DNA from: a virus
Length of the DNA stretch: 64,000 nt
Reading direction: 5' to 3' (one strand)
IMG/VR virus record: IMGVR_UViG_3300033183_000299
Coordinates: 1 to 64,000 of that record
Within the stretch, counting starts at the first letter, position 1. Every line of letters starts with the position of its first letter. Shown here in pieces: positions 1 to 64,000 of this stretch. The translations under genes were made by a program, and so were the position numbers. The notes under the pieces are model-generated. The model was not told the origin of the DNA. It saw only the letters and a list, made by a program, of their open reading frames with translations, and did no database searches.

Positions 1-197
1 CCAGAGGCTCGTAAAGCATCAAAACGTTTAATGGCTTGTCTTGCGTGGAAACCAACGGAGTCTTGTCGCGTCTTATGTTTGTCCAGCTCTTCGAGAACCT
101 TGATGGGGACAAACAGGTCATTATTTTCGAACTTCTCGAAACAATCGCTATCCGAAAGAAATACGTTTGTATCGATGATTAAATTTTTCTTGGCCAT
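1..197 (-). CDS. PhoH-like ATPase, N-terminal PIN domain (3' part outside window)
   Basis: The start ATG is at 195-197 behind an AAGGAG ribosome site, and the frame runs off the left edge. The 65 visible residues begin MAKKNLIIDTNVFL and continue with FVPIKVLEELDKHK, the usual opening of a PIN nuclease domain with its first catalytic Asp (D9). In PIN-PhoH proteins this domain precedes a P-loop ATPase/helicase; that half is not visible, so the PhoH assignment is inferred from the typical PIN sequence. PIN-PhoH proteins are RNA helicase/RNases and are frequent in large phages. Confidence 0.75.
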   Translation of the reverse strand, partial: MAKKNLIIDTNVFLSDSDCFEKFENNDLFVPIKVLEELDKHKTRQDSVGFHARQAIKRFDALRAS

Positions 198-237
198 GAG
201 GGCTCCTTTAAGTTTTCATTAGTGAAATTTAATTAGT

Positions 238-477
238 TTACTTCTCTACAATATCAAGGCCCATTTTTGAGATCTTGGACATTGTTGCTATCATTTCTCC
301 CAGTTGAGGGTCCATACCGATCATCCAGCCCATAAGACATGTGTGTGCTAACTCTTCGTTTGAAAAACCAACGTGGGCTGCTTTTTGACATAGTCGCAAC
401 AAGTGATCAAAACACTTGGCAAACTCTGGGTCCTCTTTACATTTTTCAATAATCTTGTCCATCATTTCTTCATTCAT
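238..477 (-). CDS. Small helical protein of unknown function (79 aa)
   Basis: AAGGAGATAAAG precedes the ATG. The protein is acidic at its start (MNEEMMDKIIEKCKEDPEF), helical and Cys/Met rich, with no domain I recognise. It sits 2 bases downstream of the HNH gene, so the two are probably co-transcribed toward phoH. Confidence 0.7.
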   Translation of the reverse strand: MNEEMMDKIIEKCKEDPEFAKCFDHLLRLCQKAAHVGFSNEELAHTCLMGWMIGMDPQLGEMIATMSKISKMGLDIVEK

Positions 478-479
478 CT

Positions 480-998
480 TTATCTCCTTAAGAATTTATC
501 CCATTCATTGGGTATTTGTTTATTTCCATGTTTTCTCATCATCCACTCAGCAGACGACCATAAGTTATTACTAGGCAATTGAGGCTCCCGAGATAGCTTC
601 ATGGAGGCTTCCTGAGGTGTTTTGTCGCCCTTTTTTTGATTACAAGGTACGCAACATGTCGTAAGGTTATCCCAGCTTTTAGGGCCCCCTTTTGACTTTG
701 GAATCACATGGTCTAAAGTTAAATGGTGCTTCATAAATTTTCCATTGCAATATTGACATGTGTAATCATCCCTAAAGAAAACTGTTTTTCTAGATGGCTT
801 CACTTGGATACCACCTTTCCTAACATACGACTTCAGCACGATTACTGATGGAAAATAAAAAAGGGCACAAGCCTGAAGAGAATAATTCTCAACGACCTGC
901 GCCCTACCGGAGAACACCAATGAAAAACCTTTATAAGCATCAACAATCTCAATCGGTTGCCATGCTGCATCTAACTTTAAAGTATATAAATTGCTCAC
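480..998 (-). CDS. HNH endonuclease
   Basis: A 172-residue protein with the HNH/zinc core in its second half: CxxC at C81/C84, LDHVIP with H97, N111 in WDN, and a second CxxC at C116/C119, followed by QKKGDKTP. This matches free-standing bacterial and phage HNH nucleases that use zinc-binding Cys pairs to brace the beta-beta-alpha-metal fold. The first 75 residues have no recognised domain. It could be a homing enzyme or a packaging-associated nuclease; the context (phoH) does not decide. Confidence 0.85.
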   Translation of the reverse strand: MSNLYTLKLDAAWQPIEIVDAYKGFSLVFSGRAQVVENYSLQACALFYFPSVIVLKSYVRKGGIQVKPSRKTVFFRDDYTCQYCNGKFMKHHLTLDHVIPKSKGGPKSWDNLTTCCVPCNQKKGDKTPQEASMKLSREPQLPSNNLWSSAEWMMRKHGNKQIPNEWDKFLRR

Positions 999-1006
999 AT
1001 CACTAA

Positions 1007-1330
1007 CTAGCTCTTAGTCATTAGTTTTGACGCTGCGCCTTCTTGAGGAATTTTAGAATTTGCGGCATCACATAAGGAAAAATTTTCAACAAAAGATTTT
1101 AGTTCTCCAAAAGCCTTCTTAAAATCTGGCTCCATTGTTACTTCTGTTTTTCCACCATGGCCATGAATTGCATGAACCTCTCCAATATTATCATATACTG
1201 TGACTGTTGGATGTTCAGATAACCAAGTGACTGCTACTTTACCATTATCGAATATGAACCCTTGTGCTACTCGACCCGTACCTGAAACACCTGATTCATC
1301 CTCTGTTCTGTTTAAATAAAAAATTTTCAT
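1007..1330 (-). CDS. Conserved phage protein of unknown function (107 aa)
   Basis: It begins MKIFYLNRTEDESGVSGTGR and continues with a beta-rich pattern (VAQGFIFDNGKVAVTWLSEH, then HAIHGHGGKT). This resembles a small hypothetical family common in phage genomes. The C-terminal 40 residues look like a variable tail. No catalytic motif is visible. It starts 2 bases beyond the stop of the 1332-1733 gene and was probably transcribed from the promoter at 1910-1938. Confidence 0.75.
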   Translation of the reverse strand: MKIFYLNRTEDESGVSGTGRVAQGFIFDNGKVAVTWLSEHPTVTVYDNIGEVHAIHGHGGKTEVTMEPDFKKAFGELKSFVENFSLCDAANSKIPQEGAASKLMTKS

Positions 1331-1331
1331 A

Positions 1332-1733
1332 TCAAATCCATTCCATATCTTCTGATGATTCTTCTTCGAAAGAGTCTTCCTCTTGCGCCTCTATTGGCTC
1401 GAACTCATCTTCGATTCCACCTAGCTTCTTAAAGTCTTCTTGTACTTTATCATGCATATAAGAAACAAAGCTTAAAACTCCCATTATGCAATCATAAGAG
1501 CTTTCCGACACAGGTTCGAAAGATAAAACTGAATCTTCAATATTAACAATTAAAGACTTTTCTCCACAGTAGTAGATATCAATATTGATATCATCTTCCG
1601 ATTCTGCATCAAACAGTTCCATCTCCATTAAGTAAAAACGTAATCGCTGAGCATAGTATTTTTCTTCTTGCTCTCCTGAGAGCTTTAGATTTATACCGAA
1701 CTCTAGCATACTTGCAAATTTATCCAACGACAT
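1332..1733 (-). CDS. Acidic protein of unknown function (133 aa)
   Basis: The start at MSLDKFASMLEF is chosen because GAGGAGGAAAATA lies directly upstream; the longer upstream reading crosses a promoter. The C-terminal third is strongly acidic (EAQEEDSFEEESSEDMEWI). No known domain. It is the first solid gene downstream of the 1910-1938 promoter. Confidence 0.75.
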   Translation of the reverse strand: MSLDKFASMLEFGINLKLSGEQEEKYYAQRLRFYLMEMELFDAESEDDINIDIYYCGEKSLIVNIEDSVLSFEPVSESSYDCIMGVLSFVSYMHDKVQEDFKKLGGIEDEFEPIEAQEEDSFEEESSEDMEWI

Positions 1734-1869
1734 TATTTTCCTCCTCAAGAAAAGTAGAAAACGAAAAAGCAAAGGATCGATTAACGAAATGACCCTTACC
1801 TCTCCACAAAAGGGAGGAGGACGTAGTGGAACAAGGTAAGAATGATTTCTTCTCCTTATAGTGATCCAT
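1720..1869 (-). CDS. Possible leader ORF overlapping the next gene (49 aa)
   Basis: ATG at 1867-1869 follows GGAGAAGCA and lies about 40 bases downstream of the -10 box at 1910. The frame (MDHYKEKKSFLPC...) ends 14 bases inside the next gene's start, a layout typical of translational coupling. The composition is not convincingly protein-like, so it may be a non-functional leader reading. Confidence 0.35.
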   Translation of the reverse strand: MDHYKEKKSFLPCSTTSSSLLWRGKGHFVNRSFAFSFSTFLEEENNVVG

Positions 1870-1909
1870 TGCTTCTCCGTTTTCAGTGTGTGTTTTGTTG
1901 TGTATATAT

Positions 1910-1938
1910 AATATAACACATCTGAAATGCTTTGTCAA
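1910..1938 (-). promoter_or_regulatory. Sigma-70 promoter for 1332-1733 and downstream genes
   Basis: Reading the minus strand: TTGACA (1933-1938), 17-bp spacer, TATATT (1910-1915). It has no GGWCA dyad upstream, unlike the promoters of 13-31 kb. Confidence 0.7.
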
Positions 1939-2024
1939 GTAAAATATGAAACTTTTTTCAAAAAAGTGAAAACGAAAAAAATCTGGGCATATTTTATATA
2001 TAATATATTATAATAGTATTAGTA

Positions 2025-2345
2025 TTAATAATCTGAATAGTATTTTCTATAAAGAATATTAAATTGATCATATGGTATTCCTAATAGATTAGACATATCT
2101 GTTTTAGTATTACAACATGATCTAGCAAATTTAATACAAGCATCTCTACAGACATTAGGGATAGTATACCATATAGGAAAATTATAAAGCTTTCCATTTG
2201 ATACTTTAGCACTTGATTCAAGTTTTACAGCTATCAACTCTTCTAAAGTTAGGTCTGATATAACATTCAAAGTATCCTCAGTTATTCGACCTTCTTTCTT
2301 CAGAGAAAGAATAAAAGATTTTTTTTTATCATTCTTACTTGACAA
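2025..2345 (-). CDS. Hypothetical protein, TTG start (106 aa)
   Basis: The only well-placed start is TTG at 2343-2345, preceded by GAGG at a 5-base spacing. The product is basic at the N-terminus (MSSKNDKKKSF) and Cys-containing, with a C-terminal PYDQFNILYRKYYSDY stretch. No family recognised. An AT-rich gap with no clear -35 lies upstream. Confidence 0.6.
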   Translation of the reverse strand: MSSKNDKKKSFILSLKKEGRITEDTLNVISDLTLEELIAVKLESSAKVSNGKLYNFPIWYTIPNVCRDACIKFARSCCNTKTDMSNLLGIPYDQFNILYRKYYSDY

Positions 2346-2421
2346 GGCTACCTCAATATGTTATATTGTTTATATGTGTTGTACTGTTGTGTTTTGTGTG
2401 TATTAAATAATTTTGGAGGAA

Positions 2422-3303
2422 TTATGTTGGATTTTCGATATTCGGAGTTTCTGGAGAACTATCAAGTTCTTGTTCGTATTTGTCTAGCAACAGCTTGATG
2501 TTGTAGAGGCCCCATTTCTTATACATTTCCTGATCTTCAGGATTGTTAAGATCTAAATAGGCTTCTGAGAAATAGCTTTGAACAAGATTGAAGGCATCAA
2601 ACGCTTGGTTTCTACCGGTGGAATCGCCCTCGATACCGGCTCCAAATTCTTCTCTTTCTTTTTCTATATCTTTTTTCTTATCAAAGTCCTTAGCAGCTTG
2701 AGATTTATTGTTTTCAACCTCTTTGTTCTCTTCTTCTTCGAATTCATCTGAGACGACATCATTTTCTTTTTCATCATCAGTAATATCAATATCTAATTCA
2801 TTTAGGATATTTTCCATAATGTTGTCCAAACCACCATCAGCTTCAATATCCGAAGCCATCTCATCAGAGGTCATTTCAGACGGTGGAGCTTCTAGTGAAT
2901 TACTAGAGGTCTCAAAATCAGATGCGACATCTTCTGCTTCCTTACCTTGGGCATTAAGAGCATCCAATTCATCAAATAGTCTAACCATTGCACCAAGGAA
3001 GTGGTTTGAGAAAGACTCTCTCTGAGTTGGGTCTGTTGTTAATTGTTGATATTTTGATCTAATAGATGGCTTGGCTTTCCGAATGGCATCACGCAATTTG
3101 TTGATACCAGTATTTGGATGTGGGTTGGCCATATCCTTTGCTTCATAAAGTGTCTCTAATGTTTGTTGATTCTTGACCTCAGAGATCATTCTTCTTACAT
3201 ATAGTCGAACAGCATGTTCTTCTTGCTGCTCTCGCAGCAAGTTTTTTACAAATGTTTTTTTGATAAACTCTCTTAACAATTTTTCTTGCTGCTTTTGCAT
3301 CAT
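2422..3303 (-). CDS. Acidic coiled-coil virion-type protein (293 aa)
   Basis: The start overlaps the stop of the metallopeptidase gene by 4 bases (ATGA). The first 45 residues are a basic amphipathic helix (QKQQEKLLREFIKKTF). The centre (about 130-215) is almost entirely Asp/Glu/Ser/Asn, and the end is helical. Acidic, low-complexity proteins of this kind are usual among scaffold, core or structural proteins of T4-like marine phages, but I do not recognise the family. Confidence 0.7.
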   Translation of the reverse strand: MMQKQQEKLLREFIKKTFVKNLLREQQEEHAVRLYVRRMISEVKNQQTLETLYEAKDMANPHPNTGINKLRDAIRKAKPSIRSKYQQLTTDPTQRESFSNHFLGAMVRLFDELDALNAQGKEAEDVASDFETSSNSLEAPPSEMTSDEMASDIEADGGLDNIMENILNELDIDITDDEKENDVVSDEFEEEENKEVENNKSQAAKDFDKKKDIEKEREEFGAGIEGDSTGRNQAFDAFNLVQSYFSEAYLDLNNPEDQEMYKKWGLYNIKLLLDKYEQELDSSPETPNIENPT

Positions 3304-4268
3304 TTGATCCTTTTGTTATTTAGAAATACTCTTTTTGCTTTTGCGATTCTCTTAAGTGCTTCTTGTAAAGTGGCTGACTTCCCTTCCTCTTCTGCAGCGG
3401 CTGGTGCGTCACCCTTTGGAGGCTTGGGGTCATTATCGTACTTTTTGCCTTTTTTAGGCATTTTATTTGCTTTCTTTTTGTCAAAGTTGTATTCTTTCTT
3501 TTCATCCAACTCTTCTTCTGATTCTTCTTCGCCTTCGTGGATACGATCTGGCTGATATCTATCTTCGTGACCGGTGAATTTATCAGAGTTTGTGGTTCTA
3601 GGATTCATACGACCTTCTTCGAGCTCATCTTCTTCCTTCATGTATTCTTTGTCTCCACAAGCTTCATCGAGACCATCTTGTTCTTTGAGATCCTTACTCC
3701 CTTTACCATCAATTGCATAATCAGGAACCATTTTTCCTGTTTTTGGATCTTTTACCATGTTCTTTTTGCTCTCAGAGAGGATTCCCCATTTCTTAAGAAG
3801 CAATTTATTCAATTCGTTGTTTTTCCACTCTTTCAAAGACATATTAGTTTTCTCCCCTAATTTTAAGTTATCTTCATACTCTCTCATTAGGCCATTTCCT
3901 TTTTCCATGGCCTCATCTTCAAGAGCTTTCATTTTTTCGTTCTTTAAATAGTATCCTTCACCCATATACCCACCAACGTCTAATCTACCTTCTAAATTTT
4001 GATGATGATGAATCAATTCGTGTGCGATAGATCTCAACATGTCTTTTGGGTGTCTTCCATCTGTGAAAATGTGCACCTCAAGGCTGCTAGGGTCGTAATA
4101 GGCTGTTTTTCCAAGAACATTGGCCTGATTACTAGGGTCTGAGTCAAAAACCATCACAGGAGGCTTCTGGAAGGTTAGTTTTTGATCAAAATAATCATAC
4201 ATTCCATTGATATGTGGTTGCATATCGCTCAAATCTATGTTGGCTGGGTTCTTTATCTTACAAGGCAT
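3300..4268 (-). CDS. Putative zinc metallopeptidase, virion-associated (322 aa)
   Basis: HELIHHHQ at about residues 83-90 is a HExxH zinc motif, followed by EDEAMEKGNGLMREYED, which can supply the third zinc ligand as in gluzincin-type phage and bacterial peptidases. The C-terminal half is low-complexity, acidic then Lys-rich, and looks structural. Neighbours on both sides are acidic virion-type proteins. It may process virion proteins or act on the host after injection; the substrate is unknown. Confidence 0.7.
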   Translation of the reverse strand: MPCKIKNPANIDLSDMQPHINGMYDYFDQKLTFQKPPVMVFDSDPSNQANVLGKTAYYDPSSLEVHIFTDGRHPKDMLRSIAHELIHHHQNLEGRLDVGGYMGEGYYLKNEKMKALEDEAMEKGNGLMREYEDNLKLGEKTNMSLKEWKNNELNKLLLKKWGILSESKKNMVKDPKTGKMVPDYAIDGKGSKDLKEQDGLDEACGDKEYMKEEDELEEGRMNPRTTNSDKFTGHEDRYQPDRIHEGEEESEEELDEKKEYNFDKKKANKMPKKGKKYDNDPKPPKGDAPAAAEEEGKSATLQEALKRIAKAKRVFLNNKRIK

Positions 4269-4269
4269 G

Positions 4270-4548
4270 CTATAAATAGTCCTGTTTTATGCTTTTTTTA
4301 AGGGAAAAAAGGGGTATAAATTCGTATTCTGAGGCCCCAAAAGGCATGATTTTGGCTATTAAAACGGTATTTTCAAGCCTATTTTCCTCTAAAATCTCCA
4401 ATAAAAGACCCTCTTTCTCCTCGAAAACGGCCGATTCTAGGTCAAAAAGCCAAGATTTCCAAGTTACAATGTCTCCTGGGGCCAAATTTTCGGCTTTTGA
4501 AGCCCCTAAAGACTTAAATTTGGGTGTTTTGAAGATTTTTTTACTCAT
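4270..4548 (-). CDS. Small SH3-like (GDIV) protein (92 aa)
   Basis: The core LAPGDIVTWKSWLFDLESA followed by beta strands and an acidic turn matches the small GD[LIV]V barrel proteins that recur throughout the window. The first 20 residues are basic. No strong Shine-Dalgarno is visible. It lies between two virion-type genes with 1-6 base gaps. Confidence 0.6.
   Translation of the reverse strand: MSKKIFKTPKFKSLGASKAENLAPGDIVTWKSWLFDLESAVFEEKEGLLLEILEENRLENTVLIAKIMPFGASEYEFIPLFSLKKSIKQDYL
4271..4282 (-). promoter_or_regulatory. CTATTTATA motif (late-promoter-like), very close to next start
   Basis: On the minus strand this reads GGACTATTTATA and ends 2 bases before the ATG at 4268, overlapping the previous stop codon. 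Other copies sit 18-40 bases upstream of starts, so here it may be chance or belong to a leaderless start. Confidence 0.25.
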
Positions 4549-4554
4549 TTTGGC

Positions 4555-4968
4555 TTAATATTCGTAATATTCTTCGGATTCTTCTTCATTTTTGTCCATT
4601 TCAAGTGGAAATTCCCCAATTTCACCCGCCATAGGGTCCATTTCGGGCATTTCTGAGGTCATTTCGGGCACAACTTGGTCATATGCACCCTCTTCCATCC
4701 CATATTCGACATAATGCTTAACAGTTTTGATATAATCAGCTGCTTTTGTGAGTTTTGACTGCACCCAAGCCTCTAATTGAGTCTCATCAGACAGCATTTG
4801 GCTTAATTCTGCTGCATATTCAGCAATATCGGACAATTGACGCTTAGCCATACGTCCTTCGTCATCAATTTCACCATTTGGAAGCAATCCAGTGCCCATT
4901 TGTTGTGGCATACCCATACCACACTCTTCTTTGATGATTTCTAGCAATCTTTTCTTTGATATTTTCAT
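4555..4968 (-). CDS. Leader-bearing virion-type protein (137 aa)
   Basis: It opens with MKISKKRLLEIIKEE, one of at least seven closely related amphipathic leaders in this window that end in [LI]-x-E. The centre (RQLSDIAEYAAELSQMLSDE, then QLEAWVQSKLTKAADYI) resembles a helical protein conserved in marine T4-like phages. The C-terminus is acidic and Met/Pro rich. The leader suggests capsid targeting and prohead-protease cleavage by analogy with T4; the function is unknown. Confidence 0.75.
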   Translation of the reverse strand: MKISKKRLLEIIKEECGMGMPQQMGTGLLPNGEIDDEGRMAKRQLSDIAEYAAELSQMLSDETQLEAWVQSKLTKAADYIKTVKHYVEYGMEEGAYDQVVPEMTSEMPEMDPMAGEIGEFPLEMDKNEEESEEYYEY

Positions 4969-4971
4969 TTT

Positions 4972-5112
4972 TCAAACCTCTTTCATGTAAATAAGACTCA
5001 AAAGTGCAATAATTGACCATTCTGGACCTAAAATAACACCAATAGATAACATAAATAGGGCAAACAACCCAGTTTTCAACATTTGAAGCATTGTTTCTTC
5101 TTCATTAAGCAT
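4972..5112 (-). CDS. Small single-span membrane protein (46 aa)
   Basis: ATG at 5110-5112 overlaps the TAA of the HAD-Nudix gene by one base, behind a very strong GGAGGAGGTGAATA ribosome site. The product has an acidic N-terminus (MLNEEETML), then a hydrophobic helix (GLFALFMLSIGVILG) and a second hydrophobic stretch (WSIIALLSLIYM). It ends 4 bases before the next start. It may act at the membrane during lysis or entry. Confidence 0.7.
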   Translation of the reverse strand: MLNEEETMLQMLKTGLFALFMLSIGVILGPEWSIIALLSLIYMKEV

Positions 5113-6311
5113 TATTCACCTCCTCCATCGCCATCTGAGCCATCATACAAGTCGAAATATGGATAATAGCTCCCTACACCTTTATTTTTTTTGCTTCTCC
5201 GGCGTTTTTTTCTCTTTTTACGCTTTTTTTTCTCTTCTACCGTTGATTTAATCTTAATTTTAATTTTTTTGGTAGATTTTTCATCATTTTCCTCCTCTAG
5301 AACACCAAATCCGGGAGGAGCAGACTTGGAACGACTAAAATCCGTGACTCTTTTGAGGCCTTTTGCCCCTGTTGTCTTAGATCCACCTAGTCCAATGATG
5401 CGTCTTTTCTTAATTTTGTGATTTTTGGAGTGAGGTTGTCGAGATTCTATTAATTCTTGTTGCATTTCCAGCATATTCATTACATTTTGAAGGTTTTGAG
5501 TCATATTTCCAGACGCTTTACGGACAACTTCTTCATAATCTCCACAAAAATAGTCAGCAATCTCCCATTGAAGGTTAATTACACCCTCTAATTCTTCTCC
5601 ACTGTAGTCTGTTCGACCAATAAAGTAGTGAGAAGGCTTAGTTATGCCCTTCCACGTGGTCTCTAGAGTGTCTAAAAACTTAACCTCAGTCACTTCTAGA
5701 CCTAGTTCTTCCTTGACTTCTCGATAAAAAGAGAAAGGAGCCTCTTCTCCATGCTCAATATGGCCACCTGGTGCATCCCACTCATATGAATCTGACCTTT
5801 GAGCGATAACTATTTTGCCATCTGAGGTCAAAATTACTCCCTTGGCTATCTCATCACTGTCTTCGATGAGATCCTCAGGGTCCTTTACGACTATTTTAAA
5901 GTCTTTGTGTAGATTTTTGTGAGCTTCGATGGCTTCACGCTCAGCTGGGTCGTCATCATAGTGCAGTGTGGACCCTAATTCATGCAACTTTCGAGCTTTT
6001 GGCTCTCCATCAGTGTAGAAAATGGCGTTAACTTCAATTTTTAGCTTGTCTAAGATGCTGCGAACGGAGCTTTCATCGTCTTCTAGATGTTTTTGTCTAG
6101 ACGTTACGATAAATACAGTCTTGCCTGACCTCTTAAAGCTCTTTATTCTCTTAATTATCTCTTTGTTTACGCCACCAAACTGATAATTTTCAACACCATC
6201 AACGGTTTTGTTTAAAAAAGACTTTACAACTGTATTGTCGAAATCAAATGTTACAACATCGCCATTGCGATTGTCTTTTATTTTTTTAAAATTTTCAAAT
6301 ATCTCTTTCAT
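5112..6311 (-). CDS. HAD phosphatase-Nudix hydrolase fusion with basic tail (399 aa)
   Basis: The second Met is taken as start because GGAGGTACCC sits just before it. An N-terminal HAD domain has DFDNT (residues 23-27), a VTSR motif II region and HYDDD. It is followed by a Nudix domain with the full box GGHIEHGEEAPFSFYREVKEELGL (about 183-206; GX5EX7REUXEEXGU is intact). The last 110 residues are Lys/Arg-rich (KKKRKKRKKRRRSKKNK) and end acidic. Both domains hydrolyse phosphate bonds, so nucleotide or NAD-derivative clean-up is plausible. It lies beside four ADP-ribosyltransferases. The basic tail suggests nucleic-acid or membrane binding. Confidence 0.8.
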   Translation of the reverse strand: MKEIFENFKKIKDNRNGDVVTFDFDNTVVKSFLNKTVDGVENYQFGGVNKEIIKRIKSFKRSGKTVFIVTSRQKHLEDDESSVRSILDKLKIEVNAIFYTDGEPKARKLHELGSTLHYDDDPAEREAIEAHKNLHKDFKIVVKDPEDLIEDSDEIAKGVILTSDGKIVIAQRSDSYEWDAPGGHIEHGEEAPFSFYREVKEELGLEVTEVKFLDTLETTWKGITKPSHYFIGRTDYSGEELEGVINLQWEIADYFCGDYEEVVRKASGNMTQNLQNVMNMLEMQQELIESRQPHSKNHKIKKRRIIGLGGSKTTGAKGLKRVTDFSRSKSAPPGFGVLEEENDEKSTKKIKIKIKSTVEEKKKRKKRKKRRRSKKNKGVGSYYPYFDLYDGSDGDGGGE

Positions 6312-6328
6312 GGGTACCTCCATGATAC

Positions 6329-6357
6329 ATTATACCATATTTTCAACGGTTTTGCAA
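6329..6357 (-). promoter_or_regulatory. Sigma-70 promoter for the HAD-Nudix gene
   Basis: Minus strand: TTGCAA (6352-6357), 17 bp, perfect TATAAT (6329-6334). The -35 lies in the last codons of the upstream gene. Confidence 0.65.
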
Positions 6358-6687
6358 GATTTTTAATCGGTAAGAGCGAGATTCTGTGAGTTCTTCTTCT
6401 TCTTCCATTACATTTTTTAGACCTTGGTGCTTTGATCTTTCAACGTGACCTTCGTGTTCTTCCTCACCAGAAACTAATTGCTGAACATTTCTTCCTGCGA
6501 GACCTTGGGTCGAATACATCTCATCTAGTTTGTCGCCTTTAAGACGCTGATCCTGCTCTTGTTTTTTGTTGAAAGTGTCGTTACCCTCCGGGTCTCCAAA
6601 CGAAGCTCCATAGCCTTGTATGGCGCCACCAGATACACTAGCAATCTCATCTATAACTTCTTTTTTCTTTTTAATTCTTATTTTCAC
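6343..6687 (-). CDS. Small virion-type protein, GTG start (114 aa)
   Basis: GTG at 6685-6687 overlaps the TAG of the ADP-ribosyltransferase gene (TAGTG) and is preceded by GAGGT. The product starts with a basic KIRIKKKK run, then EVIDEIASVSGGAIQGYG. This resembles the opening of small structural proteins in marine myoviruses. It ends with an acidic stretch and RSYRLKILQNR. Function unknown; coupled to the gene upstream. Confidence 0.65.
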   Translation of the reverse strand: MKIRIKKKKEVIDEIASVSGGAIQGYGASFGDPEGNDTFNKKQEQDQRLKGDKLDEMYSTQGLAGRNVQQLVSGEEEHEGHVERSKHQGLKNVMEEEEELTESRSYRLKILQNR

Positions 6688-7628
6688 TACACTACCTCGT
6701 GTGTGCATGTGAGAGTCAACAAAGCCGTCCTACTCATACCAGATAGATCGTCATTAACAAGGTTGTATTTTTGCTTGTATTCTCTATCTTTTTCTTTCAT
6801 TATTTCAAAGGCTTCAAAAATCTCTTCTTTTGTTTTATATGGCTTAGCATGAAATTGAGATCCAACACCAACAACGCCTTCTGAATAAACAAAATCAACA
6901 TCATCTATGTTTAGTTTTCCCGAGAGGATAACCTCATCTTCGCCTTCAAAATAACTTAATTTCCCAACAGCAAGACCTGCGTCTTCATAATTTTTAATTA
7001 TCATAACGATACAGATTGGCCCCACGTAAGGCTCACCAGAAGATTTCCATGTTTCTTTAGACGCAAAGTTTTTAGCTGTCCTATAATCCCTAGAAGTTGA
7101 TACAGACCTGGTTATATCTAGAAATCCATCATTTATTATTTTCTCAGCCATACCATATGAAACATTATGCAATCCTCTGTAGAGCTCTTGAGAGTAGGAA
7201 CTAGCTCTGTCAAGATCAGCTCTACCTGCAATGTTTGGGTGACTAGTTTTGAAGTAGTCTTTTAGCTCATCCGGATTTGCAGACATTTGGCCAAAGATGG
7301 GCAAGAACTTTTTCGCATTGATATAATCTTGTTTAGTGATCTTGTCATAAGTCTTAAGTCCAATAGAGTGCATGCGTCTGGCATATCTTCCAACAATAGC
7401 ATCCCACCTTTCAGCCTTAGTGTCGTCAAACAAGTCTGGATTTCTAATGGTGTCTGTATTCCCGGAGGTCATTAAGATCATTGACTTCATGATGAGAAGA
7501 AGAGCTTTTTTCTCTTCATCATTGAGTCTCCATTGGATTCTGTCGAAATCCTTTCCATCTCTATTTGCTTCAACTGCTAAGAAACGAGCTATGAACATAG
7601 CTGACTTTTTTACTTCATCTGATATCAT
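6687..7628 (-). CDS. Mono-ADP-ribosyltransferase paralogue 1 (R-S-E class, 313 aa)
   Basis: The three catalytic signatures of arginine-specific transferases appear in order: R151 in LYRGLH, STS at 177-179 (SVSTSRDYRTAKNFAS), and an ExE pair E230/E232 in EGEDEVILSG. The N-terminal third carries LMTSGNTDTIRNP, shared by all four paralogues. T4 Alt, ModA and ModB are the best-known phage relatives and modify host RNA polymerase and other proteins with NAD. Its start overlaps the leader peptide gene by 4 bases, so it may be injected or made early; the target is unknown. Confidence 0.85.
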   Translation of the reverse strand: MISDEVKKSAMFIARFLAVEANRDGKDFDRIQWRLNDEEKKALLLIMKSMILMTSGNTDTIRNPDLFDDTKAERWDAIVGRYARRMHSIGLKTYDKITKQDYINAKKFLPIFGQMSANPDELKDYFKTSHPNIAGRADLDRASSYSQELYRGLHNVSYGMAEKIINDGFLDITRSVSTSRDYRTAKNFASKETWKSSGEPYVGPICIVMIIKNYEDAGLAVGKLSYFEGEDEVILSGKLNIDDVDFVYSEGVVGVGSQFHAKPYKTKEEIFEAFEIMKEKDREYKQKYNLVNDDLSGMSRTALLTLTCTHEVV

Positions 7629-7840
7629 TTTCTTTTTTGAGCGTCAATTTGTTGCAAAACTTCGTCTGGAATTTTTTTGCCGGTTGATTGAGAAATCTGC
7701 ATTTGAGACATGATGTCTTCCATGGCGGAGGCCTCAGCTTCTTCCTTCATGACTTGCTCATCCTCAGCTTCCATTTCTGACATAACAGCTTCGAGCTCTT
7801 CTTTGATCAATTGTTTAATTTGTGTTTTTGAAAGTTTCAT
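7625..7840 (-). CDS. Leader-only acidic peptide (71 aa)
   Basis: It opens with MKLSKTQIKQLIKEEL, the same leader as other virion-type proteins, then an acidic Met-rich helix and a basic end (QQIDAQKRK). It overlaps the downstream ADP-ribosyltransferase start by 4 bases. A variant TATAATTAGTC element lies about 20 bases upstream. It may be an internal head peptide or a partner that brings the transferase into the head. Confidence 0.65.
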   Translation of the reverse strand: MKLSKTQIKQLIKEELEAVMSEMEAEDEQVMKEEAEASAMEDIMSQMQISQSTGKKIPDEVLQQIDAQKRK

Positions 7841-7891
7841 ATTAATCTCCTTAGATTTGATATAATTAGTCTTATTTGATACAAAAATGAC

Positions 7892-8980
7892 TTAAACTAC
7901 ACGAACTATTGCATTAATGTCGCCATGCTTACCGTAAGGCTTTAGTTTTAGTCTGTGTCCTTTTAGAGGTTCAGCCATATTCCAAGAGTTTCCAACTGTT
8001 ATGATGTATTCTCCTTTCTTGTGAAGATCTCCAAAAAACTTCTTTTGTTCCTCTTCGGATGCATTGTCTACGTAATAAATTAGTCTTCTACTGAGAGATC
8101 TTCGATCTTTAACTGTTCGTTTGACTTGATCAATTCTGCCCATAATCATTCCTTCGCTATCTACGTCAAATCTGGCGGTAGCTAGAGGATCCGTCATTTC
8201 TGTATTTTCCATATCATAGATTTCACAATAAAATATTAAAGTGTAAGATTCTATTTCAGCTTGCCCAGATAAAATGACCTCAGATTCACCAAAATATTTA
8301 CTTAAGTTTTGAGAAATAAACCCTTTCCTGTCTGGGTTAGTGATGCTTAGTAAAGCACGGTGGCCACCCTTCTGATCTTTAAATCCCATGGCTGATCTAT
8401 AGTCGTTTGTTGTCGAGACGCCCCTTGTCATATCCCAAAGACTCTCAGTTTTCATCAAACTCAAAACAGCATCAGCCGGTAGACTATGGAGACCTCTATA
8501 TAAAAATTCATAACCTTCCACTTCATCAGAATTCTTTGAGACTGTTTGGGATATATCGGAGTCAGTAACGCCTGACTTTTTGAAAACAGATAAAACTTCA
8601 TCACTGTCCATACTTGAAGATCCCATCAGAGGCAATAATGATTTAGCGAGACGGTAATGACCTCTTCTCGGAGCCCTAGACATATCAAATCCTACTAATT
8701 CTAAGGCCAACATTGAAGGCTCGGATAGTATTTCTGAGATGGGCTCAGCAAAGTAATCATCATACATCATTGGATTCCTAACTGAGTCTGTATTACCAGA
8801 TGTCAACAAGGTCATAGCTATAATCATGTCGGCAAATGCTTCTTTTTCACCACTTGTCGGTAATGCATTATTTATTATTTTTTCAAATATATCTCCACGC
8901 TCATCTAAAGGTTTTCCTGCATATTTTTGTATGATATTCAAAATTCTCGTTACAGCTAGGGCTACTCTATTTAATTCCAT
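7892..8980 (-). CDS. Mono-ADP-ribosyltransferase paralogue 2 (362 aa)
   Basis: R162 in FLYRGLHSL, STT at 189-191 (RGVSTTNDYRSAMGF) and E232/E234 in GESEVILSG give a complete R-S-E site with ExE, predicting arginine as acceptor. It shares LLTSGNTDSVRNP with its neighbours and has an extra C-terminal 110 residues with a beta-rich stretch that could be a substrate-recognition domain. Tandem with three paralogues 10-50 bases apart, which suggests duplication and divergence toward different host targets. Confidence 0.85.
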   Translation of the reverse strand: MELNRVALAVTRILNIIQKYAGKPLDERGDIFEKIINNALPTSGEKEAFADMIIAMTLLTSGNTDSVRNPMMYDDYFAEPISEILSEPSMLALELVGFDMSRAPRRGHYRLAKSLLPLMGSSSMDSDEVLSVFKKSGVTDSDISQTVSKNSDEVEGYEFLYRGLHSLPADAVLSLMKTESLWDMTRGVSTTNDYRSAMGFKDQKGGHRALLSITNPDRKGFISQNLSKYFGESEVILSGQAEIESYTLIFYCEIYDMENTEMTDPLATARFDVDSEGMIMGRIDQVKRTVKDRRSLSRRLIYYVDNASEEEQKKFFGDLHKKGEYIITVGNSWNMAEPLKGHRLKLKPYGKHGDINAIVRVV

Positions 8981-8990
8981 TTTTTTCTCC

Positions 8991-10097
8991 TTATGATAAC
9001 TTCATTTTCACATTCATAAACCAATTGTCATAAATAAGTTTAGTAAAGTTAAGGTCTGTGTTGTTTGATTTAATTGAAAATCTTTTCTCTAAAAGATTTT
9101 TAAGGAACTCTAATCCATCGACATTATATCTTTCTTTAAACTTTGATTGTTGTTTTTGGCCATCGCTCTTAAATTCAACAGTGCCCTCAAGTAAGGTAAA
9201 TCTTGGCCTTATTTCTAGATAATCCACATAAAACACGTGTCCATCTTCTGTTTCAAGTTTCACTCTATCTTCGCCAAATACTCCATGGAATTGATTAACA
9301 GGCACAATTTTATAATCAATGACTTTGAGAATACCAGCTAGGATAACCTCATCTTCTTTGTGATATTTTGATAAATTATTAAAAAAGAAACCTTTTTTTT
9401 CTTGGTTGTATATCTCAAATAAAATTCTATTTGGATTATTTTTACCTGCGAATTCAGCGGCAACATCAACGTCCATACTGGTTGATACGCCTCTACTAAT
9501 ATCCCATGAACTACCAATTTTAGCAAGACTTAGGATGGCTTCCACGGGCATTGCATGAAATCCACGGTACAGTTTTTCCGGCGTAAAGCCTTCAACATTC
9601 ATTTTCTTTAAAATCGCATTATCATCAGCATTCTTTGTCATCCTATCAATAATATCGCTGGGTAGACCTGAGCCTTTAGATATTATTTTATTTTCAAATT
9701 CCTTAAACGCTGTTGATCCTAAAATGGGCAACATTATCTTGGAATTAATATAGTCATTTTTTGTTATTTTTTGATTAATTTCACTAACAGTCATTATGTT
9801 ATAATTCGTCAAAATATACTTGAGAGAGTCTCCCATGACCCCGCCCCACGTTGAAGTACTACCTGGATTAAAATTGTCAGGATCTCTAACTGTTTTTACA
9901 TTTCCCGAGGTCAACAGCACTCCGGCTTTTAATATTTTCTTAATTCCATTTTTTTCGTTTTCGCTGAGATTCTCTAAGGCATTGCGTATAAGCTTTTTCT
10001 CTTCCTCGGTGGATGACCCACCCATGGGGGAAGAATATTTAGAGTCTAAAATAAAATTAAGAACCCTTGTGATAGCTATTAAATCTTTTCTAATCAT
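8991..10097 (-). CDS. Mono-ADP-ribosyltransferase paralogue 3 (368 aa)
   Basis: R178 in KLYRGFHAM, STS at 205-207 (RGVSTSMDVDVAAEF) and E248/E250 in KEDEVILAG. It also has the LLTSGNVKTVRDP block. The C-terminal extension (VFGEDRVKLETEDGHVFYVDYLEIRP...) differs from paralogue 2, so specificity may differ. An 11-base gap separates it from paralogue 4, implying one transcript. Confidence 0.85.
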   Translation of the reverse strand: MIRKDLIAITRVLNFILDSKYSSPMGGSSTEEEKKLIRNALENLSENEKNGIKKILKAGVLLTSGNVKTVRDPDNFNPGSTSTWGGVMGDSLKYILTNYNIMTVSEINQKITKNDYINSKIMLPILGSTAFKEFENKIISKGSGLPSDIIDRMTKNADDNAILKKMNVEGFTPEKLYRGFHAMPVEAILSLAKIGSSWDISRGVSTSMDVDVAAEFAGKNNPNRILFEIYNQEKKGFFFNNLSKYHKEDEVILAGILKVIDYKIVPVNQFHGVFGEDRVKLETEDGHVFYVDYLEIRPRFTLLEGTVEFKSDGQKQQSKFKERYNVDGLEFLKNLLEKRFSIKSNNTDLNFTKLIYDNWFMNVKMKLS

Positions 10098-10107
10098 GTT
10101 TTAATCC

Positions 10108-11154
10108 TTAAACCAATGTACAATAAACTTTTAATTCCAAATCAGCAATAAGCCCTGGAGCAGCTCCAACATGTGTATAGCATGTTTGTGGGGTATATTT
10201 AGCACCCGATGTTTGAAGTGTGTGGCTTAGAGTACCATCTAAAAGATCTAAAAAGAATTTTTTACTATCCGGAACTGTATCTTTTCCCGCAAGCCCGTAT
10301 CTTGTTATGGATATGATATGTACACTATTGTTGTTGCTGAATATTTCTAATACTGCTGTCGTTTTTTCTCGATGACCATTATCCAACTCAAGCAGACCAT
10401 CACAGACCACTCCGATTGACCATTTATCAATTTTTAAATTACCAGCTAAAATGACTTCAAATTCACTCTCATACATACTAAGTGCGGACGCGAGAAACCC
10501 TACTTGATTGGGGTTATCGATGTTTAAAATTGCACTATTACCGCCCTCAGTAGCAAAATCCTCAGCAGTATTAAGATCCATTGTCGTAGATACAGCTCTA
10601 GTTATATCCCAGATTCCTCCAATATTCATTAAAGACACGATACCACTAACGTCTAAGTGGTGAAGTCCTCTATAGAGTTTTTTTGGAATTTGCATATTAT
10701 CAATTTCAATATCTGATTTGTCTTGAATCGCCTGATCTGAGAACTTAGCCATCTGTTGTCTTATGTAGTCATCGGTTAAACTCGAGCTACCCATTTCTTT
10801 AAGTAGAGTGTGAGCCATTTGATAATCAGCCATAGTAGGCCGAGCATTCACATCTAGTCCAATAGCTTCATAGAACCTCATATAAGGAGTGTTTGTAACC
10901 AAGATTTCCTCTAAAGGCTCAGCTCTATAGGACTCAAAAGAAGAGGGGTCCCTAACGGATTCTACATTCCCAGAAGTCATTAATACCATTGATAGAAATA
11001 CTTTCCTGATGGACTCAATCGCCTCATCGTTCAAGCCAGCTTCAATAAAAATTCTTTTATATCCCTTACCGCTTGTCCTGTACACACGCGAGAATTCTTT
11101 AAAGATCCACTGGATCACTCGCAAGGTTAGCAGTACCTGTTTGTCAATACTCAT
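10108..11154 (-). CDS. Mono-ADP-ribosyltransferase paralogue 4 (348 aa)
   Basis: R162 in KLYRGLHHL, STT at 189-191 (RAVSTTMDLNTAEDF) and E231/E233 in ESEFEVILAG. It carries LMTSGNVESVRDP like the others. It is the first gene of the four-gene array, with a CTATTTATA motif 22-32 bases upstream that may drive the array. The C-terminus is a distinct beta-rich segment. Confident as a family member; the acceptor protein is unknown. Confidence 0.85.
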   Translation of the reverse strand: MSIDKQVLLTLRVIQWIFKEFSRVYRTSGKGYKRIFIEAGLNDEAIESIRKVFLSMVLMTSGNVESVRDPSSFESYRAEPLEEILVTNTPYMRFYEAIGLDVNARPTMADYQMAHTLLKEMGSSSLTDDYIRQQMAKFSDQAIQDKSDIEIDNMQIPKKLYRGLHHLDVSGIVSLMNIGGIWDITRAVSTTMDLNTAEDFATEGGNSAILNIDNPNQVGFLASALSMYESEFEVILAGNLKIDKWSIGVVCDGLLELDNGHREKTTAVLEIFSNNNSVHIISITRYGLAGKDTVPDSKKFFLDLLDGTLSHTLQTSGAKYTPQTCYTHVGAAPGLIADLELKVYCTLV

Positions 11155-11176
11155 GATAGTTCCTCTTTCATTATAC

Positions 11177-11186
11177 TATAAATAGT
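11177..11186 (-). promoter_or_regulatory. CTATTTATA motif upstream of the ADP-ribosyltransferase array
   Basis: Minus strand ACTATTTATAG, followed by AAAGAGGAAC and the ATG at 11154. Same orientation and distance as the other copies, so it is a late-promoter candidate. Confidence 0.4.
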
Positions 11187-11266
11187 TCATTTAATTTCGC
11201 GCACCGTATTATTTTCAACTTCAAGCCCTAAAACGCGAAGTTTCCCTAAAAACGGGACACATAGCA

Positions 11267-12769
11267 CTATTCACACTCCCATATCTCATACCAAATATCA
11301 ATGCTATCGCCTTCCTCCGGCGCGTGAGAAGGTTCAAAAGCAATAGAGTTACTCTCGGGTACATACTCCCACCCCTCGGTCACCTCTTGCCCATTAACCC
11401 ACACAGAGATGGTATCTTCTTTGGGGCTAGGATAGTCGAGAACAAAAGCAGAAGCATTGACGATTGCTAAGGCAATGTCCTCCATTTGACTTCCCCAGTC
11501 TTCAGCGCAAATCGACCACCATTGAGTACCATAATAATTAACAAACTCATAGTAACCACCTCCAGCTTGTGCAGAATTGCATCCATTGGGCACATCTCCA
11601 ATAATAGCATAAGGAAGAAACATGCCATAGGGTATGCGACCATCAAAGCTTGTCGCATAATGGCTGTAAGGCATCGGGGAGTGATCCATCTCATCAGATA
11701 AGAAGATAGCAACAAGGTGAGCGCCTTGCCTAAACCAATTTATGTTATTCGCATAAGAGGTCTCGAGCATATGGAGACCCGCCTCGGTTGCGGAACCATG
11801 GTTTCCGACGGATGATATAAGATTTGCGGCATCTAACACAAGATTTGGGTCATTTTGCGTCAATGTTATACCGTTAAGGAAATTAGGGCTATCCGTGGTA
11901 ATGACCGCCATCTTAAAGTTTGGGCCATATTGCATAAACAAGTTTATAAAATTTATTACATTTTGTGCTAATTGATTTTGAGCCCATCTCATTGAGCCTG
12001 AATTGTCTATAACCCATATAATGTCAACATACATGCTATTGCCTTGAATAAGGGACTCGTGCATTGTGGTTGATATCATTACGTCACCCACCGCAGATAT
12101 CGTACGTACTGGCTCCTGAGGGTCGTTTGAAGCCACGTTTAAAGTTAAAGAGTGTGTAGACACTGTTGAAGCAACAAAGTCCGTCCAAAAGGAAATACGA
12201 GCTCCTGGTGCTAGTGTCCATGGGAAGTCACTAAGCGTGCCGTAGTCAACCGTAATTTCTTGGGGTATGCTAGCAAACTGGGAAATGCCTTCGATGTGCA
12301 AATCAAGGTTTCCAACATTTGTAATTTGAAACTCATCCTCTGTTGAGCAGTCTTGTGAAACGGTTCCATAATTCATTTCTGCGGGACTTATTTCGATTAC
12401 TGGTGCATCACCATTCCCTTGAAGCCAAACGCTCGTCATGGGCTCATTATCGCCCTCTAAATACACATCAATATAGCCTTCATTAAACTCATATGTTTTG
12501 GGGTCATATATTACGTCCAAAGCAAGCCACTGTGATGGCTCTACAACAAAACCTGATTCATCAATATAAAAATTTTCCCCAACGATTTCTAATCGATCAA
12601 CGCGAAGCGGGGCGTTGCCGGCATTTGTAAAAATAATTTGTCGTAAGTCAATCTCATGCCCTGATCTTAAATGGCCAAAGTCAATAAAGTCGGGTGCGAT
12701 AATTGGCTCACCAATCTTTTGTTCGTTAATTGAATAATCCTGACAGGACAATAGTAAAGCTAATAACAT
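11267..12769 (-). CDS. Secreted lipoprotein with anchor-D repeats and VWA domain (500 aa)
   Basis: A short signal ends in a lipobox (LALLLSC, C9), predicting lipidation. Residues about 25-230 contain two or three Ig-like choice-of-anchor-D type repeats (IDFGHLRSGHEIDLRQIIF..., MNYGTVSQDCSTEDEFQI). A von Willebrand A domain begins near 248 with an intact MIDAS DNSGS (255-259). A C-terminal beta segment ends the protein. This architecture is typical of cell-surface proteins of Myxococcota and relatives. In a phage it could alter the host surface or be a virion adhesin. RBS AGGAGATAC. Confidence 0.75.
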   Translation of the reverse strand: MLLALLLSCQDYSINEQKIGEPIIAPDFIDFGHLRSGHEIDLRQIIFTNAGNAPLRVDRLEIVGENFYIDESGFVVEPSQWLALDVIYDPKTYEFNEGYIDVYLEGDNEPMTSVWLQGNGDAPVIEISPAEMNYGTVSQDCSTEDEFQITNVGNLDLHIEGISQFASIPQEITVDYGTLSDFPWTLAPGARISFWTDFVASTVSTHSLTLNVASNDPQEPVRTISAVGDVMISTTMHESLIQGNSMYVDIIWVIDNSGSMRWAQNQLAQNVINFINLFMQYGPNFKMAVITTDSPNFLNGITLTQNDPNLVLDAANLISSVGNHGSATEAGLHMLETSYANNINWFRQGAHLVAIFLSDEMDHSPMPYSHYATSFDGRIPYGMFLPYAIIGDVPNGCNSAQAGGGYYEFVNYYGTQWWSICAEDWGSQMEDIALAIVNASAFVLDYPSPKEDTISVWVNGQEVTEGWEYVPESNSIAFEPSHAPEEGDSIDIWYEIWECE

Positions 12770-13108
12770 AAAAGTATCTCCTATTCCACTAACTAGTTTT
12801 TGTGGAATCTTAAATTTTTTTTTAGAAAATTTTTGTGAACCCTTGTTTTAGCTCGTGAAATGGGAATTTGCAAATCTGGAAAATTTCCCAGACGATGTTT
12901 GTGTACCTCGCTGCGCTCGTGGGGCTTTTTCGCCGGTTAAGTACTTATTTCATCGCTACGCCCGACCCCGTAGGGGGAGGGGGTGTATCGTTTCGCAACA
13001 ACCGAAAGAATAGAAACAAAAAAACAAAGCCAACGAAAAAGCCAACAAGCGAATACAACAAAGCCCCCGATGAACTCGGAGGCCTCGGCCTTGTAGCGTG
13101 TCTCTATG
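12770..13108. other. Gene-free junction between AT-rich and region-2 sequence
   Basis: About 340 bases with no convincing gene. It holds an imperfect hairpin (TGGGAA at 12859 with TTCCCA near 12888), a GC-richer stretch with clustered C- and G-runs (12950-12985), and a terminator-like hairpin at 13063-13083. Base composition changes here from AT-rich to the more GC-rich sequence of the next 18 kb, so this may be a module boundary. Confidence 0.5.
13063..13083 (-). terminator. Terminator-like hairpin after the 13109-14128 gene
   Basis: Minus strand GCCTCCGA-gttca-TCGGGGGC followed by TTTGTTG: an 8-bp GC-rich stem (one G-T pair) and a short, imperfect T-run, 26 bases beyond the stop codon. Confidence 0.5.
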
Positions 13109-14128
13109 TTATCGTCTCCACCGACGTTTGGGAACGTGCTTTGCGAAGAACTCGGACTTGTCTATTGGCTCGGTAGCATCGGCATAGTCGGCACCTAGTG
13201 TTTTGGATAACCACCAATTTGGTAGGTCAATGGACTGGGGAGACATTTGAAAGGTAAGAAACTTATCGTCACCTGGATGGACTAGCACCCTACCACCATG
13301 TAAGGTCGTGCGCCTCGATAGTATAGAGTGTGGGATCCAAGCGACCGTATCGCCTACGATGATTTGGTAGGCTTTCGGATACTTGCCTGTCTCGGTCTTG
13401 TACGATGCCGAACCGTCCAAGTTTATACGACCCCACTGACGTTCCCATTCCACCGATGTTTTAGAGAACTCTTTAAGCCACACCTTGACGGTGGTACGGT
13501 CCCACTCTACACGTTCGGTAAACTCGCACGTATCGGAGATCACTTGCCAATCGTGCTCTTTTGCTTTTGCGTCTACACGCTCCCATTTCTCGGCATTGTA
13601 GTGCTCTTTGCATACTTCTAAACACTCGGTGATTTGGGCGATAACGTCAGTCATATCATAGTCCATGTAAAAGTCGGTAACGTGTAACTTGCCCATACGG
13701 TCGATATGATAGATGGTTCGGGTGTGTTCGTCAATAGCGAAGATCTGTCTAGCCCCGATACGTACGGTGCTATAACCGTTTGAGATAGCCACGTAAAACA
13801 GGGGATGATAGATATGCTTTGATTGCCCACGTGACGTTTCCATGATAAAGTCTCGGTGGATACGGCTATCTAGAATGTAGGACTGAACAAAGTCCAATAC
13901 CTTATTAGTTGGACAGTGTAAGGCACTGAATTTTCGGGGGCTATCGGTGTCTCGGTATTTGCGACCCTTTGTAACAAGGTTGTATACTGATAATACTGGT
14001 TTCATGGGGATCATAGAGGCTCCTATGGTTGCGATGTTTTCGATGGCTTGAAAGGTACAACCTACAACGTAGGCAATTGCGATGATGGTGATGGTGATGA
14101 TGGCGATGATTTCAAGGTCTTTCTTCAT
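13109..14128 (-). CDS. N-terminally anchored membrane protein of unknown function (339 aa)
   Basis: MKKDLEIIAI is taken as the start because GGAGACCCA precedes it; the longer frame runs through the promoter. Residues 6-28 form one hydrophobic helix (IIAIITITIIAIAYVVGC), then a soluble domain of about 300 residues with mixed alpha/beta character (QIFAIDEHTRTIYHIDRMGK). No family recognised. It is the last gene of region 2 and has a full dyad promoter (14158-14221). Confidence 0.7.
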   Translation of the reverse strand: MKKDLEIIAIITITIIAIAYVVGCTFQAIENIATIGASMIPMKPVLSVYNLVTKGRKYRDTDSPRKFSALHCPTNKVLDFVQSYILDSRIHRDFIMETSRGQSKHIYHPLFYVAISNGYSTVRIGARQIFAIDEHTRTIYHIDRMGKLHVTDFYMDYDMTDVIAQITECLEVCKEHYNAEKWERVDAKAKEHDWQVISDTCEFTERVEWDRTTVKVWLKEFSKTSVEWERQWGRINLDGSASYKTETGKYPKAYQIIVGDTVAWIPHSILSRRTTLHGGRVLVHPGDDKFLTFQMSPQSIDLPNWWLSKTLGADYADATEPIDKSEFFAKHVPKRRWRR

Positions 14129-14157
14129 TGGGTCTCCATTGCTGTTGATTATACTAT

Positions 14158-14221
14158 AATATAACATGGTAGCAACCACCTGTCAAATAAAATCTGTTAC
14201 TTTAACGGACAGAAACTGTCC
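14158..14221 (-). promoter_or_regulatory. Dyad promoter unit 1 (20-bp gap)
   Basis: TTGACA (14181-14186), 17 bp, TATATT (14158-14163). Dyad GGACAGAAACTGTCC at 14207-14221, 20 bp upstream of -35. Confidence 0.75.
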
Positions 14222-14293
14222 GGGTCTCTACGATTCCGTATCTCTGGGAAGCCTGGAAGGCCTTGGCCTTTTTCGTGGGCAATTGGGAATGTA

Positions 14294-14341
14294 TAGTTAT
14301 GTAAAGTTTTTTGGCACCTGATAGTTATGTTAAGTTTTTTG
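14294..14341. repeat. 20-bp repeat, copies 1 and 2
   Basis: TAGTTATGTAAAGTTTTTTG at 14294-14313 and TAGTTATGTTAAGTTTTTTG at 14322-14341, 28 bp apart, upstream of dyad promoter unit 1. Confidence 0.85.
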
Positions 14342-14399
14342 TAGGATCGCTACAACGTCGGGGCTACCGACGTTATAGAACCATGTCGCTGGAACCGAC

Positions 14400-15053
14400 T
14401 TAATAGGCATCGTTCAATTCACCCATGATATCGTCGGGGATGGTGTCGTCACCGTATTCTGCAAGCAAGCGGTCTGCAAGGCGTTTGGCTTCCTTTCGTT
14501 CCATAGCCAACCGACGTTTGCGTTCTGCCTTGCTTTCTCGATCGAGAGTAACAACGTCCACCACAACATCGGTATAGTCGGAAATGTAAGACATTGGACT
14601 GACCACTCGAACATACTCGTTAGGTTCGAACCGTTCGATAGCATCGACTTTCTCTTGCCATGTCTTTGTAAGTTTATCGGTGCTCTCGGACTTGTAGAGA
14701 CGTTCAATTGTGGCGATGGTGCTATCAATCGATGCGTTCGCACAAGCCGACAACATAGCAACTTTCTCTTGTGCCGTCAAGATGTCTGAACCATCGGCTA
14801 ATTCGTACTCATAGTCGTCATTCCACTGTGTGATCGCTACTCGCATGTTACCATCGGGTGTGTATCCCTTGACTTCTCCCATGCCGTAGGGGGTAGGTAG
14901 GGTAGCACCGATCTTAAATACATAGCCACCTACAAGGTTCTTACGGATACGGATAGGGCGACCGTCGGGATCGATACCATCTACTTTGTAGCCTGCGATA
15001 GTTGTGGGTGTCATGGACTTGATGAATGAGTAAGGTAAAGACTGTGTAGTCAT
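14400..15053 (-). CDS. Hypothetical protein with charged helical tail (217 aa)
   Basis: ATG at 15051-15053 follows AAAGGAC. The first 100 residues are beta-rich (GYKVDGIDPDGRPIRIRKN, PYGMGEVKGYTPDGN). The end is a highly charged helix (ESKAERKRRLAMERKEAKRL). No domain recognised. Transcribed from its own dyad promoter. Confidence 0.65.
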   Translation of the reverse strand: MTTQSLPYSFIKSMTPTTIAGYKVDGIDPDGRPIRIRKNLVGGYVFKIGATLPTPYGMGEVKGYTPDGNMRVAITQWNDDYEYELADGSDILTAQEKVAMLSACANASIDSTIATIERLYKSESTDKLTKTWQEKVDAIERFEPNEYVRVVSPMSYISDYTDVVVDVVTLDRESKAERKRRLAMERKEAKRLADRLLAEYGDDTIPDDIMGELNDAY

Positions 15054-15094
15054 GGGCAATGTCCTTTGAAAGGGTTGTTGTTGAAGATGTTATA

Positions 15095-15148
15095 AGTGTA
15101 TCATGGTTGGAGAGAGTTGTCAAGTGGAGAAACGGTCAATTTTTGTCC
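15095..15148 (-). promoter_or_regulatory. Dyad promoter unit 2 (10-bp gap)
   Basis: TTGACA (15118-15123), 17 bp, TACACT (15095-15100). Dyad GGTCAATTTTTGTCC at 15134-15148. Confidence 0.75.
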
Positions 15149-15169
15149 ACCTCTCCACAATGCCGAGAA

Positions 15170-15475
15170 TTAGAGCCATTCAGGTGCTTTACCGTCTTTT
15201 AAGAATTGACGATAGGCTGTATTGATACAGTCGTATTTCTCGAATAACTCATCATAATAGCGACTGTATTGGGCAAATCGTTCCTTATTATCGTCTGATG
15301 GATTATAATAGTATTGCATAGCAAGTTCATTCAAGCGGGCTTGAATAGTTGGGAAAGCCATTTGATGGGTGTGCAAGAGTTGTTGAAAGCGTATAAGTGT
15401 CTGACCATATGTAGACATATTCGATCCTGTGTTGAGTGTTGTGTTGACGTGGTGTGAAGATGGTTGTAAGGTCAT
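15170..15475 (-). CDS. Hypothetical helical protein (101 aa)
   Basis: GGAGACAACA precedes the ATG at 15473-15475. The product has a Ser/Thr/His-rich start and a helical end with many Tyr (YYYNPSDDNKERFAQYSRYY). No family recognised. An inner Met (MSTYGQTL) could also start. Confidence 0.6.
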   Translation of the reverse strand: MTLQPSSHHVNTTLNTGSNMSTYGQTLIRFQQLLHTHQMAFPTIQARLNELAMQYYYNPSDDNKERFAQYSRYYDELFEKYDCINTAYRQFLKDGKAPEWL

Positions 15476-15506
15476 TGTTGTCTCCTGTGTTGTTGTTGAT
15501 GTTATC

Positions 15507-15559
15507 ATTGTATCATGGTTGGAAAGGTTTGTCAAGTTCAATTCGGTCATTATTTGTCC
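15507..15559 (-). promoter_or_regulatory. Dyad promoter unit 3 (9-bp gap)
   Basis: TTGACA (15530-15535), 17 bp, TACAAT (15507-15512). Dyad GGTCATTATTTGTCC at 15545-15559, inside the 3' end of the 15550-15717 gene. Confidence 0.7.
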
Positions 15560-15717
15560 GATGGTTTGATTGATAGGGATTGAACGGAATAGTTTGAATA
15601 CATATGGTATGCACGTCTCTTGCAATTGCTAGTTGTATAGGCTTTCATGGTGTGGTTGTGACTCTCTAATTGCCCTTGACGATTGATGATAGTGATACGA
15701 ACGGTGAAGTTACTCAT
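15550..15717 (-). CDS. Small basic protein (55 aa)
   Basis: ATG at 15715-15717 behind CAGGACAATCCA, about 30 bases downstream of a dyad promoter. Product: MSNFTVRITIINRQG... rich in Arg, His and Tyr, ending SIKPSDK. Its last codons overlap the next unit's dyad, the same layout as other region-2 genes, which supports it being real. Confidence 0.6.
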   Translation of the reverse strand: MSNFTVRITIINRQGQLESHNHTMKAYTTSNCKRRAYHMYSNYSVQSLSIKPSDK

Positions 15718-15748
15718 TGGATTGTCCTGTGTTGTTGTGAGAGTTAGT

Positions 15749-15812
15749 ATTGTATCATGTTCTCAAAGGTTTGTCAAGTAAAATCTGTTACTTTGCCGGT
15801 CAATTTCTGTCC
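15749..15812 (-). promoter_or_regulatory. Dyad promoter unit 4 (20-bp gap)
   Basis: TTGACA (15772-15777), 17 bp, TACAAT (15749-15754). Dyad GGTCAATTTCTGTCC at 15798-15812. Confidence 0.75.
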
Positions 15813-15890
15813 GTTGCTTCTATGGTGGCGAAGGCCACGGCCTTGTAGAGAGCGCACTTTCTTTTTCGTTGGTATGGATTTGGGGATGGA

Positions 15891-15910
15891 TAGTTATGTA
15901 AAGTTTTTTG
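15891..15910. repeat. 20-bp repeat, copy 3
   Basis: TAGTTATGTAAAGTTTTTTG, 78 bp upstream of the dyad of unit 4. Confidence 0.85.
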
Positions 15911-16025
15911 GTCTCGTCAAGACTTTTCGTTGGTATGGTAACTTGCTATTCTAGCGTCTGTATGGGCAATTTGGTGTTAGTTCTCTCTAATAAAAGTACG
16001 ACTTTATAATGGGTATCGTCAAGAG

Positions 16026-16044
16026 CATTTAAGAGCCTTAAATG
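16026..16044. repeat. Short perfect inverted repeat
   Basis: CATTTAAG-agc-CTTAAATG; 8-bp arms, 3-base centre, 8 bases from the repeat pair that follows. Could be a protein site or a small hairpin. Confidence 0.5.
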
Positions 16045-16052
16045 AGATGTAA

Positions 16053-16100
16053 TAGTTATGTAAAGTTTTTTGCCACTGTATAGTTATGTAAAGTTTCTTG
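16053..16100. repeat. 20-bp repeat, copies 4 and 5
   Basis: Two copies at 16053-16072 and 16081-16100 (the second has one C in the T-run), again 28 bp apart. Confidence 0.85.
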
Positions 16101-16109
16101 ATGACCCAC

Positions 16110-16148
16110 GAAAAAGGTATAGGCCTTAAAAGTTGGTATACCTTTTTC
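16110..16148. terminator. Strong intrinsic terminator
   Basis: GAAAAAGGTATA and TATACCTTTTTC form a perfect 12-bp stem with a 15-base loop, 26 bases beyond the stop of the 16174-16374 gene. Both strands end in a T-run, so it can act in both directions. Confidence 0.7.
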
Positions 16149-16173
16149 ATCTTCCATAGGAAGCACCTAACAT

Positions 16174-16374
16174 TTAAGGCTCTGAAACCATAGGTTTCGT
16201 ACCACGTACCCACTCACGTTCTGTGTAAAGACCATCGGTCTCACGTGCCTGATCAAGCATGATCATGTGTACCTTAAAATACGGTACTCCATCCAATTGA
16301 AAACCACGATGTTCAATCTTTGTAACCAATACAAGTCCGAACCGTTGGGTGTTGTAGAGATTGCCTACTTGCAT
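16174..16374 (-). CDS. Small SH3-like protein (66 aa)
   Basis: MQVGNLYNTQRFGLVLVTK is the VGxLY...GLV pattern of the GDLV barrel family. AGGATACACA precedes the ATG, and the start overlaps the upstream gene's end by 10 bases. A terminator follows. Function unknown. Confidence 0.65.
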   Translation of the reverse strand: MQVGNLYNTQRFGLVLVTKIEHRGFQLDGVPYFKVHMIMLDQARETDGLYTEREWVRGTKPMVSEP

Positions 16375-16550
16375 TGTGTATCCTGTGCTATGGGTGTGTA
16401 TTGGGAACTAAATGATGGGATGTTGATGTAACGTACTTTTCCGTTGGCGAATGAGTGTAAACCTATGCGGTTCTCGGACTTGTAGACGATCATGAATAGT
16501 CCGTCTAGTGCGAAGTGTGTGTATAAATCTCCGAATTCGTGGGTAGTCAT
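16365..16550 (-). CDS. Hypothetical protein (61 aa)
   Basis: GGAGACCCT precedes the ATG. The product is beta-rich (LDGLFMIVYKSENRIGLHSF) and may be another small barrel. No dyad promoter directly upstream; a C-rich (on the RNA) 200-base leader precedes it. Confidence 0.6.
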   Translation of the reverse strand: MTTHEFGDLYTHFALDGLFMIVYKSENRIGLHSFANGKVRYINIPSFSSQYTPIAQDTQCK

Positions 16551-16753
16551 AGGGTCTCCGTAAAGGGGTCTAGAAAGGACTTTGGTGGCTTGGGGCGGTA
16601 GTAGGGTAGGGGGGTAGTGTACAAGGGCTTACAAGGGGTGTGAGGTAGGTTTCTGTGGACGTTCCATACCACCACACCTTTCACGCCCATATTTACAAGG
16701 GTATATACACTGGGTACATACAAGATAGTTAGGGGACTGTACAAGGATGGAAA
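16551..16753. other. Gene-free stretch with G-rich tract and TACAAGG repeats
   Basis: Contains several TACAAGG words (16619-16745) and GTAGGGTAGGGGGGTAG near 16600. On the transcribed strand this is C-rich and G-poor, like a Rho-loading site. A 65-codon frame here has only a TTG start and low-complexity sequence and is not called. Confidence 0.4.
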
Positions 16754-17002
16754 CTACCTACCAAATAAATTCTCCAATGCTTGTTGTAGGGGATCACCTT
16801 TTGCCTTGCTAGGTTGGGGCTTTATCTTTGATCTACTGATGAAATCATCGGTGTCCGTTTCTAGGGCTGATAGCAAGACCCAATCGGTTTTATCGACTTG
16901 TGGAAAGTAACACATGCAAAGATAGTCTTTCATCTTCGGGGCTTTGGAAAGGATATAACCTTTACCGTATTCAACGTGGTATACTGTATCAAATTGGTTC
17001 AT
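16754..17002 (-). CDS. SH3-like protein (82 aa)
   Basis: MNQFDTVYHVEYGKGYILSK is a well-known opening of phage small-barrel proteins (DTVYHxEYGKG). The C-terminus is basic and helical. GGAGATCCC precedes the ATG. Likely transcribed with the genes at 17023-17275. Confidence 0.7.
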   Translation of the reverse strand: MNQFDTVYHVEYGKGYILSKAPKMKDYLCMCYFPQVDKTDWVLLSALETDTDDFISRSKIKPQPSKAKGDPLQQALENLFGR

Positions 17003-17022
17003 GGGATCTCCGATGTTGTGGG

Positions 17023-17157
17023 TTATTGGTGTGTACGAATGAGTTGGACTTGATGTACTGGAAAGTTATAGAACTTACCACCTTTTGCTACGGTAACGGT
17101 ATTGCCACCACCAAAGGATACGAAACGATAGGTATTGTTGTTATAAATTGCAATCAT
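17023..17157 (-). CDS. Very small beta-rich protein (44 aa)
   Basis: Start at MIAIYNNN because GGAGATCCCC lies in front. Strands YRFVSFGGGNTVTVAKGGKFYNF suggest a minimal barrel. Function unknown. Confidence 0.6.
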   Translation of the reverse strand: MIAIYNNNTYRFVSFGGGNTVTVAKGGKFYNFPVHQVQLIRTHQ

Positions 17158-17179
17158 GGGGATCTCCGATGTTATGGGT

Positions 17180-17275
17180 TTAGTCGTTGTTATACTTGTG
17201 TTCATTGTTTAGTAGGTATGGGATATACAGGCTCATAGCCATAAGGTTTACACCGATCATTATAAGGGTATTCAT
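17180..17275 (-). CDS. Micro membrane protein (31 aa)
   Basis: GGAGACACCA then ATG at 17273-17275: MNTLIMIGVNLMAMSLYIPYLL..., one hydrophobic helix and a polar tail. First gene after dyad unit 5. The size is small but the leader is identical in layout to larger neighbours. Confidence 0.5.
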   Translation of the reverse strand: MNTLIMIGVNLMAMSLYIPYLLNNEHKYNND

Positions 17276-17315
17276 TGGTGTCTCCGATTGATGGGGTTGC
17301 TTTGTTGATGTTATA

Positions 17316-17359
17316 AGTGTATCATGGTTTGGCTAAAACGTCAAGGACAAATTTTGACC
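17316..17359 (-). promoter_or_regulatory. Dyad promoter unit 5 (0-bp gap)
   Basis: TTGACG (17339-17344), 17 bp, TACACT (17316-17321). Dyad GGACAAATTTTGACC at 17345-17359 abuts -35. Confidence 0.75.
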
Positions 17360-17598
17360 GTTCCGTTAAACCATCGTATCTGACGACCTTTGTAGTTGAT
17401 AAACGCATAGTTGTGGTTGCCTGCGGTATCGTATTGTGCCATGAAACTCTCATACACACGATACCATCGCTTGCCACCGTTGATCTGAACCATCTGATCT
17501 GTCGGTATTCTCGAACCAAAACCGTTCTTGTTGATCGCTCGGTCGATTGATGATTGGATTAAAGGGTTTGATCGGGTCTTGGTTATCTTGATATCCAT
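17341..17598 (-). CDS. Hypothetical protein (85 aa)
   Basis: Start at MDIKITKTRS (GGAGACACT in front). Central NGGKRWYRVYESFMAQYD... beta-rich; ends GTVKICP, where the last codons and TGA are the dyad and -35 of unit 5. Function unknown. Confidence 0.65.
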   Translation of the reverse strand: MDIKITKTRSNPLIQSSIDRAINKNGFGSRIPTDQMVQINGGKRWYRVYESFMAQYDTAGNHNYAFINYKGRQIRWFNGTVKICP

Positions 17599-17638
17599 AG
17601 TGTCTCCAATGTTGTGGTGTTGTTCTGTTGATGTATAT

Positions 17639-17692
17639 AGTGTATCATGAATGAGACCGTTTGTCAAGTGTCCAAACGGTCAATTTCTGTCC
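17639..17692 (-). promoter_or_regulatory. Dyad promoter unit 6 (10-bp gap)
   Basis: TTGACA (17662-17667), 17 bp, TACACT (17639-17644). Dyad GGTCAATTTCTGTCC at 17678-17692. Confidence 0.75.
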
Positions 17693-17697
17693 GACTG

Positions 17698-17964
17698 TTA
17701 ATGAATGTAAACATGTTCTGTCATGATCTCGCCATTTTGGGAATACAAGGTGATTGACGTACTAGCATGGATCGGCAAACCTGTTGACAGGTCGTCAAAG
17801 CGATACAGTTCCAATATGTAGCCATTATCGAAACGGTATTCAACGCTGTTGTCGGTGGTTCGGGTATGGTCGATGATTGCTTTGGTGTTGTGGAAGATGT
17901 CCATAATGATTGCAACAAGTTGCTTATTGATCTCTTTAATGTCGATGGTGTCTGTATTTTCCAT
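17698..17964 (-). CDS. Hypothetical protein (88 aa)
   Basis: MENTDTIDIKEINKQ start, chosen for GGAGACATCA. Helix then beta strands (VEYRFDNGYILELYRF, TSITLYSQNGEIMTEHV). No family recognised. Confidence 0.65.
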   Translation of the reverse strand: MENTDTIDIKEINKQLVAIIMDIFHNTKAIIDHTRTTDNSVEYRFDNGYILELYRFDDLSTGLPIHASTSITLYSQNGEIMTEHVYIH

Positions 17965-18006
17965 TGATGTCTCCATTGGATGGGGTTTGTCGTTGTTGAT
18001 GTTTAT

Positions 18007-18070
18007 AGTGTATCATGTTCTCAAAGGTTTGTCAAGTAATAATTGTTACTTTGGCGGACAGTTTTTGACC
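18007..18070 (-). promoter_or_regulatory. Dyad promoter unit 7 (20-bp gap)
   Basis: TTGACA (18030-18035), 17 bp, TACACT (18007-18012). Dyad GGACAGTTTTTGACC at 18056-18070. Confidence 0.75.
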
Positions 18071-18131
18071 GTTCTTCTATGGTCTCGGTGGTGCGAGAAT
18101 CGTGGGGAGATTGGATTGGGGTTTCCATTTA

Positions 18132-18151
18132 TAGTTATGTAAAGTTTTTTG
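18132..18151. repeat. 20-bp repeat, copy 6
   Basis: TAGTTATGTAAAGTTTTTTG, 61 bp upstream of the dyad of unit 7. Confidence 0.85.
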
Positions 18152-18186
18152 GTGGTCTCCGAAACTACCGACATGATAGAAGAATA

Positions 18187-18312
18187 CCCACGATAGAATA
18201 CCAAAGGCATCTATACGTGGGCACGTGTGGGAGATAGTCAAAGACTATCATGTATGGGTGCAAATAGCCTTTGGCTATCATGCCCATACATGGGGGATTG
18301 ATGTATCAATCC
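18187..18312 (-). ncRNA. Cluster of four stem-loops, candidate structured RNA
   Basis: Four consecutive hairpins: CCCACG+ATAGA with TCTAT+CGTGGG (18187-18221); GATAGTC-aaa-GACTATC (18233-18249); a nested pair CATGTATGGG/CCCATACATG enclosing ATAGCC-ttt-GGCTAT (18249-18292); GGATTGAT-gt-ATCAATCC (18295-18312). The last one straddles the stop codon of the 18306-18653 gene. Either a 3'-end element, an RNA-protecting structure or a processed small RNA. Strand assumed from the neighbours. Confidence 0.45.
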
Positions 18313-18653
18313 AATAGTGTGGTGAGCACGATCTCACACTTGTTCGGGTCATAGGTGGCTTCGCCACTTGCGAGAGCATCTACGAGCCATTTGGCTTCCT
18401 TGCGGGCTTCACGCAAGGTGTCATACTCTACAAATGCGTATGAGTGGATGCTCCCACTCTCCATAGCCATGCGTATGGAATACTTGCGATCTCGCTTGTA
18501 GTTGTGGTCGCTCGTGATGAACACGCAACCACCGAGCATATCACCGATAAGACGTGTGCCGAACATCTTCATGGTGTCTCGGTCGAACCAATGAAAGCCT
18601 TGTTGATAGTTGAATTGACGAAATTGAGAAAGAGATTTGTAATTGCCTAACAT
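18306..18653 (-). CDS. Hypothetical protein (115 aa)
   Basis: Start at MLGNYKSLSQFRQFN with AGGATGCGAC in front; the longer frame is a C-rich leader. Beta-rich centre (MKMFGTRLIGDMLGGCVFITS) and a helix (TLREARKEAKWLVDALASG). No family recognised. Its 5' leader is a G-rich tract on the plus strand. Confidence 0.65.
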   Translation of the reverse strand: MLGNYKSLSQFRQFNYQQGFHWFDRDTMKMFGTRLIGDMLGGCVFITSDHNYKRDRKYSIRMAMESGSIHSYAFVEYDTLREARKEAKWLVDALASGEATYDPNKCEIVLTTLLD

Positions 18654-18666
18654 GTCGCATCCTGTG

Positions 18667-18711
18667 GAATAGTTTTGGGGTTGGGGGTAGGGTAGTAGAT
18701 GGGTAGGGTAT
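18667..18711 (+). other. G-quadruplex-capable tract
   Basis: Plus strand has five G-runs in about 40 bases (GGGG, GGGGG, GGG, GGG, GGG separated mainly by TA and TT). The RNA of the minus-strand genes is C-rich here. Confidence 0.4.
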
Positions 18712-18748
18712 GTACCCACACCCCTTTGGGGTGGGGCTTGACTGATGA

Positions 18749-19807
18749 TTAAGACGCGAGAATACGCATAAGGTAGTCTTTTGGCGTGCTACCGTCCGAC
18801 AAAGTAGCCGTATGGATACCATGAGCATTGTGTGCAACTTCCTTGCCTTTCGAGATAACTTGGAAGAACAGCATACCGAGTTCCGATGGTAGCGATACAA
18901 AGTATTCTGCTACGTTGGTCAATTCGGTCTTATCGAGTTTACGGTCGAATACCTTTGACTGCTTGAAACGTTCGATCAATGCGTTGTGATCGTTGATTGA
19001 GAAATCTTTGGTAAGTTTGTGCTTGCCATCTAGGATCTCTTCGACAGTCACGATCTTGTTGTAGTTCTTGACGTAGTCAACAAGGGCGACACCAGCCTCG
19101 AAACCAACGAAACCTGTGGTCAAGTGATACAAGATACCGTTGTTAGCGAGAGCCTTGATATCTTGGTCTCCGATAGTCTTGGACAATCGCTCCCATGAGC
19201 GTCTTGATGGGTAAACCTTGTTAGGCTCGTAGTCATCGTTGTGTTCAAGATGGTTGTGATTATCGTTGATAAAGTCCCAAATGACTTGACTGACGTTGCC
19301 ATCTGCCCATGATAACCAATCTTCTACGGTTGGCTTTACATCGAATACGGTGTAACGGTCAAGTTCTGCGGGATCCATTTCTCCGACTTGATACTGGTCT
19401 CCATGATCTCCACCACCGTTTACACAGGCAAAGATTACAGTGTCGGGGTGCAAGGTGTAGCCTGCAATCTTGCGACTATCACACAACTCAAAGATACCTT
19501 GGCGGACTTCCATTGTGGCACGATCGACTTCATCGAGAAACAGGATTACAGGGTTGTTACAGGCATCGTGCAACCATTCGGGAGCAAGCCATTGAGTGAC
19601 GTTGCCTTCGACTTTTGGGAGACCTAGCAAATCGCCTTCGGTCATTTGAGATGCACGACGTTCGACAACAGGGAGACCCATTTGATCGGCAATCTGATAC
19701 ACGATTGTGGATTTACCGATACCGTGACGACCACGAATAAGGATAGGGAATTTTGCTGAAATTACGGATGGAAGAACAGAGTTTAATACTGAATAAGAAA
19801 TAGCCAT
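18749..19807 (-). CDS. MoxR-type AAA+ ATPase (352 aa)
   Basis: Walker A GRHGIGKST (26-34), Walker B ILFLDEVD (88-95), then CVNGGG sensor-1 region and MDPAELDRY. This is the MoxR/YehL-type AAA+ arrangement. MoxR ATPases work as chaperones with VWA-domain partners; a HExxH/VWA protein is encoded 1.6 kb upstream at 21401-22636. The first codon follows AGGATATTTATC and the promoter carries a dyad abutting -35. Role in the phage is unknown; assembly or remodelling of a host complex is the best guess. Confidence 0.85.
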   Translation of the reverse strand: MAISYSVLNSVLPSVISAKFPILIRGRHGIGKSTIVYQIADQMGLPVVERRASQMTEGDLLGLPKVEGNVTQWLAPEWLHDACNNPVILFLDEVDRATMEVRQGIFELCDSRKIAGYTLHPDTVIFACVNGGGDHGDQYQVGEMDPAELDRYTVFDVKPTVEDWLSWADGNVSQVIWDFINDNHNHLEHNDDYEPNKVYPSRRSWERLSKTIGDQDIKALANNGILYHLTTGFVGFEAGVALVDYVKNYNKIVTVEEILDGKHKLTKDFSINDHNALIERFKQSKVFDRKLDKTELTNVAEYFVSLPSELGMLFFQVISKGKEVAHNAHGIHTATLSDGSTPKDYLMRILAS

Positions 19808-19863
19808 GATAAATATCCTTTGGATAGAGTAATGAAAGTAGACAGGATTGTCTGATGTAATTA

Positions 19864-19907
19864 GTGTAACAGGTTAGTGAAAGAAAGTCAAGGACAGAAA
19901 TTGTCCG
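19864..19907 (-). promoter_or_regulatory. Dyad promoter unit 8 (0-bp gap), moxR-like gene
   Basis: TTGACT (19887-19892), 17 bp, TACACT (19864-19869). Dyad GGACAGAAATTGTCC at 19893-19907. Confidence 0.75.
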
Positions 19908-19925
19908 TTTGAGATAGTGTCGGTA

Positions 19926-19943
19926 GTTACGGTGGATCGTTCA
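19926..19943 (-). CDS. Five-codon micro-ORF (MNDPP) with full leader
   Basis: An ATG behind AGGAGACAAT, downstream of dyad unit 9, opens a frame that stops after five codons. It may be the remnant of a lost gene or a leader peptide between two promoters. Coordinates approximate. Confidence 0.25.
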
Positions 19944-19989
19944 TATTGTCTCCTAAATGGTGATTGGTTATCTCGTTGTTGATGTTTAT

Positions 19990-20032
19990 AGTGTAACACC
20001 TTGATGAAAAAAGTCAAGGACAATTTTTGACC
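19990..20032 (-). promoter_or_regulatory. Dyad promoter unit 9 (0-bp gap)
   Basis: TTGACT (20012-20017), 16 bp, TACACT (19990-19995). Dyad GGACAATTTTTGACC at 20018-20032. No sizeable gene follows before unit 8. Confidence 0.7.
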
Positions 20033-20035
20033 GTT

Positions 20036-20206
20036 TCAGTTTTGATAGGCAAATTCACCGTTAATCTCGACATTGTCATAGTCAATAGATACATTCGCTC
20101 CCATCGCTTGGGCACTGTTAGAACAGTATGCGATAAAACCAAAGGTGGTAGCAAGGATTGAGAAAAGCATGATAAAGCCTATGTGTTCATTGATAAAGTG
20201 TTTCAT
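20036..20206 (-). CDS. Small single-span membrane or exported protein (56 aa)
   Basis: GGAGACACC then ATG at 20204-20206: MKHFINEHIGFIMLFSILATTFGFIAYC, a membrane helix with a Cys, followed by a short acidic domain (VSIDYDNVEINGEFAY). Has its own dyad promoter, and the stop sits next to unit 9. Confidence 0.65.
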   Translation of the reverse strand: MKHFINEHIGFIMLFSILATTFGFIAYCSNSAQAMGANVSIDYDNVEINGEFAYQN

Positions 20207-20244
20207 GGTGTCTCCAATGAAAGGGTTGTTTTGTTGATGTTATA

Positions 20245-20288
20245 AGTGTATCATGGTTTGGCTAAAACGTCAAGGTCAAAAATTGTCC
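20245..20288 (-). promoter_or_regulatory. Dyad promoter unit 10 (0-bp gap)
   Basis: TTGACG, 17 bp, TACACT (20245-20250). Dyad GGTCAAAAATTGTCC at about 20274-20288, overlapping the stop of the next gene upstream. Confidence 0.7.
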
Positions 20289-20485
20289 GTTAAAGGTTTT
20301 GCGTCTAACATTCCACCAATACCGAATGTTTTATCTTCACCTGTGTCCATGTTATGGGCTTTGATCTTCATCGCCTTGTGGATATAGCAATAAAACGTAT
20401 CGGTGATAGCGATATAGGTTTGATAGCCATTGATAGAATGGGGGAATTTGAATAAGTCGCCTTTGGTCATTGTGAGTAAATCCAT
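20276..20485 (-). CDS. Hypothetical beta-rich protein (69 aa)
   Basis: Start at MDLLTMTKGDLFKF behind GGAGACAAC. TKGDLFKFPHSINGYQTYIAI fits the GDL-type small barrel. Stop codon lies inside the dyad of unit 10. Confidence 0.65.
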   Translation of the reverse strand: MDLLTMTKGDLFKFPHSINGYQTYIAITDTFYCYIHKAMKIKAHNMDTGEDKTFGIGGMLDAKPLTDNF

Positions 20486-20516
20486 GTTGTCTCCATGTTT
20501 CGTTGTTGATGTTAGT

Positions 20517-20560
20517 AGTGTATCATGAATTGAATGATTTGTAAAGGTCAAAAAATGTCC
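20517..20560 (-). promoter_or_regulatory. Dyad promoter unit 11 (0-bp gap)
   Basis: TTTACA (20540-20545), 17 bp, TACACT (20517-20522). Dyad GGTCAAAAAATGTCC at 20546-20560. Confidence 0.7.
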
Positions 20561-20566
20561 GACTTG

Positions 20567-20938
20567 CTACAATCGGTATTTTCTGCGTGTTGTAGTGTGC
20601 TTCTCGGTAAGGTCTCGATACATTGGATGGGCTTGCAAGGTCTCGTCAGTCATCATCAATAATGCTGGATGATCGGCAATCTCGGATACATAGCCACTAA
20701 CACTGTCCCAATCTCTCGAACGGATGCCGAATGATTTACCTGTGGGGATATGAGTTACGCACCATTCGCCACCATATCGGGATCGGTTTCCATCTTGTAT
20801 CTCTTGGTGCTCTCCCAAAGGTCGGTGGATAGCCATCGGGTACTGTACTACCCCTACGATGTTCTCGATAATTGTGATACCATCACGACTTTGCCATGCT
20901 CGCAAGTTGATAGTGTCTTTTCGGGTCGGTTGTTTCAT
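20567..20938 (-). CDS. Hypothetical protein (123 aa)
   Basis: GGAGACAAC precedes the ATG. Two beta-rich segments (RDGITIIENIVGVVQYPMA, GGEWCVTHIPTGKSFGIRS) and a basic end (TRRKYRL). No family recognised. Confidence 0.65.
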   Translation of the reverse strand: MKQPTRKDTINLRAWQSRDGITIIENIVGVVQYPMAIHRPLGEHQEIQDGNRSRYGGEWCVTHIPTGKSFGIRSRDWDSVSGYVSEIADHPALLMMTDETLQAHPMYRDLTEKHTTTRRKYRL

Positions 20939-20969
20939 GTTGTCTCCATGTTTCGTTGTTGATGTTTAT

Positions 20970-21023
20970 AGTGTATCATGTTCTTAATCATTTGTCAAGT
21001 CATCAGGCGGACATTTTTTGACC
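20970..21023 (-). promoter_or_regulatory. Dyad promoter unit 12 (10-bp gap)
   Basis: TTGACA (20993-20998), 17 bp, TACACT (20970-20975). Dyad GGACATTTTTTGACC at 21009-21023. Confidence 0.75.
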
Positions 21024-21313
21024 AAATCTTCTATGTCTCCGTTACCAAAGACCAATTCTAAATGCCATCGGTAGGTACAGAGTTCTAGGGTGGTGGGGTC
21101 TAGTACCACCCAATTTTCGGGCTTTGTCTCATGTAAGATATACATCTTGCCTTTGATCCATACCATGTCGCCCACGTTAAACTCGCCTATGTAGGCACGC
21201 ATGGCGTCATGCTCTCGCTCCATTTGCCCACACGACTTGCATTGTTCATACTCGTGATCCCATTGGTGGGCTTTCTCGGTGGCAAAGCCACATTGACATA
21301 TCATACGTTCCAT
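20984..21313 (-). CDS. Zinc-ribbon plus SH3-like protein (109 aa)
   Basis: CQCGF near residue 7 and CKSCGQ near 25 form a likely zinc ribbon. FNVGDMVWIKGKMYILHE (about 45-62) is a GDMV barrel. Metal-binding and barrel modules together suggest nucleic-acid or polymerase binding. Weak ribosome site; a hairpin lies upstream. Confidence 0.65.
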   Translation of the reverse strand: MERMICQCGFATEKAHQWDHEYEQCKSCGQMEREHDAMRAYIGEFNVGDMVWIKGKMYILHETKPENWVVLDPTTLELCTYRWHLELVFGNGDIEDLVKKCPPDDLTND

Positions 21314-21359
21314 AGGTGCTCTCGTAAGGGGTTTTCGGTTAGGTGGTAGGGTGGTAGCA

Positions 21360-21388
21360 CCCCAAAGCCCCCAAAAGGGCTTGTGGGG
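21360..21388 (-). other. GC-rich hairpin between the VWA and zinc-ribbon genes
   Basis: AAGCCC/GGGCTT stem extended by CCCC/GGGG across a small internal loop. No T-run follows on the minus strand, so it is not a classical terminator; it could set relative expression of the two genes. Confidence 0.45.
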
Positions 21389-21400
21389 CTTGTTAGAGCC

Positions 21401-22636
21401 TTACTTGTCCATAATCAGAATACGTTCGTTTGTGGAAAAGTAGGGGTTCTCTGCGTACTGTGGGGTAGTTACCCACATTCGCTGACACTTGGATGGCTTT
21501 GGTTTCGGTGCTTCTAGATCGGTTAGGATCAGATGACCGTCAAATTCACGTTCATTGACCCACTTGGTCGGTGCGTCGAAGTCCGTTCCACCACACGATA
21601 CACGTTCCCACGTTCGTTTCTTGCCCTTTTTCCATACGAATACATTTTCTTCGGATACTTCGGTGTCGAAAGGAACAACAGTAAACTCGGCATACTTGGA
21701 TAGTGCCGACAGTTCGGAGAAGAACAAGGCAAGCATACCATCGTCAACAGACCCCGATTGGTCGATAGAGATCGCAATCTTTGCCGTTCGGGTCACACGT
21801 TTACCACTGTGGATATACGGAAATCGTTTGTTGATACGTCTTGGTGTGCTACGTTTGTTCGCTCGTTGCGATGTTTTGATAAAGTAACGCAAGACTTTTC
21901 GCCAATCAACCTTTGGTTTGATGAAATCTTGGATAGCCTTTCGGGTGTCTGCACCGATAGTACCCCAACCACGACCAGTTGAGTTGATCTCGTCAACAGC
22001 GTCTTTGACTGCCTGTTTGAGTCGCTCGGTAGCCACGTCTTTGAGAGCCTGTCGTTGTTCTTCTGAAAGGTGATCGCCACCCCAACCACTGTGATCGTCA
22101 AGTGAGTCGGGCAATCCGTTGCCTTGACTACCTTGCCCATCGCCTTGCTGACCGTCACCACCTTGTCCATCGCCATCTTGGGGCTGATTGAATTGTTCAT
22201 CTTCTTTGAGCATTTTGAAGTAGTATTCTGCGGATTGACCGACAGGATAGTCTTGGAAAGGCTCTCGGCTAGGAAAGCAACCTTGTTCGGGCAACTCGTC
22301 CATAAGGTGGGAATTGATCGCAAGATCGGTGGCGATGTTCCACATCTTGGTCATACCACTCGGTGGTAAGCGACCTGTAACATGCTCAAAGATGATGTGG
22401 TAAAACTCGTGTTTTAGGACACCACTGCGTTCTCGTTGAGTAAGTTTCTCGAAGAATTCGGGGTTGTAAACCATCTCGAATTGACCCTGCTCGGTGATAC
22501 GGACACCTGCTGTTGGGACTGACTTGTTGATTGTCTTGTTGATGCGCCTTGAAAGGCTTGCAAAGAAAGGCTCGCTCTCCAACAACCGATAGGTATGGGC
22601 ATTGAGATCGAAAGGGGTTGTTTTATCGTTTGACAT
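21401..22636 (-). CDS. HExxH and VWA-like domain protein, MoxR partner (411 aa)
   Basis: The N-terminal domain has HEFYH (76-80) and DLAINSHL, as in the putative metallopeptidase domain of the DUF2201 family. A low-complexity Gln/Gly/Asp linker (about 151-175) follows, then a VWA-like domain with DQSGS (292-296) and a later D of the metal site (ILTDLEAP). In bacteria such proteins are encoded beside MoxR AAA+ ATPases, as here. Likely forms a chaperone pair with 18749-19807; substrate unknown. GGAGACATT precedes the ATG. Confidence 0.85.
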   Translation of the reverse strand: MSNDKTTPFDLNAHTYRLLESEPFFASLSRRINKTINKSVPTAGVRITEQGQFEMVYNPEFFEKLTQRERSGVLKHEFYHIIFEHVTGRLPPSGMTKMWNIATDLAINSHLMDELPEQGCFPSREPFQDYPVGQSAEYYFKMLKEDEQFNQPQDGDGQGGDGQQGDGQGSQGNGLPDSLDDHSGWGGDHLSEEQRQALKDVATERLKQAVKDAVDEINSTGRGWGTIGADTRKAIQDFIKPKVDWRKVLRYFIKTSQRANKRSTPRRINKRFPYIHSGKRVTRTAKIAISIDQSGSVDDGMLALFFSELSALSKYAEFTVVPFDTEVSEENVFVWKKGKKRTWERVSCGGTDFDAPTKWVNEREFDGHLILTDLEAPKPKPSKCQRMWVTTPQYAENPYFSTNERILIMDK

Positions 22637-22676
22637 AATGTCTCCGTTGTTGTGGGGTTTCGTTGTTGATGTTTAT

Positions 22677-22740
22677 AGTGTATCATGTTCTCAAAGGTTT
22701 GTCAAGTAAAATCTGTTACTTAAACGGACAGTTTTTGACC
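22677..22740 (-). promoter_or_regulatory. Dyad promoter unit 13 (20-bp gap), VWA gene
   Basis: TTGACA (22700-22705), 17 bp, TACACT (22677-22682). Dyad GGACAGTTTTTGACC at 22726-22740. Confidence 0.75.
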
Positions 22741-22742
22741 GA

Positions 22743-22907
22743 TCATGCTATCTTCTCGAAACTACCGTATGAATACTTGGGGAATGTCTGAACATCACCG
22801 TTATTCCAACGTATGGTCATGTGGTAGTTCTTCGCTCGGATCACAATTCCAACCAATGTAGTGTCCACTTTGTGTCGTACAAGGTCGCCATTTTGGGGGT
22901 TCTTCAT
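22743..22907 (-). CDS. SH3-like GDLV protein (54 aa)
   Basis: AGGAGACAGC then ATG at 22905-22907. NGDLVRHKVDTTLVGIVIRA, then MTIRWNNGDVQTFP: the complete small-barrel pattern of the family. Starts 9 bases after the upstream gene's end. Confidence 0.7.
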   Translation of the reverse strand: MKNPQNGDLVRHKVDTTLVGIVIRAKNYHMTIRWNNGDVQTFPKYSYGSFEKIA

Positions 22908-22915
22908 GCTGTCTC

Positions 22916-23257
22916 CTAGTTAAACTCGATTGATCGGTTGATATATAAACCTTCTAGGCATCCCAATTCTTCGTCATCGCCCAATTCTTCTCCTAGACGA
23001 ACAAAGGCAAATTCTTCCCACCGTTCCAACTCTTGAAAGAAAGACAAGGCTTCTTCAATCGCTTTTACTTCGGGGTAATTGGGATACCACTTCACCCAAT
23101 TAAAGTGTATTCTCGCTATGTCTCCGTCTTTTTCGGGCAATTCCCATATTTTAGCCCATTCCGACAGGCTTTCTCGGTGCTTTGCCGATACTTTCATCAT
23201 AAAGTAAGGTAAAAGGTCGTGTGTAAAGATTATGCCGACTTGTGATCTATATCCCAT
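22916..23257 (-). CDS. Conserved phage protein, MGYRSxV family (113 aa)
   Basis: Begins MGYRSQVGIIFTHDLLPYF, an opening I recognise from a widespread uncharacterised phage family. Central DIARIHFNWVKWYP and an acidic helical end. GGAGACACCA in front. Function unknown. Confidence 0.75.
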   Translation of the reverse strand: MGYRSQVGIIFTHDLLPYFMMKVSAKHRESLSEWAKIWELPEKDGDIARIHFNWVKWYPNYPEVKAIEEALSFFQELERWEEFAFVRLGEELGDDEELGCLEGLYINRSIEFN

Positions 23258-23290
23258 TGGTGTCTCCGTTGTTGTTTTGTTGATGGTAGT

Positions 23291-23334
23291 AGTGTATCAT
23301 GGTAGTAGGGATTTGTAAAGGACAAAAAATGTCC
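23291..23334 (-). promoter_or_regulatory. Dyad promoter unit 14 (0-bp gap)
   Basis: TTTACA (23314-23319), 17 bp, TACACT (23291-23296). Dyad GGACAAAAAATGTCC at 23320-23334. Confidence 0.7.
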
Positions 23335-23336
23335 GT

Positions 23337-23543
23337 TTAAGAAAGTTTTTCAAAGTGCCATGTGAACATGCCGATAGGTTCGGACATTTTGTATTGGTCT
23401 TTGGTTCTGATGATATCAACCAACCGTATAGGCTCGGTTGGTCGTGTGTATCCATACCCCTTAATCTCGGACACCCCCAGTACCACACAGGTGTACCCAT
23501 GCTGTTTGTGTATCCATAACTCGCCTATCTTCGGTTCTATCAT
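23337..23543 (-). CDS. SH3-like protein (68 aa)
   Basis: Start at MIEPKIGELWIHKQ, overlapping the upstream stop as ATGA, behind GGAGCAAGT. IGELWIHKQHGYTCVVLGV is the barrel pattern. Confidence 0.65.
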   Translation of the reverse strand: MIEPKIGELWIHKQHGYTCVVLGVSEIKGYGYTRPTEPIRLVDIIRTKDQYKMSEPIGMFTWHFEKLS

Positions 23544-23881
23544 ACTTGCTCCATGAGCCAATCAAGAAATTGTCGGCAATCTTCGGGGGTCACAAAGCCA
23601 GAGTTACCACGCAAACGTGCCATACCAAAGCGAAAGCCGATGCCGATGGTTTTACCGTTGGGGGTGGTGTAGTACCACTCGTTACCATATCCCTTGTAAC
23701 TCTCGTCACCCCAATCGCTCGGCTCTCCCAAAGCAAGCACAAGATCGTCTTGGCAAATGTAAGCCATAAACTCTCTGTAAGGCTCGGTGGTTTCGGGTAG
23801 TAGTTGTTGCTCGTACCATTCATTAAGTAGGTGGTCGATGTTGTGTGTGCCTATTGAGTCGTTGTGTTGTGTGTAATCCAT
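23540..23881 (-). CDS. Hypothetical protein (113 aa)
   Basis: Start at MDYTQHNDSIG (GGAGACAATC in front). Contains WYYTTPNGKTIGIGFRFG and a C-terminal helix (PEDCRQFLDWLMEQV). Resembles small phage inhibitor-like proteins in size only; function unknown. Confidence 0.65.
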   Translation of the reverse strand: MDYTQHNDSIGTHNIDHLLNEWYEQQLLPETTEPYREFMAYICQDDLVLALGEPSDWGDESYKGYGNEWYYTTPNGKTIGIGFRFGMARLRGNSGFVTPEDCRQFLDWLMEQV

Positions 23882-23892
23882 GATTGTCTCCG

Positions 23893-24039
23893 TTATAGGT
23901 GGAATAGGTTGTGTCCCCACTGCCCTGTTATTTCGCCACTGTCGATCCATTTAACAAGCCAACGGTCAATAACCCCGACTTGTCTAACGACAATGCCGAT
24001 CGTTCCATATTTGTCTTTTACAAGGTCTCCGATGTTCAT
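23893..24039 (-). CDS. SH3-like GDLV protein (48 aa)
   Basis: GGAGACAAC then MNIGDLVKDKYGTIGIVVRQ ... RWLVKWIDSGE: minimal family member. Confidence 0.7.
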   Translation of the reverse strand: MNIGDLVKDKYGTIGIVVRQVGVIDRWLVKWIDSGEITGQWGHNLFHL

Positions 24040-24070
24040 GTTGTCTCCATGTTTCGTTGTTGATGTTATA

Positions 24071-24114
24071 AGTGTATCATGGCTTGGTTGATTTGTAAAG
24101 GACAAAAACTGTCC
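24071..24114 (-). promoter_or_regulatory. Dyad promoter unit 15 (0-bp gap)
   Basis: TTTACA (24094-24099), 17 bp, TACACT (24071-24076). Dyad GGACAAAAACTGTCC at 24100-24114. Confidence 0.7.
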
Positions 24115-24115
24115 G

Positions 24116-24268
24116 TTATGCTATCACCTCGAAAGTTTCAGCCCAATGCCACTTCTCTAAACCGTCTGCCCACCGTATTCTGTACAGATTGTGTAGGTTG
24201 GACTTTTCAAGCACGACACCCACACAGCCATCGAAGGGGGATTGGACTAATGATCCGATCTGTATCAT
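24116..24268 (-). CDS. SH3-like GSLV protein (50 aa)
   Basis: ATG overlaps the upstream TGA (ATGA). MIQIGSLVQSPFDGCVGVVL then YRIRWADGLEKW: same fold pattern as 22743-22907, with which it also shares the ending FEVIA/FEKIA. Confidence 0.65.
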   Translation of the reverse strand: MIQIGSLVQSPFDGCVGVVLEKSNLHNLYRIRWADGLEKWHWAETFEVIA

Positions 24269-24597
24269 AACTTACCCTTTGAATTTCCGTTACCACTGTT
24301 CTCTCCAATCTTTGTGAAAGCAACATCATGGACAGACCCACTGCGTTGGTTATTCCAACCTGACCATTGATCCCATCCTTTGCGATAAAGGTCAGCGTCA
24401 TCTTCGTTCTGAAACTTTAAGATTTGGATACAAGCCATCTTACCATCGCCACTAGAAACGGCTCGAACGGTCTCTTTGATCTCGGTGCCCAATTCAAGAA
24501 CACAGTCGGGGCACTCGTTAATCTTACCACCAACACGTCTTTTGATTTGTGAGTTTAGATCGAATGTGTCGTCACAGTGAATACATATCTTGTTCAT
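24265..24597 (-). CDS. Zinc-finger-like protein (110 aa)
   Basis: CIHCDD (C5/C8) and CPDC near residue 29-32 give a four-Cys zinc site at the N-terminus. The rest is unremarkable, ending in an Asn/Gly/Ser-rich tail. GGAGAGACC precedes the ATG. Confidence 0.65.
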   Translation of the reverse strand: MNKICIHCDDTFDLNSQIKRRVGGKINECPDCVLELGTEIKETVRAVSSGDGKMACIQILKFQNEDDADLYRKGWDQWSGWNNQRSGSVHDVAFTKIGENSGNGNSKGKL

Positions 24598-24637
24598 GGT
24601 CTCTCCATGTTTGGGGGTTTTCGTTGTTGATGTTAGT

Positions 24638-24680
24638 AATGTATCCGATTGAGAGAAAAAGTCAAGGACAATTTTTGACC
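24638..24680 (-). promoter_or_regulatory. Dyad promoter unit 16 (0-bp gap)
   Basis: TTGACT (24660-24665), 16 bp, TACATT (24638-24643). Dyad GGACAATTTTTGACC at 24666-24680. Confidence 0.7.
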
Positions 24681-24919
24681 GTTATGATCTTGTCTCGACC
24701 CTGTCGGGTAAATGTAAAGGTCATGTCGTTACAGTGTAGGTCTCCACCCTTAAACTCATCCCATAGGCTCTCCACGTCTGTGTTCGTGAGTGCCTGTGAT
24801 ACGGATGAACTCGCTTGCGTAAAGTCATTACAGTCCCCTACCCACCCTTGTTCTCCGTAGTCGTCAGCCAATTCTTTCGCTGTTTTGAGAATGATCTCAA
24901 ACTTTTGTTGTGTATTCAT
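24662..24919 (-). CDS. Hypothetical acidic protein (85 aa)
   Basis: Start at MNTQQKFEIILKTAKELADD (GGAGACAAAC). Ends IITVKNCP, where the last codons are the dyad and the TGA is part of the -35 of unit 16. Function unknown. Confidence 0.65.
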   Translation of the reverse strand: MNTQQKFEIILKTAKELADDYGEQGWVGDCNDFTQASSSVSQALTNTDVESLWDEFKGGDLHCNDMTFTFTRQGRDKIITVKNCP

Positions 24920-25094
24920 GTTTGTCTCCGATGTTGACGATGCCACAGTCTTTTAGGTATCCCTTTTCAAAGGCATCGTGGTTAAAAATATGGTGTCTTG
25001 CGTAGTTGTGGAAGAAACGGACAACCCACTTGCCATCCGTTTCCTGTAAGGCATAACCAGCCCCCACTTTATCGTGAGTTACTAGGTGTATCAT
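24897..25094 (-). CDS. Hypothetical protein (65 aa)
   Basis: MIHLVTHDKVGAGYALQ start behind GGAGAGCAAAA; overlaps the previous gene's end and the next gene's start by 20-26 bases, so translation is probably coupled. Confidence 0.6.
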   Translation of the reverse strand: MIHLVTHDKVGAGYALQETDGKWVVRFFHNYARHHIFNHDAFEKGYLKDCGIVNIGDKHEYTTKV

Positions 25095-25404
25095 TTTTGC
25101 TCTCCACCAAAGGACAAAGTCCATGACGTTGGGCTTCATCAACATTCATCCAGTTAGGTCTAGGGACTTTCTTTTTCGTCAGACGTACATGGTTGCTCGT
25201 TGTTTGCGAGATATAGTGCCCACCACCGTAGGTGTAGTCGTAGACTAGGGTAGCACCTTGTCCGTACCCATCGGGGATATGTTCGGCAATTCGAGTATCG
25301 AATGACCATAGGCTTTGCCCATCGGTTCGCAAAGTTTTTGATTTACATGGTTTCATTTCCATGAAGTTTTGGATGACTGTTTCATCAGTTGTAAAATAAG
25401 ACAT
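25069..25404 (-). CDS. Hypothetical protein (111 aa)
   Basis: CGGAGATTAT precedes the ATG. MSYFTTDETVIQNFMEMK..., with RIAEHIPDGYGQGATLVYDYT in the middle. No family recognised. Transcribed from unit 17, which has a perfect TATAAT. Confidence 0.65.
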   Translation of the reverse strand: MSYFTTDETVIQNFMEMKPCKSKTLRTDGQSLWSFDTRIAEHIPDGYGQGATLVYDYTYGGGHYISQTTSNHVRLTKKKVPRPNWMNVDEAQRHGLCPLVESKNDTPSNSR

Positions 25405-25438
25405 ATAATCTCCGTTGTTAGTCTAGTTTGTGTATAGT

Positions 25439-25502
25439 ATTATAACATGTTCTAAAAGGTTTGTCAAGTAATTTCTTTACCTTTGTCGGTCATTTTTTGA
25501 CC
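25439..25502 (-). promoter_or_regulatory. Dyad promoter unit 17 (20-bp gap), consensus -10
   Basis: TTGACA (25462-25467), 17 bp, TATAAT (25439-25444). Dyad GGTCATTTTTTGACC at 25488-25502. Predicted strongest of the set. Confidence 0.75.
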
Positions 25503-26461
25503 GACTTGGCATACCACTTGTCTACAAGTCCGACAAAACCTTTGGCTTTTAGTTGTTCATGAGATCGTTTCTTACACACAAACTGCATAGCCTTTGCGTG
25601 GGCTTGGTCGATCCATTCGCTAGCCATAGGCTTTTCGCTAGGCGAGATTACACTGATACTCTGATAGTCAGACCATCCACCCTTTTGCGAAATAAGACCG
25701 TTAATGCCGATTGATTTGATCAAGTCATTATTCAGTGTGATTGTCTGTTGACGACCATCTACGATACATTCGATAACCACGTTCTGTTGTAGTGTGTGAT
25801 CAAGTGTTGATCGCCAACGACTTTGCATTGGCTTGTAGTCAGTGTCGGCACACATGGACAGTTGATCCCAATTGATCTTTGTAACAATACCAGTCTTTTT
25901 GACGATTGTAGCATTTTGACCCCATCCTTGTCTCTCGGTCAAGGACAGCAAAGCACCCTCGCTAATGCCGAGTTCACCGACAAACTTATCGTAAAACTGT
26001 TGTCGCCACTCTCGGTTGGCTTGGATCGCTTTGGCTACAAAGGTTTCCATTGGCGAACAATTTCTACGGTTGTGATCATGAGACCCACAGAAGCCACACT
26101 TGGCTTTGGCTTTGTTCTTACCTTTGGCTTTGGCTAGTGCCTTTCCTTTGGCTACGACTTGCTTGTTGTGGGCTTTCTCGCACTCGGCATACCACTTGCC
26201 CCATTGAGATGGGTGCTTGAACCATTGAGCAGTGCTTGCTTGTGATTTCCAATTATTTTGCCCTTGTGCTTTGGGCTTTGGGCTGTTTGTCCAGTTGTTC
26301 GGATCGGAACAAGGAATGTTAAACTTTTGGAACATAGCCCAGTCGGTGGCGACATGGGGACAGTCGGTAGCACGATGTTCTACATCACCACAATAAGAGC
26401 ATGATGGTTTTGAGTTTCCACTGGAAGTGCCGTTGTCTTGTTGATTGTTGAATATTTGCAT
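25490..26461 (-). CDS. CCHC zinc-knuckle protein A (323 aa)
   Basis: Two retroviral-type knuckles CX2CX4HX4C: C21/C24/H29/C34 and C122/C125/H130/C135 (CGFCGSHDHNRRNC), separated by an Ala/Lys-rich linker (about 103-121). The C-terminal 180 residues are a domain shared with 26761-27690. Zinc knuckles bind single-stranded RNA or DNA, so an RNA-binding role is inferred. Nothing here looks like a retroelement. First codon behind GGAGAACCC. Confidence 0.8.
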   Translation of the reverse strand: MQIFNNQQDNGTSSGNSKPSCSYCGDVEHRATDCPHVATDWAMFQKFNIPCSDPNNWTNSPKPKAQGQNNWKSQASTAQWFKHPSQWGKWYAECEKAHNKQVVAKGKALAKAKGKNKAKAKCGFCGSHDHNRRNCSPMETFVAKAIQANREWRQQFYDKFVGELGISEGALLSLTERQGWGQNATIVKKTGIVTKINWDQLSMCADTDYKPMQSRWRSTLDHTLQQNVVIECIVDGRQQTITLNNDLIKSIGINGLISQKGGWSDYQSISVISPSEKPMASEWIDQAHAKAMQFVCKKRSHEQLKAKGFVGLVDKWYAKSVKK

Positions 26462-26503
26462 GGGTTCTCCGTTGCAAAGGGTTGTTGTTTTGTTGATGTT
26501 AGT

Positions 26504-26567
26504 AGTGTATCATGGTTTGGATAGTTTGTCAAGTAATTTCTTTACCTTTGACGGTCAGTTTTTGTCC
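26504..26567 (-). promoter_or_regulatory. Dyad promoter unit 18 (20-bp gap)
   Basis: TTGACA (26527-26532), 17 bp, TACACT (26504-26509). Dyad GGTCAGTTTTTGTCC at 26553-26567. Confidence 0.75.
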
Positions 26568-26767
26568 GTTTCGTCATCAGTACCGATTGGCTCGATGTGT
26601 TTTGTAAGGTGGATTTCTTTCTCGCAAGATACAAAGCCTGTGCGATAGCCTGTAAGCCACAGGATCATCCATGCTTTGTAGCCTGTATGGTTTGGGTGTT
26701 CCACCTTGACGATCCCGATCATGTCGGGATCAATCGTGGATTGTACAAGGTCGCCAACCGTTAGCAT
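26555..26767 (-). CDS. SH3-like GDLV protein (70 aa)
   Basis: MLTVGDLVQSTIDPDMIGIV, then AWMILWLTGYRTGF: a family member lying between the two zinc-knuckle genes and overlapping the upstream stop by 7 bases. Confidence 0.7.
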   Translation of the reverse strand: MLTVGDLVQSTIDPDMIGIVKVEHPNHTGYKAWMILWLTGYRTGFVSCEKEIHLTKHIEPIGTDDETDKN

Positions 26768-27690
26768 GGGAGACCTACCGATTTCTTAAACGCATTGATC
26801 TTCTTGTCTTTGTCGGCATGTGGGTAAAAGTCTCTAATGTAAGCACCCAAATACGACCATAAGTCTTGACCCTTGCGTTTCTTCATGACCCAGTCAATCG
26901 GCTCAAACTCGCCATCAAACCACTCTTGGCTCATGATGTTCGGAGCAGGACTGATGATCTCGGTGATTAGCCCATTATCCCAATAGCCATGTGGTTCTTG
27001 GACACCATGTTCTTTGCCGAGATAGTCTCGCTCGTTTCGGCTAACGTCAAAGTGAAACAGTTTTGGACTACCATTTGATTTACCCACAACGACCTTTTGA
27101 CCATCCAATAGAAAGCCCATTCGTAGGTTGGTGCGATAGTCGCTCCATGTGCTTTGTAGGTTCGTTAGAGAGATGGACTTGGGGTCTAACTCGGTCATTA
27201 GAGAAACCTTTGGAACATAGTCGCCTTGCTCTCGGTCATACTGTCGTAGGGATACCAGTGCCCCAGCACCCAACCCCATGCCTTTGATGAAACGGTCGTA
27301 AAAGTCTTGGCGATAAGCCTTGTTGGCTTGCTCGTAAAGGTGCTTAAACTTGGTCATAGACTTACAATTTCTACGGTTGTGGGTTGTCTTACCACAGAAG
27401 CCACACTTTGGTTTCTTGCGTGGTTTTTTAGCCTTTGTCTTTTCGGTTTCACCATAGTATTTCTCGGCTTTGGCTTGACCATATCGGACATACCACTGTT
27501 CTAGGTGGGTGCTACCAGTACCATACCACTGTGTAACTCTCGTCAATAGCGATGTGTCGATCTTGTCGCCACGTTGATCTTGCTCGTAGTGGGCTTTAAG
27601 GGTGGGGCAACGGTTGATACGGTGTCCGTTTTCGTAGCAATAGCCACAGGCAAAGTGAGATTTTTGATTGCGATTTTCATATAGTTTCAT
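26761..27690 (-). CDS. CCHC zinc-knuckle protein B (309 aa)
   Basis: Knuckles at C15/C18/H23/C28 and C96/C99/H104/C109 (CGFCGKTTHNRRNC); the second is nearly identical to that of 25490-26461, and the C-terminal domains align (MSQEW..., MKKRKGQ...), so the two are paralogues. A basic linker (TKAKKPRKKPK) precedes knuckle 2. Probable single-strand nucleic-acid binding; biological role unknown. Confidence 0.8.
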   Translation of the reverse strand: MKLYENRNQKSHFACGYCYENGHRINRCPTLKAHYEQDQRGDKIDTSLLTRVTQWYGTGSTHLEQWYVRYGQAKAEKYYGETEKTKAKKPRKKPKCGFCGKTTHNRRNCKSMTKFKHLYEQANKAYRQDFYDRFIKGMGLGAGALVSLRQYDREQGDYVPKVSLMTELDPKSISLTNLQSTWSDYRTNLRMGFLLDGQKVVVGKSNGSPKLFHFDVSRNERDYLGKEHGVQEPHGYWDNGLITEIISPAPNIMSQEWFDGEFEPIDWVMKKRKGQDLWSYLGAYIRDFYPHADKDKKINAFKKSVGLPC

Positions 27691-27729
27691 GGGTTCTCCA
27701 TTGAGTGGGGTTGTTTTGTTGATGTTAGT

Positions 27730-27783
27730 AGTGTATCATGGTAGGGGTAGTTTGTCAAGTATTGGAACGGTCAGTTTTTGTCC
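27730..27783 (-). promoter_or_regulatory. Dyad promoter unit 19 (10-bp gap)
   Basis: TTGACA (27753-27758), 17 bp, TACACT (27730-27735). Dyad GGTCAGTTTTTGTCC at 27769-27783. Confidence 0.75.
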
Positions 27784-27898
27784 GTTTGTCGTATTTCTCA
27801 TAGATTTCGTTCATCTTCTTTCGGTGGTCTCGGACAATCAGCCAAAGAGCAAGTGCGAAACACACGTCAGATGCGAGTAGTAAGAGTATTGTAGTCAT
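27755..27898 (-). CDS. Small membrane protein (47 aa)
   Basis: MTTILLLLASDVCFALALWLI is one membrane helix, followed by a basic tail (RDHRKKMNEIYEKYDKRTK). GGAGACCAA in front. Resembles spanin- or holin-sized proteins, without specific evidence. Confidence 0.6.
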   Translation of the reverse strand: MTTILLLLASDVCFALALWLIVRDHRKKMNEIYEKYDKRTKTDRSNT

Positions 27899-27912
27899 TT
27901 GGTCTCCGATGT

Positions 27913-28164
27913 TCATTGTTCTTCTCCGTTGTCTTGGGGGGTATCGGTAGATGGGGCAGGTCGTAGTGTACCGTCTGATAGCATGCGAGTGACGGCTCTT
28001 TGAAACCAACCTTGTAATTTCCACACTTCTCCCGAGTCAACAAGGTGTTGCCATGCTTGAATGTAGGACATGTCGGGGGTTTCATCCATAGCACCCTCGG
28101 CTATCATGGTTGCGTTGTAGAGCATTTCGGCTTTTTGCTTTTTAGTTAGTTTCTTTTTAGTCAT
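27913..28164 (-). CDS. Hypothetical helical protein (83 aa)
   Basis: MTKKKLTKKQKAEMLYNATM start (GGAGACAACA). A Trp-containing helix (VWKLQGWFQRAVTRML) and an acidic end. Function unknown. Confidence 0.65.
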   Translation of the reverse strand: MTKKKLTKKQKAEMLYNATMIAEGAMDETPDMSYIQAWQHLVDSGEVWKLQGWFQRAVTRMLSDGTLRPAPSTDTPQDNGEEQ

Positions 28165-28196
28165 TGTTGTCTCCGAGTTTTGTTGTTGATGTTTGT

Positions 28197-28250
28197 ATTG
28201 TATCATGGTAGTAGGGGTTTGACAAGTCAGTATTCGGACAGTTTTTGTCC
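28197..28250 (-). promoter_or_regulatory. Dyad promoter unit 20 (10-bp gap)
   Basis: TTGTCA (28220-28225), 17 bp, TACAAT (28197-28202). Dyad GGACAGTTTTTGTCC at 28236-28250. Confidence 0.7.
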
Positions 28251-28251
28251 G

Positions 28252-28458
28252 TTAGTCTATAACCTCGAACCGTTCGGCTACACCATCTTTTGAGATTGTG
28301 AACCGTTGATTTATTCTGTCGGTGCGAGCGAGCCTGTAACCATCTACGATCCGAACACTTTGACCATATTGTCTCCGTATCTTGATGTGTTCCATGACCA
28401 TGAAAGGTACATTGGTTGGGGAACAAATGCCTTTTAGTAGTGTGCCGATGGGTATCAT
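28252..28458 (-). CDS. SH3-like protein (68 aa)
   Basis: MIPIGTLLKGICSPTNVPFM, then VRIVDGYRLARTDRINQRF. AAGGAGATCAA in front; starts with ATGA overlap to the upstream gene. Confidence 0.65.
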   Translation of the reverse strand: MIPIGTLLKGICSPTNVPFMVMEHIKIRRQYGQSVRIVDGYRLARTDRINQRFTISKDGVAERFEVID

Positions 28459-28637
28459 TTGATCTCCTTTGGTTGTCTGTGTAGTTGTTGTGGGATAAAG
28501 GTCATCGTCAATTTGTTGTTATTGGTGGACATGACTTGGATATGCCGATAGTCTCCGATAATACCGATTACCAATAGTGGGTGGCTACACCATCCCTTGC
28601 CATGTAGCCATACAAGGTCTCCGATTTCATGTTTCAT
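28455..28637 (-). CDS. SH3-like GDLV protein (60 aa)
   Basis: MKHEIGDLVWLHGKGWCSHP, then VIGIIGDYRHIQVMSTNNN. Its promoter and first codons are identical over 72 bp to those of the 28927-29112 gene. Confidence 0.7.
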   Translation of the reverse strand: MKHEIGDLVWLHGKGWCSHPLLVIGIIGDYRHIQVMSTNNNKLTMTFIPQQLHRQPKEIK

Positions 28638-28668
28638 GTTGTCTCCATGTCTCATTGTTGATGTTAGT

Positions 28669-28711
28669 AGTGTATCATGTTGAGAGAAAAAAGCAAGGAC
28701 AGAAATTGTCC
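28669..28711 (-). promoter_or_regulatory. Dyad promoter unit 21 (0-bp gap)
   Basis: Weak -35 TTGCTT (28691-28696), 16 bp, TACACT (28669-28674). Dyad GGACAGAAATTGTCC at 28697-28711. Confidence 0.65.
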
Positions 28712-28714
28712 GTT

Positions 28715-28930
28715 CTATTCTTTTGTCGCTTTGTCGTCATTTGCTTTCTCCATGTTAAAGCCCATAGATGGGCGTTCTTCGGGTTTTTCGTCTTGGGGTA
28801 GGGGTCTAGAACCCATGCCCATCATCATGGCTTTCATGGGGTTCTGTGAGCCTGATAGGGCTATTACTGTAAGGACTTTGTCTACCAGTTCGTCTGATAG
28901 GTCGATTGTTAATTTGATTTGATTACTCAT
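28715..28930 (-). CDS. Hypothetical protein (71 aa)
   Basis: MSNQIKLTIDLSDELVDKVLT resembles the strand-helix start of ribbon-helix-helix proteins. The second half is Met/Pro/Lys-rich low complexity. A small DNA-binding role is possible, and it is a candidate regulator encoded inside the regulon. ATGA overlap with the upstream gene. Confidence 0.55.
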   Translation of the reverse strand: MSNQIKLTIDLSDELVDKVLTVIALSGSQNPMKAMMMGMGSRPLPQDEKPEERPSMGFNMEKANDDKATKE

Positions 28931-29112
28931 TGTTGTTCTCCTAGTTTGGTTATATCTTCTTTTCCATATCTCAATGTTCTTCCATCGTCAAAAATGCGAA
29001 CGTCACAAGACCAAGTGCCCACATTCACTACGATAGCCATTTTGCCGACATATCGTGAATTAGCAAAGTCACAGTGTCTAATTCTTACAAGGTCTCCGAT
29101 TTCATGTTTCAT
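28927..29112 (-). CDS. SH3-like GDLV protein (61 aa)
   Basis: MKHEIGDLVRIRHCDFANSR, then KMAIVVNVGTWSCDVRIFDDG. Paralogue of 28455-28637 with an identical 72-bp 5' region. Confidence 0.7.
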   Translation of the reverse strand: MKHEIGDLVRIRHCDFANSRYVGKMAIVVNVGTWSCDVRIFDDGRTLRYGKEDITKLGEQQ

Positions 29113-29143
29113 GTTGTCTCCATGTCTCATTGTTGATGTTAGT

Positions 29144-29186
29144 AGTGTATCATGTTGGTTGAAAAAGTCAAGGACAGTTTTTGTCC
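29144..29186 (-). promoter_or_regulatory. Dyad promoter unit 22 (0-bp gap)
   Basis: TTGACT (29166-29171), 16 bp, TACACT (29144-29149). Dyad GGACAGTTTTTGTCC at 29172-29186. Confidence 0.75.
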
Positions 29187-29368
29187 GTTTGATTTAGTGG
29201 TTCGAGAAACAGGGGTAGTTGAACCCTTTCAGGCCCATCCGACCATCGTACCACGAAGTATTCAGTCATGCCCATCGTTAGATTGGTATGCTTCATTACG
29301 GTTCTCACGATGATACCAACATCTCTTTCATATTTGTGTCTTACAAGGTCTCCGACTTTAAGGTTCAT
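29168..29368 (-). CDS. SH3-like GDLV protein (66 aa)
   Basis: MNLKVGDLVRHKYERDVGII, then YFVVRWSDGPERVQ. Ends TDKNCP, the codons of the unit 22 dyad. GGAGAAAGC in front. Confidence 0.75.
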   Translation of the reverse strand: MNLKVGDLVRHKYERDVGIIVRTVMKHTNLTMGMTEYFVVRWSDGPERVQLPLFLEPLNQTDKNCP

Positions 29369-29376
29369 GCTTTCTC

Positions 29377-29583
29377 CTATGGTTGGGGATGGTAGTTTAT
29401 CTTAAAGTGTTTGCGTGGGTATTCTAGGTGCTTACCTACCCATGTGGGTTCTAGGTCATACCTTATTAGTTTACACCAAACAGATGCATCATCGGTTTCC
29501 ACGACAAGACCCAACATTGTATACTTATGGTTACCTACTAGGTCTCCGACTTGTGGCTCAATGTCTAGTGTTGCGTAAGTCAT
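29377..29583 (-). CDS. SH3-like GDLV protein (68 aa)
   Basis: EPQVGDLVGNHKYTMLGLVVE then a beta-rich end. Strong AAGGGGGGAAA ribosome site. Last of a five-gene coupled chain (30331 down to 29377). Confidence 0.7.
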   Translation of the reverse strand: MTYATLDIEPQVGDLVGNHKYTMLGLVVETDDASVWCKLIRYDLEPTWVGKHLEYPRKHFKINYHPQP

Positions 29584-29821
29584 TTTCCCCCCTTTTCATC
29601 AGTTTGGCGATCTTCTTCTGTCGCTCCCACTGATCCACTTGTTGTTCTGTTTCTAATACTTTTAATTCTTCTTCATTTAGGGGCACATAGTCCCCATCCG
29701 AGCCTATGAGTAGCCCTGTGTATCTACCGTAGGGGTAGCCTTGCCCTAGATCGTCAACAACGATAGCAAGGTGGTAGTCGCCCTTGAACTCAAATCCTAC
29801 CATATCTCCGACTTTTATCAT
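29558..29821 (-). CDS. SH3-like GDMV protein with charged tail (87 aa)
   Basis: MIKVGDMVGFEFKGDYHLAI, then a helical, Lys/Glu-rich C-terminus. GGGAGATAAT in front; ATGA overlap upstream and 26-base overlap downstream. Confidence 0.7.
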   Translation of the reverse strand: MIKVGDMVGFEFKGDYHLAIVVDDLGQGYPYGRYTGLLIGSDGDYVPLNEEELKVLETEQQVDQWERQKKIAKLMKRGENDLRNTRH

Positions 29822-29973
29822 ATTATCTCCCATATATAATCGTGTACTTGTGACTTTTCGCATGTATCCAGTAGATACACTCTTATCCAACCATCCCATC
29901 GGGACATGCCGAGAAAGATTGCGTATGTGTCGTATTTTTCTGTATAGATAAGGTCTCCAACTTTGTAATTCAT
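29818..29973 (-). CDS. SH3-like GDLI protein (51 aa)
   Basis: TTGGAGAAGATAGC then ATG at 29971-29973: MNYKVGDLIYTEKYDTYAIF, WDGWIRVYLLD. ATGA overlaps at both ends. Confidence 0.7.
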   Translation of the reverse strand: MNYKVGDLIYTEKYDTYAIFLGMSRWDGWIRVYLLDTCEKSQVHDYIWEII

Positions 29974-30137
29974 GCTATCTTCTCCAAGTTTTTAATGTAA
30001 ATGTGTTGCGTTGAGCCACTTTTCCATCCAGTGATCCAGTGGATTTCCAAAAAATTCAAAACAGGTGGGCGACCAGTCGATGTGACCACACCGAACCATC
30101 CACTCTTGCTACGAACAAGCGATCCTATTTCCATCAT
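29970..30137 (-). CDS. SH3-like GSLV protein (55 aa)
   Basis: MMEIGSLVRSKSGWFGVVTS, NFLEIHWITGWKSG. GGAGAAATT before the first of two adjacent ATGs; coupled to both neighbours. Confidence 0.7.
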   Translation of the reverse strand: MMEIGSLVRSKSGWFGVVTSTGRPPVLNFLEIHWITGWKSGSTQHIYIKNLEKIA

Positions 30138-30331
30138 AATTTCTCCAAACATTCTTGATTTTTCCATATCCAATCGGTTTGCTGATTGGATAGAAACCAA
30201 CGAACCTTTATCATGTGATACTGTGGGTTTTTACTTGCGTTGTGCTTCTCGGCAACGATGATGCCATGATCTATGATCTCGTTATCGAAGCCGACCAATC
30301 TTATAAGGTCTCCAATTTTTGCGTTTTTCAT
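30134..30331 (-). CDS. SH3-like GDLI protein (65 aa)
   Basis: MKNAKIGDLIRLVGFDNEII, IVAEKHNASKNPQYHMIKVRWF.. First gene of a coupled run of five family members, transcribed from unit 23. Confidence 0.7.
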   Translation of the reverse strand: MKNAKIGDLIRLVGFDNEIIDHGIIVAEKHNASKNPQYHMIKVRWFLSNQQTDWIWKNQECLEKL

Positions 30332-30355
30332 GTTATCTCCGTTGTTGATGTTTGT

Positions 30356-30398
30356 AGTGTATCATGTTGTGGTGAAAAGTCAAGGACAGTTTTTGACC
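30356..30398 (-). promoter_or_regulatory. Dyad promoter unit 23 (0-bp gap)
   Basis: TTGACT (30378-30383), 16 bp, TACACT (30356-30361). Dyad GGACAGTTTTTGACC at 30384-30398. Confidence 0.75.
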
Positions 30399-30580
30399 GT
30401 TTCTAAAAAGTCTCGGTCGGTTCGGACTTTCTGTTGGTCTTTGAACCAATAGACCCAAACCACGTTGTTGTTTTGATCGCACAGATCGGTGATTATACCA
30501 ACGTCATCCGTTATTCTTCGCCATCCACCGAGAGCCAATGATCCACGCATGGACAGTCTTACTAAATCACCTACAATCAT
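30380..30580 (-). CDS. SH3-like GDLV protein (66 aa)
   Basis: MIVGDLVRLSMRGSLALGGW, DVGIITDLCDQNNNVVWVYWF. Ends ETVKNCP inside the unit 23 dyad. AGGAGCGAGC in front. Confidence 0.7.
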   Translation of the reverse strand: MIVGDLVRLSMRGSLALGGWRRITDDVGIITDLCDQNNNVVWVYWFKDQQKVRTDRDFLETVKNCP

Positions 30581-30783
30581 GCTCGCTCCTGTCGGACATA
30601 TCCGAGTTTATTTAAAAAGTGTTTGTGTATATCTTCATGGAGATAAAAATGACCACCTTTGATCTTTGCGTTCTGTCGCTTGATCTTGATCCAACCCTCC
30701 GTATCAACCGATACAATCTCATAGGTGATCAATTCGCCATCCTGACGTATTGTCCATGACTTTCCTATCATATTATTACTCAT
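30577..30783 (-). CDS. Small beta-rich protein (68 aa)
   Basis: MSNNMIGKSWTIRQDGELIT with YEIVSVDTEGWIKIKRQ; ATGA overlaps at both ends. Related in size and context to the barrel family, without the GDLV word. Confidence 0.65.
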   Translation of the reverse strand: MSNNMIGKSWTIRQDGELITYEIVSVDTEGWIKIKRQNAKIKGGHFYLHEDIHKHFLNKLGYVRQERA

Positions 30784-30986
30784 GCGTTCTCCTTATTATA
30801 TTCATGTGCATGGACAAACTCTGTCTCATTAAAGTACCATGCCTGCTGATGTGCTATCATAAACACGTTCATGTTTACCATTCGCTCGTTAGGCACACTC
30901 ATTACTATTCCAATCTCGCCTGTGTAGATTGATGTATAGCACGAATGAGCCAATACCACGATGTCTCCAACCTTAAACTTACTCAT
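30780..30986 (-). CDS. SH3-like GDIV protein (68 aa)
   Basis: MSKFKVGDIVVLAHSCYTSI, EIGIVMSVPNERMVNMNVF. CGGAGAGATT in front. First gene of the whole region-2 series, transcribed from unit 24. Confidence 0.7.
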   Translation of the reverse strand: MSKFKVGDIVVLAHSCYTSIYTGEIGIVMSVPNERMVNMNVFMIAHQQAWYFNETEFVHAHEYNKENA

Positions 30987-31015
30987 AATCTCTCCGTTGT
31001 TTGTGTTGTTTTCTT

Positions 31016-31079
31016 ATCGTATCACGTTTGGAATGGTTTGTCAAGTAATTTCTTTAAGTTTCTCGGTCAAAAAATGTCC
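31016..31079 (-). promoter_or_regulatory. Dyad promoter unit 24 (20-bp gap)
   Basis: TTGACA (31039-31044), 17 bp, TACGAT (31016-31021). Dyad GGTCAAAAAATGTCC at 31065-31079. Confidence 0.7.
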
Positions 31080-31100
31080 GTTTGATAGAAAGAGTTTGGA

Positions 31101-31120
31101 TAGTTATGTAAAGTTTTTTG
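31101..31120. repeat. 20-bp repeat, copy 7
   Basis: TAGTTATGTAAAGTTTTTTG, 21 bp upstream of the unit 24 dyad. Confidence 0.85.
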
Positions 31121-31129
31121 CTTTTCTAT

Positions 31130-31183
31130 TTGACAAAGCCCCGAAAACGTGTTACATTAGAGGGTAGCGGACAGAAATTGTCC
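31130..31183 (+). promoter_or_regulatory. Plus-strand promoter with downstream dyad
   Basis: TTGACA (31130-31135), 17 bp, TACATT (31153-31158), then GGACAGAAATTGTCC at 31169-31183, about +4 to +18 of the predicted transcript. It is the only plus-strand copy, and the dyad position fits repression. Confidence 0.6.
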
Positions 31184-31211
31184 TCTCGATTATTCACAAC
31201 CCTTGAACGGA

Positions 31212-31266
31212 GATTATGTTAAGTTTTTTTTTGGACTTTGCTTTCATAGTTATGTTAAGTTTTTTG
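31212..31266. repeat. 20-bp repeat, one partial and one full copy
   Basis: Partial TTATGTTAAGTTTTTT from 31214 and full TAGTTATGTTAAGTTTTTTG at 31247-31266. Confidence 0.8.
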
Positions 31267-31346
31267 AAACAAGTTGGAGATCGTCTCGAACTAATGGGCT
31301 TCGTTTGTCCGTTGGTCGGTCGGTCTTTTCTTTGTTTTGCTTTCCA

Positions 31347-31390
31347 TAGTTATGTAAAGTTTTTTGTGGATAGTTATGTAAAGTTTTTTG
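31347..31390. repeat. 20-bp repeat, last two copies
   Basis: 31347-31366 and 31371-31390, 24 bp apart (other pairs are 28 bp apart). Confidence 0.85.
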
Positions 31391-31417
31391 GATGCCCACT
31401 TAATCGTTGGTAACCAA

Positions 31418-31717
31418 CTATTTCGTTGGATCGTCTTTATCGTTGGTGTAGCCAAAAAGTCGGTCAAGTGCCTCATAGAACTCGACACCCATCGAGAGAA
31501 CATCGATGTCTGGTTCAATATTTAAATTAAACTCTGGGCACAATAAGAAATGAAAATGAGGATCGAACACGAGGAAGTGATAGTGTTCGGTCTCCAAACA
31601 AAAACAGTAGAAGAACCTATTCTCTCTTATCACTTGGGCTATTAGGTAGCCATATATGTGGCCGCGTTCGTTCACGCCAATGAGGTCGCCCTTCTTAAAA
31701 ACGTAAGCTGAAGACAT
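31418..31717 (-). CDS. SH3-like GDLI protein with C-terminal extension (99 aa)
   Basis: YVFKKGDLIGVNERGHIYGYLI barrel start, then an aromatic His/Phe-rich segment (HYHFLVFDPHFHFLL) and a helix. GGAGGGATTCC in front. No dyad promoter; likely read through from 32155 onward. Confidence 0.65.
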   Translation of the reverse strand: MSSAYVFKKGDLIGVNERGHIYGYLIAQVIRENRFFYCFCLETEHYHFLVFDPHFHFLLCPEFNLNIEPDIDVLSMGVEFYEALDRLFGYTNDKDDPTK

Positions 31718-31931
31718 GGAATCCCTCCAAAGTTAGAAGCATGTCTTCCCAGTATTGAACGATAACAATTGTTGTGGCGAACTTTATTAGAACCTCATGG
31801 TCTCCTGTTCGGTGATATTCATCTTCTAATTCCATGCAGTAGTCCCACAAGTCTACGATTATGTCCTCGATGCTATCATACATTGGAGAAGGAGGGACCC
31901 CAGGAGGGGGGTAGGGGGGTAGTAGGCTCAT
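31695..31931 (-). CDS. Hypothetical protein, Pro-rich start (78 aa)
   Basis: MSLLPPYPPPGVPPSPMYDS then helices (DIIVDLWDYCMELEDEYHR). The proline run comes from a G-rich tract on the plus strand. AGGAAGAAGAATT in front; overlaps both neighbours. An inner Met (MYDSIEDII) is an alternative start. Confidence 0.6.
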   Translation of the reverse strand: MSLLPPYPPPGVPPSPMYDSIEDIIVDLWDYCMELEDEYHRTGDHEVLIKFATTIVIVQYWEDMLLTLEGFHVFSLRF

Positions 31932-32155
31932 AATTCTTCTTCCTTGAGAAACTTTATCTTGCCTCTCTCAACAAGCCTCTTTAGAGAGGTCTCGGTCATG
32001 ATGCAAGTTGAGCCATCAGCATATTTTATTTCATAGCTGGTTGTCCAATTGAACAAGGGTTCTTCACTCCATGTCCCAGATGTGATCTCATTGACGATCA
32101 TTCCTAGATTGCCATTGTCCATAATCAGCATGCCAATCAAGGAGCGGCGAGTCAT
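31928..32155 (-). CDS. SH3-like protein (75 aa)
   Basis: MTRRSLIGMLIMDNGNLGMIV, then SYEIKYADGSTCIMTETSLKR: barrel pattern with IG-M instead of GDLV. ATGA overlaps at both ends. Confidence 0.65.
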   Translation of the reverse strand: MTRRSLIGMLIMDNGNLGMIVNEITSGTWSEEPLFNWTTSYEIKYADGSTCIMTETSLKRLVERGKIKFLKEEEL

Positions 32156-32841
32156 TTCCCAAGAACCCCCAGTAGGTACCTTCTAGTATAGTTAAGAGTT
32201 GGACCGATTCTTACAAGATTCGGAATGAGTACAGGAAACCCTGTCGGTTCATCAACGGACACGGCAGATATAACTCCGACAACGTTGCCTTCCTTATTGA
32301 ACACAACTGAGCCGCTCGCACCAGGCCATGCAAAATTATCTATCATCATGAACTGTCCTGAGAATCCGGAGATGCGACCATGTAGTGTTGTGAAGAACTG
32401 GTTGTTGGGTTGTCCGCAATAAAATACTTCTTTGCCTATCTGGATTCGTTTGGAGCTCACATAGTCGATAGGCTTAGTGTACTTGAGTCTTTGCTCAGGC
32501 ACTATGATAGCGATGTCTCTGAAGTAGTCAATGTGTTTGACCACAGCGGAGTAGGAGAACCCGCTTCGCTCAGTTACGAATATCTCATCCATACCGTCTA
32601 TTACGTGAGCCGCGGTAATAATAAAGTATTTGTTTCTTATGTGGAAGTAATTCCCAGATCCAGTTATAGCACCTCCACCACCTGTTGGAAATGCATTAAT
32701 GATAATTGATGATGTATAAGCATTTTTCAATCCACGTTCAGCAAAAGCATATACTTCTGTGTGGTATGAAGAGTCGTAGCCATCGTCACTTGGTTGATCT
32801 GATGGAAGTAGTAATGCTAGTAGTATTGCTAGACGTCCCAT
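32152..32841 (-). CDS. Exported trypsin-like serine protease (229 aa)
   Basis: A signal peptide (MGRLAILLALLLPS) is followed by a chymotrypsin fold with the triad in order: H79 in ITAAHV, D109 in YFRDIA, S176 in GASGSVV. DegP/S1-type, without a PDZ domain. Acts in the periplasm or outside the cell by prediction. AGGAGGCCGAGAAT ribosome site. Likely co-transcribed with 32893-33513, another exported protein. Confidence 0.8.
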   Translation of the reverse strand: MGRLAILLALLLPSDQPSDDGYDSSYHTEVYAFAERGLKNAYTSSIIINAFPTGGGGAITGSGNYFHIRNKYFIITAAHVIDGMDEIFVTERSGFSYSAVVKHIDYFRDIAIIVPEQRLKYTKPIDYVSSKRIQIGKEVFYCGQPNNQFFTTLHGRISGFSGQFMMIDNFAWPGASGSVVFNKEGNVVGVISAVSVDEPTGFPVLIPNLVRIGPTLNYTRRYLLGVLGK

Positions 32842-32892
32842 ATTCTCGGCCTCCTAGAAGTAATTAGAGGCTAAAAATATGTAACGAACATG

Positions 32893-33513
32893 TTACAAAC
32901 GAATTTTTGCTCCAAGCCACATTTCAGAGGCTGCTTCGCGAATATGTTTTTCTAAAAGATGGTGTGGGATCTCCCACTTCAGAGGCATTCGCTCTAAGCC
33001 ATAGTGCGTCATATTAGTCTTCGTCCCATCTCGTGCGGTTTGTTGCACATTGGTGACCTCTTGTTGCTTGATCCAATTCACAGTCATTTCTTCTGTGGAT
33101 AGTCCGCTGTTAACAACTTGTAGCTGGGGATCATACATCGTCATCCTTACTGTGAGTTGGTTGTCGTCAACTGTTACAATGGTCTCGACAAAGTAATGAT
33201 TGTTGTCAAACGCACATTTCATTGGGTCAAGAACATAGTTGCAATCATAGTAGTACTTGATCGTCTTCTTATTATATACTCTAACGTCTTCAAATTCCAT
33301 AAGAACCGGAGAGTATGTCCCTCTGTTATTAAGAACCTTAAAGGAAGTCGAGTAAGCTGACGATAGTGTGAAAGCAAACTCTTCATCAATGACCTGCTCG
33401 ATATTTTGAGTATCTGTTCGGTCGTGTACTCGAATTGGAGCAACATAAAAGTCAAGGGTGTCCGCCTGTGCGAGACCCAGTAGTAGAGCTAGACTACTCG
33501 CGATCATAATCAT
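32893..33513 (-). CDS. Exported protein of unknown function (206 aa)
   Basis: Signal peptide MIMIASSLALLLGLAQA with an AxA-like cut, then a beta-rich domain with a Cys pair (YYYDCNYVLDPMKCAF) that could form a disulfide in the periplasm. No family recognised. The start overlaps the cupin gene by 20 bases. Confidence 0.7.
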   Translation of the reverse strand: MIMIASSLALLLGLAQADTLDFYVAPIRVHDRTDTQNIEQVIDEEFAFTLSSAYSTSFKVLNNRGTYSPVLMEFEDVRVYNKKTIKYYYDCNYVLDPMKCAFDNNHYFVETIVTVDDNQLTVRMTMYDPQLQVVNSGLSTEEMTVNWIKQQEVTNVQQTARDGTKTNMTHYGLERMPLKWEIPHHLLEKHIREAASEMWLGAKIRL

Positions 33514-33865
33514 CCTCCAGCCTTACAACGTCGTCTAGGTGGTTTGTTGAGACTTCAGCTAACACAACGTTCGTACCAAGGGTTGCTGAAAATCTGTGAA
33601 TAGTGCCCGGTGTTACATGATAAGTCTCACCTTCGCTTAATTTTAGCACAGAAACACCTCGCCTTCCATGGTCTGAAACAGTAATTTCTAATTCTCCAGA
33701 GATGACAAGGATTGTTTCCTCTTTCTCTTCGTGGTATTGAAGGCTTAATTTGTGACCTTCATTAATGTAAAGAAGCTTGCCGACATAGTCTTTGGTCTCT
33801 GCCCAAATAACTTCCTTGCCCCATGGCTTGATCACTTCTCTTTTTCTATTCATCATCTCTAGCAT
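33494..33865 (-). CDS. Cupin protein, sugar-phosphate isomerase type (123 aa)
   Basis: KPWGKEVIWAETKDYVGKLL then Q-Y-H-EEKEETILVISGELEI and GETYHVTPGTIHRF: both cupin motifs, with His ligands, as in the C-terminal domain of mannose-1-phosphate guanylyltransferase/mannose-6-phosphate isomerase. Stand-alone cupins of this kind occur in marine phages. GGAGCGAAA sets the start. Confidence 0.75.
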   Translation of the reverse strand: MLEMMNRKREVIKPWGKEVIWAETKDYVGKLLYINEGHKLSLQYHEEKEETILVISGELEITVSDHGRRGVSVLKLSEGETYHVTPGTIHRFSATLGTNVVLAEVSTNHLDDVVRLEDDYDRE

Positions 33866-34298
33866 TTTCGCTCCATCTATATAATTTAAGTGCAAAGCAC
33901 ATTTCTTTTTCATACTCAGACATCTCTATTGTGTATCCATGTTCATTCATAAAATGATACCCTAGATACCAAGCTGTTGCTTCACAGAACATCGTGTCTT
34001 TCGTGTTTTTAAATAGTTCATCCATATCATAAATCACATGACCAACCTCATGAGTCAAGTGCACTATCTTCTGAAATGTAGTTATATTACTACCTAGCTC
34101 TATAATACCAAAAAGTTCCAACTCCTCGACTTCATCATCAGGAGTTGGAACCCAAAAAGAACTAGGTCCGTCACATTCTTCAATGCTCAAATCAAATGAT
34201 GATTCGACCAAGAATATCATTTCGTCTAAAACTTCTCTAAGGTGCTCCTCGCTCATAGAAGGCGACAAGCTCCGTGTATCCACCGATAAGTTTATCAT
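33846..34298 (-). CDS. Small HExxH metallopeptidase-like protein (150 aa)
   Basis: LTHEVGHVIYD is a HExxH motif, and E in MFCEATAWYLGYHFM can be the third ligand, as in ImmA/IrrE-type peptidases. AAGGAGGAAGGTGTGG favours the start at 34298; MSEEHLREV at 34256 is an alternative with less overlap. Possible role in cleaving a host or phage regulator; this is inference. Confidence 0.65.
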   Translation of the reverse strand: MINLSVDTRSLSPSMSEEHLREVLDEMIFLVESSFDLSIEECDGPSSFWVPTPDDEVEELELFGIIELGSNITTFQKIVHLTHEVGHVIYDMDELFKNTKDTMFCEATAWYLGYHFMNEHGYTIEMSEYEKEMCFALKLYRWSENARDDE

Positions 34299-34488
34299 CC
34301 ACACCTTCCTCCTTTAGTACAACAATAGGTACAGTCTTATGATTGTAAATAGTTTTGTATCTATCCAATAGTGCTGGTGACTGGTCGACGCTACAGTATT
34401 CAAACTGCTCGCCTTTCTGAATGAGTAGGTTCTTCGCCCTTAAACAGAAAGGACATTCGGACCAACAAATAATTTTAAAGTATTTCAT
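34237..34488 (-). CDS. Glutaredoxin (83 aa)
   Basis: CPFC active site (C12-C15), TVPIVV cis-proline loop and GGYTEL glutathione-site region: a complete glutaredoxin of normal length. Would reduce the ribonucleotide reductase encoded at 60.4-63.6 kb. Overlaps the next upstream gene by one base. Confidence 0.85.
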   Translation of the reverse strand: MKYFKIICWSECPFCLRAKNLLIQKGEQFEYCSVDQSPALLDRYKTIYNHKTVPIVVLKEEGVDDKLIGGYTELVAFYERGAP

Positions 34489-34757
34489 TAGTCCCTCAAC
34501 AATTGTCTTTTGTTTAATTTCTGCCTTAGCTCTTCTGGTGAACCAATCACAACGACTGACCTTGCCGATACACCTTCCATGATCGTAATTCTACTAAACT
34601 GGACGCCGTCGGTTAGCCCAAGGCTCATAGCCTCATTTAGCAAAGGGCTTGAAGGCTCTCGCCTAATGGTAGTCACTGCCGATGGGCTTACATGGATCTC
34701 ATCCAAGTGAACCCTGTCTCCTTGTGGCTTAAATACTTCAACTAACTTTACTAGCAT
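34488..34757 (-). CDS. Hypothetical protein (89 aa)
   Basis: VHLDEIHVSPSAVTTIRREP then SVVVIGSPEELRQKLNKRQ: a beta-rich small domain of a type often seen in phages. Function unknown. Confidence 0.65.
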   Translation of the reverse strand: MLVKLVEVFKPQGDRVHLDEIHVSPSAVTTIRREPSSPLLNEAMSLGLTDGVQFSRITIMEGVSARSVVVIGSPEELRQKLNKRQLLRD

Positions 34758-34971
34758 GTTCTCTCCTTAAGTGCTTTATGTGTTTTCTGTTTGCTACCCA
34801 CTCTCTACCATCTGATATAAACTTTATAAAGTCTCGATCTCTTTCTTCTTCAGACACAAAGATGCCGACTTCAGGCTCTTGAGTTATTCTAATTGCTGCT
34901 GGGTTGTTGGGTCTCGGTATCATCAAAACCGTCTGTGATGGTATCCACAGCAGATCTCCCGCTTGAAACAT
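34738..34971 (-). CDS. SH3-like GDLL protein (77 aa)
   Basis: MFQAGDLLWIPSQTVLMIPR then a basic helical end (NRKHIKHLRREHASK). Overlaps both neighbours. Confidence 0.65.
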   Translation of the reverse strand: MFQAGDLLWIPSQTVLMIPRPNNPAAIRITQEPEVGIFVSEEERDRDFIKFISDGREWVANRKHIKHLRREHASKVS

Positions 34972-35233
34972 CAGATTCTCCTTGTTTGTATTCTAAATAG
35001 CCAGCTGATATCATGGAGAGATCAGCCAATCTCATATCCACATTGGACATGGTCTGTCTCATCTTCTCCATCAAAGTCAGCGCTGTCTCTATCTCTTGAT
35101 CAGCCAAAGACTGCTCGGTTATCTCAAGTTGTCTTTGGAGATTTCTTACCTTCTCCGAAACGTATGTAAATAAATGATCAATTTCTTCTGGAACTTCTTT
35201 CATTTCAGCTCCGTAACTAATTTTTACTCTCAC
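34889..35233 (-). CDS. Coiled-coil protein, GTG start (114 aa)
   Basis: GTG at 35231-35233 behind GGAGGAATA. Long helix with heptads (YVSEKVRNLQRQLEITEQ...) and an acidic Ser/Thr-rich tail. Overlaps the GDLL gene by 83 bases in another frame. Function unknown. Confidence 0.6.
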   Translation of the reverse strand: MRVKISYGAEMKEVPEEIDHLFTYVSEKVRNLQRQLEITEQSLADQEIETALTLMEKMRQTMSNVDMRLADLSMISAGYLEYKQGESDVSSGRSAVDTITDGFDDTETQQPSSN

Positions 35234-35246
35234 TATTCCTCCGTGA

Positions 35247-35504
35247 TTATAGTAATTCCATAATGGCTTTTGACACAAGACCAACGAAACCCAGTCCTAC
35301 AGACCAGATTACTTTGGACATGCCTTGCTGCCATTGTTCAAGGTCACGAACACGAGCATAGAGACCTGTCTCTGGATTATAGATCGCTTCTTTAATGCTT
35401 TTAAGGTCATCAATCATCTGATCTTGCTTTGTATCCATGTGCTTAATGTTAACAGTAAGCTCCATAAGAGCCTGCTTAATTTCATTAATTTCTTTCTCGC
35501 TCAT
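35247..35504 (-). CDS. Coiled-coil protein with C-terminal membrane helix (85 aa)
   Basis: Heptads in the first 60 residues (IKQALMELTVNIKHMDTKQ) and a terminal hydrophobic helix (VIWSVGLGFVGLVSKAI). This layout resembles XhlA-type holin accessory proteins; assignment is by architecture only. GGGAGATCACGGAC in front, CTATTTA motif 32-41 bases upstream. Confidence 0.6.
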   Translation of the reverse strand: MSEKEINEIKQALMELTVNIKHMDTKQDQMIDDLKSIKEAIYNPETGLYARVRDLEQWQQGMSKVIWSVGLGFVGLVSKAIMELL

Positions 35505-35535
35505 GTCCGTGATCTCCCATAGTTACGACTTCATA

Positions 35536-35545
35536 CTAAATAGTC
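35536..35545 (-). promoter_or_regulatory. CTATTTA motif
   Basis: Minus strand GACTATTTAG between groEL and the 35247-35504 gene; late-promoter candidate. Confidence 0.4.
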
Positions 35546-37117
35546 TTAAACTTTTACAATAGCATGAGATGTCGTAAGTAGTGTGCCTGCTGCCGAAGCG
35601 GCATTTTGCAAAGCACAGCGTGTAACTTTCTTTGGATCAATAATGCCCGCCTCAAATGCGTTCATCATTTTTCTTGTTAAAAAGTTGTAACAGTCGTCAT
35701 CTGAAGAGTTTACAATCTTCTCGATGATAAGATCCTCAGACTCTCCGGCATTGCGAGCCATCATACGTACAGGGGCCTCACAAGCCTTCAGAACGATTTT
35801 CGCACCAAGGTCTTGCTCTTCATTATCTAAAGTGAAATGAAGCCGTCTAGCAAGCTTTAAGAGGCTTACACCACCACCTGCGATCACACCCTCTTCTTGT
35901 GCTGAACGGACAGCTTCAAGGGCATCATCAATGCGATGCTTCTTTTCAATCATTTCTACCTCAGTTGCTGCTCCCACTCTAATAACAGCGATACCAGAAG
36001 CAAGACGAGTAATTCTCTCCTGAAGTCTTTCACATTCTTGAAGGTTTTCTGTTTGCTGGATTTCATTTTTGATCGCAGCAATCCTCGTATCAATCTCCTC
36101 ATAGTCTCCTTTGCCTCCGACAATAGTTGTCCAACCTTTAGTTACATTCAATGACTTTGCTTGACCGAAGTTGTTTAACTTTACTTCTCGCAAAGATAAT
36201 CCATTCTCGCGAGAAATGAATGTTGCTCCAACTGAAGCACACAAATCTTTGAGGATGTTGCGTCGCTCTTCTCCATATCGAGGAGCACGAACGGCGGCGA
36301 TCTTCATCGTCCCCCGAACCGCGTTAGCAATGAGTGCCGCCAACGCTTGACCTTCGACATCCGCTGCGACCATAAGTAAGGGTCGCGAGTCTCTCGCAGC
36401 GATTTCCAATATCGGCATGATTTGATCGACGACTTCAATCTTTTCATCTGTAATGAGAATAAGAGGGTTATCATAATCTACTGTCCCGTTTCGTTCGTTG
36501 TTAATAAATTGGCTAGAAAGATAGCCAGTGTCCATTCTAAAGCCTTCTATGAGGTCGAGAGTGGTTTCCATGCTTCGTGCTTCTTCAACAAGCACAGAGC
36601 CATCCTTGCCCGCTTTATCAACGGCTGTTGAAATGAGAGTTCCAATAGCAAGATCATTGTTGGCTGAGATCATCGCGATGTGCTTGATGTCTTCTGCTGT
36701 TTCAATTGGTCTCGCCATTGCCTCAAGCTCTTCAACGATAACTTCAACCGCAGAGTCAATTCCTCGCTTTAACTCAACAGGTGAGACACCCGATGTAAGA
36801 TAGCGTTGCCCTTCGGTTAAGATTGCTCGAGCCAATACAGTAGAAGTTGTTGTTCCGTCCCCGGCAGTTTCAACTGTTTGCTTTGCCGCTTGCTTAATGA
36901 CTTGTGCTCCAAGGTTTTGGAACGGAGAGTCAAGTTCAATAAAGTTACTGATTGTTACACCGTCCTTGGTCAAGACTGGTGTTCCTTGGTCTTTGTGAAA
37001 CAATGCTACGGTTCGTCCTCGAGGACCGAGAGTTGCCGATACATTGTCCGCCAAAATATTGACTCCCTCAACAATCTCTTGATTGAGAGGGGAGCCTTGT
37101 TTATAATGTTTTTGCAT
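35546..37117 (-). CDS. groEL: GroEL-type chaperonin (523 aa)
   Basis: Full-length type I chaperonin: GDGTTT ATP loop (86-91), catalytic D52 in KDGVTI, an apical-domain DVEGQALAALIANAVRG, and EEGVIAGGGVSLL near the C-terminus. It lacks the Gly-Met repeat tail of bacterial GroEL. Phage-encoded GroELs are rare but known (for example Pseudomonas phage EL). A GroES-like protein is encoded at 59091-59384. Consensus TATAAT promoter and GGAGGCTTC ribosome site suggest strong expression. Substrate is probably a phage virion protein. Confidence 0.95.
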   Translation of the reverse strand: MQKHYKQGSPLNQEIVEGVNILADNVSATLGPRGRTVALFHKDQGTPVLTKDGVTISNFIELDSPFQNLGAQVIKQAAKQTVETAGDGTTTSTVLARAILTEGQRYLTSGVSPVELKRGIDSAVEVIVEELEAMARPIETAEDIKHIAMISANNDLAIGTLISTAVDKAGKDGSVLVEEARSMETTLDLIEGFRMDTGYLSSQFINNERNGTVDYDNPLILITDEKIEVVDQIMPILEIAARDSRPLLMVAADVEGQALAALIANAVRGTMKIAAVRAPRYGEERRNILKDLCASVGATFISRENGLSLREVKLNNFGQAKSLNVTKGWTTIVGGKGDYEEIDTRIAAIKNEIQQTENLQECERLQERITRLASGIAVIRVGAATEVEMIEKKHRIDDALEAVRSAQEEGVIAGGGVSLLKLARRLHFTLDNEEQDLGAKIVLKACEAPVRMMARNAGESEDLIIEKIVNSSDDDCYNFLTRKMMNAFEAGIIDPKKVTRCALQNAASAAGTLLTTSHAIVKV

Positions 37118-37147
37118 GAAGCCTCCATGTGTTAAAAGTTATATTAT

Positions 37148-37176
37148 ATTATAACCTCTTCTGGAGGGTTTGTCAA
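37148..37176 (-). promoter_or_regulatory. Consensus sigma-70 promoter of groEL
   Basis: TTGACA (37171-37176), 17 bp, TATAAT (37148-37153); no dyad. Confidence 0.8.
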
Positions 37177-37177
37177 G

Positions 37178-38953
37178 TTATTTTTTCAAAGTTTCTTGAA
37201 TTAATTTCTTGAGAAAGTTCGCGGTGATTTCCCCTTCTTTTGATTCCTGAATTTTGGACATCTCCCCTAGCTCTCCAGCAAGAAGATTTTTGGAAACGGT
37301 AAATTTTTCATTAACTTTTGATGCTGCGTCTTGCTTTTTGTTGCTATCCTTAGCCGTACTGCTAAATAAGACAGCAGCAGCTTGCAGTTCTTTAAGGGAG
37401 CGAGTTATTTCTACGATTTTTGTCTCCAAAGATTTAAGCCTTGTTTTTTTTATTTCATTAAACTCACCTAAAGACGGCATCGTCATGGTCGCAACTAGGT
37501 CGCCAAATTCAGTAAAAGTAATTCTAGGCTCTTTTCCTTTCTCAACCTCATAAGATCCTCTAAGACTTTTTCGCAGTTCAGTAGATTTGCCAGATTGCTT
37601 AGCCTTCTCTTTTTCTTTTCTATAATCTTCCAATGTTTTCAAATCTGCTTCAAGTACCTTTAATTTTTTCAGATTGTTGTCATAAGTTGTTTTTTTTCTT
37701 TCCGCTGACTTTTCAGATCCATATTTCTTTTCAAGTTCTTTCAACCTATTTTGCTCTTCGGCGGTTTTGTCTGTTTTTTCCACCAAATCACTATACTCTT
37801 TGAGTTCTGATGTATAATTTTCATTAGATTCCTTCACTCTTTTGATGTATGATTTTAAACTTGAAAAACTGTAAGGTACACCCTTTGTGCTTTTCGTACT
37901 TATCTCTGGCTTAGGAATTTCCGGGGTAGTATCTATAATTTTATCAAGCTGTTGTCCGATTTTAGCTATTGCTGATATATCTTTTGTGTCATATTCAAGA
38001 TCAGTTTGGCCTATGTCTCTTGTAGGCGCAAAAGCAATAGGGTTTTCAAAGTAGTACTTAGTTCCATCTGTAGTCACCAATGCTTTGCTAGACTTTAAAT
38101 CTTCAGCTCCTTTTATTTTAGTTCTCCCTCTTTTGTCTTTATATGTTGATAGCGACATTCCTTTTGTTGCTTCTTCATAATCCTCCTTGGAAAAACGAGT
38201 CATAAAAAACTTAATTTCATTGTAGTCTTTTGTTATTGCAGATTTAACAATGTTTAAAAATCTCATTGGCTCGTCTGTCTTTTGAAAGTGATTATAAACA
38301 GTTGAAAGAGCTTGATAATTGGTACTTTTTTTTGCCATAAATTTAATAGAAAAATTACCTTCTGTTTCAGTATCCGTTATTACATCAGTCCAACCAGAAT
38401 CGCTTCCAATTTTCGCACCCGAAAACAATAATGCTATGAAGCCCTCAGTTAAAAATCCCAAATCTTGTAATCCTGAGGGATCTCGTCCCGTTGCCTGCGA
38501 TAGTATGTCTCCAAACGCATCTAGCACAAAAACATTTCCAACTTCTTGCTCAACGGAGAATCCAGATGTCTTTGAATCAGGAATTAAATCATTCTCCTGT
38601 TCTTTTTGTTTGACTAAGAAATTGGTATAAGTCTCCAAGGCTTCTACTCTTTCTTTCAAAGAAGTTTTTGACAATATTCCAGAGTTTTTAAAAACGTCTC
38701 TGTAGAAGGATGGAATTTTTCGTCCTTCTTTCCCATAGTCTTGTATTTGTACATCTCCAAGAGCGCCTCTGGATTGCGGAATCTCAGCAGTGAAGGTATC
38801 AGCGGGCACGCGGTTCTTTTTCAATAACTTTGGATCTATGGGCGCATCTTCTTCAGAGCCTACCGGACCTAATTGATCCGCTGGGTTGCCCGTTGTTGAA
38901 AATGCTTCTTTGATTATTCTTTTTAAATCATTACCAGTTATCTTCTTGCTCAT
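37178..38953 (-). CDS. Large leader-bearing virion-type protein (591 aa)
   Basis: Starts MSKKITGNDLKRIIKEAFST (leader ending I-K-E). Mixed alpha/beta region to about 340, a long charged coiled coil (about 370-480), and a C-terminal helix ANFLKKLIQETLKK that repeats the leader pattern. Stands just upstream of the endolysin and ClpP. No domain recognised; I infer an internal or head protein from the leader and size. Confidence 0.7.
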   Translation of the reverse strand: MSKKITGNDLKRIIKEAFSTTGNPADQLGPVGSEEDAPIDPKLLKKNRVPADTFTAEIPQSRGALGDVQIQDYGKEGRKIPSFYRDVFKNSGILSKTSLKERVEALETYTNFLVKQKEQENDLIPDSKTSGFSVEQEVGNVFVLDAFGDILSQATGRDPSGLQDLGFLTEGFIALLFSGAKIGSDSGWTDVITDTETEGNFSIKFMAKKSTNYQALSTVYNHFQKTDEPMRFLNIVKSAITKDYNEIKFFMTRFSKEDYEEATKGMSLSTYKDKRGRTKIKGAEDLKSSKALVTTDGTKYYFENPIAFAPTRDIGQTDLEYDTKDISAIAKIGQQLDKIIDTTPEIPKPEISTKSTKGVPYSFSSLKSYIKRVKESNENYTSELKEYSDLVEKTDKTAEEQNRLKELEKKYGSEKSAERKKTTYDNNLKKLKVLEADLKTLEDYRKEKEKAKQSGKSTELRKSLRGSYEVEKGKEPRITFTEFGDLVATMTMPSLGEFNEIKKTRLKSLETKIVEITRSLKELQAAAVLFSSTAKDSNKKQDAASKVNEKFTVSKNLLAGELGEMSKIQESKEGEITANFLKKLIQETLKK

Positions 38954-38954
38954 T

Positions 38955-39842
38955 TTATATCTCCTTTAGAATTTTTTTCAAATCAAGACCAGCACAATCA
39001 ATCTTTCGCTTGGTCAAATGATAATGGCTCACAAAGCCCTCAAATCGCCCGTCAGCAGCTTTTTTGCTAATGGTAGTGTTTGTAGCCTTTGACCTGTCCA
39101 AAGGCGTTTTAAGAGGTATTCCTGTTGCTTTATTTACAGCTCTCATTAAAGCCTTAAGTGCCTCAAGCTGCTCTGGATAGAACCCTGTGAACGGCTTAAG
39201 TCTTTCTCCGTGAACAACAGCATCGCTGATAATTGGTCTCTCGCCCAAACCTTGTCTTACATACCAATCTTGATGCTTTGGATAGTAAGCGTTGGATATC
39301 TCGACACCAAGAGAAAGGTCATTCCATTTCCTTCCTCCGGCATGATATGCCACATCATTCATGTCCATTGTTTGATAAATCGTACCATCGTTGTCGATTA
39401 GGAAATGAACACTTAACCCTCTATTGTTCAGAACATTGTAGCAGGACTGTGACGATAAGCAAACATCCCAATGACATACAAAGAACTTAGGGTCTCGCTT
39501 GTGAGACATCTTCTTAAAACCCTTCTTCATTTTTAATCCTGAACCTTCAAACCATAATTTGACCTTTGGCCATTGAATGTCGAAATACTCAGAGTTATAA
39601 ACAATAAAAGAGTCCTTGTTGCTTTTGCTGTTAGGGCGAAAGCTTTCAATGGACTCTTGTCTGTCTGTATATATTCTCCGATAAGTGCCCGGACCACACA
39701 ACCCATCGGCTGTGAGGCCCTTCGACTTTTGGTATTTCTCAATTGACTGAATTAAATCATCATTAAACTTAGTACAGTTGAACCATGTTGGGTCCCAGCC
39801 TAGCTTTTGAGCTGAGGCTTCATTGTAGAAATACTTATCCAT
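38955..39842 (-). CDS. Endolysin: N-acetylmuramoyl-L-alanine amidase with PG-binding domain (295 aa)
   Basis: N-terminal peptidoglycan-binding repeat (GLTADGLCGPGTYRRI, about 42-57) and a C-terminal Amidase_2 domain with zinc ligands H124 (FVCHWD) and H167 (VAYHAGG) and a late KIDCAG. Cuts the bond between muramic acid and the stem peptide. No signal peptide, so it needs a holin. Followed 3 bases later by clpP on the same transcript. Confidence 0.9.
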   Translation of the reverse strand: MDKYFYNEASAQKLGWDPTWFNCTKFNDDLIQSIEKYQKSKGLTADGLCGPGTYRRIYTDRQESIESFRPNSKSNKDSFIVYNSEYFDIQWPKVKLWFEGSGLKMKKGFKKMSHKRDPKFFVCHWDVCLSSQSCYNVLNNRGLSVHFLIDNDGTIYQTMDMNDVAYHAGGRKWNDLSLGVEISNAYYPKHQDWYVRQGLGERPIISDAVVHGERLKPFTGFYPEQLEALKALMRAVNKATGIPLKTPLDRSKATNTTISKKAADGRFEGFVSHYHLTKRKIDCAGLDLKKILKEI

Positions 39843-39845
39843 GTG

Positions 39846-40553
39846 CTACTCCAAAATTTCGTCAGCAAGTCCTTTTTCAATTGCTTCTTCAGCAGTCAAA
39901 TAGACGTTCACTTTACGATTAATTAGTGTTTGGATCTGTCTTTTGGTCATATTTGTTTCATCAGACAAAGCTTGAATATAAGAGTCTTGAAGACTTACTG
40001 TTTGTTCAAGCTCATTCTGAAGATTATGAATGTCTCCGACTTGACCTCCGTTAACCGCATGGATCATAACTCGGCAATGCTTACCTAACTTACGTTTACC
40101 TTTTGTTCCACTAGCCAACATCAGTGTACCTGCCGACATTACCTTTCCGAGACCAATAGTTTCGATATCGCAAAACTTCTTACAATAGTTGACGACATCA
40201 TAGATACCGAACATCTCGTCTGCTGATCCGCCATAAGTTGAAATGTATAGCTTAATTGGGTCGGCACGCTCTGCGTCTTCGGCTTTCGTTTGTGACAGAA
40301 CCAACAATGCCGAGATTAAATCAGCTGCTCGTTCTTCGGTAACTTCGCCAACGAACATGATTGATCGAGCCTCTGGACTGTCTCCTGCTGCACCTCCGCC
40401 AAGGAGATCCATAAGAGTTAATTGTTGCTCCTGCTCTTCCGAGGTCTCTTCTTCAAGAGATTCTTCCTCTTCCGTTGCTTCGACTTCCTCAACAACTTCC
40501 TCTTTCTTTTTGCCTTTCTTAGACTTCTTTTCTTTCTTACTTAGATTTTGCAT
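39846..40553 (-). CDS. clpP: ClpP-family serine protease with acidic N-terminal extension (235 aa)
   Basis: Triad S140 (GKVMSAGTLM), H165 (VMIHAVNGG) and D198 (LSDETNMTK) in the ClpP order. The first 45 residues are a Lys then Glu-rich extension that bacterial ClpP lacks. Could be a Clp peptidase, or, as in other phages that use a ClpP-fold enzyme, the prohead protease that trims leader-bearing proteins. The second reading fits the many [LI]-x-E leaders but is inference. Confidence 0.85.
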   Translation of the reverse strand: MQNLSKKEKKSKKGKKKEEVVEEVEATEEEESLEEETSEEQEQQLTLMDLLGGGAAGDSPEARSIMFVGEVTEERAADLISALLVLSQTKAEDAERADPIKLYISTYGGSADEMFGIYDVVNYCKKFCDIETIGLGKVMSAGTLMLASGTKGKRKLGKHCRVMIHAVNGGQVGDIHNLQNELEQTVSLQDSYIQALSDETNMTKRQIQTLINRKVNVYLTAEEAIEKGLADEILE

Positions 40554-40914
40554 ATCTGCTCCTGTATTGTTTTGTAATATAAAGTTTCATTTCTGAAAAG
40601 TTTTTATATCGAATGATATTTGTGTGTGAAGGTGGTATTAACTTTAACACTTCTTTGATTTTTGTGTTTGCGAATTTTTCAAACTCTTGCTCATTTGTCC
40701 TTCGAAGAACCTCGGCTTTAGCATGTCCTATCTTGCCTGCTACGATTATTTGCTCGAGCTGATTGAGGCTTACTTCATAAGCGCTCATCATCAATAGAGC
40801 ATAAGTCAGCATAGCATCTTCAAGAACTGTCGAAGCCTTTAACGCTGAGGATATTACAGTCACAAGGTAAGTGAAAGTGCATCCAATTAAAAAACACAGA
40901 AACATGTTAAGCAT
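40537..40914 (-). CDS. Membrane-anchored helical protein (125 aa)
   Basis: MLNMFLCFLIGCTFTYLVTV is a membrane helix; the rest is helical and basic at the end (RSRYAKSK). GGAGAATGGT sets the start. An attenuator-like hairpin lies in its leader. Overlaps clpP by 17 bases. Confidence 0.65.
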   Translation of the reverse strand: MLNMFLCFLIGCTFTYLVTVISSALKASTVLEDAMLTYALLMMSAYEVSLNQLEQIIVAGKIGHAKAEVLRRTNEQEFEKFANTKIKEVLKLIPPSHTNIIRYKNFSEMKLYITKQYRSRYAKSK

Positions 40915-40927
40915 ACCATTCTCCAAT

Positions 40928-40956
40928 AAAAAAGAGAGACTATCGAAGCCTCTCTT
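40928..40956 (-). terminator. Leader hairpin with T-run (attenuator-like)
   Basis: Minus strand AAGAGAG-gcttcgatagt-CTCTCTT followed by TTTT, starting a few bases after the predicted transcript start and ending just before the ribosome site. Confidence 0.5.
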
Positions 40957-40958
40957 AT

Positions 40959-40987
40959 ATTATAACATGAAACCTATTGGTTGTCAA
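40959..40987 (-). promoter_or_regulatory. Consensus sigma-70 promoter
   Basis: TTGACA (40982-40987), 17 bp, TATAAT (40959-40964). Confidence 0.8.
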
Positions 40988-41006
40988 GTAAAAAAAGTTA
41001 TTTTTT

Positions 41007-41504
41007 TTATCGTCTGCGTGATCCCAAAGCACGGTTCAATTTGGCTTCGTGGAGCTTAGCTTCTTTCAAGCGACGAGCAACTCGTTTTGCGACTTCATTA
41101 ACAACTTCACCTTTGGAAGGAACATAAGAGATACCACGCAAAGCTTCCATGAGTTCTTCTTCACCCATTTCTTCTTCATCTTCCATATCCATTTCGGCGT
41201 CTGCTTCATCGCGCTTTTCCATGTCTTCCAATTCACTCAGTTTGGCTTCAAGTTTAGCGCCGAGGTCGATGATAGATTTGGCTTCTTCGTCGGTCAATTC
41301 AAGATCGCCCTCCATCTCAAGGGCTTCATCTTCACCAGCATCCATTTCCATTTCAGGGGCTTCATCTCCAACAGCATCCATTTCCATTTCTTCCTCTTCC
41401 ATGAGGTCTTCATCACGCTTGTGATACATTTCGTTAATTGGAGCAACGTTCGCCAATTTTTGGAAACGACGAATAGTGCTCTCTTTTAAAAGTTTTTTAG
41501 CCAT
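41007..41504 (-). CDS. Very acidic scaffold/core-type protein (165 aa)
   Basis: MAKKLLKESTIRRFQKLANV then a long Glu/Met/Asp-rich middle and a basic end (LNRALGSRRR). The opening KESTIRRFxKLA recurs in virion or core proteins of marine myoviruses. Charge pattern resembles prohead core or scaffold proteins. Late-promoter-like CTATTTATA 38-46 bases upstream. Confidence 0.7.
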   Translation of the reverse strand: MAKKLLKESTIRRFQKLANVAPINEMYHKRDEDLMEEEEMEMDAVGDEAPEMEMDAGEDEALEMEGDLELTDEEAKSIIDLGAKLEAKLSELEDMEKRDEADAEMDMEDEEEMGEEELMEALRGISYVPSKGEVVNEVAKRVARRLKEAKLHEAKLNRALGSRRR

Positions 41505-41541
41505 AGCTTAAATCTCCTTAAGTTTGTAATCTAGATTGTAG

Positions 41542-41550
41542 TATAAATAG
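41542..41550 (-). promoter_or_regulatory. CTATTTATA motif upstream of the acidic core-type gene
   Basis: Minus strand TTCTATTTATACTACAATC; late-promoter candidate before a presumed structural gene. Confidence 0.45.
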
Positions 41551-41580
41551 AACATCCGAAAAGAAAACTCCAAACAGCAA

Positions 41581-41913
41581 TTAAATTTCTGGATGTTGCT
41601 CGGAGATGAAGTCAAAGAGAGACTCTATGTCGTCTTCCCCAATTCCCAAGTCAGACAAAATATCATCTGATTTCTCAATATCTTTTTTAAGAATCTTGAC
41701 GTTTCTTTTCGAATGTTTATCGCTTTTAAGTTTGTAAGACTCTAAGAAGTCTAACATCTCTTCTTCATCGTCAATAACTGCCTTGCAGCAAGCACGAAAA
41801 AACTCAGACATCGTCATATTGTGTTTTTCTAAGGATGCCCTAAATCTTATGTGAGTATCCTTGTCGTCATAAAAGTAGACTCTCTTCGCATCTTCGCTTC
41901 GCTTATTAGGCAT
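41581..41913 (-). CDS. Hypothetical protein, RHH-like start (110 aa)
   Basis: AKRVYFYDDKDTHIRFRASL, TMSEFFRACCKAVI: a strand-helix-helix arrangement as in ribbon-helix-helix proteins, seen in related phages. Acidic C-terminus. Possible DNA-binding regulator. Confidence 0.6.
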   Translation of the reverse strand: MPNKRSEDAKRVYFYDDKDTHIRFRASLEKHNMTMSEFFRACCKAVIDDEEEMLDFLESYKLKSDKHSKRNVKILKKDIEKSDDILSDLGIGEDDIESLFDFISEQHPEI

Positions 41914-41915
41914 AT

Positions 41916-42332
41916 TTATCTCCCTGTTGATCCGTAACCGCCATCTCCACGTTCAGTCTCAGTAAGATCATCAACTTCTTCGAACTCAACTTTAGGATAG
42001 GGCATAATAATTAGTTGACCAACACGATCTCCAATCTTATATTCGCTTTGAGTTGGAGAAAGAGTGTATTTCAACATGATCTCTCCACGATAACCACTGT
42101 CGATTACACCGACACAGTTCGTTAATGTCTGACGGGTTTTGTAAACAGAGGATCTCGGGAATAACAAGCCAACATGCCAGCGTGGAATTTCCACAGCAAG
42201 GCCCGTATGGTAAGTGATGCATCCATGACTTGTACTTACGTTAACCGCGGTCAAGTCAAGCCCGGCATCACCGGGCTTTGCATACTTAGGGATCACTGCA
42301 TCTTCATGCAATTTCTTCACCTTTACTTTCAC
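41916..42332 (-). CDS. dut: dUTP diphosphatase (138 aa)
   Basis: All five trimeric dUTPase motifs: AGLDLTA, PRSS, GVIDSGYRGEI, GDRVGQLIIMP and RGDGGYGSTG. Hydrolyses dUTP to dUMP, feeding ThyX (56828-57532) and keeping uracil out of DNA. Normal length. Confidence 0.95.
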   Translation of the reverse strand: MKVKVKKLHEDAVIPKYAKPGDAGLDLTAVNVSTSHGCITYHTGLAVEIPRWHVGLLFPRSSVYKTRQTLTNCVGVIDSGYRGEIMLKYTLSPTQSEYKIGDRVGQLIIMPYPKVEFEEVDDLTETERGDGGYGSTGR

Positions 42333-42596
42333 TTAGTCCTCCGTAGTTTCGGGAGACTCTGGTTGCTCCTCGACATCTTTTTGCATTGATTTCAAGATAG
42401 CATCAAATTTGGTGTGAGCCATATGAATAGATTGGATGGAACTTTCCATCTGCTCTTTCGTCATTTCTCCTTCAAAGTCTCCGCTCTCATAACTCTCTAG
42501 ATATGCATTATGAAGTTGCGCTAATGAATAAGCAGCCAAGACAAGGTCTCGCTGGTTTAGCAACTCATTTTCCATTTTTTTACCAATTGTTTCCAT
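42333..42596 (-). CDS. Hypothetical helical protein (87 aa)
   Basis: METIGKKMENELLNQRDLVL..., helical, with an acidic Pro-containing end. Abuts dut. Function unknown. Confidence 0.65.
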   Translation of the reverse strand: METIGKKMENELLNQRDLVLAAYSLAQLHNAYLESYESGDFEGEMTKEQMESSIQSIHMAHTKFDAILKSMQKDVEEQPESPETTED

Positions 42597-42599
42597 TTT

Positions 42600-42803
42600 T
42601 CACTCCTGTGTTAATTTTATTGTTTCTGCACGCTTAATATAGTCCAAAGCGTGTTGGACATCTGTAAATTTGGTTGTGACGACTCTCCCACAAGCCATAC
42701 CTATTTGGACGCTAACTCCGTTATCTCCGACCCATGAAATGTTATCTACATTAACATGGACTGGGTATGGATTGTATTGTTCTTCAATCAAAATAATTCT
42801 CAT
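42600..42803 (-). CDS. Small FlbD-like protein (67 aa)
   Basis: IILIEEQYNPYPVHVNVDNISW, then VVTTKFTDVQHALDYI: the beta-beta-helix pattern of FlbD/YlzI-like small proteins. Function in phage unknown. Confidence 0.55.
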   Translation of the reverse strand: MRIILIEEQYNPYPVHVNVDNISWVGDNGVSVQIGMACGRVVTTKFTDVQHALDYIKRAETIKLTQE

Positions 42804-42997
42804 TTTGCCTCCAAATATTTAATTGCCTCTTCGGCTTCTGTTATTTGCTTGGTCAGCTTTATTACCTCTTCAACTAAGTCGCTATGTTCCCCGATGCCCG
42901 TAGGTTTGGAGAGATAGACTTCTAGATTAGCTTCGGCTCGAGCCTTTTGAGCTCTAAAATGAAGTAAGGCAGCTTCCAATAGGACTTGGCCTGTCAT
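42800..42997 (-). CDS. Coiled-coil protein (65 aa)
   Basis: Two helices (ALLHFRAQKARAEANLEVYL, EEVIKLTKQITEAEEAIKYL). ATGA overlaps at both ends. Function unknown. Confidence 0.65.
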   Translation of the reverse strand: MTGQVLLEAALLHFRAQKARAEANLEVYLSKPTGIGEHSDLVEEVIKLTKQITEAEEAIKYLEAK

Positions 42998-43317
42998 TGT
43001 CCAACTCCTTTGTTCTTAAGTGCCTCGACCATGTCAATCAATGCCGACATGTCCGTGTCGTCTTTTGCGAGGCGATAAGCCTTTACAGCAAGAGAGATCT
43101 CTCCTTTTGTAAGCCAACCATTCTCGACATAGTTTGCCTTAAGGTCACGTTTCTGATCCTTATAGGGTTCCATAGCTTCTTCGATTGCTTTCATACTCTC
43201 GATATAATCAGCCATGTGCTCTTCAGTTGTTTTAGCATCATCCGCTTTCTCAACGATCGCGATCTGATCCATTGGTGTTACTTGGTTAATACCAGATACA
43301 AATTCAAAACCACTCAT
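42994..43317 (-). CDS. Helical protein, GapR-like in shape (107 aa)
   Basis: Helix with YIESMKAIEEAMEPYKDQKR, then ENGWLTKGEISLAVKAYRLAK. A related arrangement is common in marine phages; it recalls the GapR/DUF2312 DNA-binding coiled coil but the match is only visual. Confidence 0.55.
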   Translation of the reverse strand: MSGFEFVSGINQVTPMDQIAIVEKADDAKTTEEHMADYIESMKAIEEAMEPYKDQKRDLKANYVENGWLTKGEISLAVKAYRLAKDDTDMSALIDMVEALKNKGVGQ

Positions 43318-43346
43318 AATTCCTCCGTTGTTGTTTTGTTTAATAT

Positions 43347-43375
43347 ATTATAACATGTTTTGTGAGACTTGTCAA
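43347..43375 (-). promoter_or_regulatory. Consensus sigma-70 promoter (dut operon)
   Basis: TTGACA (43370-43375), 17 bp, TATAAT (43347-43352). Confidence 0.8.
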
Positions 43376-43376
43376 G

Positions 43377-44138
43377 TTAAAATTTACGAATTTTATTTCC
43401 AAGTCCAGAAATCAATGCTGGGATATTGTCTTGTTGGATTTTGATCACAGCCTGTGATGACTTGTTTGCTTTTGACTTTCCAATCAGTGCTCCGATACCA
43501 TTGTTTGTTACAACTCTAATACGAAGTCCATGATCAATCGTATTGCCTTCTTCATCTTCAAACACAACCTTTGCTGAGTCGATACCATCACCAAGTTGAA
43601 CTCGTGGTGTGTGATTTTGTATTGAGTTGTTCAATGGAGAGTCTTCAAAGTCATACTCCCAATTATCTCCAGTTGTGGTCTCCGAAATAACAACCTTCAT
43701 TCCCTTGTTCTTATCTGCAACATGGTCTTGCAAGATGCCTTTAACATCATCGGATGATAACTCACCAAGAGCTTTGTGTGAAGCATTGAGGACTCCAAGT
43801 TTCGCAGAGCCTTTTAAGTCATGAGACTTTCCAATGTCTTTAACTGTCTTCGCAAACTCCTTAAGGCAAGGTATTGTTTTTGTTGCAGAGGAAGAGTTTA
43901 CCCAATCAAATGATCCGGTGGTGATATCTGTCTTTTTCTTTGCTGAGATTAAGATGGTTGTATCCCCATCAACAATCTCCATGTCTTGCTTGAAGTTTGT
44001 TCCTCCTCGCTTGACTACTTCAAAGTCATCGCTTAGTTGAGGATAAAGAGTCTGCGCTGTCTTTTGGAGACGCTCGATTAGATTTTCTTCGTTCTTAATT
44101 CCGGTTGCGTGTGATGATCCGTCTGTTTTGTAAGCCAT
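43377..44138 (-). CDS. PD-(D/E)xK-nuclease-like protein beside a methyltransferase (253 aa)
   Basis: Start at MAYKTDGSSHATGIKNEENL (GGAGGACAAT). FKQDMEIVDGDTTILISAKKK has the D-x(n)-[ST]-x-K layout of a PD-(D/E)xK nuclease core. The C-terminal half is beta-rich. Sits directly downstream of a beta-class DNA methyltransferase, so a restriction-modification pair is possible. The core is not certain. Confidence 0.5.
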   Translation of the reverse strand: MAYKTDGSSHATGIKNEENLIERLQKTAQTLYPQLSDDFEVVKRGGTNFKQDMEIVDGDTTILISAKKKTDITTGSFDWVNSSSATKTIPCLKEFAKTVKDIGKSHDLKGSAKLGVLNASHKALGELSSDDVKGILQDHVADKNKGMKVVISETTTGDNWEYDFEDSPLNNSIQNHTPRVQLGDGIDSAKVVFEDEEGNTIDHGLRIRVVTNNGIGALIGKSKANKSSQAVIKIQQDNIPALISGLGNKIRKF

Positions 44139-44169
44139 ATTGTCCTCCATGGTCATTTATTGTATTATC

Positions 44170-44198
44170 AATATAACATGTTTAAATCATGTTGTCAA
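44170..44198 (-). promoter_or_regulatory. Sigma-70 promoter of the nuclease-like gene
   Basis: TTGACA (44193-44198), 17 bp, TATATT (44170-44175); the -35 lies in the methyltransferase 3' end. Confidence 0.75.
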
Positions 44199-45173
44199 GT
44201 TTTTTCCTTCATTTTTTATTCGCCTCTCGCAAACCTCGATTGCGTCTTCGCTAATGTCGAATAGAATATAGTTACGATCTAATTGTGATGCTGCAACGCC
44301 TGTGGTGCCTGCTCCTGCTACCGGATCAAGAATGGTATCTCCAACGTCTGTCGACATCTCAATGATGCGTCTAAGAAGCGATACGGGCTTCTGAGTGGGA
44401 TAAACTCGTTCCTCTGAGCCCATAGCGATTGAATGAAGATCATCCCAATAATCTGTTGAAGGCTTGCCTTTTGACTCATGAGCATATATCTTCTTGTAGG
44501 GGTTTGCATTCTTCTTATTGCTTGGAAAGTGAATCCGATCATCTTTGATCAGATCCTCTAAATCATCCTTGGACATTCTCCAGCCATAAGTTGGAGTATA
44601 AGTCTTGCCGTTGTGAGTAATGCTATAGTAACGTTCCGACTTGCTTTTGTCTGGTGCTTGCGTCTTTGTGTAGCAAACATGACCAAGAGCATAGTTTCCT
44701 CGACTGTCCTTGTTCTTGTAAGAGTTCTCCGCATAGTAAGAGTCCAATGGTTGATAGACCATGTTGAACTTTGGCTTCTCGATATGAGAGCACCAAAAGA
44801 TCACATCAGTGCACGCTCCGAGTTTAGACTTGATGTTGTTCTTTGATCTCGAACGTTTCCAAAAGATTGGCTGAACTCTCCGAAAAAATTTTGAGCAGAT
44901 CATGTGAGGAATAAGCATTTGATCTGCCGAGATGTGAAAGAAAAACGATCCATCTTTCTTTAAGACTCTCGCACACTCTTTGACCATCGGTTGCACCAAG
45001 GCAACGTATTCATCATCAGTAAAGATGTCATCGAAGCCAATGCTATCATCATCTGAAGTTAATCGGTACTTTCGATTTGAATTGAATGGCGGATCGAAAT
45101 ACACAGCGTCGACACTCTTTGATTCCAGCTCTTTCAACAGCTCTCGCGAGTCTCCAAGTTTAATTATATTCAT
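44187..45173 (-). CDS. DNA methyltransferase, beta class (328 aa)
   Basis: DPPF motif IV at 27-30 precedes the AdoMet-binding motif DPVAGAGTTG (283-292), the order of beta-class amino-methyltransferases (N6-adenine or N4-cytosine). Middle region (GWRMSKDDLEDLI) is typical of type III/orphan enzymes. May protect phage DNA from host restriction or pair with 43377-44138. Confidence 0.9.
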   Translation of the reverse strand: MNIIKLGDSRELLKELESKSVDAVYFDPPFNSNRKYRLTSDDDSIGFDDIFTDDEYVALVQPMVKECARVLKKDGSFFFHISADQMLIPHMICSKFFRRVQPIFWKRSRSKNNIKSKLGACTDVIFWCSHIEKPKFNMVYQPLDSYYAENSYKNKDSRGNYALGHVCYTKTQAPDKSKSERYYSITHNGKTYTPTYGWRMSKDDLEDLIKDDRIHFPSNKKNANPYKKIYAHESKGKPSTDYWDDLHSIAMGSEERVYPTQKPVSLLRRIIEMSTDVGDTILDPVAGAGTTGVAASQLDRNYILFDISEDAIEVCERRIKNEGKNLTT

Positions 45174-45181
45174 TATTCCTC

Positions 45182-45409
45182 CTAGTATTTAATTGAGTCA
45201 ACGATAACCTCTTCAGGTTCTCGACAAAAGACATCCCACATCCACTGTCTTATTGTTTCAATACCAACGTATGTGAATAGATGTGCTTGTTCTTCTTCTA
45301 ACTCGTAATTCATAATCATCTCTTCTATCTCGTGCCTATACAGTGAGTAGAAAGACGATTGGTCACACTCTGGTGACCAAAATATTGTTAAGTCTATTCT
45401 TATAGGCAT
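45182..45409 (-). CDS. Hypothetical protein (75 aa)
   Basis: MPIRIDLTIFWSPECDQSSF then a helical acidic region. Between the methyltransferase and dnaE with 3-8 base gaps. Function unknown. Confidence 0.65.
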   Translation of the reverse strand: MPIRIDLTIFWSPECDQSSFYSLYRHEIEEMIMNYELEEEQAHLFTYVGIETIRQWMWDVFCREPEEVIVDSIKY

Positions 45410-45412
45410 AGT

Positions 45413-47566
45413 TCACCCCAATAGTTTCCAGTTTCTTGATAATCCACCGCGTGTTGAGAAGCCCCAAGTTGCATTATATTGTGGCCACTCCAAGACATAA
45501 AGTCTGTGAGTATAGATGTGGTCCATCTTTGGATCCACTCCCCAACAGTTGATACGTTGCGTTTCCATGTTTGAGTCAATGACTGTGACTTGATAGTAAG
45601 CCTTTCCCGTCTTTGTCTTTCTCTCCGTAACATCAGTTGGGATGCACCAAGCCTTGCCTAGTTCAGGATCGTACTCAGAGATGGGCATGATGCCTTGCAT
45701 CTCGAAGAACTTGTAAGCCTTTGGAGGAACAACCATATTGATAGGATAAATCCCAGTCAATGCTTGAAGGTGGTTGATACGCTCACCTTTGCTAAAGTCT
45801 CCTTCATCTCGATACTTCTCAATGTTCTCTCCAAGTTTCTTCTTGTTCTTTGGCTTGTCAACAACAACCGCAGACCAGAAGTGCTTGTCTCCAAAGAAGC
45901 GTTCATCCATCAAGGAAGTCATCGCTCCGGCTCGACACAGAGCGTCTAAGGACTTTTTATTGACTTTTCGGGCTACGACACCTTTATCGAACAAAAGGTC
46001 TTCTACGGACGAAAATGGACGCTTACGGACGATCTCTTCAATTGCTGCTTCTCCGAGACCCTTGATGGTAGTTAAAGGAGACACAAGGTTTCCGTCAACG
46101 ACTTCCCAACGAGTTCCAGATGTGTTGATGTCCAAAGGCTTAACTTTATAGCCAAACGAACGAGCAATGTTGATGGCCGCTTCTTTACGCTTCTCGGGTT
46201 CATGATCCAAGAAAGAAGCAATCCACTGATCTTGATAGTAAGTCTGAAGCCAAGCGCATTGATACGAAATGATAGAGTATGGAATGGCGTGGTTCTTTGA
46301 GAAACCATAGCCAGAGAAGTATTCCATCTTTTCCCATAGAACCTTAGCATCTTTGAAGGACATGCCTTTCTTCTCGCAACCTTTGACGAAGCGTTCATAA
46401 AGATCTTTCTTCTTTTTCATCTTGGTCTCGGACAAACCTTTCTTGGTCAAGAGCTTACGCAATACGTTAGCGTCAGTCATTGTAATCTTATCTCCGAGAA
46501 CATTCACCAAGTTCATGATGTCCTCTTGGAATACGATAAGGCCAAAGGTCTTGCCCAACACTTGCTCAATCAAAGGATGATCATACTCAACATCGTCGTC
46601 TCCGAACTTTGCCTTTACATACATCTTATCAACATTAGCAGATAATGGACCGGGACGATAGATAGCACTCACAGTCGCAATTTCCTCGATAGAAGACACT
46701 TTCGCGTTCTTGCCTAATCGTTGCATACCTGAGTTCATAAACTGGAATACACCAGCAAATTTGCCCTCATGAAACACCTCCTCATAAACACGTTGATCTT
46801 CCATGTCGAGAACTGACGGATGAAGGTTTTCATTGTACCATTGGCGACAGTCTTCAAAGGTTGGATTACGAACACCTTGAGAGATAAGGATGCGTTGGAT
46901 TGCGTCCTCGAACATCTTAAGAGTCTCGAGACCAAGAATATCAAACTTAATAAAGCCCAATGGTTCCAAGTGACGAACGTTCTGTCCTTCAGCCCAAGGA
47001 GTTTGGCGAATACCTTTCGAAGTAATCAAAGGCATCTTCGCAGGAAGATAGTCTCCGATGATTGCTCCTGCCGCATGACGACCGATTGAGCGTGGTTGAC
47101 CAATCAAGCCAAGAACTTGCTCTTGGATATGAGGATAGCTTCTGAAGAAACCTTGGAGGCTCTCGGAGTAATCACAGACCTCTTGAAAGGTCGGAGTGTA
47201 CACACCAGCCTTGATGCCGTGCTTTTTCTTTGCGATTGGAGTTGCCTCAGCAAGCATAGCTTTAGTTACAGCATTGACTTCACCGAAGTTAACGCCTTCA
47301 CGTTTGGAGATGTCTTTGATTAAAGAAGACAACTGAAGAGTGTTGTAGTTCGAGATGAACGCAACAGAGTCTTCGCCCCATTCCTCGACCATCTTGTCTT
47401 TGATAAGAGAGTTGTCTCCAAAGTCGATATCCACATCCGGCATCGAAGTCTCATTTCTGTTATGGACCAGAAGGCCGTTAACAGCCTCGCTGTTTCCATT
47501 TGCGATAACCTTGATTGGTATCTCAACGTTATCTAGTTTTTCTATTTTTGATATTGTAAAATTCAT
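45413..47566 (-). CDS. dnaE: DNA polymerase III alpha, C-terminal half behind an intein C-fragment (717 aa)
   Basis: Residues 1-36 look like an intein C-fragment ending VNGLLVHN. The extein starts RNETSMPDVDIDFGD, carrying the two catalytic Asp (D44/D46), and continues through the fingers (FGLIVFQEDIM, GYGFSKNHAIPYSII) to a helix-hairpin-helix and an OB-like end. The +1 residue after HN is Arg, not Cys/Ser/Thr, so normal splicing is doubtful. Own promoter and CGGAGGATAA ribosome site. Pairs with 48582-50189. Confidence 0.85.
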   Translation of the reverse strand: MNFTISKIEKLDNVEIPIKVIANGNSEAVNGLLVHNRNETSMPDVDIDFGDNSLIKDKMVEEWGEDSVAFISNYNTLQLSSLIKDISKREGVNFGEVNAVTKAMLAEATPIAKKKHGIKAGVYTPTFQEVCDYSESLQGFFRSYPHIQEQVLGLIGQPRSIGRHAAGAIIGDYLPAKMPLITSKGIRQTPWAEGQNVRHLEPLGFIKFDILGLETLKMFEDAIQRILISQGVRNPTFEDCRQWYNENLHPSVLDMEDQRVYEEVFHEGKFAGVFQFMNSGMQRLGKNAKVSSIEEIATVSAIYRPGPLSANVDKMYVKAKFGDDDVEYDHPLIEQVLGKTFGLIVFQEDIMNLVNVLGDKITMTDANVLRKLLTKKGLSETKMKKKKDLYERFVKGCEKKGMSFKDAKVLWEKMEYFSGYGFSKNHAIPYSIISYQCAWLQTYYQDQWIASFLDHEPEKRKEAAINIARSFGYKVKPLDINTSGTRWEVVDGNLVSPLTTIKGLGEAAIEEIVRKRPFSSVEDLLFDKGVVARKVNKKSLDALCRAGAMTSLMDERFFGDKHFWSAVVVDKPKNKKKLGENIEKYRDEGDFSKGERINHLQALTGIYPINMVVPPKAYKFFEMQGIMPISEYDPELGKAWCIPTDVTERKTKTGKAYYQVTVIDSNMETQRINCWGVDPKMDHIYTHRLYVLEWPQYNATWGFSTRGGLSRNWKLLG

Positions 47567-47586
47567 TTATCCTCCGTGTTATTATT

Positions 47587-47615
47587 AATATAACACGAAC
47601 AGGCATCCGTGTCAA
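47587..47615 (-). promoter_or_regulatory. Sigma-70 promoter of the dnaE C-half
   Basis: TTGACA (47610-47615), 17 bp, TATATT (47587-47592), within the end of the homing endonuclease gene; the C-half can be transcribed independently. Confidence 0.75.
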
Positions 47616-48556
47616 GTTTTTTTCTTAAGTTTTTGAATTGCACCCTTCACAGAGCTGTAGGTTCGGTTAGGAAAGTGTTCCTTCCAAATGTCGCACGGTC
47701 TTTTGCCTTCTTTAAAATTTTCTAATAGCAAAGACTTTTCTTCAGGTGTCCATTTTTGCTCATAGCGCTTTTTAAGTCCAAGGTAACCACATCTTTTCTC
47801 CACACTAGCGTAAGTTCTGTTTGGGAAGAACTTTTCTAACATTTGACGAACAGACATTTTTTCATGATTATCTCTTAAGATCTGATTGTCCTCTTCGGTC
47901 CACCTGTTGTAGTTTCTGTAGGTTTTTTCCTCTTTGTGCTTCATGAATTTGCCCCACTTTCTCTCCAAGAGAGGCAGATCTTCGCTGTACAGGAAGTTTA
48001 GAACATTTATTGCCGTTGATGACCCAAAAGACAATGTACAAATCCTTTTATGTTCTCTAATGGCCACGATATTCTCAACGACCTCTCTTTCCACAAGAAA
48101 TTCCAGAATTGATGATAGAAACGATTGAGTTCCCAAAATCTGCAACGATAGTTTGTTATTGCTAACGCAGATGCTTCCGTCGCCATCGATGTAGCCACAG
48201 ATGAACGCCTTCTTATTCTCTATGTTTTTGAATTCTGGGAACTTAAGAGTCAAAGATTTTGCTGGTGTGATATTCCAGTTTCTCTCTAGATCCCTTTTCC
48301 ATTGCTTACTTGATAGTCCAAAAGAAATTATCTTGTAGCTTTGTCCATTCAAGCGTCTCTCGTCCTCTCTTAGGGAATAGTCTTCACTCAAAAGGTTTGA
48401 TAGTTTTCTAAGGTGCTCCGCATCCTTGTAGGATAAGGATATCTTCAGTTCGTTTCCTTTAGATGAGACGTTTCCATCGGCTGCGATGAAACCCGCCCAA
48501 TAAGAGTTGAGCGGGGCTTTAATATTAAAGAAGTTGTTATTTTTTTGATAGGCCAT
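47612..48556 (-). CDS. LAGLIDADG homing endonuclease between dnaE halves (314 aa)
   Basis: Two LAGLIDADG motifs (YWAGFIAADG about 19-28; FICGYIDGDG about 118-127) and two Myb/SANT-like DNA-binding repeats (RWTEEDNQIL..., KWTPEEKSLL..., each followed by FPNRTYxSV). Free-standing, with its own AGGAGG site and a CTATTTA motif upstream, as in fractured genes with split inteins. Would cut intein-less dnaE alleles. Confidence 0.9.
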   Translation of the reverse strand: MAYQKNNNFFNIKAPLNSYWAGFIAADGNVSSKGNELKISLSYKDAEHLRKLSNLLSEDYSLREDERRLNGQSYKIISFGLSSKQWKRDLERNWNITPAKSLTLKFPEFKNIENKKAFICGYIDGDGSICVSNNKLSLQILGTQSFLSSILEFLVEREVVENIVAIREHKRICTLSFGSSTAINVLNFLYSEDLPLLERKWGKFMKHKEEKTYRNYNRWTEEDNQILRDNHEKMSVRQMLEKFFPNRTYASVEKRCGYLGLKKRYEQKWTPEEKSLLLENFKEGKRPCDIWKEHFPNRTYSSVKGAIQKLKKKT

Positions 48557-48573
48557 TTGGTTTTCCTCCTATC

Positions 48574-48583
48574 TTAAATAGTC
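48574..48583 (-). promoter_or_regulatory. CTATTTA motif upstream of the dnaE homing endonuclease
   Basis: Minus strand GACTATTTAA, 18-27 bases before the ATG; late-promoter candidate. Confidence 0.4.
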
Positions 48584-50189
48584 AGGAAGCCAATAAAGCG
48601 TCTCCTTCTTGCAAGTTTTTAACCATAACCTCTTTCTTGTCTCCATTACGAGAGACCTTAACAAACAAGTTGGGGCTCAAAGTTAAAACTTCACCAGTTT
48701 CGCTCGTGAGTCTAATGTAGTCTGCTCTCTCTTTCACTTTGGAGTTTTCATCGTGAACGCCGAATAAGTCACCTCGAGTAAGGAAACGTTCAAAGGGAAG
48801 TCCCCACTTCATTGGATCAATCTGCGTAATGTTCAAAAGAAAAGCAAGCAAAGACCCTGCTGCAGAACCACGAGCAGGTCCAACAAATGTATAGTTCCAA
48901 GAGAAATCAGTAATTGCTTTTGTAGCAAGAAAGTATTCAGAGAACTTTTGAGAAGAGATAACATCTAGTTCCTCCGTCAATCGTTTTCGGTAGTGTCGCT
49001 TTGTTGTCTTGTCTGATCCGCGGAGATATGTCTTAAGAGCATCTTCGGCAAGTTCAGCAAGTGCTTCGTCAGCGCTTTTGTCGCTTGGAACCATAAAAGA
49101 AGGAAGCTGAACAGAAGTATCAGGAAGAAAATCTTCAATCTGCTCGAAAGCGATGGTTGCTGTGTTGGTGATTGATTGAATAACCAAATCATCGTCATAA
49201 TCGAAGTTACACTCAGCAGAGTATCGCTTATATGATTCCCACATTTCGTGAGCATTTTTAGGATATAACTCATATCCAATTTCCTCTACAGTCTCTGGGA
49301 TGTTATCATCCATCCAAGCAGGCATCTTGCCTAACCAGCCTAGTCGCTTGTAGACTTCACGATCACGCCATGCGTTTGGATTTGGATAGTGAGAGTCACA
49401 AGTTGAGATCAAACTGATATCAAGTTGCTTTGCTACTTTAATTAGGCATTTGTTTAGTAGATGCTGTTCCGGAATATTATTCCATTGTAATTCAGCATAA
49501 AATCTGTCTCCGAACACGTCTTTAAACTTCTTAAGGTTTCCAATCATGTCCTCTACAATAGCATCTTCGCCTTCTTCTTGCTTTTTCCACATTGACTCTG
49601 CGGCGATACCACCAAGACATGCTGTGGCGACGATAACGCCCTCTGAGTGTTTCTTTAAAAGCTCAAAGTCAATACGTGGCTTACGATAGAAGTAGTCTCC
49701 AGAGTATGACTTGGAAACCATTTCATAGATGTTCTCGAGACCCTTTTGGTTTTGTGCGAGAAGAACGAGGTGACGCTTGCGACCAAGTGCTCGCTTGTCG
49801 TCTCGTTGCTCGTCTTCGATAACCATGGCGGAGTCTCCGCTTTCAATTTCTTTTGCTCGCTTCTTATCTTGAGCAATCTCGTCTCGAAGAGCTTGCCATT
49901 CTTCAAGCGAGTCAATATAGTAAGCTTCAACACCAAAGATTGGCTTGAAGTCTTTACCTTCAGCTTTCATTTCTTTTGCTCGCAACAGTTGGTACGACAA
50001 ACCATTCATGCTTCCATGGTCTGTGAGGGCAAGTGCTCGAGATCCATTCTCATAGGCAAAGTCCATGTGCTCCTGTGGGAAGCCGAAGCCATCGAACATG
50101 GAAAATGCCGAATGTGCATGAAGGCCGACAAACTCGTGGTTGTAGAGTTTTTTACCATTAATTTCTATGTAGTCACTTGTGTTATTCAT
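48582..50189 (-). CDS. dnaE: DNA polymerase III alpha, N-terminal half plus intein N-fragment (535 aa)
   Basis: PHP domain (HAHSAFS, LTDHGSM) and palm start (GPARGSAAGSLLAFLL, then PFERFLTR ending at 472). The last 63 residues (GDLFGVHDEN..., TSETGEVLTLSPNLFVKV block-B-like, KNLQEGDALLAS) are an intein N-fragment. There is no Cys/Ser at the expected first intein residue. GGAGAACAA in front, TATATT promoter upstream. Makes half the replicative polymerase. Confidence 0.85.
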   Translation of the reverse strand: MNNTSDYIEINGKKLYNHEFVGLHAHSAFSMFDGFGFPQEHMDFAYENGSRALALTDHGSMNGLSYQLLRAKEMKAEGKDFKPIFGVEAYYIDSLEEWQALRDEIAQDKKRAKEIESGDSAMVIEDEQRDDKRALGRKRHLVLLAQNQKGLENIYEMVSKSYSGDYFYRKPRIDFELLKKHSEGVIVATACLGGIAAESMWKKQEEGEDAIVEDMIGNLKKFKDVFGDRFYAELQWNNIPEQHLLNKCLIKVAKQLDISLISTCDSHYPNPNAWRDREVYKRLGWLGKMPAWMDDNIPETVEEIGYELYPKNAHEMWESYKRYSAECNFDYDDDLVIQSITNTATIAFEQIEDFLPDTSVQLPSFMVPSDKSADEALAELAEDALKTYLRGSDKTTKRHYRKRLTEELDVISSQKFSEYFLATKAITDFSWNYTFVGPARGSAAGSLLAFLLNITQIDPMKWGLPFERFLTRGDLFGVHDENSKVKERADYIRLTSETGEVLTLSPNLFVKVSRNGDKKEVMVKNLQEGDALLAS

Positions 50190-50218
50190 TTGTTCTCCTG
50201 TGTTTGTTAGACAATATT

Positions 50219-50247
50219 AATATAACACGTTGTGTTGATGTTGTCAA
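50219..50247 (-). promoter_or_regulatory. Sigma-70 promoter of dnaE
   Basis: TTGACA (50242-50247), 17 bp, TATATT (50219-50224). The -35 contains the stop codon of the 50244-50414 gene. Confidence 0.8.
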
Positions 50248-50414
50248 GTAGAAAGTTTAAGTTTTTTTACTTCTTCTTCATCAATCCAGAAATACTCTTG
50301 TGTTTCAAATTGATATATCTGGAATATCCTGTAGGATCGTCTTTGCTCTACATCAACAATCATGCAAAGACCATCTGCCCAAAGACACTCTATTAAATCT
50401 CCTATTTCAATCAT
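50244..50414 (-). CDS. SH3-like GDLI protein (56 aa)
   Basis: ATG at 50412-50414 overlaps the previous stop. MIEIGDLIECLWADGLCMIV, then SYRIFQIYQFETQEYFW: small barrel. TGA is embedded in the -35 of dnaE. Confidence 0.65.
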   Translation of the reverse strand: MIEIGDLIECLWADGLCMIVDVEQRRSYRIFQIYQFETQEYFWIDEEEVKKLKLST

Positions 50415-50598
50415 TGGGCAACTTGATGGTTAACATGGGAAATTTTGTCGCTAGTATCTCCCACTCAAATGGTCCTACAATGAATGGTTCTGATCCGAAT
50501 TCCTCTACGAATCTCTCTTCTCGTTCTCGAGCCTCGCACAGAGAAGGCATGCGAGGAACATAATATATGTCTTTGTATTTTATATAAGCGTAAGTCAT
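50407..50598 (-). CDS. Hypothetical protein (63 aa)
   Basis: AGGAGAACAA sets the start at MTYAYIKYKDIYYVPRM. Acidic, helical middle (EAREREERFVEEFG). Function unknown. Confidence 0.65.
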   Translation of the reverse strand: MTYAYIKYKDIYYVPRMPSLCEAREREERFVEEFGSEPFIVGPFEWEILATKFPMLTIKLPND

Positions 50599-50606
50599 TT
50601 GTTCTC

Positions 50607-50948
50607 CTATTTCATGAATGCTTGGACAAGCAATAGTGTTACACAAAGAAGAAGGGATATTCCATTCTTTGCTGTGAACATTGGCTCTCCAAGAAAGTAC
50701 CAAGTCAACGGTATGAACACTAAATATCCGATACCAAATGTCGTGAAACGTATTGTCCATAAAGATTCAATCTCTGCGTAGGCGAATTTTGTTCCCAATG
50801 CAAACGATAGAGTTGTCAAAGGAGCTGATAGGCAGGCAAATAACAATGCCTTGTTCCCCATATCATCTGCTATGATAGTGGAATTGCTTTGAAACCAAGA
50901 TAAGGTCTGTCCTATAAAGAACAGGAGTACTCCGTATATAATATTCAT
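50607..50948 (-). CDS. Multi-span membrane protein (113 aa)
   Basis: Four hydrophobic helices, starting MNIIYGVLLFFIGQTLSWFQ, an opening seen in marine phage membrane proteins of this size. Function unknown; small-multidrug-transporter-like topology only. Confidence 0.7.
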   Translation of the reverse strand: MNIIYGVLLFFIGQTLSWFQSNSTIIADDMGNKALLFACLSAPLTTLSFALGTKFAYAEIESLWTIRFTTFGIGYLVFIPLTWYFLGEPMFTAKNGISLLLCVTLLLVQAFMK

Positions 50949-51226
50949 TTGTTCTCCCCTAAGCTTCTTTCGCTCAACTCTTTATTTATCTTTCCTATCT
51001 CGTGATCAATGTCTTTTATTTCTCTCATGAGATAGTCCTTCTTTGTTCTCAAAATGTTTAGTTGATCCACAAGGTCTTGTTCTTCTTGAAGGTGTTTTGG
51101 AGCATTTAGCCCCAGTCTTTCAAGTTCAGCCATGTTTGAGCGAGATTGTTGGGTCAAGACTTCATACTGAGAAGGTTCTCTCGGGTCTGTTTCGCTTAAT
51201 ACTTTTCTTATTTGATCTAATTTCAT
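50945..51226 (-). CDS. Coiled-coil protein (93 aa)
   Basis: KHLQEEQDLVDQLNILRTKK and DYLMREIKDIDHEIGKINKE form a long coil. ATGA overlap downstream. Function unknown. Confidence 0.65.
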   Translation of the reverse strand: MKLDQIRKVLSETDPREPSQYEVLTQQSRSNMAELERLGLNAPKHLQEEQDLVDQLNILRTKKDYLMREIKDIDHEIGKINKELSERSLGENK

Positions 51227-51236
51227 TTGTTCTCCA

Positions 51237-52184
51237 TTATTTCGCAGCTATGCAAGATGAGCCAGCCATCAACTCACGCATCTTGAATAAGCCTTCCTGC
51301 TTGTGCTTACACTCGAGCATCACATAGACATCAAACTCATAAGTTTCAACCGCTTTCCAATAAGAATCGGAGTGGGCTTGTGGTCTAATTTTAGGATTGT
51401 TATGCTCTACAGCACGAGACTGAGAGTAGTGAATGACTGGAGGAATGCCCTCTGGCCATGTTGAGACAGCCAGAGACATTGCCTCATAGTCGCTTTGACC
51501 ACCAGTGCACATTGTGTGGTGATGCACGTCATGCACAATTGGAATGCCGATGACGCTGTAGATGCCGTCGTAGAGTTCTTTGGTTGAGTAGAGACTTTCC
51601 TTGTCGTCGTTCTCCACGGTCAAGCGAGACTTCACAGCGTCAGACAAGCGATGAAAGTTTTTGCAGAAGTCAGCCATTGCTTTTGGCTTGTCGTTGTAAG
51701 CCGCACCGACGTGAATGTTGATCTTCGCCCAAGGAGAGCGAGGTTGACACAAAAGATCCATCATCTTACCATTGACTTCAAGGTCTCGAATGGTGTTTTG
51801 TACAACCTGCTCATTTGGAGAACAAAGTTTGTTGAAGGGGCCGGGGTGGCAAGTCAAGCGAATGTTGTGCTCGTTTGCAAACAGGCCGGCTTCATAAAGG
51901 GCTTCTTCGATAGCATCAAAGTCTTTGAGATCTTCAAGGTTGTATTCGGAAGCCCAAGGAAAGATTTCTGAAGACATGCGAAAGAAGTGAATATCATGCT
52001 CTGCGTTCCATTTAAGGATTGTGAGCAAGTCGGTTACGTTTTGAAGAACGACCTCGGACACATAGTCGAGACCTTTCTCTTGAAATGTTTTCTTACGCAT
52101 TGTGCGATTGGTTGATACTTTCACCTTGCGAGATGAAAGTTCGGTGTTGATACAGGCATAGCCCAAGTTATAGTTGTTAGTCAT
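51237..52184 (-). CDS. uvsE: UV damage endonuclease UvdE/UVDE (315 aa)
   Basis: LGYACIN start, FFRMSSEIFPWASEY, RLTCHPGPFN, NIHVGAAYNDK, RLTVENDD and PIVHDVHHHT are the metal and active-site blocks of the UVDE TIM barrel. Nicks DNA 5' to UV dimers and other lesions. Known in bacteria and fungi and occasionally in phages. Own TATATT promoter. Confidence 0.95.
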   Translation of the reverse strand: MTNNYNLGYACINTELSSRKVKVSTNRTMRKKTFQEKGLDYVSEVVLQNVTDLLTILKWNAEHDIHFFRMSSEIFPWASEYNLEDLKDFDAIEEALYEAGLFANEHNIRLTCHPGPFNKLCSPNEQVVQNTIRDLEVNGKMMDLLCQPRSPWAKINIHVGAAYNDKPKAMADFCKNFHRLSDAVKSRLTVENDDKESLYSTKELYDGIYSVIGIPIVHDVHHHTMCTGGQSDYEAMSLAVSTWPEGIPPVIHYSQSRAVEHNNPKIRPQAHSDSYWKAVETYEFDVYVMLECKHKQEGLFKMRELMAGSSCIAAK

Positions 52185-52206
52185 AAGTCCTCCGTGATAT
52201 GTTAAT

Positions 52207-52235
52207 AATATAACACGTCACAGAAGACTTGTCAA
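52207..52235 (-). promoter_or_regulatory. Sigma-70 promoter of the UVDE gene
   Basis: TTGACA (52230-52235), 17 bp, TATATT (52207-52212). Confidence 0.8.
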
Positions 52236-52254
52236 GTTTTTTTTGAAAGTTTTT

Positions 52255-52701
52255 TTACCACTTCTTGCAAGACCAATATCTCGCTTTTGTTTTTGGACCT
52301 GGGTTATCGCAATTATGTCTTGCTCTGAACGACTTGCGACGCTTTGGGTTTGACTTTTTGATTCTCATGTTTTTATCTCCAAAATTAACCTTCTTGACGT
52401 TTCCGGTCTTTGGATCTTTGACATAAACTTTAAACTTCTTTACATCTCCGCGAGTTGGCTTGTTAAGAGTCACCTTGCGACCTTGGTATTCGGCCTCCCC
52501 CATAAGGTCAGGGCAACCGCAGGAAGCTTCATGCAGAGTTTCAAATAAACAAGCTTCGCAGACCAAGTCGCCCTCTTGAAGAGTTGCTCCATGGAAGTGT
52601 TCAAGTATTGAGTCGTCGCCATTGTACTCTAATCCTTCTTCGAGATTCTGCTCTAAAGTTTCATTAATAATATTTTTTAACTTTTCTTTTGTTAAATTCA
52701 T
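52255..52701 (-). CDS. Leader-bearing protein with conserved virion C-terminal domain (148 aa)
   Basis: Leader MNLTKEKLKNIINETLEQ, a Cys-rich middle (VCEACLF, SCGCPD), then KKFKVYVKDPKTGNVKKVNF and FRARHNCDNPGPKTKARYW, a conserved ending I recognise from marine T4-like phage proteins. Probably a virion component. GGAGACAAATAAA in front. Confidence 0.75.
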   Translation of the reverse strand: MNLTKEKLKNIINETLEQNLEEGLEYNGDDSILEHFHGATLQEGDLVCEACLFETLHEASCGCPDLMGEAEYQGRKVTLNKPTRGDVKKFKVYVKDPKTGNVKKVNFGDKNMRIKKSNPKRRKSFRARHNCDNPGPKTKARYWSCKKW

Positions 52702-52702
52702 T

Positions 52703-53341
52703 TTATTTGTCTCCAAAAAATTTCTTAAAAAGGTCGGCCATATCTCTTTGGCGACTGTCGTCCACAGGTTCCGATGGAACATCTGGTTGGGTTGGCTCTT
52801 GGATTTCTTGAGGTTCTCCTACTAAATCTGGGTTCGCTTCTCTTGCAGCTTCAAACTCTTGTCTCGCGAGAGGAAAACCGTCTCCGAACATATACCAGTC
52901 AGTCATTTGTCTGTACCCACCGACTTTAGTTGGGGCGACAGAATGCTCTGCCTTGGTATCTCCAAGTTGATCTAAGATCGAATCCATGTTTGAAAAGAAA
53001 AACTCGACAAAATCTCTTGGAGAATTTTTAATGTAATGCTTAATTTTTAATTGAAATAAGGCTCTCATGTCCTCTTCATCAAATGGAGGTTGAGTGAGAT
53101 AGTAACTGCTTCCGCCATGAATTCTTTTTTCTTTCTGAACAATTTGTCGCCAGTCCGGATGTCTTTCGCTAACATAATCCATCCATTCATCGTGTGCTTC
53201 TCTATCATATTGGATTAGGCCAAATTTTTGATCGAAATCGGCAAACCAGCCCGATGGTGTATTAAGTTCTTCATCCATTGGGGGCTTAGTTGCTTCGTTT
53301 AATTTGAACTTTTTCCATTCTGTTAAAAAGTTTTTACTCAT
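52703..53341 (-). CDS. Leader-bearing virion-type protein (212 aa)
   Basis: MSKNFLTEWKKFKLNEATKP: FKLNEA gives L-N-E, close in form to T4 capsid-targeting sequences. Contains PSGWFADFDQKFGLIQYD and an acidic Pro-rich tail. ATGA coupling with 53338-54165. Confidence 0.65.
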   Translation of the reverse strand: MSKNFLTEWKKFKLNEATKPPMDEELNTPSGWFADFDQKFGLIQYDREAHDEWMDYVSERHPDWRQIVQKEKRIHGGSSYYLTQPPFDEEDMRALFQLKIKHYIKNSPRDFVEFFFSNMDSILDQLGDTKAEHSVAPTKVGGYRQMTDWYMFGDGFPLARQEFEAAREANPDLVGEPQEIQEPTQPDVPSEPVDDSRQRDMADLFKKFFGDK

Positions 53342-54165
53342 TTCTTTTTTCCTTTCTTAGCTTTCTTTCCCCAAGATTTTCCCTTGCCTCTTTCCTTGCA
53401 GGCACCAGGAGTTGGGCGACACGCAGGATATTTCTTTCTTTTTTCTCCATCGGCTCGGCCACAAGACTTGTAGCCGCCTTTGCCGTCGGGAGCATTGCAA
53501 TCAACCCAGCCGCCCTTCTTTCCTTTGGCTCCCTTGCGTTTGAACCAATCTCTTAGGCTATTCTCCTTACTTGATTCCGTACCAGCCCTCTTTCTTTTTT
53601 CATCAAGTTTTGGACCTTTGCACATTTCTTCAGCTTCTTTCTTGCTTAGCCCCTTTGGTCTGTCGGCTCCCTGTTTGGACTTGGCACACATAAACCTACG
53701 TTGCTTGTCGGAATAAACTTCTTCTATACCTGCTTTCTCCATTTTGGTGTAATACTTTGCATCCTTGAAGACGTGTTCCATTGCGACCTCGTGAGCTTTT
53801 TTCTCTCCATGTTCTTTTGCCTCTTCAGCTGTTCCCTTTTTCAGTTCTTTGTTGATCTCTTCCAAAGAGACTCCGTGTTTATCGGCTAATTGCTGATGCA
53901 TCTCTTCCATGGTGCCGTGTAGTTCGTCACTGTAACCGCCTTTCTCCAAAGCTTCATTTGACTTATTGCCCCAATTCTTGGCTCCGACTTTACGACATTT
54001 AACCAAAGCACCAGAAGCATAAGCGGAAGGCCAAACATCATAACGAGAGCGGACCTTGTGATAGCAAGCATCCTTCTTGCCTTTAGACTTTTTTTTCTTT
54101 TCATCAAGAACTGCTTTCAACTCCTCTTTAATGATTTGTCGCAGTTCATCTTTGGTTAATTGCAT
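53338..54165 (-). CDS. Leader-bearing basic virion-type protein (275 aa)
   Basis: Start at MQLTKDELRQIIKEELKAVL (GAGGTCTCCAAA). Two conserved phage modules: CYHKVRSRYDVWPSAYASGA with KVGAKNWGNKS, and GGWVDCNAPDGKGGYKSCGR with KKYPACRPTPGACKE. Very Lys/Gly rich. Such modules occur in bacterial and phage proteins of unknown role. Packaging inferred from the leader. Confidence 0.75.
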   Translation of the reverse strand: MQLTKDELRQIIKEELKAVLDEKKKKSKGKKDACYHKVRSRYDVWPSAYASGALVKCRKVGAKNWGNKSNEALEKGGYSDELHGTMEEMHQQLADKHGVSLEEINKELKKGTAEEAKEHGEKKAHEVAMEHVFKDAKYYTKMEKAGIEEVYSDKQRRFMCAKSKQGADRPKGLSKKEAEEMCKGPKLDEKRKRAGTESSKENSLRDWFKRKGAKGKKGGWVDCNAPDGKGGYKSCGRADGEKRKKYPACRPTPGACKERGKGKSWGKKAKKGKKK

Positions 54166-54184
54166 TTTGGAGACCTCTTTTTGA

Positions 54185-54195
54185 TATAAATAGTC
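54185..54195 (-). promoter_or_regulatory. CTATTTATA motif upstream of 53338-54165
   Basis: Minus strand GACTATTTATA, 20-30 bases before the ATG; best conserved copy. Confidence 0.45.
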
Positions 54196-54377
54196 TATGC
54201 AATCCATTTAAGCATATCTAATGAATGATAAACCCTTCTGCCTCCACACCACCAAACATGTGCACAACCATTTGGCCAGTCTAGCCCAATGACGATTCCA
54301 ATTTCAAATCCAACATCCTTGTATATCCTGTGGACTACAAGGTTTCCGATCTCCAACTTTTCTCTTACTCTACCCAC
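54195..54377 (-). CDS. SH3-like GNLV protein, GTG start (60 aa)
   Basis: KLEIGNLVVHRIYKDVGFEIGI, AHVWWCGGRRVYHS. GTG at 54375-54377 overlaps the J-domain gene by 13 bases; weak ribosome site. Confidence 0.6.
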   Translation of the reverse strand: MGRVREKLEIGNLVVHRIYKDVGFEIGIVIGLDWPNGCAHVWWCGGRRVYHSLDMLKWIA

Positions 54378-54976
54378 CCGAACATGTAGTTTAAGAATGA
54401 CTTAACTACCCTCGCTTTACAGACTTCATCGTCTCCACAATTTTGAAGATGCCATGAGTAAGTCATTTTTTGGCTATTGATCTTGTTGTTCATTCTCTCT
54501 ATATCTTCTGCTATTGAGATATTCGCCTCATTATAATCAGGTATTTCTACCTCGTATTTATCAACTACGTCAAACAATTCGCCCCACTCTTCTTGTTCAG
54601 TTGCCCTACATGCTCTCTTGAAAGCTTCTTGGTAATCCTCATAACGCGGATCATCTTGACCAATGCGATCAGGGTGTATCTTTCTAGCAACGGAGCGAAA
54701 CACCTCTTTATGTTTAATTTTTTTCTTGTTTGTCTCGAACCTTCCATGTGTATCGATATGCTCTTGAGTATTTTGTTGCATGATATTAGCAACTTTTTTC
54801 TTTTTCTCTTCGTTAAGCTTGGCTAGATCAACACCATTATCTTCGCACCACTTCAAATAATAGTTCTCAAAATATTCATGAGCATCCTTGAGCACTTCTT
54901 GGTTATAGTAGTACTCATATTCTAAGGTGCGGAACTCACTAAGGAGCTTTTTAAACTTAAGTTTCTCTCTCATCAT
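54365..54976 (-). CDS. J-domain protein (203 aa)
   Basis: Helical N-terminus, then FRSVARKIHPDRIG with HPD at 101-103 and YQEAFKRA: a C-terminally placed J-domain helix II/III. Would recruit host DnaK. Phages use J-domain-like proteins to redirect DnaK, as lambda P does by other means. Overlaps the next upstream gene by 20 bases. Confidence 0.8.
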   Translation of the reverse strand: MMREKLKFKKLLSEFRTLEYEYYYNQEVLKDAHEYFENYYLKWCEDNGVDLAKLNEEKKKKVANIMQQNTQEHIDTHGRFETNKKKIKHKEVFRSVARKIHPDRIGQDDPRYEDYQEAFKRACRATEQEEWGELFDVVDKYEVEIPDYNEANISIAEDIERMNNKINSQKMTYSWHLQNCGDDEVCKARVVKSFLNYMFGWVE

Positions 54977-55877
54977 TATCTAAGTAGTCACTAGAAACCC
55001 GATTCGACCGAGATCTTAGAAGGATAGACTTCCAAGGCTTCTTTAAAGGATTTTTTCTAGCAGCCGATATTAGCAATGAATATTCTTCCCAATTTCTAAC
55101 ATTGTAATATCCTTCCACTTCGATCTCATGAGCTTCTTCAAGCTTTAAGGGTGCAAACACCTTATCGACACCAAAAAACCTCGCAGACCAACGCTCAGAT
55201 GGGTCTAAATAGATTTCCTCGCGCCAAGTGGAACCCGGTGGCTTCTTACCTGTTCCGGTTCTAATAATTCTTCTAAACTCAAGCCATTCATCTTTGCCAA
55301 AAGTAAAAGACATGAAGTTGTTATCTAACACCGTCTGACCAGCGTGAGAAATGTAGACATTCTTCTTTGAGTTTATTATTCTTCTGTGGTCTCGAAGCTG
55401 GTGTGGATCAAAGTATCCGTGAGGGAAAGACACATAATACTTGGACGGTACCATCCACTCAGATATGTTAGCCATTGTCTTATACGCTGTTAATGCACCA
55501 TGAATTACGGACCAAGCCGTGCAATCTCGCTTGTGCCTATCTTTTGGATTAACGCCAACATAGTATATTGGAATTCTTCTCTGGGATTCGTATTGGTCTG
55601 GGTCGAATTTTCTAAAAGCCCACACTGGATCTCCACACCAATCACCCAACTTCTTCCTTATTATGGGGGCAAAATCTCCATTGACGACAATCCAAATAGA
55701 TTTACATCCTGCCCATGCACACTCCACCACTGCTGATTCTATTAGTGTATATGATGGTCCTATGGGCATCATGCAATCAGGCCATGGTTGATCAAAATCA
55801 AAAGTCTCATGACCTGCGACTGGTATAATCCCAACTAGGTTTCTTTGTGCCTCAGTATTGTCTCTATCGTTTTCCAT
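54957..55877 (-). CDS. Nucleotidyltransferase-like protein (306 aa)
   Basis: LVGIIPVAGHETFDFDQPWP, PIGPSYTLIESAVVECAWAG, CKSIWIVVNGDF: the start of a sugar-nucleotidyltransferase Rossmann fold (PAG-like loop, then a di-acidic region missing or changed). A conserved phage protein; activity uncertain because the usual G-x-G-T-R is absent. Confidence 0.6.
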   Translation of the reverse strand: MENDRDNTEAQRNLVGIIPVAGHETFDFDQPWPDCMMPIGPSYTLIESAVVECAWAGCKSIWIVVNGDFAPIIRKKLGDWCGDPVWAFRKFDPDQYESQRRIPIYYVGVNPKDRHKRDCTAWSVIHGALTAYKTMANISEWMVPSKYYVSFPHGYFDPHQLRDHRRIINSKKNVYISHAGQTVLDNNFMSFTFGKDEWLEFRRIIRTGTGKKPPGSTWREEIYLDPSERWSARFFGVDKVFAPLKLEEAHEIEVEGYYNVRNWEEYSLLISAARKNPLKKPWKSILLRSRSNRVSSDYLDNDERET

Positions 55878-56602
55878 GCCTCTCCTTCTTCTTGTCTCAT
55901 CTCATAAATTTCTTTAAAAGAATATTTCGTCTCTAGGACTTCGCAAGCCTCTCTCTTAAAGAAGTCTAGCTTAATTCTTTTATAATACCTCTTTCCTTTC
56001 TTCTCCATCGCAAAAGGGCCATTTACACCCGCTTCCTTTAGCATCCTAATCATTTTAATCATTGCAATGCCTTGACCATAGTCAGGAGATAAAAGTTGCT
56101 TCTCGGTCATCCTAGAGGCTCCTACGGCATCAAAGTGATCTCCTCTCGCTGTCCTTGGTGTCCTGTAGAAAGTTATCTGATGGATAAAGTCGTCTTCGTC
56201 TAGCACCTGTTTAACTTCGTGTCGACTTGTCTGCCTAACATCGAAGAAATCATACACATTGTATAAGCCAGTCGGAGTATCAAACCTTAGGATCTCATCA
56301 GTCTTAATCGTTACAGATTTGTTGCCAGAAGTAAAGACATCAATGACTCCACTATCGACTCTAAAGTTGTCCACCCTGCCGGCACAGATCATTAGACCTG
56401 TGAGCGACAATGCAAACAATAAGTTTTTTTGAAGCTCTTTGGGATCAGTTGCTTTGATAAATGAAAAGTCATAACCAACAAGATCCGCATCGTGCCGAAA
56501 GACATAATGCGGATCCTTTATCAATATCGGTGTTTGCGTCCTCCAAGCATACAATAGAGATTCTAGAGATCCTCCAATTATAACTTTAGATTTTTCAATC
56601 AT
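55835..56602 (-). CDS. Conserved phage protein, Rossmann-like start (255 aa)
   Basis: KVIIGGSLESLLYAWRTQTP resembles a nucleotide-binding loop (GGSLESLL), followed by a long alpha/beta region and a helical end. Overlaps the nucleotidyltransferase-like gene by 43 bases. Found together in one operon with thyX; role unknown. Confidence 0.65.
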   Translation of the reverse strand: MIEKSKVIIGGSLESLLYAWRTQTPILIKDPHYVFRHDADLVGYDFSFIKATDPKELQKNLLFALSLTGLMICAGRVDNFRVDSGVIDVFTSGNKSVTIKTDEILRFDTPTGLYNVYDFFDVRQTSRHEVKQVLDEDDFIHQITFYRTPRTARGDHFDAVGASRMTEKQLLSPDYGQGIAMIKMIRMLKEAGVNGPFAMEKKGKRYYKRIKLDFFKREACEVLETKYSFKEIYEMRQEEGEAWKTIETILRHKET

Positions 56603-56847
56603 TCTTCCTCTTCTTCATTTAGTGGTTGCAGAAACTCCTCTGGTATCATTTTGTAGACACTATTTTCTATCCTTACATCATAAGACCATATATCATTTTT
56701 GTAACCAAAATCTTCAGCCCAATCATGCTTAAAGACCAGTATTGGTTCGGCAATTATTATACCCAAGCCATCAACCGCTCCTACGGTATAATTTGATTTA
56801 AACTTAACCAAATCACCTTTAGAAAATTTAGGACCCTCTGATTTCAC
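56599..56847 (-). CDS. SH3-like GDLV protein (82 aa)
   Basis: KFSKGDLVKFKSNYTVGAVDGL, then IWSYDVRIENSVYKM and an acidic tail. Overlaps thyX and its downstream neighbour. Confidence 0.7.
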   Translation of the reverse strand: MKSEGPKFSKGDLVKFKSNYTVGAVDGLGIIIAEPILVFKHDWAEDFGYKNDIWSYDVRIENSVYKMIPEEFLQPLNEEEEE

Positions 56848-57532
56848 GATATGCTCCTATTGAATATGGCCATATTTCTTCTGCAATATCCAGACACGCT
56901 TCAGCAACCTTTTGAATTTCCCACTGTGCTCCCTCGTGTGATCTCAAATCAATGAACTTGAGAAGGTTCGAGAGATTAACTGTGCCGTAATACTTCGCAT
57001 ACAAGTTTTGAGGAAGAACTCCTCTCGCTTGTTCTCGACAAACTCCCTTCGCAATCAAGTGATCGAATAGATCGAGAGATTGTTTGTGGAACTTCACCAT
57101 AGCATCAGATGCCTTGATGTAAGTATCAGCAAAAGCAGGAGTGATTGTTGGATCAATCAGATCGTTTTCGTTTGAAGCTTGTCTGTTGCTCTCATGCTGA
57201 GTTCTAAACGCTTTTGGCTCATAGAATCTCAAGTCAACTTCTGTATAACGACGAGATATCTCATTGTAAGCCCATGTTCTGTGTCTCATGTGTTGAGAGC
57301 GAACAAACATTGGAACCTCAAACATAAACGTGATTGAGTTGTGTTCAAAGGGAGATGTGTGTTTGTGCTCGATCAAATACTTGATCAAGCCTTTGTCTCG
57401 CTTTGTTAGTGGTCTTGTGTTATCTTGACCAAAAGATACTCGAGCAGCATTGGCGATCATCTTATCGTCTCCAACATGTTGGATGTAAGAGACCTTTCCA
57501 ATGCCGTCTCCGTAAAGTTCAATTTCTTTCAT
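56828..57532 (-). CDS. thyX: Flavin-dependent thymidylate synthase ThyX (234 aa)
   Basis: The signature RHRTWAYNEISRRY (R83-H84-R85, S93; RHRX7S) and HTSPFEH are intact. Makes dTMP from dUMP with FAD and methylenetetrahydrofolate. Works with dut at 41.9 kb and the reductase at 60-63 kb. Confidence 0.95.
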   Translation of the reverse strand: MKEIELYGDGIGKVSYIQHVGDDKMIANAARVSFGQDNTRPLTKRDKGLIKYLIEHKHTSPFEHNSITFMFEVPMFVRSQHMRHRTWAYNEISRRYTEVDLRFYEPKAFRTQHESNRQASNENDLIDPTITPAFADTYIKASDAMVKFHKQSLDLFDHLIAKGVCREQARGVLPQNLYAKYYGTVNLSNLLKFIDLRSHEGAQWEIQKVAEACLDIAEEIWPYSIGAYREIRGS

Positions 57533-57546
57533 TCAATCCTCTTATA

Positions 57547-58236
57547 TTAATTTGTTTGACTTGGCGAGCCTAGTGACGCTAACGCTTGTTCCATTTCCTC
57601 ATCAGTCATTGGAATAAATGGTTTTCCATAAAGAGGAATGGCGAACTTGCCTTCGTCTCCCATGTGTGGAATGTGTGAATAATTATCTCTAACTCTTCCG
57701 ATTCTATCTCCATGGAGAACTTGATCCGTTGTCTTTGATTCTGGATCTTGATTGTACCCAGCCTCTTCGTCATAGTCGATCTCCATCATTTGGAATTGCA
57801 TTTTATATTCTCCAGATATTCCATCGTCGGACACCTCCATTTCTCCTTCGGGTCCACGTGATGGTTGGAATACTCTTTTGCCATAAACAAATCCCCACTG
57901 AGTGAACTGTCGATTAAGTTCATCTAGATATTGCTTACTTGGATTGATTAATAACAATGCCTTTTCGGATAGTCCTCCAAAGACACCGCCAATTTCCTCA
58001 TACTCTACACCATCCTCTTGAAGTTTTGCTAGAATTTGCCTGTGTAATTTTCTGTTGGTGGTGTTAGAAACTGGCTTAGCCATCGGATTTTGACTAGACA
58101 TAATAGCGACAGAATCAATGTCTGGATCATTACCTTTGAGTATACCTAAGATTCTAGTCTTTTGTAGGCCTCTGTCTGAGGTTTCATTTAGAACCTCCAT
58201 AATCATAGATTTTAATGCTTTTGTTGTTAATTTCAT
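57547..58236 (-). CDS. Leader-bearing protein, DUF3293-like (229 aa)
   Basis: Leader MKLTTKALKSMIMEVLNETS, then AIMSSQNPMAKPVSNTTNRK, YEEIGGVFGGLSEKALLLIN: the N-P-x(n)-S-x-x-x-N and E-x-S pattern resembles DUF3293. Late region acidic. Virion packaging inferred from the leader. Confidence 0.6.
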   Translation of the reverse strand: MKLTTKALKSMIMEVLNETSDRGLQKTRILGILKGNDPDIDSVAIMSSQNPMAKPVSNTTNRKLHRQILAKLQEDGVEYEEIGGVFGGLSEKALLLINPSKQYLDELNRQFTQWGFVYGKRVFQPSRGPEGEMEVSDDGISGEYKMQFQMMEIDYDEEAGYNQDPESKTTDQVLHGDRIGRVRDNYSHIPHMGDEGKFAIPLYGKPFIPMTDEEMEQALASLGSPSQTN

Positions 58237-58246
58237 TTGTATCTCC

Positions 58247-59110
58247 TTACATTTTACTTAAAGCGTCTTCGCAATGGTCTACTACCTCTGCATGTCTGCT
58301 TTTTAATTTTTCTTTTATCTCAGCAACTTCTGATTGCCAAGCTGAAACTTGCCCTTGAAGTCCAGCGTTCTCTAACTCACTCTTAACTTCAACAAAAGCT
58401 TCATCGATAGCTTTTTCGACCTGAGGCCATGAAACAGATAGGAAAGATTCACAAGCCTTTTTCATGTCTACTTGAGATAAGAGCCAGCCAGCTCCTCCTC
58501 GCATTTTAGGATCAAGCATTGTTTTTAGCTCTCCTGCTTCAGGAGAGAACCGATTACCTTTTCTTCCGCCTTGAGCCCTAAAAGTTAATGACCCACCAGG
58601 ATCAACACGAGAAGCCACGCCAGTATCTTTATCAACTACAAAATTGTTTGTATTTGTTACATCCCAGTTAGCAAGGAATACATCGACCATTGCGCCACCA
58701 GAAATTGAGGACACCCACTTTTCTGCTGGGAATTCGTATCTTATTTTGCCTCCCGGCTCTCCCTTGACCTCTCCTGTTGCAAGACCTATTCTTAAGTTTT
58801 CTGGATCTGATACAACTTGGACATTTGAAGGGACATTGGAAGGATACAACTGATATATCTTGTAGGCCAAATACTCAACCCCAATTTGCATTGATTTATC
58901 AGTTGGATTAGCAAAAGACCAGCTATCAGAAAATTTTAAATAAAACTTATCATCTGATATTTTACATGTAGCAAGTTGGTGTGTTGATCCACCAATGTAA
59001 CATACGTCTGTAAGATCAGACATTTTTGCCTCTCTCACTCTGCTTAAGGTTTGCTCTTCCTCAAGAACCTCCAATATGAGACTTTTAAGCCTACCAGTTG
59101 TCAACTTCAT
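58247..59110 (-). CDS. Protein-kinase-like (PI3/4K or HipA-type) protein with virion leader (287 aa)
   Basis: Start MKLTTGRLKSLILEVLEE (leader). Kinase landmarks in order: K59 in KFYLKF, E79 in IGVEYLAYKIY, D150 and N155 in NWDVTNTNNFVV, D170 in SRVDPGGSL, then FRAQGGRKG. This matches atypical bacterial kinases of the PI3/4-kinase-like or HipA group. If the leader targets it to the head, it could enter the host with the DNA. Not verified by search. Confidence 0.6.
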   Translation of the reverse strand: MKLTTGRLKSLILEVLEEEQTLSRVREAKMSDLTDVCYIGGSTHQLATCKISDDKFYLKFSDSWSFANPTDKSMQIGVEYLAYKIYQLYPSNVPSNVQVVSDPENLRIGLATGEVKGEPGGKIRYEFPAEKWVSSISGGAMVDVFLANWDVTNTNNFVVDKDTGVASRVDPGGSLTFRAQGGRKGNRFSPEAGELKTMLDPKMRGGAGWLLSQVDMKKACESFLSVSWPQVEKAIDEAFVEVKSELENAGLQGQVSAWQSEVAEIKEKLKSRHAEVVDHCEDALSKM

Positions 59111-59384
59111 CTTTAATTCTCCCATAGACATAGTTTTCTTTAACGACGTAAATAGTTTCGTTTTCAGATTTCATTTCCTGAATTGTGGTTCTGTCTACGA
59201 TAATTCTATCCCCAATATCTAACGATATCTCGCAATCGCTAGCCATACCTATAATATCACATATAACATAAGGTGATTTTGGTGGCCTGTACTCGTCGGG
59301 CAAAACAAATAGTGACTCAGCCTTGCTCTCCTCTTCTTCGACAGGAATAACCCATAAGTGTCTGTTGTGTGGTTCAAATAACAT
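59091..59384 (-). CDS. GroES-like co-chaperonin (97 aa)
   Basis: Beta pattern NRHLWVIPVEEEES, FVLPDEY in the mobile-loop position, GDRIIVDRTTIQEM, and YVVKENYVYGRI matches the GroES/T4 gp31 fold and length. Probably the partner of the GroEL at 35546-37117, although 22 kb away. Sequence identity to GroES is low, so the call rests on pattern. Confidence 0.6.
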   Translation of the reverse strand: MLFEPHNRHLWVIPVEEEESKAESLFVLPDEYRPPKSPYVICDIIGMASDCEISLDIGDRIIVDRTTIQEMKSENETIYVVKENYVYGRIKDEVDNW

Positions 59385-59400
59385 AATACCTCCATAATAA

Positions 59401-59435
59401 AAAACGTGTTATACCTTTACAGTATAACACGTTTT
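59401..59435. repeat. Perfect 14-bp inverted repeat over the GroES-like promoter
   Basis: AAAACGTGTTATAC and GTATAACACGTTTT with a 7-base centre. It covers the -10 box and the first transcribed bases and ends in a T-run on the minus strand. Confidence 0.7.
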
Positions 59436-59449
59436 ACCTTACTTGTCAA
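59421..59449 (-). promoter_or_regulatory. Sigma-70 promoter of the GroES-like gene
   Basis: TTGACA (59444-59449), 17 bp, TATACT (59421-59426), inside the inverted repeat. Confidence 0.75.
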
Positions 59450-59459
59450 GTAGAAAAGT

Positions 59460-59651
59460 TTATTCTTCGTGAGAATTTTTGACTTCTTGGACTTTAGCTC
59501 GAACGTCGCGGAGTTGCTTTGATGCTTCCATCAAAGCTTTGCGCGCACGGGGAGCAGCAGACTTATAGCCATAAGTCCCAGCCTCTACTTTGTCGAGGTC
59601 GTCAGCTAATTCTTTCAAATCACGAATAATGTTTTCCAATTCTTCTCTCAT
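59460..59651 (-). CDS. Histone H1/Hc1-like protein (63 aa)
   Basis: LADDLDKVEAGTYGYKSAAPRA then RKALMEASKQLRDVRAKVQE: the spacing of chlamydial Hc1-type proteins and their marine-virus relatives (AAxRARKAxxELxK). Might bind DNA; unusually acidic at both ends. Confidence 0.6.
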   Translation of the reverse strand: MREELENIIRDLKELADDLDKVEAGTYGYKSAAPRARKALMEASKQLRDVRAKVQEVKNSHEE

Positions 59652-59663
59652 ATCTTTCTCCTG

Positions 59664-59804
59664 TTAAAAGATTTCACATGCTCCACCGCCACAAGCGATC
59701 TCGCCCGACAGATCAGTTTCATCTGTTGTCTCTATAACTAGATCCAAGTCAACGTTTTTGACCAAAGAGAGCATCTTTTCATAAGTCTCAGCATCGCAGT
59801 CTTC
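59664..59804 (-). pseudogene. Second, diverged copy of the nrdJ 3' end
   Basis: Encodes EDCDAETYEKMLSLV... to GACEIF. By hand alignment 35 of 46 residues match the end of the reductase at 60441-60581, gap-free. It lies directly downstream of an HNH homing endonuclease with no reductase body, so it is a leftover of the original gene end. An in-frame ATG upstream (to 59855) overlaps the nuclease end but gives no known protein. Confidence 0.75.
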
Positions 59805-60360
59805 AATTATTTGCTGCGACCTTCTTGCACATCTCGATAAAGTAGTCTTCTCCAAGCTTGTTCTTCATCAAATTGATATCCTTATGGACCCACTGGATGT
59901 TTTCGATCTCATAAGGCTTGCCGCTATCGATTCGATCAAGAGACCAAGTCTCTTTAGTTAGTTCCATGCCAGTTAGAGCACATATGTAGTTTTGATCTAA
60001 CAGCTTCTCTTCTGCTTCTTCTATGGTTATGTTCAAGGCAATACCCCTCAATTCAGCGCCCCTCTTGATCCTGTAAAACTTCTTTCCAGATAGAACTTTG
60101 GAGCCTTTCCAAAAAGGGTTATCTTTCCCTCTCTGGTAGTTTCTTTTTTTCATTGCGCAATCATAGCATGATTTGGAAACTTGTCTTTCGAGATTTTCAC
60201 ACAATACTGGTTTTTTCAGTCCACAAGCACACCTACACATATAAGATAATTTATATTTACTATTTGGATTTGCACTAAATGGTTTGGAGTCCAGAAGCTC
60301 CCAGTCTCCAAATTTATGTCCTACTTCATAGAGACCGTCATATTTTGATTTTCTAGGCAT
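59803..60360 (-). CDS. HNH homing endonuclease at the nrdJ 3' end (185 aa)
   Basis: N-terminal four-Cys module (CRCACG about 42-47, CYDC 65-68). His-Me finger core SLDRIDSGKPYEIENIQWVH (about 140-159) followed by KDINLMKN, as in phage HNH homing enzymes. Flanked by two versions of the nrdJ end. CTATTTAT motif upstream and AAGGAGGTGG ribosome site. Confidence 0.85.
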   Translation of the reverse strand: MPRKSKYDGLYEVGHKFGDWELLDSKPFSANPNSKYKLSYMCRCACGLKKPVLCENLERQVSKSCYDCAMKKRNYQRGKDNPFWKGSKVLSGKKFYRIKRGAELRGIALNITIEEAEEKLLDQNYICALTGMELTKETWSLDRIDSGKPYEIENIQWVHKDINLMKNKLGEDYFIEMCKKVAANN

Positions 60361-60382
60361 AAAAAACCACCTCCTTGTAAAA

Positions 60383-60392
60383 ATAAATAGTC
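60383..60392 (-). promoter_or_regulatory. CTATTTAT motif upstream of the HNH homing endonuclease
   Basis: Minus strand GACTATTTAT, 23-32 bases before the ATG. Confidence 0.4.
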
Positions 60393-60440
60393 TTATCTTC
60401 GTAAAGTGGTGGTTTTTATTTTATGCTCCTTATGAATAAA

Positions 60441-61484
60441 CTAGAAGATCTCGCAAGATCCTCCTCCACAAGCTATCTCCCCTGACAAATCAGTTTCGTC
60501 TGTTGTCTCTACAACTAGATCCAAGTTCACACTTTTCAGTAATGGAAGCATTTCTTCATACTCTTGCTTGGAGCAGTCCTCGTAAGGAGCCTGCACGTAA
60601 CTGTGGTTGGAATAAGGAAGAACCGACAATCCATTGTAAACACCTCGATTACTCCACATCCACTCTCCAACGGTTTCCCATTCATCATCCTTGATGGATA
60701 CTGTTGCTGAAACGTTATGGGTATTGCTTCCCTTCTTGTGACCTGGCTTGATCCATTCGGTAGAAACTTTCTTTACTCTCTCGAGCAAATCAAGGGCGCT
60801 CTCATGGCGCGTAATAGCCCCTTCAGGAGCTTTTTGAGGCACAGATAGGATAGCAGTGTCGTGTGGTCGGAAACGGTCGTCCTCGATGAGCTCAGGCAGG
60901 TTATTGACCAAGTATGAGTAGATTGCCTCATTCTTTCCAACACGCAAGCGGCGAATGTAATAATCATTGTGCCATGCGTGGATACCACTTGACGTTCCAA
61001 GAGTGAGAGAAGTTGTCCCTGCGGGCTTAACGCATGTCTGGCGGGCAGCTTTGTTAATGCCGATTTGCATAGCAACTTGACGGTTCATCTTAGATACCTC
61101 CAAAGAAGCCTCAGTCATGTTGAGACCCAACACACCACCAGAAGCAATACCAGTCATTGATACTCCGATCAAAGCATCTTTCTCGGTTGTACGTTGCCAA
61201 ACTGGTCGCAGGTAATGAAAGTCTGTGTATGAGGCTTGGAGAGTTCCAATGAAAGAAGCAGCACGAGAACGAGCATTAAGTTCGTCTTGAGTATTCACAT
61301 CTGATACATTGATCTCGACCAAGTTACAGAATTGGAAAGGTCGGAGACCGATCTCGCAATTATGAACCAACAGTCCGTTGGCAAAAAAGTTGTGATTCTT
61401 TCTAACTTGAATATCGTAAACATCTCTGTTTTTTTCTACTGTAATTTTTTTAATTTTTGTTCTGTTATAAGTTCTTGTTTCCAT
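60441..61484 (-). CDS. nrdJ: Class II ribonucleotide reductase, C-terminal half behind split-intein C-fragment (347 aa)
   Basis: Residues 1-42 are a split-intein C-fragment (YDIQVRKNHNFFANGLLVHN) like that of NrdJ-1. C43 is the +1 nucleophile. The extein CEIGLRPFQFCN joins the N-half. Substrate-radical region, TCVKPAGTTSLTLGTSSGIH and the end IACGGGSCEIF (redox Cys pair) are present. Adenosylcobalamin-dependent type. AGGAGCTAAAAAA in front, within the homing endonuclease gene. Confidence 0.9.
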   Translation of the reverse strand: METRTYNRTKIKKITVEKNRDVYDIQVRKNHNFFANGLLVHNCEIGLRPFQFCNLVEINVSDVNTQDELNARSRAASFIGTLQASYTDFHYLRPVWQRTTEKDALIGVSMTGIASGGVLGLNMTEASLEVSKMNRQVAMQIGINKAARQTCVKPAGTTSLTLGTSSGIHAWHNDYYIRRLRVGKNEAIYSYLVNNLPELIEDDRFRPHDTAILSVPQKAPEGAITRHESALDLLERVKKVSTEWIKPGHKKGSNTHNVSATVSIKDDEWETVGEWMWSNRGVYNGLSVLPYSNHSYVQAPYEDCSKQEYEEMLPLLKSVNLDLVVETTDETDLSGEIACGGGSCEIF

Positions 61485-62263
61485 TTTTTTAGCTCCTGTG
61501 TATAAGAATTTTGTAAATAAGGTTTGATGTCTTTTATGAGTACGACATCTATTTGTAATTTTTCGGAGAGTTCTTTCGTTTTAATCTCTCCTCTGGCCCA
61601 ATATCCTTTAATTTCTACTATTTTTACAAGACTGCCTTCTTCATAGATAAAAAAATCTGGTCTGTAAGTTGTCTTCTCCAATTGAAATGTTGTTTGCTCC
61701 ACGTCCCACTCAATCAAATGCTTATCTAGCCATTTAGCATAAACAAACTCATAAGTGCTTCGAAGCCAAACATATTTTTTCTTGCTTTTATTATAATAAT
61801 ATCCCTGAACGCCTCTGGATGTCTTGTTCGTTCTTCTTTCAAGAGTCTTAAACCAGCCTGATCTCTCTTTGTATGCTTTTTTAAGATTGTTGCTTCTGAT
61901 TTCTCTTGTTTTTTGGTAAACCACGTTTTGACCCTTGTTTATTTCTATTTTTAAGATTCCAAATAAAGTTCGAAGCCTTGTTGGTGTCAGGCCTATTTTC
62001 TTTGCAATAGTTTTTAGACCATAACCTTCCTCATAAGAACTGGTGAGATAATTTTTGAGAAAAAGAAAGTGGTCTGGATAAATCCTTTCGGCATTATTCC
62101 GAATAAAAGATCTTTTATTTGATGATCTCGCAGAATTTCCCATTTGAGACACTCTTGCTGATGCATATTTTCTATATTCTTCCAAGAACTCTTCCGGAAT
62201 TACCACTTCCTTTCCCTTGTCTGTGTTATAATAAATAACTTCTAAACATTCTTTTAAATTCAT
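61436..62263 (-). CDS. PD-(D/E)xK/Vsr-like homing endonuclease between nrdJ halves (275 aa)
   Basis: LRSTYEFVYAKWLD (E172), YRPDFFI (D203), VEIKGYW (E217, K219) give a nuclease core. The N-terminal half has a helix-turn-helix (GLKTIAKKIGLTPTRLRTLF). Placed between two split-intein halves, as in metagenomic fractured genes where Vsr-related enzymes were described. Overlaps the start of the C-half by 49 bases. Confidence 0.75.
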   Translation of the reverse strand: MNLKECLEVIYYNTDKGKEVVIPEEFLEEYRKYASARVSQMGNSARSSNKRSFIRNNAERIYPDHFLFLKNYLTSSYEEGYGLKTIAKKIGLTPTRLRTLFGILKIEINKGQNVVYQKTREIRSNNLKKAYKERSGWFKTLERRTNKTSRGVQGYYYNKSKKKYVWLRSTYEFVYAKWLDKHLIEWDVEQTTFQLEKTTYRPDFFIYEEGSLVKIVEIKGYWARGEIKTKELSEKLQIDVVLIKDIKPYLQNSYTQELKKWKQELITEQKLKKLQ

Positions 62264-62293
62264 TTCGGGCTACACTCCTTACATTATTTTATT

Positions 62294-62303
62294 GTAAATA
62301 GTG
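62294..62303 (-). promoter_or_regulatory. CTATTTAC motif upstream of the nrdJ homing endonuclease
   Basis: Minus strand CACTATTTAC, 31-40 bases before the ATG. Confidence 0.35.
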
Positions 62304-62322
62304 GCCCGAAATGGCAAAATAA

Positions 62323-63624
62323 TTATTCAACGAATAAAAGAATGTCCTCTTCGGTTAAATGTGCCGCTTCAACATAGCCTCTGTTTTCAGTGAATACTCT
62401 GTGGTCTGGGGTTAGGATTAATTCCTGTCCGTCCTCGGTTTCAATCTTGATGACATCGGCATCTTGTCTCGTAAGAAGACCCTCTTCAACCAACTCAAAC
62501 TCCATTGACCCCGTGTTCTCATCAAATGATAAGACCTTTATTTCTTGACCTTCATTGACTTTTGAGACGATCTGTTCGATTGTCATTGTACCAGAATTCG
62601 TCTCTATCTCAGTTGAGCCATCCAAACAACATGGGTTGCAACCCCAATCTTTGTCGTTCGAGAAGTAGAAACCGGGCTCTCCAGAGCGAGACTCTTCAAC
62701 ACGCTTCCATAGATTCATGAATGTTGGCTTGTCGATCTTGTGACGCATTACAACTACAGAATTATTCGCTCTTCCTCGTTGTGGGTTGAGTTCCCACCAA
62801 GCTCCGGCCTTTGCGCTAAGCATGTCTTCGTCATCAGCACTGAATAGACTAATGAGAGCGGCGCGACGAATACCGCCCGCCAAAACCGCATCCGCAATGT
62901 GGCAGATGATATCATGAACCTCAATGGGTGAAAGCTTGTCTCCGTTTTCTTTCGCATCTAAAATTCCCTCCACTTTTACCAGACACTCCTTTAATGGCTG
63001 AGGGCCTGGTGCTTTACCACCTGATGTTACAAGTCTCGCACCTTTGGGGCGAATGTCCGAGAAGTCAAAACGCAACTTTGACGTTCCCTTAAAGTGAGAC
63101 ATCATAAGGGCTTTTACAGCATCGGCCCATCCTTCGATTGAGTCACCAATTAAGAAACGACGAGTTCTCTTTGATGAAGGCTTGCGAATCTCTGGGAGGT
63201 TATCTACATGATGCTTTTGCACTGAATAGCCCACACCTGTGCCTCCAAGAAGTAAGAACATGATCTCTCCGAACACTCGAGGATCATCAGCGGGTGCATA
63301 AGCGCAGTTAAAGATGCGGTTCGGCGAAACCTCAATTGGCTTACCTCCAAACTGCATCGATCTCATTGAAGGAAGAACCTTCTTGTCGAACACGAATTTG
63401 TAGTTCTCACGGATCTCTTGCTCGAGACTTGGAAACTTCTTGATGTGCATTTCCATATTACGAGTTACTAACTCGTTCCAGTTTTCTCGACGATTCTTAT
63501 CTTCAAGATATCGTGCATATTTCATGTGGACGGTGATGTCCGACAGAATCTTTTTCTCTAAATCCATACCTTTCTCCTGTAGTTTTTTGTAGTATTCTTT
63601 TTCCTTTTCTGTGTAGGTGTCCAT
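62323..63624 (-). CDS. nrdJ: Class II ribonucleotide reductase, N-terminal half plus split-intein N-fragment (433 aa)
   Basis: Extein 1-332 (LPSMRSMQFGGKPIEVSPNR, LLGGTGVGYSVQKHHV, ending DKDWGCNPC) is the adenosylcobalamin-dependent type. The intein starts at C333 (CLDGSTEIETNSG), with block B LTPDHRVF, and ends EEDILLFVE. Together with 60441-61484 this rebuilds NrdJ with CEIGLRPFQFCN at the junction. Fits the NrdJ-1 split-intein family. 2 bases after the helicase gene. Confidence 0.9.
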   Translation of the reverse strand: MDTYTEKEKEYYKKLQEKGMDLEKKILSDITVHMKYARYLEDKNRRENWNELVTRNMEMHIKKFPSLEQEIRENYKFVFDKKVLPSMRSMQFGGKPIEVSPNRIFNCAYAPADDPRVFGEIMFLLLGGTGVGYSVQKHHVDNLPEIRKPSSKRTRRFLIGDSIEGWADAVKALMMSHFKGTSKLRFDFSDIRPKGARLVTSGGKAPGPQPLKECLVKVEGILDAKENGDKLSPIEVHDIICHIADAVLAGGIRRAALISLFSADDEDMLSAKAGAWWELNPQRGRANNSVVVMRHKIDKPTFMNLWKRVEESRSGEPGFYFSNDKDWGCNPCCLDGSTEIETNSGTMTIEQIVSKVNEGQEIKVLSFDENTGSMEFELVEEGLLTRQDADVIKIETEDGQELILTPDHRVFTENRGYVEAAHLTEEDILLFVE

Positions 63625-63626
63625 TG

Positions 63627-64000
63627 TTATTTCCCCATCTTAGCATATTTGTCTTTTAGCATTTGCAGAGCATCCGCTGTTGTTTGCATTTTCTCGGCAC
63701 TTTCATCACGGTCGAGAATGTTGATTGTTACATCAGACCAGTCAACGAAAGCGTCGAAAACTAAGCCATCAGGTCCATTACGATTCTTTGCGACGAATAA
63801 GCGACCTTTGTTGGCCTGCTTATCTTGGACTGTCCGAGACAAAGAAAAGATGAAGTCTGCTACGAAGCATTTGTTGAACGCTTCCGAGATCGCTTCCATT
63901 GTGATGACTTCCGCGTTGAGACCTCCACGATTGGTTTGCGAAGCGGTCCAAATGGGAAACTCATAGGTTTGAGCAAGTCCTCGAAGGCCTTCGTAAGTTT
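63627..64000 (-). CDS. DnaB/gp41-type replicative helicase, C-terminal part (start outside window)
   Basis: The frame enters from the right edge: ...TYEFPIWTASQTNRGGLNAE, EAISEAFNKCFVADFIFSLS, then KGRLFVAKNRNGPDG. This is the RecA-like core end (motif H3/H4) of a phage DnaB-family helicase. Probably the first gene of the replication block ending with nrdJ. Confidence 0.8.
   Translation of the reverse strand, partial: TYEGLRGLAQTYEFPIWTASQTNRGGLNAEVITMEAISEAFNKCFVADFIFSLSRTVQDKQANKGRLFVAKNRNGPDGLVFDAFVDWSDVTINILDRDESAEKMQTTADALQMLKDKYAKMGK

Follow-up and report, generated by a model that had tools for sequence, protein, structure and literature searches.

The cyanobacterial Ssp and Npu split DnaE inteins are functional, with the two genes lying far apart and accompanied by no endonuclease. 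Fractured genes that combine split inteins with free-standing endonucleases, mainly in phages, were reportedly described by Dassa et al. in 2009, a study that PMC3653736 cites. Genes-in-pieces include Aeh1 NrdA-a/b with mobE, phage 25 gp43A/B, and T4 gp39/gp60 with mobA, and the pieces of the split Aeh1 NrdA and of phage 25 gp43A/B are reported to work as separate chains (PMC2988022). Fractured genes and genes-in-pieces are both already known as kinds; the new element here, as far as a partial literature search found, is that dead yet conserved intein halves recur at one DnaE site. The case described below lies in a 64,000-nucleotide stretch of virus record IMGVR_UViG_3300033183_000299 (the window), where the sequence very likely represents a fractured dnaE whose split intein is dead, leaving a two-chain polymerase.

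The dnaE gene of the window is broken between 48.6 and 47.6 kb, and the nuclease gene sits between the N-half and the C-half (Table 1). A conserved enzyme gene, intein halves at the break and a free-standing endonuclease between them together make up a fractured-gene layout. The earlier note had proposed this layout from the two dnaE halves and the LAGLIDADG enzyme; the three open reading frames are located as it described, and intact relatives confirm the break.

Table 1. Features of the interrupted dnaE locus, in coordinates of the window
Feature	Position	Strand	Description	Support
dnaE N-half	48582..50189	minus	535 aa; PHP domain and first part of palm; dead intein tail at end	
dnaE C-half	45413..47566	minus	717 aa; catalytic aspartates, fingers, HhH	
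LAGLIDADG homing endonuclease ORF	47612..48556	minus	314 aa; Myb-like DNA-binding repeats	Pfam LAGLIDADG_3, E 9e-10
N-half promoter	50219..50247	minus	TTGACA-17-TATATT	
C-half promoter	47587..47615	minus	TTGACA-17-TATATT, phage-type	Same type as N-half promoter and many others; conserved in L005
N-tail	48585..48770	minus	Residues 474-535 of N-half; what is left of the second half of an intein N-domain	Block A and Cys1 missing; SPNL in place of block-B TxxH
C-leader	47459..47566	minus	Residues 1-36 of C-half; putative remnant of an intein C-domain, last residues GLLVHN	Cys-free; Arg at +1
Start of native C-half	47420..47458	minus	RNETSMPDVDIDF; co-conversion-like tract including catalytic aspartates	Common to L005, unlike intact alleles
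Imperfect hairpin over block G	47457..47484	minus	CTGTTAACGGCC-TTCT-GGTCCATAACAG, two mismatched positions	Sequence; weakly supported

The N-half ends in FERFLTRG/DLFGVHDENS...GEVLTLSPNLFVKV...LQEGDALLAS and a stop codon (the slash marks the junction), and the C-half starts with MNFTISKIEKL...AVNGLLVHN/RNETSMPDVDIDF, giving the order FERFLTRG/tail, stop, nuclease, leader/RNETSMPDVDIDF. By comparison, dnaE of close relatives (82-89% identity) runs uninterrupted across the site and reads FERFLTRGSxGFPDIDIDF. In L001-L004, L006 and L012, the end of the N-half match and the start of the C-half match fall on overlapping bases, which marks a single unbroken dnaE. Because the intact relatives are uninterrupted at this site, the window dnaE is truly interrupted, and the G after FERFLTR is a native DnaE residue (TRGS in intact alleles). 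The PHP, palm, fingers and HhH domains with the catalytic aspartates are all present by Pfam and NCBIfam, identifying a DnaE-type polymerase III alpha subunit. Comparison with a solved DnaE aligns D44 and D46 of the C-half to E. coli D401 and D403, the catalytic pair of that enzyme, and places the break at its residue 393, which lies in the palm, eight positions ahead of D401.

The residues required for class 1, 2 and 3 splicing have been defined (PMC4031507). At intein position 1, where class 1 has Cys or Ser, the window reads FERFLTRG/DLFG with block A absent, which bears out the earlier note in that no Cys or Ser opens the intein part after FERFLTR. The block-B TxxH is replaced by SPNL, with loss of the His. 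The C-terminal His-Asn is present in the window (VHN) but is RN in L005, the only other allele found, and hence is not kept in the lineage. The +1 position, which is Cys, Ser or Thr in class 1, is Arg in both the window and L005; the C-extein thus does begin with Arg, as had been observed. Class 2 and class 3 inteins were rejected, as there is no Cys at +1 or block F:4 and none in the tail or leader. A bacterial intein-like (BIL) domain, which is a single-chain Hint domain that has an N-terminal Cys but no +1 nucleophile, was also rejected, the remnant being split and without Cys1. Judged by these residues, no known splicing class fits the intein remnants, and since the required residues of each class are missing, no ligation of the two DnaE products by the split intein is predicted.

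The earlier note had left two options, a polymerase working as two chains or an unusual reaction, and the residues speak for the former. An undescribed trans-splicing or cleavage mechanism could ligate or trim the halves, for example through Asn cyclisation at VHN/R that frees the leader; the terminal His-Asn is still there in the window, and cleavage at the C-terminus by itself requires hardly anything else. We nevertheless consider such a reaction very unlikely, as the remnants contain no Cys, position 1 is neither Cys nor Ser, +1 is Arg, the block-B His is lost, and the Asn itself is gone in relatives (HG/S). L005 further lacks the penultimate His, a residue also missing from about 5% of functional inteins (PMC4031507). 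The two-chain option is favoured because no nucleophile of any known class is present, the sister allele shows an extra loss, and distant phages keep the same-site split with dead tails.

A sequencing error at the junctions, raised in the earlier note as a way in which its reading could fail, is unlikely because the independent contig L005 is arranged alike on the C side and has lost one residue more (FRN instead of VHN), and because the same kind of dead tail is found in finished genomes of cultured phages. Assembly could alternatively have dropped block A from what is truly a working split intein; the N-junction is known from one metagenomic contig, with no second copy found in IMG/VR. Such an artefact is scarcely credible, however, as block B and the +1 position are dead too, L005 is dead on the C side, and finished genomes of other phages miss block A at the same place.

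The intein features had been described as clear, which overstates the case, as Pfam, NCBIfam, TIGR01443 and TIGR01445 are all blind to the dnaE remnants and profile comparison is needed. Single-sequence searches of the tail and leader against Pfam, NCBIfam, PDB (phmmer) and PHROGs gave no significant match, and TIGR01443 and TIGR01445, neither of which matches the dnaE tail or leader, both find the nrdJ intein within the same window. This nrdJ, about 11 kb from dnaE, is an apparently intact, functional fractured gene and a textbook-like case.

Taken singly, the window tail has an HMM score inside the range of shuffled sequences and reaches 19% in hhalign. Pooled with four other split-DnaE tails, which it matches with an E value of 4e-8, it aligns to functional phage inteins with 91% probability and a score of 36.2, against at most 17.7 among 200 column shuffles. 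The 33 Bacteroides-type tails together with that of BS-TP1 reach 94.6% (score 44 versus 18). The alignment of the window tail with functional intein N-domains starts just ahead of block B and runs on to their end, block A being wholly absent together with Cys1. In addition, phrog_13169, which is made up of DnaE N-halves, has matches to the window tail as well as to the N-part of the nrdJ intein. The AlphaFold model of the window N-half has a tail pLDDT of 25-35, too low to inform on the fold of the tail. For the modelled tail family (mean pLDDT 69), the first six PDB matches in Foldseek are all inteins or Hedgehog Hint domains, at E about 1. Homology to the Hint fold is established through the profile tests, and the fold search is supportive and alone not significant. 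On these profiles, the N-tail is by descent a remnant of a Hint/intein N-domain.

For the C-leader, kinship to inteins beyond GLLVHN is suggested weakly by sequence. Seven leaders pooled score 19.1 against inteins, versus at most 12.6 for shuffles; for the window and L005 leaders by themselves, the alignment to inteins is confined to the final seven positions, and the window leader has no significant match to Bacteroides-type phage C-leaders. The L005 junction reads FRN/RNETSMPD, with the penultimate His lost. Between the window and L005, leader residues 1-27 show a dN/dS of 0.12, substitutions affect 7 of the 9 block-G residues against 4 of 40 in the flanks (Fisher p 1e-4), and the 13 residues next to the leader carry one nonsynonymous versus six synonymous changes, the substitution counts in these short segments being small. 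L005 has a 10-bp hairpin at the position of the block-G hairpin of the window, and the hairpin may be a source of part of the block-G change.

The C-half promoter is followed by GGAGGA and an ATG, is also found in L005, where its -10 element carries a single change, and belongs to a motif with about 20 minus-strand sites in the window. As the C-half has its own promoter, like the site before the N-half, the two halves look independently expressed. The break could instead have killed dnaE, leaving a decaying pseudogene and a phage that uses its own PolA-like protein or the host polymerase; a PolA-like ORF is indeed present in the same record (77265-78524, minus), so that DnaE need not be the sole polymerase. 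This is highly improbable given the long open halves with the catalytic aspartates in place, the dN/dS of 0.078 between the fractured alleles over the remaining C-half, the dedicated promoter, and the cultured phages that, as far as annotated, carry the split form only; the annotation of phiST lists no DNA polymerase besides the split DnaE.

Among cultured phages, Cellulophaga phages phiST and phi13:1 and Tenacibaculum phage Larrie have a DnaE split at the same site with a dead tail, the halves being adjacent ORFs with no nuclease; Bacteroides phage BS-TP1 likewise has the same-site split with a dead tail, and its C-half lies beyond a Dda-like helicase gene. Fecal phage MT835494 and about 50 IMG/VR contigs have the same-site split with a tail, and MT835601 has a comparable leader and C-half, its N-half being off the contig. 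The Bacteroides-type leader reads MKV..PVKVLDCFVDSGY....HG/SLPDVD, with the +1 Ser present and the Asn gone. A scan based on Cbastvirus found no relatives. Other candidate parallels were rejected: in KLEB27-3 and Klebsiella GArcari DnaE is split, but elsewhere in the protein, the tail-like stretch of GArcari also occurs inside the unbroken SSU5 DnaE, and the in-frame insert at the site in DAC23/SJC03, considered as a re-fused remnant, scores no better than shuffles.

Across 528 pairs, tail identity (53%) rises and falls with core identity (62%; r 0.86). Most pairs are dS-saturated and two are not; one of these has a dN/dS of 0.032 in the tail and 0.031 in the core, and the other, which is very close, has a tail dN/dS above that of the core from few changes. 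Within the two-chain polymerase, the DnaE chains could join by their own interface with tail and leader idle as neutral scars, in line with the Cbastvirus leader cut to about 17 residues and with L005 having let block G go. We find this variant somewhat doubtful, since none of the roughly 50 Bacteroides-type loci has lost the tail, which evolves at nearly the rate of the core, and since leader residues 1-27 are constrained between the window and L005. That the remnants dock the two chains is a nearly balanced proposition, which we put forward tentatively; the short Cbastvirus leader suggests that the tail may be functional by itself.

The nuclease retains two LAGLIDADG motifs with their acidic residues (WAGFIAADGNV and ICGYIDGDGSI), both kept in L005, and a dN/dS of 0.09 between the two alleles points to purifying selection; the enzyme presumably continues to promote homing of the cassette. 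Synonymous divergence between the window and L005 is similar in the nuclease (pS 0.60) and dnaE (pS 0.67), so that no recent exchange of the cassette took place between them. The thirteen codons after the leader are 82% identical between the window and L005, whereas against intact alleles the window reaches 44-54% and L005 49-64%, as co-conversion would leave. In the C-half tree, the window and L005 belong to a clade whose other members are intact, the window sitting beside intact L006 (94/97), and are distant from the Bacteroides/Cbastvirus group; the starred branches require at least three state changes. The tree separates the window from the Bacteroides-phage splits and so gives no support to one common origin of the split state. 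Patchy loss and old homing both fit the distribution of the cassette.

Several relatives show a frame break at the scar. The reading frame of the leader is closed by a stop codon at GSLP or shortly after it in L078, L118, L079 and L049, and variants of this break occur in L058 and in the decayed L121; the catalytic motif resumes in another frame 7-8 nt on, or about 40 nt on in L058, and the C-half is otherwise open in all except L121. Immediately ahead of the take-off codon, L078, L118, L079 and L049 carry a hairpin of 10 bp and a three-base loop, which is more stable than synonymous-codon controls (broken versus in-frame loci, Mann-Whitney p 6e-4). Take-off and landing codons match in some (CCG..CCG in L079, GTC..GTA in L121, GAT..GAT in L058). 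A nuclease ORF, assigned from its position and in part from Pfam matches, lies directly upstream in 5/5 non-decayed broken loci versus 6/29 in-frame loci (Fisher p 0.0017; the loci are not phylogenetically independent). The take-off codon, immediate stop, 5' stem loop and sometimes matched landing codon resemble T4 gene 60 bypassing (PMC5009743), making these breaks candidates for translational bypassing by analogy, with re-initiation or sequence error as possible alternatives. Bypassing is not required in the window or in L005, which both keep the frame.

In the two-chain model that we favour, a split intein with a free-standing LAGLIDADG endonuclease would have interrupted an ancestral dnaE just before the catalytic aspartates. 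Splicing capacity was later lost, as the sequence shows by the missing block A with Cys1, the missing block-B His, the +1 Arg and, in the sister allele, the missing penultimate His. The N-half and C-half would be made separately, the latter from its own promoter, and assemble non-covalently into a polymerase; the remaining intein halves probably pair even now, forming a dead Hint domain that helps to steady the split palm, and the nuclease presumably keeps the cassette homing. The broader proposal, that dead split-intein halves were domesticated as the docking module of a two-subunit replicative polymerase across several phage groups, with a bypass-like recoding signal at the scar in some, is one that we advance with reserve, as possible but short of probable. 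The loci form a natural series from an apparently functional split intein with nuclease (nrdJ), through a dead one with nuclease (window and L005), to permanent two-gene polymerases that are nuclease-free (Cbastvirus) or have their halves apart (BS-TP1), which makes the transition from selfish element to new protein subunit directly testable. A replicative polymerase cut within its catalytic palm is also an unusual object for assembly studies.

Like the Ssp/Npu split DnaE, the window locus encodes DnaE as two chains with intein halves; the cyanobacterial intein differs in being functional, in its insertion site, in its distant genes and in having no endonuclease. Cellulophaga phage phiST and its relatives share the break site and the type of dead tail, but differ from the window in having no endonuclease, a very short leader and adjacent ORFs; GenBank lists two CDS for them, each named DNA polymerase III alpha subunit, and a partial literature search found no publication describing their intein remnant. 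As in the Dassa-type fractured genes, intein halves interrupt an enzyme gene and flank an endonuclease gene of its own, while here both intein halves are without splicing residues and the endonuclease is of a LAGLIDADG-Myb type. The genes-in-pieces enzymes are likewise split near a homing endonuclease gene, but intein remnants are not described there (PMC2988022), and DnaE, a C-family polymerase, is a different enzyme. By analogy with Aeh1 NrdA and phage 25 gp43A/B, we infer that the two DnaE chains would assemble into a working polymerase.

The class II ribonucleotide reductase gene (nrdJ) is also fractured and is the second such gene in the window. Its split intein is complete, with Cys1, TPDH, HN and Cys+1 all present, and it matches the NrdJ-1 structure in the PDB (8ubs; E 2e-27).

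Coordinates of the nrdJ locus, the neighbours of dnaE, the PolA-like ORF and example promoter-like sites
Feature	Position	Strand	Match or remark
nrdJ locus, whole	60441-63624	-	
nrdJ N-half	62323-63624	-	
Nuclease-like ORF of nrdJ locus	61436-62263	-	
nrdJ C-half	60441-61484	-	
DNA methylase, dnaE neighbour	44187-45173	-	N6_N4_Mtase, E 1e-39
UV-endonuclease UvdE, dnaE neighbour	51237-52184	-	E 1.5e-62
PolA-like ORF (L070)	G000:C1 77265-78524	-	420 aa; virus record, outside window
TTGACA-17-TAnnnT, example sites	52235, 50247, 47615, 44198, 25467	-	

A promoter-like motif, TTGACA-17-TAnnnT, occurs at about 21 minus-strand sites in the window, 5' of many genes, and its second hexamer is often directly preceded by CGTG or CATG. 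Because the same virus record also encodes a divergent PolA-like ORF, dnaE may not be the only DNA polymerase of this virus.

HNH-type or similar ORFs break the DnaE genes of Bacillus phage vB_BauM_KLEB27-3 (locus L034) and Klebsiella phage GArcari-2022b (locus L035), at positions that differ from the dnaE site of the window. The DnaE of Bacteroides phages DAC23 and SJC03 (loci L051 and L048) is a single chain carrying an in-frame insert of ~59 aa after FSRFLNAGRV, the same site as the dnaE break in the window; kinship between this insert and the intein tails of split DnaE N-halves was not detectable. Within the split DnaE C-half of fecal phage MT835601 (locus L058, 968-3475) lies an in-frame intein of normal appearance, bounded as FNK/C...CN/SHAAAY, where slashes mark the boundaries.
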